The notes under the pieces are model-generated. The model did no database searches and was not told where the DNA came from. It worked only from the letters and a program-made list of their open reading frames with translations. Shown here one piece after another: positions 1-32,073 of a stretch of 32,073 nt of DNA. A program made the position numbers and the translations under genes. Positions within the stretch are counted from its first letter, which is position 1. Every line of letters begins with the position of its first letter. The stretch is from an uncultured Spirochaetaceae bacterium (GTDB lineage: Bacteria; Spirochaetota; Spirochaetia; Sphaerochaetales; Sphaerochaetaceae): contig CALXYN010000023.1 of assembly GCA_944392975.1 (NCBI GenBank), forward strand, positions 1 through 32,073, read 5' to 3'.

Positions 1-33
1 GATTGTGCACACGTATATGAAGTTTTAAAATAA
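1..33 (+). CDS. C-terminal tail of an upstream gene (partial)
   Basis: An open frame enters from the left edge, encodes ten residues (DCAHVYEVLK) and ends in TAA. It lies 25 bp before the next start codon, the usual spacing of an operon neighbour. Too little is visible to name a family. The short open frame could be chance, so this is a tentative call. Confidence 0.35.
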   Translation, partial: DCAHVYEVLK

Positions 34-58
34 AGAGCGGGGGAATAAAGGAGAATAA

Positions 59-841
59 ATGCATTATCTTGTAATCACCACAGGCAGCTGTGGAAATTGC
101 TATATTTTCTCAACTGGCCGGGATTCGATTATCATTGATGATGGTGTCACTTATAAGAAAATCACAGAGAAAATGGCGGAGCATGAGATTCCGCTTGATA
201 CAGTCAGAGCACTTTTCCTGACTCATCTGCATCCAGACCATTCGAAAGGTGTTGGTGTGCTGCAAAGAAAACTTGGCATTCCCGTATATGTCTCAAATAT
301 ATCTGCAGAAAGAAATGAGAGCATCATGGTAAAGCAGAAGATTGAGAAGACACTGATCAGAACATATGACTTTGGGGATACTGTCACTCTTCCAGGGTTT
401 TCAATATATCCATTTCCAACCAGCCATGATTCAGATGGTTCTGCAGGTTATGTATTCTGTGCAGAAGGTATCAATTTCTTTCTCATGACAGATACCGGTA
501 TTATTCCTGAAGAGGCATGGGAGCTTGCGCGTTCTGCACGCGTTAAATTCATTGAGTCAAACTATGATGAGGAAATGCTGGAGAATGGAATGTATCCGCA
601 GTTTCTCAAGAATCGGATAAGCGGAAGATATGGACATCTGTCCAACCGGGATGCAATTGAATTTGCAAAAGAGACATCCAGGTTAGGCGACAGTCTTTAT
701 TTTGTACACCTGAGCGCAAACAACAACATTCCTGATATCGTCAGAAATCTGGCAAGAAAGGAAATTCCATCTGGAATATTCTGCAAGGTTTGCGAGCGAG
801 GTGAGATGTTTGAGGGGTTTCATGATGGGAAAGAAGAGTAA
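59..841 (+). CDS. MBL-fold metallo-hydrolase (YycJ/WalJ-like)
   Basis: This 260-aa protein is a single-domain metallo-beta-lactamase-fold hydrolase. The metal-binding signature HLHPDH is at residues 56-61. Further likely ligands are the His in the TSHDSDG stretch, the Asp in MTDTG and the His in GRYGHLSN. The GSCGNCY opening followed by an IIIDDG strand is typical of the YycJ/WalJ subgroup, whose members are cytoplasmic and thought to act as nucleases or phosphodiesterases; the substrate here is unknown. The start is supported by AAAGGAG a few bases upstream. The stop overlaps the start of the acyl-CoA synthetase gene, so the two are probably translationally coupled. Confidence 0.85.
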   Translation: MHYLVITTGSCGNCYIFSTGRDSIIIDDGVTYKKITEKMAEHEIPLDTVRALFLTHLHPDHSKGVGVLQRKLGIPVYVSNISAERNESIMVKQKIEKTLIRTYDFGDTVTLPGFSIYPFPTSHDSDGSAGYVFCAEGINFFLMTDTGIIPEEAWELARSARVKFIESNYDEEMLENGMYPQFLKNRISGRYGHLSNRDAIEFAKETSRLGDSLYFVHLSANNNIPDIVRNLARKEIPSGIFCKVCERGEMFEGFHDGKEE

Positions 842-2600
842 GATCACAGAAAAGGATTGCCGGCGTATTAAACGAAGTGATGGAATGAGGATGAAAACCG
901 TCAAAGGTTATACGTTTCCTGAATTCATGGAAGCAATATCATCCCGCTATCCAAAGAGAACCTGCTACAAGGTATTCCGTACGGGGGAGGAAAATGATTT
1001 AACATATAGTCAGCTTGTATGGTATGCAAGAGCATCTGCCTCGTATCTTCTTTCTCTGGGAATAAATAAGGGTGACCGCATCGCGATTATAGGGGAAAGC
1101 TGTCCTGAATGGATGGTGATGTATCTCTCAATCGTATCCATTGGTGCAATTGCTGTTCCGGTTCTTCCGGACTTCCCTTCAAGGGATATGCTTTCAATTC
1201 TCCATGACAGCGGTGCAAAAGGTGTTGCAGTAAATACAAAGCATTTTCCGAAACTGGAAGGGGTGGATGATCTTCTTCTTTTCCGGCTTGACGATCTTGT
1301 GCATGTCCCTTCACTTCCAGACGGATTTTCGTTTGCGGGGGCTCCGGGATTCTCTCTTATCAAGCAGAAGATAAATGCAAAGGCAATAGATGACTCGAAG
1401 CCAGAAGAGATGGATACTGCGTCAATTATCTACACCTCGGGAACAACAGGAACATCGAAAGGAGTGGAGCTGTCGCATATGAATATCCTTCGTTGTGCGG
1501 ATCTGGCTACTGACGTTTATGTTTCTCTTAAACCTGGGGAGAAGGTCCTCTCTATTCTGCCAATGTCCCATGTATATGAATTTACAATCGGTCAGATTCT
1601 TCCATTGATGAAAGGTCTGGAGATAAACTTTCTCGGCCGTCAGCCCGCTGTGTCGATTCTTCTCCCAGCACTTGCTGAAATAAGACCGCATGTAATGCTT
1701 TCTGTACCGCTCCTGATAGAGAAAGTATATAAGGCCGCAGTTCTTCCTGTGCTGAAAGGTGAAGACAGAATAGCAAAGCTGGCAAAGAATCCTATCACAA
1801 AACCGCTTGTAATGAGGACAATCGGCAGAAAGCTTAAAAAAACGTTTGGACATCGCCTCAAATTCTTCGGTATCGGGGGTGCTCCTCTGGATAGCGAAGT
1901 TGAAAGATTCCTCCATGATGCCCATTTCCCTTATGCACTTGGTTATGGTCTTACAGAAACATCTCCGCTTGTTGCTGGCTGTGGTTCCAGCCATAGAGCG
2001 CAGAGGCCAGGTTTCATCGGACAGGTAGTTTCAGATGATTCTGTGATCCTGCTTGATAAAAACACGGAAGGAATTGGTGAGATAGCAGTCAAAGGTCCAA
2101 ATGTCATGAAGGGGTATTACAATAAGCCGGAGCTTACTGCAGAAGTTTTCACAGAGGACGGATATTTCCGTACAGGAGATCTTGGTTATCTTGATAAGAA
2201 AGGGCGTCTTGCCATCCGTGGAAGGGTGAAGACCATGATTCTGGGACCGGGTGGAGAGAATATATATCCGGAGATGATTGAAACACTCATCAACAACCTT
2301 GATTTTGTAGAGGAGTCCCTTGTAGTTCCTGAGGATGGAGGTCTTCTGGCGCTCATAAAAATCGATATTTCCCTGATGGCAGACAAGATGAAGATTTCTG
2401 TACAGGAAGCGCAGAAGGAGGCAGAGAAATATATTGCTTCAATTAGGAAGAATGTTAATTCGCAGCTTTCTGCTTTCTCTAAGATTTCAAGTGTGGAATT
2501 GCAGGAAAAACCGTTTGAACGGACGCCTACACAGAAGATTAAGCGTTTCCTTTATCCTGAGAGAAGAAAGAAGGGGGACAAGGACGAGAAAAATGTATAA
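825..2600 (+). CDS. Long-chain fatty-acid--CoA ligase (AMP-forming)
   Basis: A 591-aa ANL-superfamily adenylate-forming enzyme that would activate fatty acids to acyl-CoA through an acyl-adenylate. The ATP-binding signature YTSGTTGTSKG lies at residues 203-213. The A5-type motif GYGLTETS is near 373, and the YFRTGDLGYLDKKGRLAIRG region marks the hinge to the small C-terminal domain. Length and motifs match the FadD/LACS branch rather than acetate or aryl ligases. I chose the ATG at 825 because GAGGGG sits 7 nt before it. A GTG at 801 and ATGs at 885 and 891 are alternatives. It overlaps the preceding gene by 17 bp and is followed 9 bp later by DAHP synthase. Exact chain-length preference cannot be read from sequence. 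Confidence 0.88.
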   Translation: MGKKSKITEKDCRRIKRSDGMRMKTVKGYTFPEFMEAISSRYPKRTCYKVFRTGEENDLTYSQLVWYARASASYLLSLGINKGDRIAIIGESCPEWMVMYLSIVSIGAIAVPVLPDFPSRDMLSILHDSGAKGVAVNTKHFPKLEGVDDLLLFRLDDLVHVPSLPDGFSFAGAPGFSLIKQKINAKAIDDSKPEEMDTASIIYTSGTTGTSKGVELSHMNILRCADLATDVYVSLKPGEKVLSILPMSHVYEFTIGQILPLMKGLEINFLGRQPAVSILLPALAEIRPHVMLSVPLLIEKVYKAAVLPVLKGEDRIAKLAKNPITKPLVMRTIGRKLKKTFGHRLKFFGIGGAPLDSEVERFLHDAHFPYALGYGLTETSPLVAGCGSSHRAQRPGFIGQVVSDDSVILLDKNTEGIGEIAVKGPNVMKGYYNKPELTAEVFTEDGYFRTGDLGYLDKKGRLAIRGRVKTMILGPGGENIYPEMIETLINNLDFVEESLVVPEDGGLLALIKIDISLMADKMKISVQEAQKEAEKYIASIRKNVNSQLSAFSKISSVELQEKPFERTPTQKIKRFLYPERRKKGDKDEKNV

Positions 2601-2609
2601 TATCCGGGT

Positions 2610-3689
2610 ATGGATATTATTCAGGACTTAAGAATACGCTCAATAGAACCGCTTTCCTCTCCTCGTGAGATGGAAGAAAAGTGTCCGGTTTCGGCAGAAG
2701 AAGCTGAGAGAATCGCCTCATTCAGACGTACTGTGAATGCGATTATCAAGGGGGATGATGACAGGCTTCTTGCAGTAATCGGCCCTTGTTCGATTCATGA
2801 TACGGTAGCTGCACTGGATTATGCTCGCCGTCTTAAGAAGCTTGCAGATTCGGTTTCAGATGTGTTTTTCATTGTTATGCGCACATATTTCGAGAAACCA
2901 AGAACCGCTTTAGGATGGAAGGGGCTCATCATTGATCCTGATATGGACGACAGCGGTAATATAGAAAAGGGACTGATGATTGCCCGTCGTCTCCTTGTGG
3001 ATATTACGGATATAGGGCTTCCTGTTGGTTGTGAGGTACTGGATCCTATTGTTCCGCAGTATACAGATGAGCTTATGAGCTGGTCATCAATTGGCGCACG
3101 TACTACAGAGAGCCAGACACACCGCTCTCTTGCTTCCGGATTATCCGTTGCTGTCGGTTTCAAGAACAGTACTTCTGGTGATCTTACTCCTGCTGTCAAT
3201 GCTGCTAAAGCTGCCGCCAATCCTGCATCATTTATTGGTGTCGGAAGGGATGGAAAGCTGGCGATTTTCCATTCTGCGGGAAATGATGCAACACACCTCA
3301 TTCTTCGAGGTGGAGATCAGGGACCAAACTATTACGAAGATGATGTTGAAGAAGCCACAAAAATGATGAAAGCGGCAGGATTGAAACCAAGTATCCTCGT
3401 TGACTGCTCACATCAGAATAGCCACAAGGACTTCTCCAGACAGAAGAGAGTCCTCAGGTCTGTCATCGATCAGGTAAGATGGGGAGAGAAGGGAATCCGT
3501 GGCTTTATGCTAGAGTCGAATATTGAGGAAGGTTCACAGAAGATTCCTCAGAATCCTGCAGATCTTAGATATGGTGTCTCCGTTACTGATGGTTGCATCG
3601 GCTGGGAGGAGACGGAACGGATAATCAAAAACGCTGCCGTTCTTGTCAGAGAAGCAAGAGAACAGGGAGGAAAGGTCGATATTCTATGA
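2610..3689 (+). CDS. aroG: 3-deoxy-7-phosphoheptulonate synthase, class I (DAHP synthase)
   Basis: This 359-aa protein catalyses the first shikimate-pathway step, condensing phosphoenolpyruvate with erythrose 4-phosphate. It is the AroFGH (type I-alpha) form. Visible motifs include IGPCSIHD, with the metal-ligand Cys at residue 60 (C61 in E. coli AroG), then RTYFEKPRTALGWKGLIIDP for phosphoenolpyruvate binding, GARTTESQTHR, and VDCSHQNSHKD. The length is close to the usual 350. The N-terminal ~45 residues correspond to the allosteric extension of the family, so feedback control by an aromatic amino acid is likely, but the effector cannot be told. The stop overlaps the next start as ATGA. No other aromatic gene is nearby. 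The symbol is the family symbol; aroF or aroH would be equally defensible. Confidence 0.9.
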   Translation: MDIIQDLRIRSIEPLSSPREMEEKCPVSAEEAERIASFRRTVNAIIKGDDDRLLAVIGPCSIHDTVAALDYARRLKKLADSVSDVFFIVMRTYFEKPRTALGWKGLIIDPDMDDSGNIEKGLMIARRLLVDITDIGLPVGCEVLDPIVPQYTDELMSWSSIGARTTESQTHRSLASGLSVAVGFKNSTSGDLTPAVNAAKAAANPASFIGVGRDGKLAIFHSAGNDATHLILRGGDQGPNYYEDDVEEATKMMKAAGLKPSILVDCSHQNSHKDFSRQKRVLRSVIDQVRWGEKGIRGFMLESNIEEGSQKIPQNPADLRYGVSVTDGCIGWEETERIIKNAAVLVREAREQGGKVDIL

Positions 3690-4234
3690 AGGTAATAGTC
3701 TTTCTTGCAGATGGATTTGAAGAGACAGAGGCATTGTGCCCGGTCGATGTCATGAGAAGAGCAGGCCTGGATGTGATTACAGCAGGTGTTGATGGTGAAT
3801 TTGTCACATCCTCTCATGGGGTGACAGTAAAAGCAGATACAGTTCTCGATAAAATCGATGGTAAGGAGGTGTTCTCTGCTGCATTCTGTCCAGGAGGCAT
3901 GCCAGGGAGCGTTAATCTTGCGCAGTCATGGAGAGTCAACGAAATTCTCATAAATACTGCTCAGACGGGAATCGTGGCAGCTATCTGTGCCGCGCCTGCA
4001 GTTGTACTTGCTCCACTTGGTCTTCTTAAAGGAAAGAATGCCACTTGCTATCCAGGTTGTGAGAGTTATGCTCCCGATACTGTATTCTCTTCGTCTGGAA
4101 TAGTTGTTGATGGAAATATTATCACAGGAAAGAGTGCTGGCTGGGCTTTTGATCTTGGCCTTAAGATTGTTGAAATGCTCCTTGATGCAGAGACAGCGGA
4201 AAAAGTCCGCCATGCAATCTGCTACAAGGATTAA
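3686..4234 (+). CDS. DJ-1/PfpI family protein (ThiJ-like)
   Basis: A 182-aa protein of the DJ-1/PfpI glutamine-amidotransferase-like fold, covering the whole family length. The nucleophile-elbow cysteine is C101 in AAICAAP (equivalent to DJ-1 C106), and E15 in GFEETE matches the conserved Glu partner. FCPGGMPG is the family's glycine-rich loop, and the C-terminal IITGKSAGWAFDLGL stretch is typical. Members act in protein or glyoxal damage repair and oxidative stress, but the precise substrate is unknown. An upstream ATG at 3593 is open, but the start at 3686 fits the family N-terminus (MKVIVFLADGFEE), follows an AGGGAGG and forms an ATGA overlap with the DAHP synthase stop. Confidence 0.85.
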   Translation: MKVIVFLADGFEETEALCPVDVMRRAGLDVITAGVDGEFVTSSHGVTVKADTVLDKIDGKEVFSAAFCPGGMPGSVNLAQSWRVNEILINTAQTGIVAAICAAPAVVLAPLGLLKGKNATCYPGCESYAPDTVFSSSGIVVDGNIITGKSAGWAFDLGLKIVEMLLDAETAEKVRHAICYKD

Positions 4235-4593
4235 GCTATCAGTCTGGAGAGAAGGGCCCTGAAACCATGGGCCTTTTTCATAGCCACTGACCTGACAAGA
4301 TTCCTGTCAAACCTGAAGTTGTTGTTCTCAACTGCATAGAGAGCAGGAAAGAAGGTTTTTGCAAAATCGTGACCGACTGCAATTGAAGCTGCTGAATCAT
4401 CTTTCAGTGTAGTGACGATTGGAGTGAAGATATTTTCCTCCCATTCTTTTGCGGCTTCTTTGAAAGATAAATCATGTTTGTTGCGATGCTCATGCCTTCT
4501 GTAGTTCTGAATGCTTCCGCATAGTGCCATTTCCTCGCCAGGAACAACACCTTTCGTGATTTCTCTAATAAGGGTTCTTTCTTTCTCTGTCAT
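4231..4593 (-). CDS. Conserved-looking hypothetical protein, 120 aa
   Basis: I do not recognise this protein. It is 120 aa, soluble, and rich in charged residues, with no signal peptide or membrane segment. It starts MTEKERTLIREITKG. Two alpha-helical stretches flank a central section containing YRRHEHRNKHDLS and a FFPALYAVENNNFRFDRNL patch, and it ends in KKAHGFRALLSRLIA. The ATG at 4593 follows AAAGGAG at good spacing; an in-frame ATG at 4659 lies upstream but would overlap the promoter. A promoter (TTGACA, 17 bp, GATTAT) precedes it. Its TAA shares the TTAA tetranucleotide with the stop of the convergent DJ-1 gene. The good promoter and SD argue that it is real. Confidence 0.65.
   Translation of the reverse strand: MTEKERTLIREITKGVVPGEEMALCGSIQNYRRHEHRNKHDLSFKEAAKEWEENIFTPIVTTLKDDSAASIAVGHDFAKTFFPALYAVENNNFRFDRNLVRSVAMKKAHGFRALLSRLIA
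4252..4278 (+). terminator. Intrinsic terminator of the 59-4234 operon, embedded in the convergent gene
   Basis: Arms 4252-4259 and 4269-4276 pair over 8 bp (one G-T), with a 9-nt loop, and the 3' arm runs into five T. It lies 18 bp after the DJ-1 gene stop and inside the 3' coding end of the opposite-strand gene. Orientation of the T-run favours plus-strand termination. Confidence 0.6.
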
Positions 4594-4637
4594 ATCCGAC
4601 TCCTTTAAGAATGAATCCCCTCTCTTTTGTCGGCCAT

Positions 4638-4666
4638 ATAATCGTAAAATAGAAAACACTTGTCAA
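4638..4666 (-). promoter_or_regulatory. Sigma-70-type promoter for the 120-aa hypothetical gene
   Basis: On the minus strand a perfect TTGACA (4661-4666) and GATTAT (4638-4643) are separated by 17 bp. Transcription would start about 38 nt before the ATG at 4593. Confidence 0.6.
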
Positions 4667-4732
4667 TAGAGAATGTGAAAAATCTTAATGAAGTATATGT
4701 TAATTCGTTTTAACTGAATAATATGTTTGAAT

Positions 4733-4756
4733 AAAAAAGCGAACTTTTCAGTTCGC
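4733..4756 (-). terminator. Intrinsic terminator downstream of mscL
   Basis: GCGAAC (4739-4744) pairs with GTTCGC (4751-4756) around a 6-nt loop. On the minus strand the hairpin is followed by six T. It lies 20 bp beyond the mscL stop. Confidence 0.8.
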
Positions 4757-4776
4757 ACTATATAGTATTGCAATCG

Positions 4777-5202
4777 TTAGTTGTTTTCCTTTTTCAGCAA
4801 ATCCCTGATTTCTGTAAGTAGCTGAATATCTGCAGGAGGAGCTGGTGGCGTAGCTTTTGTTTCTTCTTTTTTTGCTGTAGATTCTTTCATCTTGTTGAAT
4901 GCTTTCACCACAAGAAAGAGTGCAAATGCGATGATGATAAAAGAAATGACAGCATTGATGAAAAGTCCATACCTGATGGCAACTGCCTCTGTTGTTTCTG
5001 TTGCTGGTTTGAGAACGATCTGCAGGGCAGAGAAATCTATTCCGCCAATGAGAAGCCCTATGACAGGATTGATGAAATCATTGACGAAGGAATTGACGAT
5101 TGCTGTGAATGCACCACCTACTGTGATACCAACAGCCATATCGATGACATTTCCTCTTGAAATGAATTTTCTGAACTCTGCAAAGAAACCTTTGTTTTTC
5201 AT
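4777..5202 (-). CDS. mscL: Large-conductance mechanosensitive channel
   Basis: This 141-aa inner-membrane channel opens under membrane tension and releases solutes during hypo-osmotic shock. The N-terminal amphipathic helix and pore signature are clear: FAEFRKFISRGNVIDMAVG leads into TM1 (VGGAFTAIVNSFVNDFINP). A periplasmic loop with FSALQIVLKP follows, then TM2 (FINAVISFIIIAFALFLVVKAFN) and a charged cytoplasmic helix ending in ADIQLLTEIRDLLKK. Length and topology match the family. The start at 5202 is backed by AAGGAG; upstream in-frame ATGs reach into the asnA leader and are unlikely. It is monocistronic, with its own terminator. Confidence 0.93.
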   Translation of the reverse strand: MKNKGFFAEFRKFISRGNVIDMAVGITVGGAFTAIVNSFVNDFINPVIGLLIGGIDFSALQIVLKPATETTEAVAIRYGLFINAVISFIIIAFALFLVVKAFNKMKESTAKKEETKATPPAPPADIQLLTEIRDLLKKENN

Positions 5203-5228
5203 TTGATTTTCTCCTTGATGTGCGGGCA

Positions 5229-5255
5229 AGTATAATCTAATTAGCTGGCTGTGAA
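5229..5255 (-). promoter_or_regulatory. Candidate mscL promoter (overlaps an asnA-side -10 on the other strand)
   Basis: Minus-strand TATACT (5229-5234) lies downstream of TTCACA (5250-5255), with a short 15-bp spacer. On the plus strand TATAAT occupies 5231-5236, so a divergent -10 for asnA would overlap it by four bases. I see no convincing -35 for the plus-strand element. Both are predictions. Confidence 0.4.
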
Positions 5256-5307
5256 TAGACACTAAACAATGTGGAGTGAAAAGTGCAATAATAGGGCAGG
5301 AGTTTAT

Positions 5308-6327
5308 ATGTATTTTCCAGATGATTACAAACCGCTGCTTGATCAGCATGAGACAGAGAAAGCCATAAAAGATGCAAAGGATACATTTGAACGTTCTCTT
5401 TCTGGTGCTTTAAGGCTTTCGAGAGTCACATCTCCTATTTTTGTGCCATTCGGTTCTGGTATCAACGATGATTTGAATGGTGTGGAGAATCCTGTCAGGT
5501 TCAGCGTCAAGAACCTCGATGGAGAGAGAATGGAGATAATCCAGTCTCTGGCGAAATGGAAGAGAATGGCTCTTGCAGATTATCATGTGAGGCCAGGGCG
5601 GGGTATTTATACGGATATGAATGCGCTTCGGCCTGATGATGATATTGATGCCATTCATTCAATCTATGTTGACCAGTGGGATTGGGAAAAGGTTATGGAT
5701 GATGATGAGAGAAATCTCGATTATCTGAAAACCGTTGTCTGTGATATCTATAGCGCAATAAAGCGTACCGCATTCCTTCTTGAAGAAGACTATCCGGTTC
5801 TGCATGACACGCTTCCTGAAAAAATCACATTTGTCCATACAGAGGAGGCAGCAAGAGAATTCCCGAACCTAACCCCTCAGGAAAGAGAGAGGGAGCTTGC
5901 TAAACGTTATGGGGCTATCTTCCTGATTGGAATAGGTTATGGTAATCCTCCGCATTCTGGGCGTGCTCCGGATTATGACGACTGGTCTACGGAGACTGAG
6001 AATGGCTATCATGGGCTTAATGGCGATATTATTGTATGGGATACTGTTCGTTCAGATTCTCTCGAGCTTTCAAGCATGGGAATCAGAGTCAGTAAGGACT
6101 CCCTTCTCAGACAGCTGGATATCCGTGGGTGTATGGAGCGCAAGAATCTCTACTGGCATAAAAGGCTCCTTAATGGGGAGTATCCACAGACAATCGGAGG
6201 AGGTATAGGACAGTCTAGGCTCTGTATGTTCCTCCTTCATAAAGCGCATGTAGGAGAGGTGCAGGCTTCTGTCTGGCAGAAGGAGGCAAGAATGGAAGCT
6301 GCTGCAAAAGGATTTGCTCTTCTGTAA
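5308..6327 (+). CDS. asnA: Aspartate--ammonia ligase (asparagine synthetase A)
   Basis: A 339-aa AsnA-type enzyme (E. coli AsnA is 330 aa) that makes asparagine from aspartate, ammonia and ATP through an aspartyl-adenylate; it is related to class II aminoacyl-tRNA synthetases. Characteristic blocks are SLAKWKRMAL, GIYTDMNALRPDDD, YVDQWDWEKVM, APDYDDWSTETENGYHGLNGD, LELSSMGIRV and the C-terminal TIGGGIGQSRLCM motif 3. The start at 5308 follows GGCAGGAG; an upstream in-frame ATG at 5269 lacks an SD. It is cytoplasmic and apparently monocistronic, divergent from mscL and followed by a long inverted repeat. Confidence 0.95.
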   Translation: MYFPDDYKPLLDQHETEKAIKDAKDTFERSLSGALRLSRVTSPIFVPFGSGINDDLNGVENPVRFSVKNLDGERMEIIQSLAKWKRMALADYHVRPGRGIYTDMNALRPDDDIDAIHSIYVDQWDWEKVMDDDERNLDYLKTVVCDIYSAIKRTAFLLEEDYPVLHDTLPEKITFVHTEEAAREFPNLTPQERERELAKRYGAIFLIGIGYGNPPHSGRAPDYDDWSTETENGYHGLNGDIIVWDTVRSDSLELSSMGIRVSKDSLLRQLDIRGCMERKNLYWHKRLLNGEYPQTIGGGIGQSRLCMFLLHKAHVGEVQASVWQKEARMEAAAKGFALL

Positions 6328-6346
6328 TTCCTTGTATTTCTAAGAG

Positions 6347-6393
6347 ATAGAATCGGCAGTATTAAAAAATTAAAAAATTACTGCCGATTCTAT
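6347..6393. repeat. 15-bp perfect inverted repeat between asnA and tRNA-Leu
   Basis: Arms 6347-6361 and 6379-6393 are exact reverse complements (core AGAATCGGCAGTA), separated by a 17-nt loop made only of A and T. It starts 19 bp after the asnA stop and ends on the -35 of the tRNA promoter. It could end asnA transcription, although there is no T-run after either arm, or it could be an operator. Confidence 0.75.
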
Positions 6394-6421
6394 TGACGAA
6401 ACTTTCGAAATAGCCTAAATT
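6393..6421 (+). promoter_or_regulatory. Promoter of tRNA-Leu
   Basis: TTGACG (6393-6398) and TAAATT (6416-6421) are separated by 17 bp, placing the start of transcription a few bases before the tRNA. The same -10 variant (TAAATT) precedes the other tRNA in this window. Confidence 0.6.
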
Positions 6422-6434
6422 CTATGGCTGTCGA

Positions 6435-6516
6435 GCGGTCGTGGTGGAATTGGTAGACACGCTAGCTTGAGGTGCTAGTGGCGAGAGCTGTGCTGGTTCA
6501 AGTCCAGTCGACCGCA
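6435..6516 (+). tRNA. tRNA-Leu (anticodon GAG)
   Basis: This is an 82-nt class II tRNA. Acceptor GCGGTCG pairs with CGACCGC, followed by discriminator A. The D arm contains TGGTAGACAC. The anticodon stem is CTAGC/GCTAG around loop TTGAGGT, giving anticodon GAG, which reads CUU/CUC. A long variable arm follows, then the TTCAAGT T-loop. The 3' CCA is not encoded. Confidence 0.95.
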
Positions 6517-6523
6517 CTCCATA

Positions 6524-6560
6524 AATCCTTTTGCAAAGAAATGCAAAGGGATTTTTTTTT
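6524..6560 (+). terminator. Intrinsic terminator of tRNA-Leu
   Basis: A 12-bp stem (6524-6535 with 6542-6553, one G-T) with a 6-nt loop runs into a long T tract. It begins 8 bp after the tRNA. Confidence 0.85.
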
Positions 6561-6742
6561 ATCCTTTATGAATGTTGATGCAAGGAAACTTGACAGGCTT
6601 ATCCTGAAGGTCGGTGGCAGTTGAAAAAGCCGAGGACACGGAAATCCTTGAGTTAAATTTCTGAATCAATTCTCCGTAGACAATAATTTGCAATTTGCTG
6701 GAATGTTTCATAATAGAATCAAATAGTACATTCTTTTTCACT

Positions 6743-6752
6743 AAACATGTTT
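6743..6752. promoter_or_regulatory. Candidate operator palindrome upstream of xylB
   Basis: AAACATGTTT is a perfect 10-bp palindrome 33 bp before the xylB start. The octamer CTTTTTCA occurs on both sides of it (6733-6740 and 6769-6776). No regulator gene is adjacent. The rest of 6561-6785 shows no convincing gene or complete promoter. This is a weak prediction. Confidence 0.25.
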
Positions 6753-6785
6753 CTGTCATGATAGAATGCTTTTTCAGAGGTTAAA

Positions 6786-8255
6786 ATGTTTTCAGCAGGA
6801 ATTGACGCAGGAACTCAGAGCATTAAGGTTGTCATTTATGACAGTGATAGAAAAAGTATAGTTGCTTCGTCTTCTTCGGCATTGGATCTTATTGAAAAAG
6901 ATGGCGGAGTAAGGGAACAGGAGGCCTCCTGGTGGGTTGAGGCTATTAGAGCGTGTTTCTCTTCTATTGACAGTGAGATCAGAAAGAACATTTCCGTGAT
7001 TTCAGTTTCGGGTCAGCAGCATGGCTTTGTACCATTGTCTAAAGATGGCAAAGTACTTCATTCTGTAAAGCTCTGGTGTGATACATCTACAGCGATAGAG
7101 TGCGGTGAGATAGAATCTGCTTTAGGAGGAAGGGAGGCTGTATCTGCAGGACTTGGTAATCCAATTCTTCCTGGATACACAGCAAGTAAAATCAGATGGC
7201 TGTGGAAGAATCACAGAAATCTCTATGATGAGATGGCATATGTTCTTCTTCCTCATGATTATATCAACTGGTATCTTTCCGGAGAGGTTGTAATGGAAAG
7301 GGGAGATGCCTCTGGTACAGGGATCCTGAATATCTTTACAGGAAAATGGGATGAGCGTGCAGCAGAGGCTACAGCACCAGGTCTTATTGATAAACTTCCA
7401 AAAATTGAGGAAAAACCGTGTATTATCGGAAAGATAAGTAAAGAGAGAGCCGAAGAGTTGGGGCTTCCTGAAAATGTGGCAATTGCATCCGGCGGTGGTG
7501 ATAACATGATGAGTGCTATCGGAACAGGTGCTGTCGAGGATGGTTTTGTGACAATGAGTCTCGGTACATCAGGTACGCTTTTCTCGTCTTCCTCGCATCC
7601 TTTTCATGATGATAAGCTCCGCCTTGCATCTTTCTGTTCAAGTACAGGTGTCTGGCTTCCATTGCTTTGTACAATGAATTGCACAGTAGCCTCAGAGACG
7701 CTGAGAAAGCTTTTTGATAAAGATGTCAAAGCGTTTGATGAAGCTGCAGAGCTATCTGGTCCTGGCGCAGGAGGGCTTACAATGCTTCCTTTCTTCAATG
7801 GAGAGCGAGTCCCTGATTTTCCTCATGGTGAAGGTGTTCTTATGGGAATGAGACAGAGCAATGTGAATGAGGAGAATATAGCGAGAGCAACACTTGAAGG
7901 TGTTACATATGGCTTTATCCTCGGTCTTGATGCCTTCAGGGAGAATGGCCTTGATGTGAAGTCTCTTACACTAACAGGAGGCGGTTCAAAGAGCCGTGTC
8001 TGGAGACAGCTTGTTGCGGATATGACATCCTGTCCTGTACGTGTTCCTGTAATAAAAGAGGCAGCAGCATTTGGCGCAGCTCTCCATGGTCTTTGGTGCC
8101 TTGAAGGGGGAAAAATTGAGGATCTTGCCAGAGAGCATATATTGTATGATGATTCATTACTTTCATTCCCTGACGTTTCAAAGGCAGATGTTTATAGGCA
8201 AGGCTATGAAAAGTGGCTGAAATATACAGAGGCTTTATCTACGTTATTCAGGTGA
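6786..8255 (+). CDS. xylB: Xylulokinase (FGGY family)
   Basis: A 489-aa sugar kinase of the FGGY family, best matching xylulokinase, which phosphorylates D-xylulose at O5 for entry to the pentose phosphate pathway. The N-terminal domain opens with GIDAGTQSIK (phosphate 1 loop) and has the substrate-side GQQHGFV. The predicted catalytic Asp is D239 in SGGGDNMMSAIG. The C-terminal domain carries LTLTGGGSKSRVWRQLVADM (adenosine-binding) and AAAFGAALHG. The start follows an AGAGG. It is followed 4 bp later by a GH43 glycosidase, which supports the xylose rather than glycerol or ribulose assignment. No xylose isomerase or transporter is in the window. Confidence 0.9.
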   Translation: MFSAGIDAGTQSIKVVIYDSDRKSIVASSSSALDLIEKDGGVREQEASWWVEAIRACFSSIDSEIRKNISVISVSGQQHGFVPLSKDGKVLHSVKLWCDTSTAIECGEIESALGGREAVSAGLGNPILPGYTASKIRWLWKNHRNLYDEMAYVLLPHDYINWYLSGEVVMERGDASGTGILNIFTGKWDERAAEATAPGLIDKLPKIEEKPCIIGKISKERAEELGLPENVAIASGGGDNMMSAIGTGAVEDGFVTMSLGTSGTLFSSSSHPFHDDKLRLASFCSSTGVWLPLLCTMNCTVASETLRKLFDKDVKAFDEAAELSGPGAGGLTMLPFFNGERVPDFPHGEGVLMGMRQSNVNEENIARATLEGVTYGFILGLDAFRENGLDVKSLTLTGGGSKSRVWRQLVADMTSCPVRVPVIKEAAAFGAALHGLWCLEGGKIEDLAREHILYDDSLLSFPDVSKADVYRQGYEKWLKYTEALSTLFR

Positions 8256-8259
8256 TAAA

Positions 8260-9774
8260 ATGATGAAATACGATAATCCAATTCTCTACGCTGATTACTC
8301 TGACCCTGACATTGTTGCCGTTGGGGATGATTTCTATATGGTTGCTTCTTCGTTCACTTATTTTCCTGGGGTTCCTATTCTTCACTCTAAGGATTTAGTG
8401 CATTGGGAGATTATCAACTACGCTGTAAAGAGCCTTCCATATGATAAATACAAGCAACCAAGTCATGGTTCAGGTACGTGGGCTCCTGCTATCAGATACC
8501 ATAATGGTGAATTTTTTATATTCATCCCCCTTGTCGATGAGGGGATATTGGTTGCCCGTTCCAAGGATATCATGGGCGAATTTGAAACGAACATGCTTAC
8601 TCATACAAAGGGGTGGATTGATCCATGTCCGTTTTGGGATGACGATGGAAAAGCTTATATGGTATTCGCTTTCGCATTCTCCAGAGCTGGAATCAAGAAT
8701 GTGCTTGCCTTAATTGAGATTTCTCCTGATTGCATGAAAACGATAGGAGATTATTCCATCATCTTTGATGGGAATGTTGTAGCCCATACATCTGAGGGCC
8801 CTAAGATGTATAAGAGAAATGGTTATTACTATGTACTCTTTCCTGCAGGCGGGGTTGCTACTGGATGGCAAAGCTGCATTAGAAGCCGGGATATTCATGG
8901 GCCCTATGAGTATAAGTGTGTAATGCATCAGGGAAATACTCCTGTAACAGGACCTCATCAGGGTGGATGGGTAACTGCTCCTGATGGTTCAGAATGGTTC
9001 CTGCATTTCCGGGATGTGATTGAGCTTGGAAGAATCATCTATCTGGAACCCATGGTTTTTCATGAAGACTGGCCTATTATCGGAGAAGATATAAATGGTG
9101 ATGGAATAGGTGAACCTGTAGGAACATACAGAATGCCTGTTGAAAATGCTCCTGAATATTCTATAGCAACTTCCGATGAGTTTGATGGTGAAAAACTTGG
9201 ACTTCAATGGCAGTGGCAGGCAAATCCTGTGGATTCTAATTATACCTTCTCATTGAAATCCAGTTGTCTTTCTCTCAGATGCTTAAGAAATGAAAAGCGT
9301 GAGAATCTTCTGTGGTATGCACCGAATGCGCTTACCCAGATTCCTCAGCATGATAGTTTTCAGGCAACGTCATTCGTTACTCTTTCTGGTGATGAGAAAG
9401 GGGATGAAGCCGTACTGGGAATGATTGGTCATCTTTACGGATATATCTCGCTCCACTATGACGGAGAAGAGTATTCTGTGCGTATCTATAAAGGTCTTGT
9501 ATCTGAGAAGACATATGAGGGAATGGCCTCTGAGGAATGTATTGAAGAATACCCTCTGTCCAGCTCTTCCATCTATCTCCGACTGGAATTGAGAAAAGAT
9601 AAGAACTATCTTCTGTCATTCTCTGTTGATGGTGAACATTATACTGTTGCTTCCAAAGTCTTTCCTTTGGAAAGAGCTACCTGGACGGGAGCTAAGTTCG
9701 CAATCTGGTCAGCTAATAAAGAGAATAGGCAATCTGCTGGATATGCCCATTTCGACTTTGTCAGATTTTCATGA
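8260..9774 (+). CDS. Glycoside hydrolase family 43 (beta-xylosidase/alpha-L-arabinofuranosidase)
   Basis: A 504-aa GH43 enzyme without a signal peptide, so it should act in the cytoplasm on imported xylo- or arabino-oligosaccharides. The five-bladed propeller spans about residues 5-300. The expected catalytic residues are visible: base D15 in YSDPDIV, pKa-modulating D121 in WIDPCPFWDDDG and acid E179 in SEGPKMYK. Residues ~310-504 form the beta-sandwich C-terminal domain common in GH43 xylosidases, starting near SDEFDGEKLGLQWQW. It sits 4 bp after xylB, so released xylose would feed that pathway. The 3' end overlaps the convergent hydrolase gene by 14 bp. Specificity between xylosidase and arabinofuranosidase is not decidable here. 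Confidence 0.88.
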   Translation: MMKYDNPILYADYSDPDIVAVGDDFYMVASSFTYFPGVPILHSKDLVHWEIINYAVKSLPYDKYKQPSHGSGTWAPAIRYHNGEFFIFIPLVDEGILVARSKDIMGEFETNMLTHTKGWIDPCPFWDDDGKAYMVFAFAFSRAGIKNVLALIEISPDCMKTIGDYSIIFDGNVVAHTSEGPKMYKRNGYYYVLFPAGGVATGWQSCIRSRDIHGPYEYKCVMHQGNTPVTGPHQGGWVTAPDGSEWFLHFRDVIELGRIIYLEPMVFHEDWPIIGEDINGDGIGEPVGTYRMPVENAPEYSIATSDEFDGEKLGLQWQWQANPVDSNYTFSLKSSCLSLRCLRNEKRENLLWYAPNALTQIPQHDSFQATSFVTLSGDEKGDEAVLGMIGHLYGYISLHYDGEEYSVRIYKGLVSEKTYEGMASEECIEEYPLSSSSIYLRLELRKDKNYLLSFSVDGEHYTVASKVFPLERATWTGAKFAIWSANKENRQSAGYAHFDFVRFS

Positions 9775-10735
9775 ATTTCATCAGAAATGCCTTGAGGGTG
9801 CTGAAATAAACAGTAGGCTCCCTCAGGTATGATTCTGCATGCCCTGCATCTGGGATAAGCAGCTTCTCCTTTTTTCCATTCTTTGCATTGTAATTTATAT
9901 CTAGCATGTAGGATCCGACAAAATGATCATCTCCGCCATGAATGAAAAGCATCGGAGTTGCTGATTTCTTCAGCATCTCTACGCTTGAAGCCTGCTGTGG
10001 AGTGTATCCTGCAAAGAGCTTTGAAAAGAATGAGAAGAGATTAAGAATCGGGAATGATGGAAGGTGATATATCGCTTTCAGTTCATCGGAGAAGATATCC
10101 CAGACGGATGTATAACCACAATCCTCAACAAGCGCTTTTACATTTTCTGGAAGATTCTGTCCAGAGAGCATCATTACAGCTCCGCCTCCCATTGATATCC
10201 CATGAACTGTTATTTTGGCTTCTCTGTCCACTTCGAGAATCTTTTTTATCCATAGAATTATGTCATCCTTGTCAAGCCATCCCATTCCAATCCATTTTCC
10301 TTCACTCTCTCCATGTGCCCTGTTGTCAGGAAGGAGCGTATTGAATCCCCAGGATGAATAGACTGCTGCAAGATTTCTCATCTGTGTTCTGTCCCCTTTG
10401 TACCCATGGACGAGTATTGCGTACATGTGGCTGTTTCCTGCATGGAATTCAGCAATAAGCTTTAGTTTGTCATCGGTTGTGATTTCCCAGATTTCATGAG
10501 GGCTTCTTTGCAGAAACTTTTCTGTGAAATCGTCGAAGAAAATGCTGTTTTCCTTGATGATCTCTTTTCTCCTTTCTATCTCTGGGGTGAGCTTTTTCTC
10601 ACTTTCTGGAATCACCGTGGGATCAAATTCGTCGTTTCTCAAAAGAGCAAACCGAACAAAATAAATTCCAATAAATATGAGAACAAGAATTACAAGCAAT
10701 AAGAAGATGAGAATAGTCATATCATGATTATCCAT
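9761..10735 (-). CDS. Membrane-anchored alpha/beta hydrolase
   Basis: A 324-aa serine hydrolase with one N-terminal membrane segment (about residues 7-30, very Leu/Ile/Val-rich), so it is probably bilayer-anchored. The alpha/beta-hydrolase core begins near residue 100 (YAILVHGYKGD). The triad is visible: S181 in HGISMGGG, D270 in HGGDDHF and H299 in DAGHAES. The family includes the BAAT/YqkD-type hydrolases found in Firmicutes and spirochaetes. The substrate is unknown; an ester or acyl compound is likely. There is no clear SD at the ATG at 10735 or at the ATG five codons in. The gene is convergent with the GH43 gene and overlaps it by 14 bp. Confidence 0.82.
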   Translation of the reverse strand: MDNHDMTILIFLLLVILVLIFIGIYFVRFALLRNDEFDPTVIPESEKKLTPEIERRKEIIKENSIFFDDFTEKFLQRSPHEIWEITTDDKLKLIAEFHAGNSHMYAILVHGYKGDRTQMRNLAAVYSSWGFNTLLPDNRAHGESEGKWIGMGWLDKDDIILWIKKILEVDREAKITVHGISMGGGAVMMLSGQNLPENVKALVEDCGYTSVWDIFSDELKAIYHLPSFPILNLFSFFSKLFAGYTPQQASSVEMLKKSATPMLFIHGGDDHFVGSYMLDINYNAKNGKKEKLLIPDAGHAESYLREPTVYFSTLKAFLMKFMKI

Positions 10736-10803
10736 AACAGATGGAAATGTGGAAAGTACTAATATTCAGAGGTCGTTATAGGAATTGAAGGGATCAAATT
10801 GTC

Positions 10804-10834
10804 AAAAAAAATCCCGAAGAACAAAGCTTCGGGA
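10804..10834 (-). terminator. Intrinsic terminator of the CAU-anticodon tRNA
   Basis: TCCCGAAG (10812-10819) pairs with CTTCGGGA (10827-10834) around a 7-nt loop. On the minus strand it is followed by a tract of seven or eight T. It begins 4 bp beyond the tRNA. Confidence 0.85.
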
Positions 10835-10837
10835 ATC

Positions 10838-10910
10838 TAGCGAGAAAGGGACTCGGACCCCTGACCGAGCGGATATGAGCCGCTTGCTCTACCAACTGAG
10901 CTATCTCGCC
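10838..10910 (-). tRNA. tRNA with anticodon CAT (elongator Met or Ile2)
   Basis: This is a 73-nt tRNA. Acceptor GGCGAGA pairs with TCTCGCT (1:72 is G-U), with discriminator A. The D arm GCTCAGTTGGTAGAGC is standard. The anticodon stem AGCGG/CCGCT encloses CTCATAT, giving anticodon CAT. The T loop is TCCGAGT. No CCA is encoded. It lacks the initiator feature of three G-C pairs in the anticodon stem, so it is elongator Met or the lysidine-modified Ile2; I slightly favour Met. Confidence 0.92.
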
Positions 10911-10938
10911 ATTATCACACATCAAGTGCAACACAAAG

Positions 10939-10967
10939 AATTTAGCAGATTCCATTACTCGATGCAA
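10939..10967 (-). promoter_or_regulatory. Promoter of the CAU-anticodon tRNA
   Basis: Minus-strand TTGCAT (10962-10967) and TAAATT (10939-10944) are separated by exactly 17 bp, giving a short leader of about 20 nt before the mature tRNA. Confidence 0.6.
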
Positions 10968-11373
10968 TAGGTTTTTCATAGTTTTCGAAGAGAATATCTG
11001 TAAAAAATCAGAGTAGGGGACTTTTCAGATTTTCTAATTAATTATCATATTTGAAAGTATTCATTTATCATTTATGCAAAGTACTTCCACATTCCTCAGA
11101 CTTATCTAGATTATGTATAAGTCCAAATCGTATAATAATCAATTCAGATTTAATTTTCATCTTTGTTTTTATATAAAGCTATGGAATATATTTGTAATAG
11201 TAATTTGGAACTTGATTTATATGATTGAATATCTAATAAATACACATATGGTAATACTAATATTTTTATATTGTTATTGTATATTTACTGCTTAGAGAAA
11301 TAGGATTCTTTATATTTTTTATACTCTTTTTTGTTTATAGCTTATTGTTGCTGTATCGGATAACATTTCTTTC
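10968..11373. other. AT-rich intergenic stretch with no supported gene
   Basis: About 400 bp with much lower G+C than its surroundings. Short open frames exist (for example 11113-11295 on the plus strand), but they have no SD and a composition set by the AT bias. No repeats, tRNA or convincing terminator are visible. It probably contains the promoter for the gene at 11374, which I could not place securely. Confidence 0.6.
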
Positions 11374-12156
11374 GTGGATGTAAGTGAATTTCTTGAAGGA
11401 ATAGGGTGTACAGAGTATCGCGATGTGTTCGATTCTTTCGATGCGGATGAAGAGAAAAGACTTTTCTTTTCTGACTTTTCTCGGTTTGTTGAGAATGGTA
11501 GGAAGAAGGCGGATCCGGAGTTCTATTTTCTTTCAATATTCTTGCATCTAGGATTCGATTGCCATGAGATTTATAAAGAGAGGAGTATTCCGGATTCTAT
11601 TTATTTTGCAACTTTTCATGATATCTCAATCTGGGCAAGGTGGTATCACAATCACACAGGAAAAGTTGGAGTGGACAGAATTAACTGGCTTAGAAATCAT
11701 GTGAATATGCGTCTGTTCAGACTTGGCGAGCTGGAGTTTGAACTCCCTTCTTTTCCTTTGGATGAAATCTGGGAAAAGGCACCCTGTGATAACCCTTTTA
11801 TCTTTGTTCATGTTCCTGAGGGAGCTTCTTTGAATAAAGCTGAAGAATCCTTTTCATATGCACTTGAATTCTTTTCATATGATAAGGCTACATTTCTTAT
11901 GCATTCGTGGCTTCTGTCTCCAGAAATTTATAGTATTGCTGATGATTCTTCCCGGATAAAAGCCTTCTCATCTCTTTTTACTCTTATCGGGAGGGAATAT
12001 GACAGGCAGGCAGAGGAAAGAATCTTTGGTTTTGTGAGCGATGATATGAATTCTTATCCTGTCACATCATCCCTCTCCCGGAAGGTTAAAAGCGCTCTTC
12101 TGAGAGGGGAGAATATTTCTTCTGGTTATGGCTATCTTGAGAGATTCAGCCGATAG
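11374..12156 (+). CDS. Acyltransferase-domain protein (NAT_N / GNAT_C type)
   Basis: This 260-aa soluble protein resembles the paired NAT_N (DUF5596) and GNAT_C architecture seen in Clostridia and other gut bacteria. The N-terminal helical part (about 1-90) opens EFLEGIGCTEYRDVF. The GNAT-like part contains ISIWARWYHNHTGKVGV and NWLRNHVNMRLFRLGELEF. FIFVHVPEGASLNKAEESFSYALEFF and FLMHSWLLSPEIYSI are the family's most recognisable blocks. The substrate is unknown. The start is uncertain: GTG at 11374 has no SD, the only other in-frame options before a stop are ATT codons, and a weak TAACAT lies 7 nt before the GTG. The 3' end overlaps the convergent FAH-family gene by 11 bp. Confidence 0.7.
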   Translation: MDVSEFLEGIGCTEYRDVFDSFDADEEKRLFFSDFSRFVENGRKKADPEFYFLSIFLHLGFDCHEIYKERSIPDSIYFATFHDISIWARWYHNHTGKVGVDRINWLRNHVNMRLFRLGELEFELPSFPLDEIWEKAPCDNPFIFVHVPEGASLNKAEESFSYALEFFSYDKATFLMHSWLLSPEIYSIADDSSRIKAFSSLFTLIGREYDRQAEERIFGFVSDDMNSYPVTSSLSRKVKSALLRGENISSGYGYLERFSR

Positions 12157-12901
12157 TATTTCTCAATATTCCAAGACCTTCTATCTCAATCTCGACTATA
12201 TCACCTTTCTGCATTCCGGAAATACCACCGGGCGTTCCTGTTGATATGACATCTCCTGGAAGAAGAGTCATGACATGGGAGATGTAAGAAATCAGGTACG
12301 GGATGGAGAAGATGAGATTCGATGTATTGGATTTCTGCTTAGTCTCTCCGTTTACCCTGCTGGTGATCATCAGCTTTGAGCCATCGACTTCATCTGAAAT
12401 ATAAGGACCAAGAGGCATGAACGTGTCAAAACCCTTGGCAATCGTCCATTGCCCGTTCTTCGGCTGCAGGTCTCTCGCTGTAACATCATTTGCTATTGTG
12501 TAGCCAAGAACGTATTCCAGTGCATCTTCTTCGCTGACATTTCTTGCTGTTTTTCCTATGACTACAGCAAGCTCAGCTTCATAATCCAGACGATGACACA
12601 TATCCGGATAGATTATAGTGCTTTCTGGAGCTGTTACTGACGTTGATGGTTTCAGAAATACGACAGGACTTTCTGGTATTGGAAGTCCGAACTCCTCAGC
12701 GTGATCCCTGTAGTTGAGACCTATGCAGACAGCTTTTGAAAACAGTGAGGGAGAAAGAAGTTTCACTTTTTCCTTTTCAATGCATCTCGATGTAATTTCA
12801 TATTTATCAAATGGTGTTCCGTCCAGAACCTCAATCACTTCATCCTTGAGGATTCCATATCCCTCATTTCCATTATCTTCCAGAAATCTTACATATTTCA
12901 T
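12146..12901 (-). CDS. Fumarylacetoacetate hydrolase (FAH) family protein
   Basis: A 251-aa single-domain FAH-fold enzyme. Metal-binding acids are E108 and E110 in DYEAELAVVIGK and D139 in ANDVTARDLQ. GLNYRDHAEEFG and the C-terminal LLPGDVISTGTPGGISG are diagnostic. Members are Mg/Mn-dependent hydrolases, decarboxylases or tautomerases on beta-keto acids: fumarylpyruvate, acylpyruvates, 2-hydroxyhepta-2,4-dienedioate or oxaloacetate. No aromatic-degradation genes accompany it, so a housekeeping role such as oxaloacetate tautomerase or acylpyruvase is more likely than catabolism; this is inference. The start follows AAGGAG, and its ATGA overlaps the stop of the upstream GNAT gene. Confidence 0.87.
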   Translation of the reverse strand: MKYVRFLEDNGNEGYGILKDEVIEVLDGTPFDKYEITSRCIEKEKVKLLSPSLFSKAVCIGLNYRDHAEEFGLPIPESPVVFLKPSTSVTAPESTIIYPDMCHRLDYEAELAVVIGKTARNVSEEDALEYVLGYTIANDVTARDLQPKNGQWTIAKGFDTFMPLGPYISDEVDGSKLMITSRVNGETKQKSNTSNLIFSIPYLISYISHVMTLLPGDVISTGTPGGISGMQKGDIVEIEIEGLGILRNTIG

Positions 12902-13677
12902 GATTGCTCCTTTTTCAGATAAAGCCAGTTGCCTTCATCTTTGAATCCTGTTTTCCTGTAAATTTTTCCGGCTTCTTCATTATTATACCAGAGTGAGAGC
13001 ATTTTCATCATATTCTCTGTGAATGCAATATCTACTAGTTCTGATAAAACAGCAGTTGCAAACCCCTTATATCTGTAATTGGGATGAGTGACAACACCTG
13101 AAACCATTGCATTCTGCCTTTTGTGGTTGCTTATATATGCTCCGGACAAAGCCTTGCCGTTCTCAAAAAGTGCGACTGCTGTAAAGGGATTTTCTCGTGA
13201 AAGGAAATCTTCCAGATTTGCTTCATCCTCGACTTTTGAAAATCTGTCTCCGAATCCAGGTACTTCACGATATAGCTTGAAAAGGGACAGAAAATCGTTT
13301 CTTGTACGAAGAACCCTGATTCTGTCATCTCTTTCCTGCTTGTGGAAGTTTTCCATGCGGATTGTCATCATTTTTCTGTATTCTGCTTTATAGTCTGTAA
13401 AAGATGATAAGATAGGAGTAAGAAGTGAAGCTTTTGCAGAAATTGTCATACTGTTGAAAGATCGTATGACAGCTGCATCCTCTATACTTGTTTCATAGTT
13501 GTTTTCTGATGAAATTACCAGTATTGCCGGATACTTTATGATATAAAGACCTCTGTATTGAAAAACCTTCCCGATTCCTGAGGAAAGGGTATCGAGAAGG
13601 TCATTCCGGAAAAAAACATCGTTACTGAGTTTTTTTGCTAACTCAGCTATTTCATCATTCTCCAGTTCTTTCATCAT
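12898..13677 (-). CDS. GNAT-family N-acetyltransferase, two-domain
   Basis: About 259 aa. The C-terminal half is a GNAT domain. ALSGAYISNHKRQNAMVSGVV forms the central strands, and THPNYRYKGFATAVLSELVD carries the acetyl-CoA pyrophosphate loop (RYKGFA). LWYNNEEAGKIYRKTGFKDEG is the typical Asn/Tyr region near the end. The N-terminal ~130 residues are a poorly conserved helper domain seen in many predicted acetyltransferases. The substrate is unknown. The open frame extends to 13944, but that part lies entirely within hflC in another frame. I place the start at the double Met (13677 or 13674), which overlaps the hflC stop by about 20 bp and suggests coupling; no clear SD is seen. It is third in the hflK-hflC-GNAT-FAH operon. 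Confidence 0.78.
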   Translation of the reverse strand: MMKELENDEIAELAKKLSNDVFFRNDLLDTLSSGIGKVFQYRGLYIIKYPAILVISSENNYETSIEDAAVIRSFNSMTISAKASLLTPILSSFTDYKAEYRKMMTIRMENFHKQERDDRIRVLRTRNDFLSLFKLYREVPGFGDRFSKVEDEANLEDFLSRENPFTAVALFENGKALSGAYISNHKRQNAMVSGVVTHPNYRYKGFATAVLSELVDIAFTENMMKMLSLWYNNEEAGKIYRKTGFKDEGNWLYLKKEQS

Positions 13678-14659
13678 ATGGCAGTGGCGAATAAAGCGAA
13701 TCGAAGTAAACCATATCTGTTGAGAGTGTCTTGTCAATTGCAGGCAATGTTTTCCTATAGCTTTCAAGTGTAGTCCACAATCTGAAGAATTCAGGATCGG
13801 CAGAGTATGCATTACTGTATATCTCTGCAGCCTCAGCATCCGCTTCTCCCTTGATTCTCTCGCTTTCAGCATAAGCTTCGGAAAGAATTGTCTTCTTCTC
13901 GTTTTCGGCCCGGCCTTGCCATGAAAGAAGCTGGCCACGGCCATAGGATCTGTATGCTTCAGCTATCTGGCTGCGTTCTTTAATCATTCTGGAGTAAACA
14001 CTGTCTGTAAGATCATCGGAGTATCTGATCTGCCTTATGATCACATCCTCCAGTTCAATTCCATAACCCAATGTGAGGGGTGCAGCTTCTGACAACATCA
14101 TGTCAGAGAGACCATCTCGGCCTATTTTTATCTCTTCCTGCCTCTGTCTTGTATTAGTCAGGGATCTCAGTGTTTCTGCATCCTCCTGATTCTCGAGATC
14201 ATTGTTTATTTCCTCGCTGTATTCCATGGAGTTTATACGATTCGTGGAACGTACAGCCTCATTGAGATAGTTTTCAGAGATCACGGTCCGGATAGTGGAG
14301 TCCAGAAGATCATTCAGTCTGGCAATTCCTCCATCAACGGTTTTCACCGTCATGTAGAAAGTATATGGATCCACAATTCTCCAGCGGGCAGTTGCATCAA
14401 CCCATATAAACTGATTTTCTTTTGTCGGTATTCTCTGGGCATCTCCATCCCATGAAAGAAGCGTTGAAGGGTAGCGCGTGATACTGTCAATGAAAGGAAT
14501 ACGGAATTTGAGGCCTGCATCTGTTTCGGCATTCACAATACGGCCAAAACGGGTAATAACAACCTGTTCTCCCTCCTTTACCATATAGAAGGGGCCTAGA
14601 AGAAGCAGAATTGCAAGCAGTATAACGACGGCGACAATTATGGTGACAAGTTTTTTCAT
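13655..14659 (-). CDS. hflC: HflC, SPFH-domain membrane protease modulator
   Basis: This 334-aa protein forms, with HflK, the ring-like membrane complex that encloses and regulates the FtsH protease. It has one N-terminal membrane anchor (about residues 4-24). The SPFH/band-7 domain starts at MVKEGEQVVITRFGRIV, with LKFRIPFIDSITRYPSTLLSWDGD. A long charged coiled-coil follows (ENEKKTILSEAYAESERIKGEADAEAAEIYS, described here in part) and ends before a short Tyr/Pro-rich tail. Length matches the family. Its start overlaps the hflK stop (ATGA). ftsH is not in the window. Confidence 0.93.
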   Translation of the reverse strand: MKKLVTIIVAVVILLAILLLLGPFYMVKEGEQVVITRFGRIVNAETDAGLKFRIPFIDSITRYPSTLLSWDGDAQRIPTKENQFIWVDATARWRIVDPYTFYMTVKTVDGGIARLNDLLDSTIRTVISENYLNEAVRSTNRINSMEYSEEINNDLENQEDAETLRSLTNTRQRQEEIKIGRDGLSDMMLSEAAPLTLGYGIELEDVIIRQIRYSDDLTDSVYSRMIKERSQIAEAYRSYGRGQLLSWQGRAENEKKTILSEAYAESERIKGEADAEAAEIYSNAYSADPEFFRLWTTLESYRKTLPAIDKTLSTDMVYFDSLYSPLPYDERTGE

Positions 14660-15612
14660 ACACTTCCTCCTAACATCTGCAAAGGAAGATAGTTGTCGAG
14701 GTTTTTATCAATCAGTGTGATATTACCGTTCCCGTTGTCCAGAACTTCTTCCATTGTTTCGATATAAAGACGCTGGGAAGTTGTTTCCTTGTCTTTCTCA
14801 TATTCTTCAAGCATTGCTGAGAACCTTGCTGTGTCTCCTTTTGCCATGTTTATACGTTCGGCTGCATATCCTTCGGCCTCAGAGATTATTTTGTCGGCTT
14901 CTCCTTGGGCCGCTGGTATTTCCTGGTTATAGTACTGCTTGCCTTCGTTGATGAGAGTGTTCATATCCTGGATGGCCTTGTTTACATCCTCAAAAGCATC
15001 CTGCACTTCACCTTCTGGTGGCATTATGTTCTGCAGTTTCACTGCGACAATATCAATACCGGAATCATAATGATCGAAGATTTCCTGCATCGCACTTTGT
15101 GCTTCATATTCTATATTCGTTCTTTCGCTTGTCATGATTGCGAGAATCGGCAAGTCTCCGACAAGCTGATTCATCACTGACTGGGAGATATCTCGGATGG
15201 TTGTTTCCTGATCGTGGATTGAGAAAAGGTACTTTCTTGGGTCATTTATCCTGTACTGGACAATCCATTCCACATCGACAATGTTCAGATCACCAGTAAG
15301 CATCATTGATTCATCAGGAGTGAGAAATGCTCCTGAAAGGGAAGTGCCATATGGATCTGTCCCGCGATATCCGAATGTCAGTGTTTTCACGACCGCTGTT
15401 TCGACATTGTAGTTTCTTTCTATGCCAAGCGGAAGTTTCAACTGTAGGCCTGGTCCTACTGTTCTTACGTATTTCCCGAACCTTAGCACAACAGCATTTT
15501 CCGTCTGGTCAACGGAAAAGAAGCTTGTTCCTGCAATGGCAATAATCATGATTGCCACGACAATTGCGGCAACCAATTTTGCTGAAATATTGAAGCTCTT
15601 TCTGCTTTCCAT
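14656..15612 (-). CDS. hflK: HflK, SPFH-domain membrane protease modulator
   Basis: A 318-aa partner of HflC, with one membrane anchor (about residues 12-32) and an SPFH domain beginning FFSVDQTENAVVLRFGKY, then VGPGLQLKLPLGIERNYNVET. LTGDLNIVDVEWIVQYRI and VKLQNIMPPEGEVQDAFEDVNKA are strongly HflK-like. It lacks the long Gly-rich cytoplasmic N-terminus of E. coli HflK (419 aa), so it is a compact form. It is first in a four-gene minus-strand operon. There is no SD before the ATG; a TACAAT -10 ends 6 nt upstream, so the mRNA is predicted to be leaderless. Confidence 0.92.
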   Translation of the reverse strand: MESRKSFNISAKLVAAIVVAIMIIAIAGTSFFSVDQTENAVVLRFGKYVRTVGPGLQLKLPLGIERNYNVETAVVKTLTFGYRGTDPYGTSLSGAFLTPDESMMLTGDLNIVDVEWIVQYRINDPRKYLFSIHDQETTIRDISQSVMNQLVGDLPILAIMTSERTNIEYEAQSAMQEIFDHYDSGIDIVAVKLQNIMPPEGEVQDAFEDVNKAIQDMNTLINEGKQYYNQEIPAAQGEADKIISEAEGYAAERINMAKGDTARFSAMLEEYEKDKETTSQRLYIETMEEVLDNGNGNITLIDKNLDNYLPLQMLGGSV

Positions 15613-15618
15613 ATGCTG

Positions 15619-15647
15619 ATTGTAACAGAATGGAGCATGCAGGTCGA
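15619..15647 (-). promoter_or_regulatory. Predicted leaderless promoter of hflK
   Basis: Minus-strand TCGACC (15642-15647) and TACAAT (15619-15624) are separated by 17 bp. Only 6 nt lie between the -10 and the ATG at 15612, so transcription should begin at or next to the start codon. There is no purine-rich SD in between. Confidence 0.6.
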
Positions 15648-15666
15648 GAAATTAACCGGGGGAGGG

Positions 15667-15696
15667 TTGCTGATGACACGTCCTCTGACGTATACT
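15667..15696 (+). promoter_or_regulatory. Predicted leaderless promoter of metG
   Basis: TTGCTG (15667-15672) and TATACT (15691-15696) are separated by 18 bp. Only 7 nt lie between the -10 and the ATG at 15704. No SD is present. Confidence 0.62.
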
Positions 15697-15703
15697 CGGT
15701 ACT

Positions 15704-17932
15704 ATGAAAAAAAGATTGATTACTTCGGCTTTGCCATATGTCAATAACATTCCGCACCTGGGAAATCTCATGCAGGTGCTTTCTGCGGATGTATTTGCAC
15801 GTTTCTGCCGGTCAAGAGGCTATGAAACGATGTATATCTGTGGAACGGATGAATATGGAACGGCAAGTGAGACAAGAGCTTTGCAGGAGGGTGTTACTCC
15901 ACGTGAACTCTGCGACCACTACCACGAAATTCATAAGAACATCTACAAATGGTTCAATATCTCATTTGATTATTTTGGACGTACAAGTACACCATTGCAG
16001 ACAGAGATAGTTCAGCACATCTTTTCGGAATGTGATAAAAATGGATACATTACAGAAAAGGAGACAGAACAGCTTTTCTGTCCTGATTGCAACCGCTTCC
16101 TTGCTGACAGATTTGTATCCGGAACATGTCCTCATTGCGGTTATGATGGTGCACGTGGTGACCAGTGTGAGAAATGTGGAACACTTCTGGATCCGACAGA
16201 ACTTGTAGATCCAAAATGCTCTGTCTGCGGGGCAACTCCAGTATTGAAGAAGACAAAGAATCTCTACATAAACCTGCCTAAGATTCTTCCGGTGTTCAAG
16301 GAGTGGATGGACAAGGCATCTATTGAAGGTTTCTGGGCAAAGAACGCAATTCAGATTACAGCCTCATGGCTTCGTGACGGATTGCAGGAACGCTGTATTA
16401 CACGCGATCTGAAGTGGGGTATTCCTGTCAACAAACCGGGTTATGAGGATAAAGTATTCTATGTCTGGTTTGATGCGCCTATAGGATATATCTCAATTAC
16501 TGCCAACAAGACTGAGAATTGGGAGTACTGGTGGCGGGATCCTGAAAATACAGAGCTTTATCAGTTCATAGGAAAGGATAATATTCCATTCCATACTGTT
16601 GTCTTCCCCTGTTCGCTTCTTGCCACAAAAGAGAAGTGGACAATGCTCTATCACATGTCTTCGACAGAGTATCTAAACTATGAGGGAGGCAAGTTCTCCA
16701 AGAGCAAGGGAATTGGAATTTTCGGCAACGATGTTGAGGAAACAGGAATTCCTGCAGATGTATGGCGCTTCTATATGTTCTACAACAGGCCTGAAAAGTC
16801 AGATTTCACATTCATGTGGTCAGATTTCCAGGATAAGGTGAATAAGGAACTTATTGGAAACCTTTCCAACCTCGTTAACCGCACACTTACTTTTGTGAAG
16901 AGATTCTACGACGGTCACATTGCTGAAGGAAATCTCGACAACAGTATTGTAGAAGCTGCAAAGGAAAAGGAAAAAATTATCACAGAGGCCCTTGAGAGAG
17001 CTGATGAGAGGGATGCTATCAGAGCTATCTTCGAACTTTCAGATATCGGAAACAAGGCATTCCAGGATGGAGAGCCATGGAAGATGAGAAAGGAGAATCC
17101 AGAGAGTGCAGAGATGCTTCTGAGAACACTTCTCTATCTCATTAGGGACCTTGCTGTGATGATCACACCTTATATGCCAGAAACCGGTGAGAGAATACTC
17201 TCATTCATCGGATCAGAAGGTGCTGACTGGAACACGGTTGGAAGCTTTGCAGGAAATATCGAAGTCAGAAATCCTGAGCTTCTTTTCCAGAAACTTGAGG
17301 ATGATCGTATTGCAGAACTCAGAGAGCGCTATTCTGGCTCGCAGCAAGAGCGTCTTGAAAGAGAAAAGACAGAAAAAGAAGGAAAGAAAATGGACGACAA
17401 CAATATTAAGAAAGAGGAAACTGTGAGTCTTTCAGATCAGTTTGCACGCAGGGTTATTCTGAAAGTTTCAAAGATTGTGAAGGTTGAGAAGCATCCAGGT
17501 GGAGATAAGCTTTATATTCTTACTCTTGACTGTGGCGAAGAGGAACCAAGGGTAATCGTATCTTCAATTGTTCCTTTCTACAGAGAGGATGAACTTCTTG
17601 GACGCAACATCGTACTTGTTTCCAATCTTAAACCGGCTAATTTCCGTGGTGTTAAGAGCCGTGGTATGCTTCTTGCTGCTTCTGATCCGACTGCAGAAGA
17701 CCTGCATTCAACATGTGAGCTTATCTTTGCTGATGATATCGAGCCGGGAACTGTTATAAAGGCTGAAGGTGAAGGCGAGGTTGAGAAGGTCACAACATAC
17801 ATAAAGCCTGATCATTTCTTCGCTCTTCCGATCAAGACAATCGATGGCTATGTGACTGTTGATGGCAAGAAACTCGGATATGATGGAAAATTTCTCCGTG
17901 TTTACAAATATGTCAATGGGAACGTTGGCTAG
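15704..17932 (+). CDS. metG: Methionyl-tRNA synthetase
   Basis: A 742-aa class I synthetase that charges tRNA-Met. The HIGH signature appears as PHLGN near residue 20 and KMSKS as KFSKS at 330-334. Four CxxC pairs between about residues 126 and 185 (CPDC, CPHC, CEKC, CSVC) form a two-zinc connective-peptide knuckle, as in the E. coli-type enzyme. The helical anticodon-binding domain ends with FQDGEPWKM. After a charged linker (about 545-575), a C-terminal EMAPII/Trbp111-like tRNA-binding OB domain follows (VEKHPGGDKLYILTLDCGEE, NLKPANFRGVKSRGMLLAASD), giving dimerisation and extra tRNA affinity. Its upstream region predicts a leaderless transcript. The CsoR-like gene follows after 9 bp. Confidence 0.96.
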   Translation: MKKRLITSALPYVNNIPHLGNLMQVLSADVFARFCRSRGYETMYICGTDEYGTASETRALQEGVTPRELCDHYHEIHKNIYKWFNISFDYFGRTSTPLQTEIVQHIFSECDKNGYITEKETEQLFCPDCNRFLADRFVSGTCPHCGYDGARGDQCEKCGTLLDPTELVDPKCSVCGATPVLKKTKNLYINLPKILPVFKEWMDKASIEGFWAKNAIQITASWLRDGLQERCITRDLKWGIPVNKPGYEDKVFYVWFDAPIGYISITANKTENWEYWWRDPENTELYQFIGKDNIPFHTVVFPCSLLATKEKWTMLYHMSSTEYLNYEGGKFSKSKGIGIFGNDVEETGIPADVWRFYMFYNRPEKSDFTFMWSDFQDKVNKELIGNLSNLVNRTLTFVKRFYDGHIAEGNLDNSIVEAAKEKEKIITEALERADERDAIRAIFELSDIGNKAFQDGEPWKMRKENPESAEMLLRTLLYLIRDLAVMITPYMPETGERILSFIGSEGADWNTVGSFAGNIEVRNPELLFQKLEDDRIAELRERYSGSQQERLEREKTEKEGKKMDDNNIKKEETVSLSDQFARRVILKVSKIVKVEKHPGGDKLYILTLDCGEEEPRVIVSSIVPFYREDELLGRNIVLVSNLKPANFRGVKSRGMLLAASDPTAEDLHSTCELIFADDIEPGTVIKAEGEGEVEKVTTYIKPDHFFALPIKTIDGYVTVDGKKLGYDGKFLRVYKYVNGNVG

Positions 17933-17941
17933 GAGGCGTCT

Positions 17942-18190
17942 ATGGCCCTAGATATCGATGCAGTACATGTCAGGCTAGCTAAGGCTCAGGGGCAGATTGC
18001 AGCTGTTGACCGGATGATATCATCCGGCGACAGCACTGAGCGTATTCTTGTTCAAATCAACGCTGCAAAATCCGCACTTCATAAAGTGGCTTTGCTGGTA
18101 GCAGAAGAAGCTGTTGCTGAGATGCTCGGTGATGAGGAAAAAGGCGAGGAGGCCAAAACCATTATCGAACGTTTTTCATCACTTCTTTGA
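17942..18190 (+). CDS. CsoR/RcnR-type (DUF156) small helical protein lacking metal ligands
   Basis: An 82-aa all-helical protein with the CsoR/RcnR layout: RLAKAQGQIAAVDRMISSG, then ILVQINAAKSALHKVALL. In this family these match the conserved RL.R.EGQv.gi.rMi and QI.A...AL segments. Canonical copper sensors use Cys-His-Cys. Here the aligned positions are T32, A57 and M61, and the protein has no cysteine at all; its only His residues are at 9 and 47. It may therefore be a ligand-free DNA-binding or structural homologue, or sense something else. The start follows AGGAGG. It is 9 bp after metG and converges on murD, overlapping its reconstructed 3' end by 12 bp. Confidence 0.75.
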   Translation: MALDIDAVHVRLAKAQGQIAAVDRMISSGDSTERILVQINAAKSALHKVALLVAEEAVAEMLGDEEKGEEAKTIIERFSSLL

Positions 18191-19480
18191 TAGCAGTTCT
18201 GTTACGGCACTGCGGAATGCAGAACCGCGTTCGAATTCATTTGTGAAATATTCGTTTGCATATGCACCCGGTGATAATAGTATTATCTCCGGGTTATCTC
18301 TTGCTCCTCTGTGATCAAGCGCTGTTTCATATGCCATTTCCACTGCCTCGTCCATTTTTTCATATGGTCAATTGAATATTAATCCTTCCCGATTGAGAAA
18401 TGGAAGGACTTTTTGTGAAAGACTTCCAAAGAGAATAGTAAGAGAAACAGCTTCATCCAAGGGCTGCATGAGCTGTGTAATATCCGTGTTGCTTTTATCC
18501 GTTCCACCTACAATCAGATGAACAGGTGTTCCTTTCATTCCCCGCATGGAAAATGCAACTGAAAGAGGAAGTACAGAAGAGGAATCGTTGATGAATGAGA
18601 TTCCTTTATTCACAGCAACAAGCTCAAGTCTGTTCGGTATGCCTTTGTACCCCCTGAACGCTTTTCCTATGTCTTTTTTCCTGAATCCCAGTGCCCTGAT
18701 GCATTCCCATGCAAGTTCTGTACCGGCTTTTGCACGGAAAGGATTTGTAAGAGATGGATAACCTTTTACTTTTGCTTTTGGAATGATTCCGGAAAAAAGC
18801 ATTTTCTCTCTTAGAAAACGGGGGATTATAAGTTTTCTTACCCATGGACCGATGAAAAGAGAACCTTCTGATGTCATGTCCAAGGGAGATGTCGGAATAG
18901 GAATCGTATCAGTTATTGCTGCTATATCGATACGTGGCCAGACATAACCAAGAGCCGAAGCTGTATCCTTTATCTGCCACATTGACATCTCGATGATTAC
19001 AGCATCATAGAGTTTGTCATCATTTTCGATTTCTGAAAGCAGATGAAATGCAGAGTACCCGAGGTTTTCTGAAAATGCAGCTTTCATGCCCAGTGAATTC
19101 AATGCATCGGCCAATGCGGAAGCAGTGCTTGTCTTTCCTTTTGAACCGGCAATGACAATACGGTGCATCCTCTCTGTCTTGGGATTTTCAAGGAGTGCTG
19201 CAATATCATTGGTGATATGCTTCGCCTTCTTTTTCACGAGGTAAGGAACCGGTACTCCTGGAACCTTGACAACAAGCTCTGCTTTCTCAACAGCATCCAT
19301 GAGCATATCTTTCGTGACGAAAACAGCTCCCTTCGATTCAAGAAGGTTGATTATCATCCTTTCATTCTCTCTGTTTTCAGAAGAACCGATGATTTCAACA
19401 CTGTGTCCAAGCTTGAGATAATATTCAGCTGCCTCTGCACCCCCGCCAGAGGACCCAAGGCCTAGGATAAGTACTCTCAC
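18179..19480 (-). pseudogene. murD: UDP-N-acetylmuramoyl-L-alanine--D-glutamate ligase with an in-frame TGA
   Basis: MurD adds D-Glu to UDP-MurNAc-L-Ala in cytoplasmic peptidoglycan synthesis. Reading from GTG at 19480, the Rossmann N-domain (VLILGLGSSGGGAEAAEYY), ATP-binding GSKGKTS (112-118), central-domain acids and the C-domain NDSSSVLPLS and VGGTDKSN are all present. Translation stops at TGA (18368-18370), codon 371. In the same frame 62 more codons continue (PYEKMDEAVEMAYETA..., then LLSPGAYANEYFTNEFERGSAF) to TGA at 18179-18181. They match the MurD C-terminus and restore the normal length of about 433 aa. The interrupted codon is probably an ancestral Gly (GGA). It may be a nonsense mutation, an assembly error or a readthrough site. 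TATACT lies 7 nt before the GTG, with no SD. Confidence 0.85.
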
Positions 19481-19487
19481 ATGATTA

Positions 19488-19493
19488 AGTATA
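19488..19493 (-). promoter_or_regulatory. Predicted -10 of a leaderless murD promoter
   Basis: Minus-strand TATACT lies 7 nt before the GTG start codon. The -35 position (TTTCAA, 17-bp spacing, 19511-19516) matches consensus only weakly. No SD is seen. Confidence 0.5.
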
Positions 19494-19601
19494 GACAGAA
19501 ATACTATGACTTGAAAGCAGAAAAACCAACTAGTGCAGTAGTGTAATATGACTAATTGATGAAAAATTGTGAAGCTGCATATTCTTTCCTCTTCAGGCTA
19601 C

Positions 19602-19630
19602 TTGACAGCAGAAAACGAAAAAAGCACAAT
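19602..19630 (+). promoter_or_regulatory. Promoter of the 29-aa basic protein gene
   Basis: A perfect TTGACA (19602-19607), a 17-bp spacer and CACAAT (19625-19630). The 5' leader would be about 37 nt and contains AAGGAG (19661-19666), 7 nt before the GTG. Confidence 0.65.
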
Positions 19631-19673
19631 AAACCGGTAATTACAAAATTCCATATGGATAAGGAGCAGCATT

Positions 19674-19763
19674 GTGCCTTGCGGAAAGAAAAGAAAGAAG
19701 CATAAGATAGCAACTCACAAGAGAAAGAAAAGACTCAGAATGAATAGACATAAGAAGAAATAA
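19674..19763 (+). CDS. AURKAIP1/COX24-domain (DUF1713) small basic ribosomal-type protein, 29 aa
   Basis: This 29-residue protein starts at GTG and reads PCGKKRKKHKIATHKRKK followed by RLRMNRHKKK. More than half of it is Lys, Arg or His. It matches the bacterial AURKAIP1/COX24 family (typical pattern PxGKKRKRHKxATHKRKKR), related to mitoribosomal mS38 and to the tiny bacterial proteins found in ribosome structures, such as bS22. A role as a structural ribosomal protein is likely. It has a complete expression unit: a strong -35 and matching -10, an AAGGAG SD at 7 nt, and an intrinsic terminator 20 bp after the stop. Its size makes it easy to overlook. Confidence 0.88.
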   Translation: MPCGKKRKKHKIATHKRKKRLRMNRHKKK

Positions 19764-19783
19764 TCTTCTTGCTATCTTGATTG

Positions 19784-19812
19784 CCACCGGTAGAGATATC
19801 GGTGGTTTTTTT
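19784..19812 (+). terminator. Intrinsic terminator of the 29-aa protein gene
   Basis: Arms 19784-19792 and 19797-19805 form a 9-bp stem (one G-T) capped by a GAGA tetraloop and followed by seven T. Confidence 0.9.
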
Positions 19813-19848
19813 GAATTAATATTGTCTCTGCATCTTTCCTGTATCAGC

Positions 19849-20601
19849 TTATTCTGGTTTCAGAACGGAATCTGGAAGCAATTTTCTAAGAGCCAGTTCT
19901 GCCATTTTCGCTCCAAATATTGCAGTAATGTATGGCAGTGATCCCAGCACAAGTCTTTTCCTTCCGTTCTCATCATTCTCAGCATCCGGATCTTCATCTG
20001 GCTGGATGTATTTGAAATTGACTTTTTCAGGGGAGAATATACACTCAATGCCTTTTCCGATTCCGTTCTTTCTGAGTCCTGAACGTACTTGTTTTGCAAG
20101 AGGGCAGCCCCATGTGTCCATGATGTCTCCTGACCTTATCAGGTAAGAGTCCTTTCTCAGTGCAGCTCCCATTGATGAGATTATTGGAATACTTTCTGTA
20201 TATGCCTTTGTGAGCAATGCAATTTTGTCCTTTACACTGTCAATGCAGTCCAGAACAATGTCTGTACCCTGAATTAAACTGCAGACATTTTCCTCTGTTA
20301 GTCTTTCTGTAATTGAATGGACATTGCAGTTCGGATTTATATCAAGAATACGTTTTTTCATCACCTCTGTTTTCAAACATCCGACAGTTGAATGCAGGGC
20401 GATGATCTGCCTGTTTATATTGCTTTCAGAAACAGTATCAAAATCTGCAATTGTTATTTCTCCGATACCACAGCGGACAAGCATTTCAATGGCATAACCG
20501 CCGACAGCACCAGCTCCTGCGACAAAGACCTTTTTCTCTGATAGTTTATTTACGTTGTTTTCTCCTATGAATCTGGCGATTCTCTGAAACTGCTTATCCA
20601 T
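19849..20601 (-). CDS. tcdA: tRNA threonylcarbamoyladenosine dehydratase (TcdA/CsdL, ThiF-type E1 family)
   Basis: A 250-aa E1-like adenylating enzyme (E. coli TcdA is 268 aa) that cyclises t6A37 to ct6A in ANN-decoding tRNAs. RIARFIGENNVNKLSEKKV leads into the nucleotide-binding GAGAVGG (29-35). IADFDTVSESNINRQ holds D53 and the Arg finger, LDCIDSVKDKI follows, and the TcdA-like stretch DTWGCPLAKQVRSGLRKNG is present. Architecture fits TcdA better than MoeB or ThiF, because no zinc CxxC pairs or thiocarboxylate partner genes are seen. The start follows AAGGAG and overlaps the TatD-like stop by 8 bp. Confidence 0.87.
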   Translation of the reverse strand: MDKQFQRIARFIGENNVNKLSEKKVFVAGAGAVGGYAIEMLVRCGIGEITIADFDTVSESNINRQIIALHSTVGCLKTEVMKKRILDINPNCNVHSITERLTEENVCSLIQGTDIVLDCIDSVKDKIALLTKAYTESIPIISSMGAALRKDSYLIRSGDIMDTWGCPLAKQVRSGLRKNGIGKGIECIFSPEKVNFKYIQPDEDPDAENDENGRKRLVLGSLPYITAIFGAKMAELALRKLLPDSVLKPE

Positions 20602-21208
20602 GTAGAAGCTCCTTCATGATTTCTTCTGTCCTTTTTCCTGTATCGAGACCAGTAAGTGCCATAAGATGGTGATTCCATTTCTCAAGTTCATTCATTTCCT
20701 TTTCTCCTGTCAGCATGTCTGTCTCGGTTACGAAGGGGAGTGTGAGAAGTGATGAGAAGTGCTTTGTGTTTACTGCACGAGGAGAGAGGGAAATAATTCC
20801 ACCAAGTCTGATGAATTCCTCCGCAGTTTCCCTAGAACCAGTGAACCCATGGATCATGAACTGATGAATGTCCATTTCTTTTATGATCTCAAGCACTTTT
20901 CCATACTCTCTCACAATATGAATAACAGCTATTTTGTCATATTCCCTGGCTATCGATAATGCTTTCCTGAAGATATGCTCCTGTCTCTCCATATCCGACC
21001 ACCTTCTGTCGAGACCTATTTCTCCGATATGGAATCCATTTGCTGCCGCTCTCTCCATGATTGAGAAATCAGGGGGTGTACTGCTTTCTGGAAGTGTTCC
21101 TATTGCCTTATACCTAAATGGGCATAGGTTGTCATAATCAGAAGTGCTTGCAGAACAGACAAATGCATTGTCGATAATTGCTTCTGGATGAGCATGTGCA
21201 TCAAACAT
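20594..21208 (-). CDS. TatD-like metal-dependent hydrolase, shortened
   Basis: A 204-aa TatD-family amidohydrolase-fold protein; family members are Mg-dependent DNases of about 255-265 aa. The expected metal ligands are visible: DAHAHP at the N-terminus, the Glu in GEIGLDRRW, the His in AVIHIVRE, the His in FMIHGFTGS and the Asp in TETDM. It is shorter than usual; the segment after ETD lacks the normal P.y...N.P motif and ends in a short helix. It may be a divergent TatD with an altered substrate. It is first in a two-gene operon with tcdA. TATATA lies 7 nt before the ATG and there is no SD, so a leaderless mRNA is predicted. Confidence 0.8.
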   Translation of the reverse strand: MFDAHAHPEAIIDNAFVCSASTSDYDNLCPFRYKAIGTLPESSTPPDFSIMERAAANGFHIGEIGLDRRWSDMERQEHIFRKALSIAREYDKIAVIHIVREYGKVLEIIKEMDIHQFMIHGFTGSRETAEEFIRLGGIISLSPRAVNTKHFSSLLTLPFVTETDMLTGEKEMNELEKWNHHLMALTGLDTGKRTEEIMKELLHG

Positions 21209-21215
21209 AATCTTA

Positions 21216-21245
21216 TATATACAACGATGAAGGCTGGAATGTCAG
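21216..21245 (-). promoter_or_regulatory. Predicted leaderless promoter of the tatD-like/tcdA operon
   Basis: Minus-strand CTGACA (21240-21245; 5 of 6 consensus bases) and TATATA (21216-21221) are separated by 18 bp. The -10 ends 7 nt before the ATG at 21208. Confidence 0.62.
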
Positions 21246-21249
21246 TAAA

Positions 21250-21277
21250 AGAAATCCTGCGCCGTAAAGCGCAGGAT
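21250..21277 (-). terminator. Intrinsic terminator of the lipoprotein gene
   Basis: A 9-bp perfect G+C-rich stem (21254-21262 with 21269-21277, core ATCCTGCGC) and a 6-nt loop. On the minus strand it is followed by TTCTTTTAC. It begins 20 bp beyond the lipoprotein stop. Confidence 0.75.
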
Positions 21278-21297
21278 CAGCTGAAGAGTATTCTTTC

Positions 21298-22290
21298 TTA
21301 TCTGTATTGGCGGCCGATTGCGACATTTTCCTCATCAATTCTCAGCGTGTATTCCGAGAAATGGTAATGGTCGTCATCATCACCAATAATGGAGCCATTG
21401 AAATAAATTGAATGGGCCTCTCCGTTTACAGTGTATTGACCCTCAATGGTCCCTTTGAAAGAAAAGTAGTCATCGTCCCACTTTTCACCTTCGTTTATCG
21501 TTGCATTAATTCTGACTTCTGACAGATTGATGTAAAGATGGTCATCAAGCTCGCTGAATCCCTTTATTGTTATATTTGCAACTGCGGTTTCATCATCTTC
21601 TCTTCTTGACAGATTGAAACTGCCATTTACCTCTCCGCCAAAAGGAAGAGGAAGTGCGTTGATTTTGACATCAGCTCCTATGACTTCGGTATCGTCATCG
21701 CCCCTTTCCTCGTAGCCAACTGTAACGGATCCAGTAAGCCATGGATTATTGATGATGTCATAATTTCCGGGACGTCTGTCTTCATATTTGTCTTCCAGCC
21801 AGTCCTCAAGAATTCCGTCATTCAGTTCATCGAGAGCCTCATCCATTCCCTTTAAAAATGCTCCAAATGCCTCTCTCTGGATTTTTGTCATTGTCTTCTT
21901 GATTTCTTCTTCAACCGGTTTGTCATTGATTGTTGCTTCCGTGCCTGATTGGGATGAGGTGAGACTGAATCTGAGTTCCTGTCCCGTTCCCTTTACTTTC
22001 ATTGTCAATTCTGCATTCAGGACAGTGCCGTTCTCATCTATTTCAAAATTTCCTGTTATGACAGTTCCATCATCTGCAGTGAAGGATTTGACTTCATATT
22101 TATTTGTAGCTATTTCCGTTACTCCTGCAGCATTTTTTTCTGCAGCGGAAACAGCTTCTGACATTGCCATTACAGCAGATGTGGCTACGGTCGTTTCTCC
22201 TGATGAAGAGGGAGTCTGTGAACAGCTTGTGAAAAGAAGTGCCATAAGGAGTAACCCTACGGCAGCAAAGATTGTTTGTTGTCGTTTCAT
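21298..22290 (-). CDS. Hypothetical secreted lipoprotein
   Basis: A 330-aa protein with a lipoprotein signal: MKRQQ, a hydrophobic run, then LLFTSC with the lipidated Cys at residue 23. The -3 Phe is loose by E. coli rules but acceptable for spirochaetal lipoboxes. A Ser/Thr/Ala-rich linker follows. The mature part is rich in Asp, Glu and Gly and looks all-beta, with recurring strand-like units such as GTIEGQYTVNGEAHSIYFNGSI and GEVNGSFNLSRRED. No catalytic motif is recognised. The ATG at 22290 follows AAAGGAG; an earlier ATG at 22341 would add 17 residues and spoil the signal peptide. It is a single gene with its own terminator, probably periplasmic or outer-membrane anchored. Confidence 0.8.
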   Translation of the reverse strand: MKRQQTIFAAVGLLLMALLFTSCSQTPSSSGETTVATSAVMAMSEAVSAAEKNAAGVTEIATNKYEVKSFTADDGTVITGNFEIDENGTVLNAELTMKVKGTGQELRFSLTSSQSGTEATINDKPVEEEIKKTMTKIQREAFGAFLKGMDEALDELNDGILEDWLEDKYEDRRPGNYDIINNPWLTGSVTVGYEERGDDDTEVIGADVKINALPLPFGGEVNGSFNLSRREDDETAVANITIKGFSELDDHLYINLSEVRINATINEGEKWDDDYFSFKGTIEGQYTVNGEAHSIYFNGSIIGDDDDHYHFSEYTLRIDEENVAIGRQYR

Positions 22291-22401
22291 TGTTTTTCTC
22301 CTTTCTGTGGTGATTATCGCATTGCAAAGCGGAAATGGCATTGCGAAAAACCGAACATTTCTCTCAGTTTTCCTTACATTTCCTTATGTTACAGAAAAGT
22401 A

Positions 22402-22430
22402 TTGACTTTAAGAGCTTCAAATGGTATAAA
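22402..22430 (+). promoter_or_regulatory. Promoter of the rpsF-ssb-rpsR operon
   Basis: TTGACT (22402-22407), a 17-bp spacer and TATAAA (22425-22430), with TGG immediately before the -10 (extended -10 type). The leader is about 55 nt. The -10 sits inside a palindrome, AATGGT-ATAA-ACCATT (22420-22435). Confidence 0.78.
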
Positions 22431-22444
22431 CCATTGACCTCTTT

Positions 22445-22464
22445 ATCCGGGCGTATGTCCGGAT
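22445..22464 (+). promoter_or_regulatory. Hairpin in the rpsF leader, candidate S6:S18 autoregulatory element
   Basis: ATCCGG pairs with CCGGAT around an 8-nt loop in the rpsF 5' leader, 20 nt before the AAGGAGG SD. The known S6:S18 leader motif uses a CCG-containing hairpin, so feedback by the S6-S18 complex is possible. The fit to that motif is not proven. Confidence 0.4.
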
Positions 22465-22491
22465 CGATTCTAAAGACCACAAGGAGGAACC

Positions 22492-22779
22492 ATGATCCAG
22501 AATTATGAGTTCACAGTCATCTTCGATGCAGACGAAGAGAAGACAAAGTCAGGCCTCGAACTTGTGAAGAGCACATTCGAGCGCAACGGCGTTGAGATTA
22601 CAAAAGAAGAAGATCTCGGTGTCAAGACACTTGCTTACGTTATCAGGAAGCAGGAGAAGGGCCACTATGTCTACTTTGAGCTTAAGGCTGATACAGCTAC
22701 AATCGCAAAGATGAACAATGTATTCCAGCTTTCCACGCTCGTTCTCAAGTTCCTGTTCGTTAATCCGGAAAGGAAGTAA
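22492..22779 (+). CDS. rpsF: 30S ribosomal protein bS6
   Basis: A 95-aa S6 protein of the small-subunit platform that binds 16S rRNA as a dimer with S18. It begins YEFTVIFDADEE and has the central EDLGVKTLAYVIRKQEKGHYVYFEL block, which is diagnostic. The family length is 95-130, so this one lacks the acidic C-terminal extension. A strong AAGGAGG precedes the ATG. It is first in the conserved rpsF-ssb-rpsR order and lies 8 bp from ssb. Confidence 0.96.
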   Translation: MIQNYEFTVIFDADEEKTKSGLELVKSTFERNGVEITKEEDLGVKTLAYVIRKQEKGHYVYFELKADTATIAKMNNVFQLSTLVLKFLFVNPERK

Positions 22780-22787
22780 AATCGCTT

Positions 22788-23267
22788 ATGGCTACTGATA
22801 TCAATTCAGTCGTTCTTGTCGGACGTCTGACCCGCGATGCAATGCTCAGGTACTCTTCATCAGGAGCAGGATTTCTGTCGTTTACAGTTGCCGTCAACAG
22901 GTCAAAGAGGAACGCTGACGGTTCGTGGACTGACGAACCATCCTTCATTGATTGTGTTTATTTCGGACAGAATTCTCAGTCAATCAGCCAGTATCTTGTG
23001 AAGGGCAAGCAGGTTGCAGTGCAGGGAGAACTAAGACAGAGCAAATGGGAGACCGATGGACAGCAGAGGTCCAAGCTGGATGTCGTAGTCAATACTCTAT
23101 CCCTGCTTTCCGGTGGAAATCAGGGGCAGACTACTGGTGGTAATTTCTCCAGCCAGTATTCACAGCGTCCCCAGAATCCAATGAGAGACAACGTGCAGAG
23201 TGCACCGGTCTCTCCGGTTCCGGGACCAGGTCCAGAGTCATTTGAAGATGACTCGATTCCATTCTGA
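22788..23267 (+). CDS. ssb: Single-stranded DNA-binding protein
   Basis: A 159-aa SSB. The OB fold spans about residues 1-105: INSVVLVGRLTRDAMLRY, FTVAVNRSKRN, FIDCVYFGQNSQSISQYLVKGKQVAVQGELR. A Gly/Gln/Pro-rich flexible linker follows, and the acidic tip is DDSIPF, which binds partner proteins of replication and repair. It protects single-stranded DNA in the cytoplasm as a tetramer. It is co-transcribed between the S6 and S18 genes as in many bacteria. Confidence 0.96.
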   Translation: MATDINSVVLVGRLTRDAMLRYSSSGAGFLSFTVAVNRSKRNADGSWTDEPSFIDCVYFGQNSQSISQYLVKGKQVAVQGELRQSKWETDGQQRSKLDVVVNTLSLLSGGNQGQTTGGNFSSQYSQRPQNPMRDNVQSAPVSPVPGPGPESFEDDSIPF

Positions 23268-23280
23268 TTAGGAGTCAAAA

Positions 23281-23559
23281 ATGCACGAAGATAAGGATTT
23301 CGCAGAGAAAGATGGTGCCCTCAAGGATAGAAAGATGGGGGCTAGAAAGGTTGGTTTCAAGAAGAAGGTCTGTAAGTTCTGCCAGGGTGCAGCACCAGCT
23401 GATTACAAGAACCCAGACATGCTTCGCCGCTACATCACAGAGCGTGGCAAGATTCTTCCTGCTCGCATAACTGGTACATGTGCAAAGCACCAGAGAGCGC
23501 TCAACAGGGAAATTAAGAGAGCAAGAGTTCTTGCATACCTTCCTTTCGAGAAGAAGTGA
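23281..23559 (+). CDS. rpsR: 30S ribosomal protein bS18
   Basis: A 92-aa S18 of the small-subunit platform, partner of S6. A basic, Lys-rich N-terminus is followed by [32 protein letters not shown] and [27 protein letters not shown], described in part, both diagnostic. The CKFC pair suggests the zinc-binding form of the protein, although only two Cys are adjacent. TAGGAG lies before the ATG. It is third gene of the operon. Confidence 0.95.
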
Positions 23560-23565
23560 TGAAGT

Positions 23566-24540
23566 ATGATGGATAACAGATTGAGGGTAGCTGGAGAAGC
23601 TTTCCTGCTTCTCTTGTTGAGTTTAGTGATGTCTGAAGTCGGTTTGGCTTCACTTATTGCGGTAACTCCTCTTCTGTTCTTCTCCATCAGACATGGCAGG
23701 ATTGGTGCATCCATATTGATTGCTGGCGCCTTTATCCTGGAACTTGTCATTGCAGGTTTCAGGGGAGGGGCATTTGGTGCTGGTAAGCTTGGAGCAGCAG
23801 TCCTGATGATTGAAATGTTTATTCCTCTGTCGCTGTCAGCGGCGGGAATAGTATGGCTCAGCACTAAAGGAATGAGCGTCATGAAGCGGCTTTTTATGAC
23901 GCTTTTGCCATCGCTTGTTCTTGCGCTTGCCTGTGTTGCGTTCTTTTATTCTGATAGGGCGCTCCTCACTGACTTGCAATTGTTATTTGAGGATGCGTTT
24001 GTTGCTCTGGTAGGGCCTGTACTTGAATTGATTCTGCCTGGAGTCGATATGTCCTTGATAGCATATGTCGCGCTCCTGTCAGTAGTCTCTCTGGTACTTC
24101 CTGTTATCCTTTGTGGCATCTGTGCTAGCTGTTTCATATATGAAACTGTCTTGCATTCAAGAGAAAGCGACTGGGAAGAGAAGGTCATGTGTCTGGAGTA
24201 TAATCCGGATGCGGTCTGGGGTTTCATAGTCTCATGGGCTCTGGTTCTTCTTCTCCGCTTTGTATCAGCACCCCTGCTGCTGGAAATAGCAGTATTGAAC
24301 GTAGCTGGCATCTGGACTGTAGTTTATGCAGTACAGGGTTTCTCCGTTGTCTTTGCAAGACTTCGCAGACGCAGTGCGGCAATGAGAAGTATGACCCTTC
24401 TCATTATTGTTATTGTGTTGACCGTACTTCTTCCGGGAATAAATTTTATAATTCTCATAGGACTGCCTCTCATAGGAGTTCTTGAGAGTTTCTTCGATCT
24501 GAAGAAACTAGGAGGAATCGATTATGAAAATCATTCTTAA
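23566..24540 (+). CDS. DUF2232 / YybS-like polytopic membrane protein
   Basis: A 324-aa integral membrane protein with about seven or eight predicted hydrophobic segments, among them EAFLLLLLSLVMSEVGLA, ASILIAGAFILELVIAGF, LIAYVALLSVVSLVLPVIL and SMTLLIIVIVLTVLLPGIN. Its position between rpsR and rplI, the size and the C-terminal NFIILIGLPLIGVLESFFDLK match the DUF2232/YybS family. The function is unknown, although a few members look like energy-coupling or sporulation-linked membrane proteins. The C-terminus overlaps the rplI start by 17 bp, so the two are translationally linked. The start is the double ATG at 23566/23569; the SD is weak. Confidence 0.78.
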   Translation: MMDNRLRVAGEAFLLLLLSLVMSEVGLASLIAVTPLLFFSIRHGRIGASILIAGAFILELVIAGFRGGAFGAGKLGAAVLMIEMFIPLSLSAAGIVWLSTKGMSVMKRLFMTLLPSLVLALACVAFFYSDRALLTDLQLLFEDAFVALVGPVLELILPGVDMSLIAYVALLSVVSLVLPVILCGICASCFIYETVLHSRESDWEEKVMCLEYNPDAVWGFIVSWALVLLLRFVSAPLLLEIAVLNVAGIWTVVYAVQGFSVVFARLRRRSAAMRSMTLLIIVIVLTVLLPGINFIILIGLPLIGVLESFFDLKKLGGIDYENHS

Positions 24541-25135
24541 CCAGGATGTTGTACATCTCGGAGAAGAGGGAGACGTTGTAGAAGTAAAGGACGGATATGC
24601 CCGCAACTATCTTCTTCCTACAAAGGCTGCTGTAATCTATAACAAGTCAAATGCAGCTCTTTTTAAGTCACGTGCTGCTGCAATTGAGAAGAGAAAGGCA
24701 GAGAAGAGAGCAGCATCTGCATCTCTTAAGGAGAGACTCGACAACGTATCTCTTTCAATCGTCGTTCCAGCAGGTGAATCTGGAAAGCTTTTTGGTTCTG
24801 TTACATCCACAATGGTTCAGACAGAGTTGCAGAAGCTTGGCTTCGAGATTGAGAAGAAGAAGATCGAGGTCGCAACTCATGCTATCAAGATGACAGGAAC
24901 ATATACAGTTGTTGTTCATCTTTATGAGAATGACCTTTCTCACATCAAGCTTGTTGTAATGTCTGAGGCTGAGAAGATTGCTGCAGATAAGGCAAAGGCT
25001 GAGGCTGAAGCAAAAGCAGCTGCAGAGAAAAAGGCTGCAGAGGAAGCTGCCGCTGCAGAAGCTGCAGCAGCAGAAGAAGCAGCAGAGGCAGAGACAACAG
25101 CTGAAGCTGAGACAGAAACAGCAGAGAACAACTGA
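24524..25135 (+). CDS. rplI: 50S ribosomal protein bL9 with an extended Ala/Glu-rich tail
   Basis: A 203-aa L9 protein. The N-domain (MKIILNQDVVHLGEEGDVVEVKDGYARNYLLP), the connecting helix and the C-domain (ending VVHLYENDLSHIKLVVMSE) complete the normal core by about residue 147. A 56-residue extension follows, made almost wholly of Ala, Glu and Lys with some Thr (for example AEEAAAAEAAAAEEAAEAE). It is predicted to be a charged helix or disordered tail. bL9 usually ends near 150. The SD AGGAGG lies 8 nt before the ATG, inside the upstream membrane-protein gene. A terminator follows, so this is the end of the operon. Confidence 0.94.
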   Translation: MKIILNQDVVHLGEEGDVVEVKDGYARNYLLPTKAAVIYNKSNAALFKSRAAAIEKRKAEKRAASASLKERLDNVSLSIVVPAGESGKLFGSVTSTMVQTELQKLGFEIEKKKIEVATHAIKMTGTYTVVVHLYENDLSHIKLVVMSEAEKIAADKAKAEAEAKAAAEKKAAEEAAAAEAAAAEEAAEAETTAEAETETAENN

Positions 25136-25153
25136 GGTTGACTTTGTTCAATT

Positions 25154-25184
25154 GCCCTTGCTTTATCCTGGCAAGGGCTTTTTT
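25154..25184 (+). terminator. Intrinsic terminator of the rpsF-to-rplI operon
   Basis: GCCCTTGC (25154-25161) pairs with GCAAGGGC (25171-25178) around a 9-nt loop, then six T. It lies 19 bp after the rplI stop. Confidence 0.88.
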
Positions 25185-25240
25185 CATTTTACAAGGGCTG
25201 AGATTTTCATTGCTTGCCCTGTGGGTACAACTGTATTCTA

Positions 25241-25249
25241 TGCTATAAT
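25241..25249 (+). promoter_or_regulatory. Extended -10 promoter of dnaB
   Basis: TGCTATAAT is a perfect extended -10 (TGnTATAAT). No good -35 is found at 16-18 bp. The leader to the ATG at 25270 would be about 15 nt and includes GGAG. Confidence 0.6.
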
Positions 25250-25269
25250 CCATTCGCTTGGAGATTTAT

Positions 25270-26679
25270 ATGAGAACGCTACCACATAATGATGAGGCTG
25301 AGAAAGCTATACTCGGTGCACTCCTGATGAGGGAGGATGCCTATGATACAGTTTCTGAAAAGCTTGATGCCGCTGATTTCTATCAGCCGATGAATGGTGT
25401 CATTTTCTCTGCCATCACCAAAATGAAGGAAACTTCTAATCAGGCAATTGATTTCATTACTCTCATAGATTTCCTGAAAAAGGAAGGTTCTCTCGATAAA
25501 GCTGGAGGAATTGCCTACATTGCTTCACTCACGGAATCTGTGAATGTCACATCTAATGTAGAGCAGTATGCGGCAATCGTAAAGGAGATGTCTATCCGGC
25601 GTGCAGTTCTTTCAATGAGTACCTCATTTTCTGAGAAAGCAATGGATGCGACTGCGGATATCCTTTCTGTTCTGGATCAAGGCCAGAGCGAAATGCTGCA
25701 GCTTTCTCTCACTGGCTCTACGGCAGAAACCGATTATTCCATTTCCTCTGCTGTCAGTTCTGTTGTCGACAGGATCATCAAGAAAATGGATGGCACACTT
25801 GCCGATGATTCAGTTCCTTCCGGTTTTGATATCCTTGATAAATATACAAACGGAGGTTTTAAACCGCAGGACTACATAGTTGTCGCGGCGCGTCCATCAA
25901 TCGGTAAGACAGCTTTCGGTGTTTCCATGATCCGTAACATGATCCGCGATACAGACAGAGAGCAGCGTGTTGCCTTCTTTTCTCTGGAAATGCCTGCAAG
26001 TCAGATTACAGAACGTCTTCTGGCAAATATTTCCCATGTCAATCTACGTAATATCGCACAGGCCGATCTTTCTTCAGAAGATTCGTTTGAGCGTGTGATG
26101 AATGCTGCAGATATCCTTTTTTCAAAGAAACTTTACATCATTGATGTTCCGAATATCAGGCTGAATGAACTGAGGGCAAAGGCTAGGGCATTGAAGAGAG
26201 AGAAGGATATTACAGTTCTGATGATTGATTACATCGGCCTCATTGATCCGGGGCTGGGGCCGCAGACTCCTCGCCATGAAGTCATTGCTACTGTTTCCCG
26301 CTCTCTTAAAAGCCTCGCACGAGAACTGAAGATACCAATCATTGTTCTTTGCCAGGTTTCGAGAGACAGCGAGGAGAAAGCTCCTATACTTTCCAATCTC
26401 CGCGATTCAGGATCTATCGAGCAGGATGCTGATGTGGTAATGTTCCTCCATAGAAAGAGAATCCTTTCGGAGGAAGAGAAACAGAGGAATGCTAAAGACA
26501 TCGAGGGCAGGGCAACGCTGCAGGTTACGAAGGTAATAGTTGCTAAACAGCGTAATGGAGAGACAGGGGAGTTCAAAGTCGGTTACAACGCTGCTACAAC
26601 GTCGTTTGAACAGGTTGTGCAGACTGCGGATTTCATTGAGCCTATGCCACCGGAAAAACGCGGTTATGAGAAGAAATAG
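25270..26679 (+). CDS. dnaB: Replicative DNA helicase DnaB
   Basis: A 469-aa hexameric helicase that unwinds DNA ahead of the replisome and recruits primase. The N-domain (PHNDEAEKAILGALLMRED) covers about residues 1-110. The RecA-like motor has Walker A as ARPSIGKTAF (about 206-215), the FFSLEMPASQITERLL motif, Walker B VLMIDYIGLI, and the LCQVSR and LRDSGSIEQDADVVMFLHR motifs. The family length is about 450-470. I use the ATG at 25270, after a GGAG; a TTG at 25258 is open but would lie only 8 nt from the -10. The 3' end overlaps the convergent rseP by 16 bp. Confidence 0.95.
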   Translation: MRTLPHNDEAEKAILGALLMREDAYDTVSEKLDAADFYQPMNGVIFSAITKMKETSNQAIDFITLIDFLKKEGSLDKAGGIAYIASLTESVNVTSNVEQYAAIVKEMSIRRAVLSMSTSFSEKAMDATADILSVLDQGQSEMLQLSLTGSTAETDYSISSAVSSVVDRIIKKMDGTLADDSVPSGFDILDKYTNGGFKPQDYIVVAARPSIGKTAFGVSMIRNMIRDTDREQRVAFFSLEMPASQITERLLANISHVNLRNIAQADLSSEDSFERVMNAADILFSKKLYIIDVPNIRLNELRAKARALKREKDITVLMIDYIGLIDPGLGPQTPRHEVIATVSRSLKSLARELKIPIIVLCQVSRDSEEKAPILSNLRDSGSIEQDADVVMFLHRKRILSEEEKQRNAKDIEGRATLQVTKVIVAKQRNGETGEFKVGYNAATTSFEQVVQTADFIEPMPPEKRGYEKK

Positions 26680-27977
26680 GCTTTGATGTCGAGACTGTAC
26701 ATAGCGATTATGATTATCAAAGCCAGAACCATACCAATCAGCTGAAGTATTATATATGCCCTTGGAGATAGTTCTCTGCATTTTATCATCTCAATGATGT
26801 TTATAAGCATCTGGCCTCCATCGAATGTCGGAATGGGCAGCATATTTCCAACCGATATTGACAATGAGACCATGGCAAGAAGCATCAGAACCGTCCTTAC
26901 TCCGCTTGTTCCGCTTGCAGAAAAGGCAAGGGCAGTTATTCCTCCTATGCTTTCTGCAGCTTTTACAGGGCCTGTTATAACTGTCATTGCATCTTCTATA
27001 TGCAGTGTTATGAAAGCACCTAGCGCATTCAATGCAGCTGCGGACATTTCCGTAGCTCTCTTCAGGCCATAGGAGAATGGTTGATTGCTCTCTGCGCTTC
27101 TTCGCAGATTGCTGTACCAGGCAAATGGCAGATATCCATTCTCTATTCTTCTTTGCAGCAGTTCACCGTTCCTGTCGATTACAAGCATAAATGACGGTTT
27201 GTTGATCGCATAAAGGTCGAGAGTATATTCAATTTCCTTTCCGTCTGCTTCAACTATTCTGTCTCCAGGAAGAAAATCTGGAGACAATGATCTTCCTACA
27301 ACCGGTTCCTGCAGATTCGTGATTCCATAAACAGCACCAGTTTCAGTTTCTGTAGGGATCAGCTCTGTACTTACATTTTCTCCATTTCTAAGTACACATA
27401 GCGGTATGATTTCTCCCTGATGCAATTTTATGTAATCCTCCGCATCCTGCCAGTCCTTGAATGTATAATCACCGGAAGAAAGCAGTTTGTCGCCTTTTTC
27501 TATTCCGTTTTGCCGTATGTTCTCTCCGAAAATACAGCTGTATTCTGCTATCGGGGTGACTATTGCAGGATCAGAAAGGCGTTCGACAGGAATCATTGCA
27601 GAGAGACTGAGCATCAACACACCGATTATGAAGTTCGTAAGAGGTCCTGCAAGATAGATGAGAAAACGGGCAAGGGGTGTTGTTCCAAAATACGAACCGG
27701 CCTCTGATTTGTTCATGCTTTTGGCATCATCCTTTAGAGCTTTCATCAGATCAAGGGAACCCTTCATCCTGCAGTATCCGCCGAAAGGAATCAATGAAAT
27801 CCGGTACTCCGTTGTTCGTCCATAGAACGAGAAAAGCCGTGGTCCCATTCCATAGGAAAGTACCTCCACGTCGACCTTCATCAGTCGTGCTGCTATAAAA
27901 TGACCTAGTTCATGCAGAAAGAGGACGATACCGATTCCAATCAGGCCGATAATCATGTACAGGAGGTAAATCAGCAT
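26664..27977 (-). CDS. rseP: RseP-type site-2 zinc metalloprotease (M50)
   Basis: A 437-aa intramembrane protease that would cleave membrane-spanning substrates such as anti-sigma factors or leftover signal peptides. The zinc motif HELGH lies at residues 22-26 in the first membrane helix. LAGPLTNFIIG, one or two degenerate PDZ-like regions (about 140-270; SPDFLPGDRIVEADGKEI is the clearer), and the third zinc-ligand region NMLPIPTFDGGQ follow. This last has Phe where LDGG is usual. Two C-terminal membrane helices complete it. It is last in the rpsB-to-rseP block; its start overlaps the dxr stop by 7 bp. Confidence 0.9.
   Translation of the reverse strand: MLIYLLYMIIGLIGIGIVLFLHELGHFIAARLMKVDVEVLSYGMGPRLFSFYGRTTEYRISLIPFGGYCRMKGSLDLMKALKDDAKSMNKSEAGSYFGTTPLARFLIYLAGPLTNFIIGVLMLSLSAMIPVERLSDPAIVTPIAEYSCIFGENIRQNGIEKGDKLLSSGDYTFKDWQDAEDYIKLHQGEIIPLCVLRNGENVSTELIPTETETGAVYGITNLQEPVVGRSLSPDFLPGDRIVEADGKEIEYTLDLYAINKPSFMLVIDRNGELLQRRIENGYLPFAWYSNLRRSAESNQPFSYGLKRATEMSAAALNALGAFITLHIEDAMTVITGPVKAAESIGGITALAFSASGTSGVRTVLMLLAMVSLSISVGNMLPIPTFDGGQMLINIIEMIKCRELSPRAYIILQLIGMVLALIIIIAMYSLDIKAYFFS
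26679..26724. repeat. 9-bp inverted repeat at the dnaB stop
   Basis: GGCTTTGAT (26679-26687) and ATCAAAGCC (26716-26724) are exact reverse complements 28 bp apart, starting on the last base of dnaB and lying within the 3' coding end of rseP. With no T-run, termination is doubtful. Confidence 0.35.
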
Positions 27978-29050
27978 AGTGCCTCTGCTTTCTTTCTTGC
28001 TTCCCTGTCGATCTCAAGGATTTCTTCAAATGAAGAAGGTTCTGAAAGTGTAAATGATGATGAAAGCACTTCAGTTGTTATTTCATGGATTCTATTGAAG
28101 GAAATCCGTCCATCAAGGAACGCATTGACGGCACATTCATCGGCACGCGTATATGCAATCCTGTATCCTCCGCCAAGTTTTAGAGCTTCATAGGCGAGTG
28201 AAAGCATTGGAAAATGATTTCTATCCCAGCCTTCAAATGAAAGGTTGAAAGCTGAAGAGAAAGGCAGAGCCGCTGTAAGTCTTTTCGGGCTGTTTCCTTC
28301 TCCTGTGATTGCCATCACAATCGGGAGTGTCATATCAGGAGGAGAGAGCAGAGCATATACAGCACCTTCTGAGGTTTCTATCATGGAGTGAACGATGGAT
28401 TGACGGTGAATAGTCACATCAATTTTGTCAGGAGGAAAACCGAATAGAAGCGAAGCCTCCATCACTTCCAGCCCTTTATTTGCAAGTGTTGCACTGTCAA
28501 CAGTGATCTTTTTCCCCATTTTCCATGTTGGATGGCAAAGAGCTTCTTTGACTGTTACATTGGATGTATCTTTTCTGTCAACAAAAGGACCTCCTGAGGC
28601 TGTTATTATCAGACGGGAAGCCTTTTTCCCCTGCAGAAGGTGATAGATAGCACTGTGCTCGCTATCAACCGGGATAATCCGGACATTGTTTCTTTTTGCT
28701 TCATTGAGCATGAAGCTGCCACCCATCACAACAGATTCTTTATTGGCAAGCGCTATATCCCTTCCCTTTGAAATTGCAGTAAGCGTTGCTGGCAGTCCTG
28801 AAGAACCTGCAATGGCATTGAGTATTATATCTGGGGAAGTTTTATCAATGAACTCGGATAGACGTCTTGTATCATTACCGTTGAGATAACAGAACTCTGA
28901 ATTGAAATCGCTTGCAAGCTTTTCAAGAGAAGGGGATGTTGCTGCTGTCAGTCCAGCTATCTTCACGTCAGGCATCAGACCGTTTCTGAATGCCTTAAGA
29001 CATGTGCTGCCTATTGAACCAGTCGCTCCAAGTATCAGAAGTCTTATCAT
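27971..29050 (-). CDS. dxr: 1-deoxy-D-xylulose-5-phosphate reductoisomerase
   Basis: A 359-aa NADPH-dependent enzyme making MEP, the committed step of non-mevalonate isoprenoid synthesis. The NADPH loop is GATGSIGST, starting at residue 8. The active-site stretches ALANKESVVMGG, IPVDSEHSAIYHLL, HPTWKMGKKITVDSATLANKG and VTIHRQSIVHSMIE carry the metal and substrate residues. It is slightly shorter than the usual 380-400 through a compact C-domain. Its start overlaps the cdsA stop by 4 bp (ATGA). It supplies precursors for the undecaprenyl diphosphate made by the product of uppS two genes upstream. Confidence 0.95.
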   Translation of the reverse strand: MIRLLILGATGSIGSTCLKAFRNGLMPDVKIAGLTAATSPSLEKLASDFNSEFCYLNGNDTRRLSEFIDKTSPDIILNAIAGSSGLPATLTAISKGRDIALANKESVVMGGSFMLNEAKRNNVRIIPVDSEHSAIYHLLQGKKASRLIITASGGPFVDRKDTSNVTVKEALCHPTWKMGKKITVDSATLANKGLEVMEASLLFGFPPDKIDVTIHRQSIVHSMIETSEGAVYALLSPPDMTLPIVMAITGEGNSPKRLTAALPFSSAFNLSFEGWDRNHFPMLSLAYEALKLGGGYRIAYTRADECAVNAFLDGRISFNRIHEITTEVLSSSFTLSEPSSFEEILEIDREARKKAEALC

Positions 29051-29889
29051 ATACCAAGGAATACAGTCAGAATCGCAACATATACAGGTGCTGCCATGAC
29101 GACGGAATCGACTGAATCAAGTACACCGCCTCTTCCTGGTATTATATTCCCTGAATCCTTAACTTCTGCACATCTCTTGAAAGAAGACTCGATGAGGTCT
29201 CCTGTAGCAGCTAATGCAGCAGTAATTCCTCCAAGAAGGAATCCTTCAAAAAGCGAGTATGTGAATATTTCAGGGAAGATGTATGCTGAAAGCAGGCCGA
29301 ACAATGCAGGTACAAGAAGACCTCCGATAAAACCGGCCACGGATTTGTTCGGACTTACTTTTATGATTCCTTTATTGTTTTTCCCGAAAGCAATGCCGAA
29401 GAAATAGGCAAAGGTATCTGAACCGAATACAAGCAGGAAGAAGAACAGAATGAACCATGCTGAATGTTCGATGAATGCAATTCTGATGACAAAAGAAGCA
29501 AAGAGGCCAGGGTAGATGATGTTAAGCACTGTTTTGCTGTTTCTTTCCCACGTGCCATGGAAACTGTCTTTTGCTCCTGTGAATATCTCAAGAAACATTG
29601 TAAGTCCCATCAGGAACATCAATGTATAGAACGTTAGCTCCAAATCAGGGAAATAGCGGAACTGAACATACTGCGCCAGTGGCAGCAAAGCTCCAGCATA
29701 TGATGTAAACGGAAGTTTCTCTTCATCTTTTGAAAGCAATGATCGCATTTCAAGAGAGCCGAGGAGGGTGATTACCGTAATCGTGAGACAGAAGACTAAA
29801 TGGTCTAAAAAGGGTAGAAAAACAACGATGATAATCAGTGTGGGGACAGCAATCACTGCTGTCAGAATCCTTTTCTTTAGGCTACCCAT
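29047..29889 (-). CDS. cdsA: Phosphatidate cytidylyltransferase
   Basis: A 280-aa inner-membrane enzyme making CDP-diacylglycerol, the precursor of phospholipids. There are about seven or eight hydrophobic segments. The CdsA signature region is present as SPNKSVAGFIGGLLVPALFG followed by GDLIESSFKRCAEVKDSGNIIPGRGGVLDSVDSVV, described in part, with the metal-binding acids and D.G...PGHGG-like loop given as IPGRGGVLDSVDS. The start at 29889 follows GGAGG; the open frame further upstream overlaps uppS. It begins one base after the uppS stop. Confidence 0.93.
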   Translation of the reverse strand: MGSLKKRILTAVIAVPTLIIIVVFLPFLDHLVFCLTITVITLLGSLEMRSLLSKDEEKLPFTSYAGALLPLAQYVQFRYFPDLELTFYTLMFLMGLTMFLEIFTGAKDSFHGTWERNSKTVLNIIYPGLFASFVIRIAFIEHSAWFILFFFLLVFGSDTFAYFFGIAFGKNNKGIIKVSPNKSVAGFIGGLLVPALFGLLSAYIFPEIFTYSLFEGFLLGGITAALAATGDLIESSFKRCAEVKDSGNIIPGRGGVLDSVDSVVMAAPVYVAILTVFLGI

Positions 29890-29890
29890 T

Positions 29891-30565
29891 TCAAACGCCT
29901 CCGAATCTTCTCTGCCTGGATTCAAAATCATTTAGAATGATTTTTACCATTGATTCATCCCAATCAGGCCAAAGTTTATCATAAAAACCCAATTCTGCAT
30001 AGCTTGACTGCAAAAGGAGAAAACCTGAAAGTCTCTTTTCTCCAGAAGCCCTGGCAATGAAATCCGGAGGGGGAACTTCTGGATTGTCTACAAGTGACAT
30101 AACAGTTTTTTCATCAACATGGTCCTGTAGCCTGGCTTTTTCAATCAGTCTTGTAATTTCATCAAGACCACCATAGTTGATTGCAAGCTGCAGCGTCAGT
30201 CTTGTTTCATTTTTCGTTTCCTGCCGAGCTTCATCGATGACTTTCAGAACATCGCTAGGAAGCCCTTGCCTGTTTCCGAGATGCAGAATTCGGATACCGT
30301 TTTTCTTTGCTGTGGGGATTTCAGCTTTTAATCGGGATGAGAAAAGACCCATGAGGTAGTCTATCTCCTCTCTGGGTCTTTTCCAGTTTTCGGTTGAGAA
30401 GCAATAGAGCGTCAGGTATGGTATTGAATTTGAAAGGCATGCGCGGATGACGCGTAGTGCCGCCTTCCCTCCTTCAAGATGACCGGCAGAACGGGGAAGG
30501 TTCCGCTTTTCAGCCCATCTCCCGTTGCCGTCCATTATCAGTGCCAGATGCTCAAGCTTCGCCAC
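29891..30565 (-). CDS. uppS: Isoprenyl transferase (undecaprenyl diphosphate synthase)
   Basis: A 224-aa cis-prenyltransferase that lengthens farnesyl diphosphate to undecaprenyl diphosphate, the lipid carrier for peptidoglycan. MDGNGRWAEKRNLPRSAGH carries the catalytic Asp (D12). YCFSTENWKRPREEID, LQLAINYGGLDEI and the C-terminal PDFIARASGEKRLSGFLLLQSSYAEL are all family signatures. In that last block, Ala-Ser-Gly-Glu replaces the commoner RTSGE. I chose GTG at 30565, because GGAG lies 7 nt before it; the ATG at 30613 would place 16 unusual residues inside frr. It starts 1 bp after the frr stop. Confidence 0.93.
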   Translation of the reverse strand: MAKLEHLALIMDGNGRWAEKRNLPRSAGHLEGGKAALRVIRACLSNSIPYLTLYCFSTENWKRPREEIDYLMGLFSSRLKAEIPTAKKNGIRILHLGNRQGLPSDVLKVIDEARQETKNETRLTLQLAINYGGLDEITRLIEKARLQDHVDEKTVMSLVDNPEVPPPDFIARASGEKRLSGFLLLQSSYAELGFYDKLWPDWDESMVKIILNDFESRQRRFGGV

Positions 30566-30566
30566 C

Positions 30567-31121
30567 TTAGATCTCCATGATCTCCTTCTCCTTAGCTTCT
30601 GCAATCTTTGCAATGTCTGCTATGGATGAATCGGTGAGCTTCTGTATTTTCTGCTCTCCTTCTTTCTGCTCGTCCTCGCTGATGTCTCCATTTTTTTGGA
30701 GCTTCTTCAGCTCCTCCATGGCGTCACGGCGAATATTGCGGATAGCAACACGTGCATTCTCTGCTGTAGCCTTTGCATTCTTTGCAAGCTCCTTTCTTCT
30801 TTCCTCTGTGAGAGGTGGGAATGCTACGCGGATGAGCTTTCCATCATTATTCGGATTGAGTCCAAGCTCTGATTTCTGGATTGCTTTCTCAATAGCAGAA
30901 AGCACACTCTTGTCCCATGGCTGAATGACTACAAGCCTTGCCTCAGGCACGCTGATAGAAGCTACCTGAGAAAGGGGAGTCTCCGCACCATAGTAATCAA
31001 CTTTGATTTTATCGAAGAGCTGAGCTGATGCACGTCCTGTGCGAAGCGAGGCGAATTCCTGTGAGAGGGATTCGACAGACTTCTTCATTCTTGTGCTACA
31101 GTTTTCAATAACTGTCTGCAT
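30567..31121 (-). CDS. frr: Ribosome recycling factor
   Basis: A 184-aa cytoplasmic protein that with EF-G splits the post-termination ribosome. ENCSTRMKKSVESLSQEFASLRTGRASAQLFDKI and WDKSVLSAIEKAIQKSELGLNPNNDGKLIRVAFPPLTEERRKEL (in part) are the hallmark three-helix and beta-domain regions. Length is typical (185). AGGAGG lies before the ATG. It follows tsf after 9 bp with no pyrH in between, which is the order I recall for Treponema. Confidence 0.96.
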   Translation of the reverse strand: MQTVIENCSTRMKKSVESLSQEFASLRTGRASAQLFDKIKVDYYGAETPLSQVASISVPEARLVVIQPWDKSVLSAIEKAIQKSELGLNPNNDGKLIRVAFPPLTEERRKELAKNAKATAENARVAIRNIRRDAMEELKKLQKNGDISEDEQKEGEQKIQKLTDSSIADIAKIAEAKEKEIMEI

Positions 31122-31130
31122 CTCTCCTCC

Positions 31131-31985
31131 TTAGGCTGATACGCCAGCCTGATAAACCTCATAAGCTGTTATCTGAAGAGAAGCACCATGTGCCTTTCCT
31201 GTCTCTGCAAGCATCTGGCTTACAGACTTTGAGTCGTCCTTTACGTAAGCCTGATCAAGGAAGCAGACTTCCTTGTAAAGCTTTGAAAGCTTTCCTCTGA
31301 CGATGCCCTCTCTGACCTTCTCTGGCTTGGAAGCGAGTTTCTCATCAGCCTCAACCTGCTTGCGGAAGATTCCGAGCTGCTCTTCTTCATACTCCTTGCT
31401 TACAGCGTTCTCATCAAGGAACTGTGGCTTGTATGCAGCTGCATGGAGAGCAAGGTTGTGTGCGAGCTCTTCTACATCTGCTTCCTTGAAGATTTCCGGC
31501 TTGTCGGACTTGAGCATGACAAGTACTGCAACAGCACCCTCTCCATGGATATATGTGGAAGCATATGAATCTGCTGGAACATCATAGACAGAGAACTTAA
31601 CAAGGTGCATGTTCTCCTTGATGATTGCGATGAGGGCGTTGACCATCTCCTCAAGCTCTGCGTTGATTTCTGTATATCCTTTCTCAAGGATGACTGTGCA
31701 GAGATCATCTCCAAGCTTTGCGAAGTCCTTGTTCTGTGCAACAAAGTCTGTCTCGCAGGAAAGGGAAAGGACAACAGCCTTGCCATTGCCTGCCTTAACG
31801 AATACGCGGCCATTCTCAGTTGCTCTGTCCTGGCGCTTTGCTACTGCTGCAAGACCCATTTCCTTGAGGATTTTCTCTGCCTGAGCAAAGTCACCATTAG
31901 CCTCGCTGAGAGCCTTCTTGCAGTCCATCATGCCTGCTCCGGTGATGTCTCTGAGCTTCTTTACATCAGATGCGCTGATTGCCAT
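31131..31985 (-). CDS. tsf: Elongation factor Ts
   Basis: A 284-aa guanine-nucleotide exchange factor for EF-Tu. The N-terminal UBA-like domain is SASDVKKLRDITGAGMMDCKKALSEANGD, described in part. The core has ENGRVFVKAGNGKAVVLSLSCETDFVAQN, containing the TDFV EF-Tu contact, and the C-terminal region ends VYQAGVSA. The start at 31985 follows AAGGAG; an upstream in-frame ATG at 32042 lies within rpsB. It is 10 bp after the rpsB stop. Confidence 0.96.
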   Translation of the reverse strand: MAISASDVKKLRDITGAGMMDCKKALSEANGDFAQAEKILKEMGLAAVAKRQDRATENGRVFVKAGNGKAVVLSLSCETDFVAQNKDFAKLGDDLCTVILEKGYTEINAELEEMVNALIAIIKENMHLVKFSVYDVPADSYASTYIHGEGAVAVLVMLKSDKPEIFKEADVEELAHNLALHAAAYKPQFLDENAVSKEYEEEQLGIFRKQVEADEKLASKPEKVREGIVRGKLSKLYKEVCFLDQAYVKDDSKSVSQMLAETGKAHGASLQITAYEVYQAGVSA

Positions 31986-31995
31986 ATTCCTCTCC

Positions 31996-32073
31996 TTAGT
32001 TATTGAAATACTCTTCTTCCTCTTCTGCAGCTTCGTCCTCATCCTTTGCGGTTTCGTCTGCGCAAGGTGCGTA
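31996..32073 (-). CDS. rpsB: 30S ribosomal protein uS2, C-terminal tail (partial)
   Basis: The last 25 codons of a gene entering from the right edge. They encode YAPCADETAKDEDEAAEE followed by EEEYFNN and TAA. An acidic uS2 tail directly before tsf fits rpsB. The identification rests mainly on gene order, because the conserved core is outside the window. Confidence 0.75.
   Translation of the reverse strand, partial: YAPCADETAKDEDEAAEEEEEYFNN

Follow-up and report, generated by a model that had tools for sequence, protein, structure and literature searches.

How can a bacterium carry its only murD gene interrupted by an in-frame stop codon, with the conserved end of the protein still encoded behind it? 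The question arises from a 32,073-nucleotide stretch of spirochaete DNA (the window; contig C23 of genome G000, an assembly of 2.07 Mb in 109 contigs, 95% complete). An earlier, sequence-only reading left three answers side by side: a fresh nonsense change, an assembly error, or a genuine readthrough or suppression event. The first two still give the best reading, that of a private one-base change, and the third has found no support. We put the probability at roughly 0.6 that the TGA arose by a recent, isolated nonsense change of a single base in the orphan murD of a lineage that lacks the peptidoglycan pathway. The next sections discuss the stop codon, then the genomic setting that would make it tolerable.

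The Interrupted Reading Frame

The murD gene begins as a minus-strand ORF with a GTG start, runs for 370 codons and meets a TGA at codon 371 of 433, beyond which a further 62 codons in frame lead to a final TGA (Table 1). The post-stop frame contains PYEKMDEAVEMAYETA...LLSPGAYANEYFTNEFERG..., and its identity to close relatives, 64-77% over 62 residues, indicates that the match is not a chance similarity. The arrangement first described, a TGA followed in frame by the MurD C-terminus with 433 residues in total, is thereby confirmed, and apart from this codon the gene (19480..18182) is intact. The gene is single-copy; a search for a second murD in the genome returned none.

Table 1. Features around the interrupted murD gene, in window positions
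Feature	Position	Strand	Remarks
metG (methionine-tRNA ligase)	15704..17932	+	murD neighbour kept in the genus and in family members that bear the peptidoglycan pathway
CsoR-like metal-sensing repressor	17942..18190	+	convergent neighbour, overlaps the murD end; intact
murD orthologue, orphan in the genus	18179..19480	-	GTG start 19480, final stop TGA 18179-18181
62 post-stop codons, rest of MurD domain 3 including LLSPGA...F	18182..18367	-	relaxed selection not seen
In-frame TGA, codon 371	18368..18370	-	Gly (GGN) in all relatives
DHxxxY...DK region of true MurDs (approximate limits)	18800..18930	-	here TIPIPTSPLDMTSEGSLFIGPW; lost genus-wide
N-terminal part of the middle domain: P-loop GSKGKTST and IEMSMWQ (Glu)	18953..19168	-	P-loop and Glu both retained

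Alignment with relatives shows what stood at this position. Codon 371 is GGT, GGC, GGA or GGG in 27 of 27 related loci, which include a few duplicate records of one genome, and the position is also Gly in the 12 outgroup MurDs from other Spirochaetia (12/12). The counter-case named in the earlier reading, relatives that have a natural stop at this position, is excluded, since none of the 27 loci has one, and a naturally shorter form of MurD is ruled out by the glycine found in all relatives. The TGA is thus private to this genome and differs by a single base from a conserved glycine codon, which supports the earlier guess that a glycine codon had stood there.

Divergence along the gene bears on the age of the stop. 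The dN ratio of the part after the stop to the part before it is 1.64 in this genome, within the 1.29-2.02 of ten relatives, so the reported lack of decay downstream is borne out. Measured against the nearest relative, L021, the post-stop pN/pS is 0.114/0.55 = 0.21, and the terminal branch of the MurD protein in the tree is 0.12, as is that of its sister L021; an old pseudogene is ruled out by these equal branches and by the absence of added divergence after the stop. The dating is a coarse one, the nearest available relative being 82% identical in protein. When the proteins of nine related loci were aligned to the window, the TGA was the sole lesion in its syntenic genes, and no other stops or frameshifts were seen in its conserved genes. 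The absence of decay would fit a recent stop, a consensus error, or a protein that is still made. As a side observation, the TatD-family protein at 20594-21208 has 204 aa and its homologues in relatives mostly have 203-205 aa, indicating a conserved short form and no truncation.

The last of these options holds that the TGA is read through or recoded, by leakiness of UGA-C, by a suppressor tRNA or as selenocysteine, with full-length protein still produced. A C after UGA makes for weak termination, as the earlier reading noted, and the intact, unrelaxed frame behind the stop is what such a mechanism would leave. Against it, no tRNA with a UCA anticodon occurs among all 46 matches of the 95%-complete assembly to the general tRNA model (as distinct from one for tRNA-Sec), no SECIS-like hairpin stands out after the UGA (z 0.39, and no Rfam match), TGA serves as a regular stop that ends 16 of the 31 genes in the window, more than any other stop, and codon 371 is a sense codon in all relatives. 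The weakest of the 46 matches is part of the tmRNA. Readthrough or suppression is therefore unsupported, and we regard it as very improbable. The same 46 matches lack tRNA-Gly (GCC), tRNA-Ile (GAT) and tRNA-Ala (TGC), probably owing to assembly gaps at rRNA operons and repeats.

Orthology and Conservation of the Orphan murD

Read through the stop, the gene scores 187.9 bits against the murD model TIGR01087, and 147 bits in its truncated form, with the NCBIfam cut-off at 211.95; the orphan MurD is thus a divergent one that falls below both Pfam and NCBIfam cut-offs. Its identity is nevertheless clear from other evidence. The 25 MurD proteins of the genus fall into a single clade (100/99) that groups with MurD from G125, which belongs to the family and has five matches to Mur ligases. 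The gene adjoins metG and an SPFH pair in the window as in G125 and G040, and rpsF-ssb-rpsR-rplI-dnaB as in G040 and G075, and the best 33 PDB matches in Foldseek are all MurD. Sequence, tree, fold and gene position agree that this is a vertical murD orthologue at its ancestral place, and tree and gene position rule out a paralogue unrelated to peptidoglycan.

The gene is present in 19 of the 23 other genomes of the genus, one copy being split between contigs. No murD match was found in the remaining four, and the reported incompleteness of the 23 genomes sums to about 2.6 expected misses, for which reason no loss elsewhere in the genus is claimed. Among close relatives the pN/pS of murD is near 0.15, and the orphan gene thus stays under purifying selection in the genus.

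The Peptidoglycan Pathway in the Genus and the Family

The search for the pathway covered 24 genomes of the genus, the present one among them, as well as 16 other Spirochaetia. The names of the relatives include Candidatus Ornithospirochaeta stercoripullorum and stercoravium, from which we infer that the genus is Candidatus Ornithospirochaeta or very near it. The PBP transpeptidase was found in 0/24 genomes of the genus and in 16/16 of the others, as was MraY (with a score under the curated cut-off in the outgroup G031). MurG reaches at most 33 bits in the 24 genomes, compared with 199-286 in other Spirochaetia, and MurA at most 74 bits, the level of AroA, compared with 440-521. The Mur ligase middle domain has 1-2 matches in each of 16 genomes of the genus versus 4-6 in 10 others, and one match in each of four further genomes of the genus; the other match in the present genome is FolC-like by sequence. 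With no MurC-level ligase found in the genus and MurA matches at AroA level only, these searches point to no supply of UDP-MurNAc-L-Ala.

With several genomes of the genus at 95-99% completeness, the missing genes cannot be put down to gaps in the assemblies. PBP transpeptidase, MraY, MurG, MurA and the Mur ligases are thus absent or represented at paralogue level, the pattern of a peptidoglycan-less lineage, and judged by gene content the genus would make no peptidoglycan at all. The sequence-only reading had regarded murD as essential in an organism that makes peptidoglycan; this is not supported here, as the genus lacks the other peptidoglycan genes and its MurD has lost catalytic residues (see the next section). 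Literature that deals with Ornithospirochaeta, or with the loss of peptidoglycan in its family, was not found among openly licensed articles, and an earlier description may exist elsewhere.

The family is divided in this respect. Genera g18, g19, g21, g65-g69, g75-g77 and g79-g81 have 3-6 Mur ligases, whereas g1 (this genus), g20, g70-g74 and g78 have only 0-2 Mur-ligase middle-domain matches, and the loss of peptidoglycan may be wider than this genus. For the seven further genera of the second group (g20, g70-g74, g78), 0-2 matches is the level of FolC alone, and in one member of g20 (G103, 1.2 Mb, 97% complete) a murD match is entirely absent.

Two other observations concern neighbouring pathways. 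Genes for undecaprenyl diphosphate synthase, a CdsA-like cytidylyltransferase, Dxr and RseP are kept at 26664-32042 despite the missing peptidoglycan genes, and other glycans may make use of the undecaprenyl carrier. Neither the genus nor several mur-bearing Spirochaetia have glutamate racemase (TIGR00067; lacking in G000-G023, G025, G026, G031, G037-G039 in all); the latter must make D-Glu by another route, and the absence is uninformative about D-Glu supply because outgroups that bear the pathway share it.

Catalytic Residues and Domains

The DH...DK element, which comprises the Mg-binding His and the carbamylated Lys, is lost in 25 of 25 copies of the genus, whereas it is present in 12/12 outgroup MurDs, a set that excludes locus L081, and in those family members that have Mur ligases. 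E. coli MurD requires a carbamoylated Lys198 for its activity (PMC4816537). The orphan protein would therefore, on its sequence, probably no longer make UDP-MurNAc-L-Ala-D-Glu. The P-loop (GxxGKS/T) is retained as GSKGKTST and is lost only in L019 and L020 among the copies of the genus, which suggests that most copies may still bind a nucleotide. These two copies (from G020 and G021, genomes of 1.5 Mb) have GSRDQS in place of GSKGKT and sit on a long branch, yet encode a full-length MurD.

The AlphaFold2 model (mean pLDDT 81, pTM 0.65) places residue 371 in a strand (370-373) of domain 3, and truncation at this point would remove the last predicted strands and helices of the domain, including the LLSP...F motif. 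This motif matches the stretch of E. coli MurD with Ser415 and Phe422, which together with K348 belong to the D-Glu site (PMC3527612). The C-terminal domain is present in frame, with the equivalents of S415 and F422 falling after the stop; once truncated, the protein would probably not be active as a MurD.

A quite different account of the locus is that peptidoglycan is made in the genus after all, by highly divergent enzymes that the searches missed, that its MurD works, and that the stop is tolerated through readthrough, an error or the complementation of two fragments, for which an in-frame ATG lies five codons past the internal TGA. A MurD so divergent as to fall under the Pfam and NCBIfam cut-offs lends it some plausibility, as do Bullifex and Sphaerochaeta, in which PBPs are reported absent, murA-G and mraY are kept and, in B. 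porci, muropeptides were detected (PMC7738495). This account would require several independent families to be missing or at paralogue level in 24 genomes when the same searches find them in all 16 outgroups, and it also has to face the loss of the Lys needed for activity and the same lack of Mur ligases in seven other genera of the family. We give it the least credence of all the explanations considered, below even readthrough.

Origin of the Stop Codon

The TGA may also be a consensus error or the base of a minority strain, the cells themselves carrying an intact orphan murD. The genome is a fragmented draft of 109 contigs, the named relatives that were found are without exception MAGs or uncultured, and the assembly is probably metagenome-derived. 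The lesion is unique in the window, one base from a conserved codon and followed by no decay, and the retention of murD in 19 of the 23 other genomes of the genus points to a function under selection, which would suffer from a genuine stop. Short-read assemblies rarely contain wrong single bases in their consensus, provided that coverage is adequate, and there is no further lesion that would point to poor assembly. An error of this kind is on balance unlikely, although it is the most serious competitor of a real stop.

The preferred explanation, a real and recent nonsense change, can be set out as follows. The spirochaete lineage has lost the genes of the peptidoglycan pathway and kept murD as a leftover or reused part. 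The Mg-binding and carbamate-lysine element of this murD has disappeared genus-wide while the gene remained under purifying selection, and the protein would have left its work as UDP-MurNAc-L-Ala:D-Glu ligase for a non-wall role, most likely as a nucleotide-binding ligase-like protein or pseudoenzyme. An isolated single-base change would then have created the TGA in this genome, truncating domain 3 and inactivating or weakening this copy, though not with the fatal outcome that a walled bacterium would be expected to suffer; with the rest of the wall pathway lost in the genus, a stop in murD need not be lethal. The simplest reading of the orphan gene is that of a reused protein with another function. 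The fuller scenario, that peptidoglycan synthesis was lost, MurD alone was kept and reworked to a non-wall function, with its truncation or loss now under way in one species, is offered more tentatively.

The stop codon itself is minor and matters mainly as a test of whether the role of the orphan MurD is dispensable. Of more interest is that a spirochaete genus lacking the peptidoglycan genes retains a modified murD as an orphan. Such a lone conserved MurD would give a direct handle on the abilities of Mur ligases outside wall synthesis.

Comparison with Known Systems

The closest comparison is with true MurD, as known from E. coli (1UAG/2UAG) and S. agalactiae (3LK7). The orphan is its orthologue by tree and gene position and shares the three-domain fold and the P-loop, with the Arg of GIPNRLE and the NDS, GG.DK and LLSP...F motifs mostly kept. 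It differs in having no peptidoglycan pathway around it, in the lost DH...DK element, the shortened middle domain and the score below the curated cut-off and, in this genome, in the stop at codon 371.

Few bacteria are known to have lost peptidoglycan, the best known being the Mollicutes and intracellular lineages. The Mollicutes are wall-less and have lost the pathway, with occasional leftover wall genes. The present genus resembles them in both the loss and the leftover; here, however, the lineage is one of gut spirochaetes and what is left over is a MurD both conserved and modified. If the interpretation is correct, a gut spirochaete genus that lacks the precursor pathway, or as many as eight genera of the family going by Mur-ligase counts, would add a large case of peptidoglycan loss, next to Bullifex and Sphaerochaeta, which have lost only the PBPs. 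With these spherical spirochaetes (Bullifex porci and Sphaerochaeta spp.) the genus shares a reduced wall apparatus devoid of PBPs, but it lacks the precursor pathway too and so would stand one step further along.

Follow-up and report, generated by a model that had tools for sequence, protein, structure and literature searches.

The gene directly behind metG in the 32,073-nucleotide stretch of spirochaete DNA analysed here (the window) encodes a protein of the CsoR/RcnR superfamily (DUF156, PF02583), as confirmed by profile and predicted fold. We consider it probable, though well short of certain, that this protein is a repressor that has lost metal sensing and autoregulates the metG operon. 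This reading draws on the fold, the loss of the metal ligands, the retained DNA-contact residues, the linkage to metG within one clade, and a metG-promoter dyad seen in the readable genomes that carry the gene (carriers) and in none of the readable non-carriers; DNA binding, repression, the tetrameric state, and the lack of an effector are predicted from these sequence features. The features of the window that enter the argument are the following:

15654..15668, plus strand: putative type 1 operator, AACC-GGGGGAG-GGTT, the sole perfect copy of AACCGGGGNAGGGTT in the genome
15667..15672, plus strand: putative -35, TTGCTG, overlapping the operator and agreeing with the consensus only at TTG
15691..15696, plus strand: putative -10, TATACT, 7 nt before the metG ATG
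15704..17932, plus strand: metG, methionyl-tRNA synthetase (MetRS), first gene of the proposed operon
17931..17936, plus strand: AGGAGG, which overlaps the metG stop (17930-17932) and is presumed to be the ribosome-binding site of the CsoR-like gene
17942..18190, plus strand: metG-linked CsoR/RcnR-fold protein without the X-Y-Z ligands, 82 aa, ATG start

Family and distribution of the metG-linked protein

The 82-aa protein matched the Pfam family PF02583 with E = 2.4e-14 (53.9 bits vs. a cut-off of 22.8), and its AlphaFold2 monomer model, with a pLDDT of 95.2, consists of three helices. When this model was compared with the PDB by Foldseek, the top 17 matches were all CsoR, InrS, CstR, or FrmR chains, the best being InrS (TM 0.84-0.85), with TM values of 0.72-0.78 for the CsoR chains 2hh7, 4uig, 4adz, and 4m1p; the lowest E-value was 0.006 and none fell below 0.001. 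A sequence-only reading of this DNA had placed the protein in DUF156 and named a lack of fold similarity as its refutation; since the similarity is present in both the profile search and the predicted structure, the placement stands, and a chance resemblance to the CsoR family is ruled out on the same grounds. The protein scored below all of the NCBIfam equivalogs (RicR, 27.6 vs. 175 bits; FrmR, 19.8 vs. 133; RcnR, 20 vs. 138). The open reading frame begins 9 nt after metG, the neighbour that had also been described, and the identity of metG is backed by the NCBIfam methionine--tRNA ligase profile (792 bits vs. a cut-off of 587).

Among 48 genomes of the genus, 47 had a metG match and 44 had at least one PF02583 match. 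The conservation of the metG neighbourhood, which the sequence-only reading had proposed as a check, was evident in 26 of the 48 (the genome of the window included), where a CsoR-like gene lies directly behind metG and starts -1 to +12 nt from its stop, the start being taken as the first ATG from -5 to +24 nt that gives at least 70 aa (some orthologs have other upstream starts). All 26 proteins exceeded the curated PF02583 cut-off. The gene itself was thus upheld, but what had been presented as a single case is one of 26 metG-linked orthologs. For the 22 genomes without the gene, the region behind metG was examined in 20; G028 lacks a metG match, metG is cut in G005, and the carrier state of these two is uncertain. 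Candidatus Ornithospirochaeta stercoripullorum (Spirochaetota) shares the metG/CsoR-like arrangement; the genus name Ornithospirochaeta reportedly appears in a chicken-gut metagenome paper (PMC8035907). Four named loci, L028-L031 (the species just mentioned being L029), are probably from the same genomes as G023, G033, G008, and G061.

In the protein tree, which has few columns and only rough support values and from which one locus (L026) is absent, a branch with 95/83 support (present in 96% of bootstrap trees) set the 26 metG-linked proteins apart, and a Kiritimatiellae protein (L095, with C, H, and Q at the ligand positions) joined this clade on a long branch. The carriers also formed one side of a branch in the metG tree (SH-aLRT 99), with no non-carrier on that side, which fits one gain and no loss. 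As a separate observation, G063, G017, G011, G027, and G071 each had two or three metG-type matches, and five of these copies grouped far from the rest in the metG tree. The closest relatives outside the clade were Cys-His-Cys (C-H-C) proteins of gut bacteria, 39-47% identical (28 aligned); among 76 loci of such relatives, a CopA-like ATPase occurred within the DNA examined in 59 and metG in none, and 75 of the 76 had the C-H-C triad.

The possibility of a pseudogene is ruled out by the reading frame being open in all 26 carriers, together with low dN/dS in close pairs. Over the 62 of 325 ortholog pairs with dS below 1.5, the median dN/dS was 0.39 and the maximum 0.68. In the 12 pairs with the lowest dS, dN/dS was 0.05-0.26 for the seven within subclades and 0.57-0.68 for the five between subclades. 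The latter values would weigh against the autoregulator reading, and we tentatively take them as saturation.

A MurD-like gene (18179-19480, minus strand; murD model, 147 bits vs. a cut-off of 212) lies convergent to the CsoR-like gene. In the window it contains an in-frame TGA at 18368-18370 (minus strand), 62 codons before the end, which is either an assembly error or a real stop; in the 25 other carriers the frame continues to an NE[FY][ED]RG tail. At full length, the MurD-like gene and the CsoR-like gene share roughly a dozen bases at their ends. The identity to the window's copy was 60-84% in the 25 other carriers and 31-39% in the 10 non-carriers in which it was found, lower than for metG, and the MurD-like region may have been swapped along with the CsoR-like gene in a single block. 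In three non-carriers (G034, G003, and G024; loci L144, L145, and L139), an acidic open reading frame of ~130-140 aa occupies the same spot behind metG.

The former metal site and the DNA-contact residues

Alignment with the C-H-C relatives assigned T32, A57, and M61 to the ligand positions X, Y, and Z, the same residues that the sequence-only reading had given, and the absence of Cys from the protein, also noted there, was confirmed in the sequence. None of the 26 metG-linked orthologs has the C/H/C triad: position X is A in 17, T in 4, P in 4, and V in 1; position Y is A in 16, D in 5, S in 4, and Y in 1; and position Z is M, L, R, or K in 21 of the 26. Cys is lacking altogether in 24 orthologs. 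The other two, in G009 and G018, have one Cys each, aligning by eye at ~72 and ~59 rather than at X or Z, and metal sensing via a shifted Cys was rejected on this basis. The existence of 26 orthologs in one clade likewise rules out a lone mutant of a copper sensor. In the excerpted text of PMC5146963, the Cys at X is called "absolutely conserved" in the CsoR/RcnR family. Across 107 loci, which were drawn by similarity rather than as a sample of the whole family and contain some genes twice (e.g. L020/L181, both from one genome, and L022/L180), the triad was C-H-C in 102, C-H-Q in one (L095), and neither in four, and those four are metG-linked.

The residues R11, K14, G17, Q18, M25, L36, Q38, A41, A45, and R77 were identical in all 26 metG-linked orthologs, K43 was present in 24, and position 48 was K in 25 and R in one. 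The RLXR motif and the conserved Gln of the family are therefore represented by R11, K14, and Q38, with Lys replacing the fourth Arg (RLAK). According to the parts of PMC3902906 available, the R57A and Q81A substitutions in S. lividans CsoR made operator binding undetectable and R54A made it much weaker; judging from an alignment and the numbering, R54, R57, and Q81 would be R11, K14, and Q38 here. The DNA-binding residues given for E. coli FrmR in the excerpt of PMC5146963 are Arg14, Arg16, Gln41, Arg46, and Lys91, the first four of which, when shifted from Cys35, would fall at R11, A13, Q38, and K43.

The main rival to an inducer-free repressor is a metG repressor whose old ligand region responds to a new signal other than metal, one connected with methionine or tRNA charging, such as methionine, SAM, Met-AMP, uncharged tRNA, or MetRS itself. 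The linkage to metG and the promoter dyad described below fit this equally well, FrmR shows that the CsoR fold can take a non-metal signal (PMC5146963, in the part seen), and the orthologs of group A conserve polar residues near the old site (E33 in 16/16; R34, D30, and E55 each in 15/16). None of these four residues is kept across groups B-D, however, so that no clade-wide pocket is visible, and Glu76, whose spacing suggests a position close to that of the allosteric Glu81 in M. tuberculosis CsoR, is replaced by K or R in 10/10 of groups B-D. We regard a new effector as unlikely, and continue with the inducer-free repressor as the preferred reading.

The G-tract dyad of the metG promoter

This analysis adds an operator-like site upstream of metG, which was absent from the sequence-only reading. 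A G-tract dyad of the CsoR/RcnR operator type overlapped the metG promoter in 25/25 readable carriers and 0/17 readable non-carriers, counts that come from patterns written after inspecting the promoters (one alternative being the literal group D sequence) and from carriers that are one clade, so that the association amounts to a single gain followed by retention. Among the carriers, the metG promoter of G070 was unreadable owing to a contig end, and for G023 a second contig (L164) supplied the sequence. The dyad of the window, like that of most group A members, is AACC-GGGGNAG-GGTT and ends in the TTG of the putative -35, which is spaced 17 or 18 bp from a TATACT or TATAAT -10. In groups B-D, and in two members of group A (G064 and G033), the dyad is type 2-like, e.g. 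TGCCCTCGATGGGTA, and reaches from the spacer into the -10. By form, 14/16 of group A have type 1, 3/16 type 2-like, and 16/16 at least one of them, and 9/9 of groups B-D have the type 2-like form.

In shuffled promoters the dyad patterns occurred at rates of 0.0015 or less. The genome-wide counts of AACCGGGGNNGGGTTG, which we grade as a check less open to after-the-fact pattern choice, gave 10 exact matches across the 48 genomes, all 10 upstream of a carrier metG. The window's own genome holds one perfect match to AACCGGGGNAGGGTT and none with one mismatch, and the type 2 pattern TGCCNNNNATGGGTATA had eight exact matches, six at a carrier metG and two elsewhere in the non-carriers G063 and G001. 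The window's dyad has a 4 + 7 + 4 layout, the same as the RcnR site TACT-G6-N-AGTA, and in CsoR sites of type 2, TAC-X9-GTA encloses two shorter tracts (both as given in the excerpts of PMC3902906 and PMC5146963). In M. tuberculosis, the CsoR site overlaps the -10 and -35 (PMC10318464, in the portion seen).

A sigma-70 promoter scan did not call the metG promoter, whose putative -35 is weak, and returned only a divergent minus-strand site; this, and the difference in dyad form between subclades, count against the preferred reading. The putative -10 only 7 nt before the metG ATG implies a leaderless mRNA in the window. The -10 was located 6-8 nt 5' of the metG ATG in 24/24 carriers examined, and metG is thus probably leaderless among them. 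The distance in non-carriers was 10 nt in four and at least 23 nt in 11 of the other 13, and TATAnT was not seen before metG in two non-carriers within the stretch examined.

In the regulation that we favour, a tetramer translated from the metG transcript would bind the metG-promoter dyad, covering either the -35 (in the window and most of its near relatives) or the stretch from the spacer to the -10 (in the other carriers); occupancy would block RNA polymerase and so cap the synthesis of both MetRS and the repressor. From either position, binding should prevent transcription. Because the repressor gene follows metG, with its presumed ribosome-binding site on the metG stop, the repressor would be made in step with MetRS, resulting in negative autoregulation of both. 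With the metal site gone and no replacement conserved clade-wide, the simplest form of this circuit is one without a small-molecule inducer, in which the output would be set by the level, dilution, or turnover of the protein. The sequence-only reading had left three options, namely the sensing of another ligand, constitutive DNA binding, or a repurposed tetramer. Constitutive DNA binding appears to fit best, given the DNA-contact residues kept in 26/26 orthologs and the dyad in 25/25 readable carrier promoters, and the presence of that dyad at metG speaks against a repurposed tetramer that does not bind DNA.

A different view is that DNA binding has been lost and that the protein, being co-transcribed with metG, associates with MetRS in a structural or tRNA-binding role. 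The spacing of -1 to +12 nt from metG in all 26 carriers is compatible with such a partner, and a basic helical tetramer could conceivably bind tRNA. This account is nonetheless very improbable in our estimate: it leaves unexplained both the dyad in every readable carrier promoter and the invariance here of the residues that contact the operator in CsoR.

The dyad might also be read by another regulator, either the canonical CsoR of the same cell or another G-tract reader, with the metG-linked protein as a passenger. Beside the metG-linked gene, 23 of the 26 carriers have a second PF02583 gene, which could supply such a reader; in the window's genome it encodes a Cys-His-Cys protein and follows the gene for a P-type ATPase of the copper type that has CopZ-like domains (TIGR01511, 586 bits vs. 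a cut-off of 397). G-tract dyads also occur at other promoters, including those of the non-carriers G001 and G014. However, 14 of the 17 non-carriers with a read metG promoter have a PF02583 gene and lack the metG dyad, whereas three carriers in which no second PF02583 gene was found (G006, G035, and G066; 87, 89, and 78% complete) keep it. In addition, the nine readable copA promoters (read by eye; three of twelve loci gave no usable copA start) carry a different C/G-tract dyad, e.g. ACACCCCACGGGGGTGGGGTGT, with variants in G018, G032, and G010, and this would be the expected site of the canonical CsoR. Considering also the low dN/dS of the metG-linked gene in close pairs, we judge a passenger role to be distinctly improbable, and retain the autoregulating repressor as the preferred reading.

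The interpretation of the dyad as part of a divergent hflK promoter alone was rejected, since seven carriers (L109, L117, L121, L127, L128, L129, and L131) keep the dyad with no hflK found upstream, the stretch searched being ~1.5 kb in six of them and 0.3 kb in L128. The window itself contains a divergent promoter-like site for hflK at 15619-15647 (minus strand; TCGACC-17-TACAAT), with shuffles giving 0.5 such sites. It lies ~7 nt from the operator, and hflK might therefore also be affected in the window.

Lipoprotein promoters and comparison with known systems

The view of metG as the only operator of this kind in each genome was dropped, because G-tract dyads (WAC-Y-G8-10-GTA) also occur in lipoprotein promoters. 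We fetched 18 of the 20 places of the form AACC-G9-TAG, which had emerged as one-mismatch matches in the search of the 48 genomes, and all 18 were promoters, with an ATG 47-54 nt from the start of the site and a lipoprotein-like protein N-terminus, hydrophobic with a Cys (the lipobox being read by eye); TTGACA lies 6 bp upstream of the site in most of them. The window's own genome has nine places of the form TTGACA-N10-G8, one of them with a mismatch, and seven exact lipoprotein-promoter dyads. Eight of these nine places have a G-tract of 8, 9, or 10 and the ninth has one of 7; seven have TACC or TACT as their left arm, and eight are followed by a lipoprotein-like open reading frame within the DNA examined. 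The corresponding features are:

G000:C17:21573, C22:24251, C31:16077, C76:6584, C80:3080, C86:1235, and others (L222-L230): lipoprotein-like genes in the window's genome with a poly-G tract (7-10 G) located between TTGACA and the presumed -10, in most cases with TAC as left arm

Exact matches to TTGACANNNNNNWACYGGGGGG numbered 128, of which 123 were in 25 of the 26 carriers (G012 being the exception) and five in two of the 22 other genomes (G001 and G014); its reversed control had no exact match across the genomes searched. With a looser G-tract pattern, at least one match was present in 26/26 carriers and in 8/22 others among the matches listed (overlaps counted), the eight including G028, whose carrier state is uncertain.

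The form TACC-G9-TA can be read as TAC-X9-GTA, the CsoR consensus, although its GTA side may simply belong to the -10. Poly-G promoters of changing length are known in Treponema pallidum, and the lipoprotein promoters found here are candidates for phase-variable promoters, for targets of the metG-linked protein, or for both at once. The target set may exceed metG, or another G-tract reader may exist, and these dyads lowered our confidence in the metG autoregulator slightly. A broader scheme, in which an effector-free CsoR-family tetramer autoregulates metG and also sits on the lipoprotein TAC-C-G(8-10)-GTA dyads, with the tract length switching genes through both operator and promoter spacing, is possible, but we hold it to be doubtful.

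If the preferred reading of a metG autoregulator is true, this clade represses without the Cys at X that all known family members use, which would be a natural case of DNA binding uncoupled from sensing, and metG would be a tRNA synthetase gene with its own dedicated repressor of metal-sensor fold. We found no link between the CsoR family and metG or any aminoacyl-tRNA synthetase in the literature searched, which covered few subscription papers. By our own rating, the absence of the inducer site of known members and the target are new, and the fold and operator type are known. Such a protein would offer a natural always-on CsoR for studying the allostery of the family, and would make a protein reader for spirochaete poly-G promoters a testable question.

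Compared with CsoR of M. tuberculosis, S. lividans, and G. thermodenitrificans, the metG-linked protein shares the fold, an RLxR-like motif (RLAK), the conserved Gln, and a G-tract dyad in the promoter, but lacks the Cys-His-Cys site and the copper efflux neighbour, and its probable target is metG. RcnR, the Ni/Co sensor of E. coli, resembles it in the operator, where the 4-7-4 site TACT-G6-N-AGTA compares with AACC-GGGGNAG-GGTT; the arms of the two differ, the metG site in the window is single rather than tandem, and the protein has no Cys at X and no His at Y or Z. InrS, the Ni sensor of Synechocystis and the best structural match of the predicted model, binds Ni through His21, Cys53, His78, and Cys82 (PMC7055735, in the part available), and its X-Y-Z equivalents are absent here. 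The signature shared by RcnR and InrS (Cys at X, His at Y, His or Cys at Z, and an N-terminal His) is thus not found in the 82-aa protein. FrmR (formaldehyde) and CstR (sulfur species) are family members that likewise left metal sensing. Both rely on the Cys at X, according to the excerpt of PMC5146963, whereas this Cys is missing in all 26 metG-linked proteins; residue 2 is Ala in place of the Pro2 that accompanies Cys35 in the FrmR signature, and, with no Cys at all, the protein also lacks the CstR signature of Cys at X and Z. The closest sequence relatives found outside the clade, C-H-C proteins of gut bacteria encoded next to P-type ATPases (e.g. L060 and L034), differ in their context, with a CopA-like ATPase in most of the 76 loci and metG in none, and in a triad that is intact in all but one.
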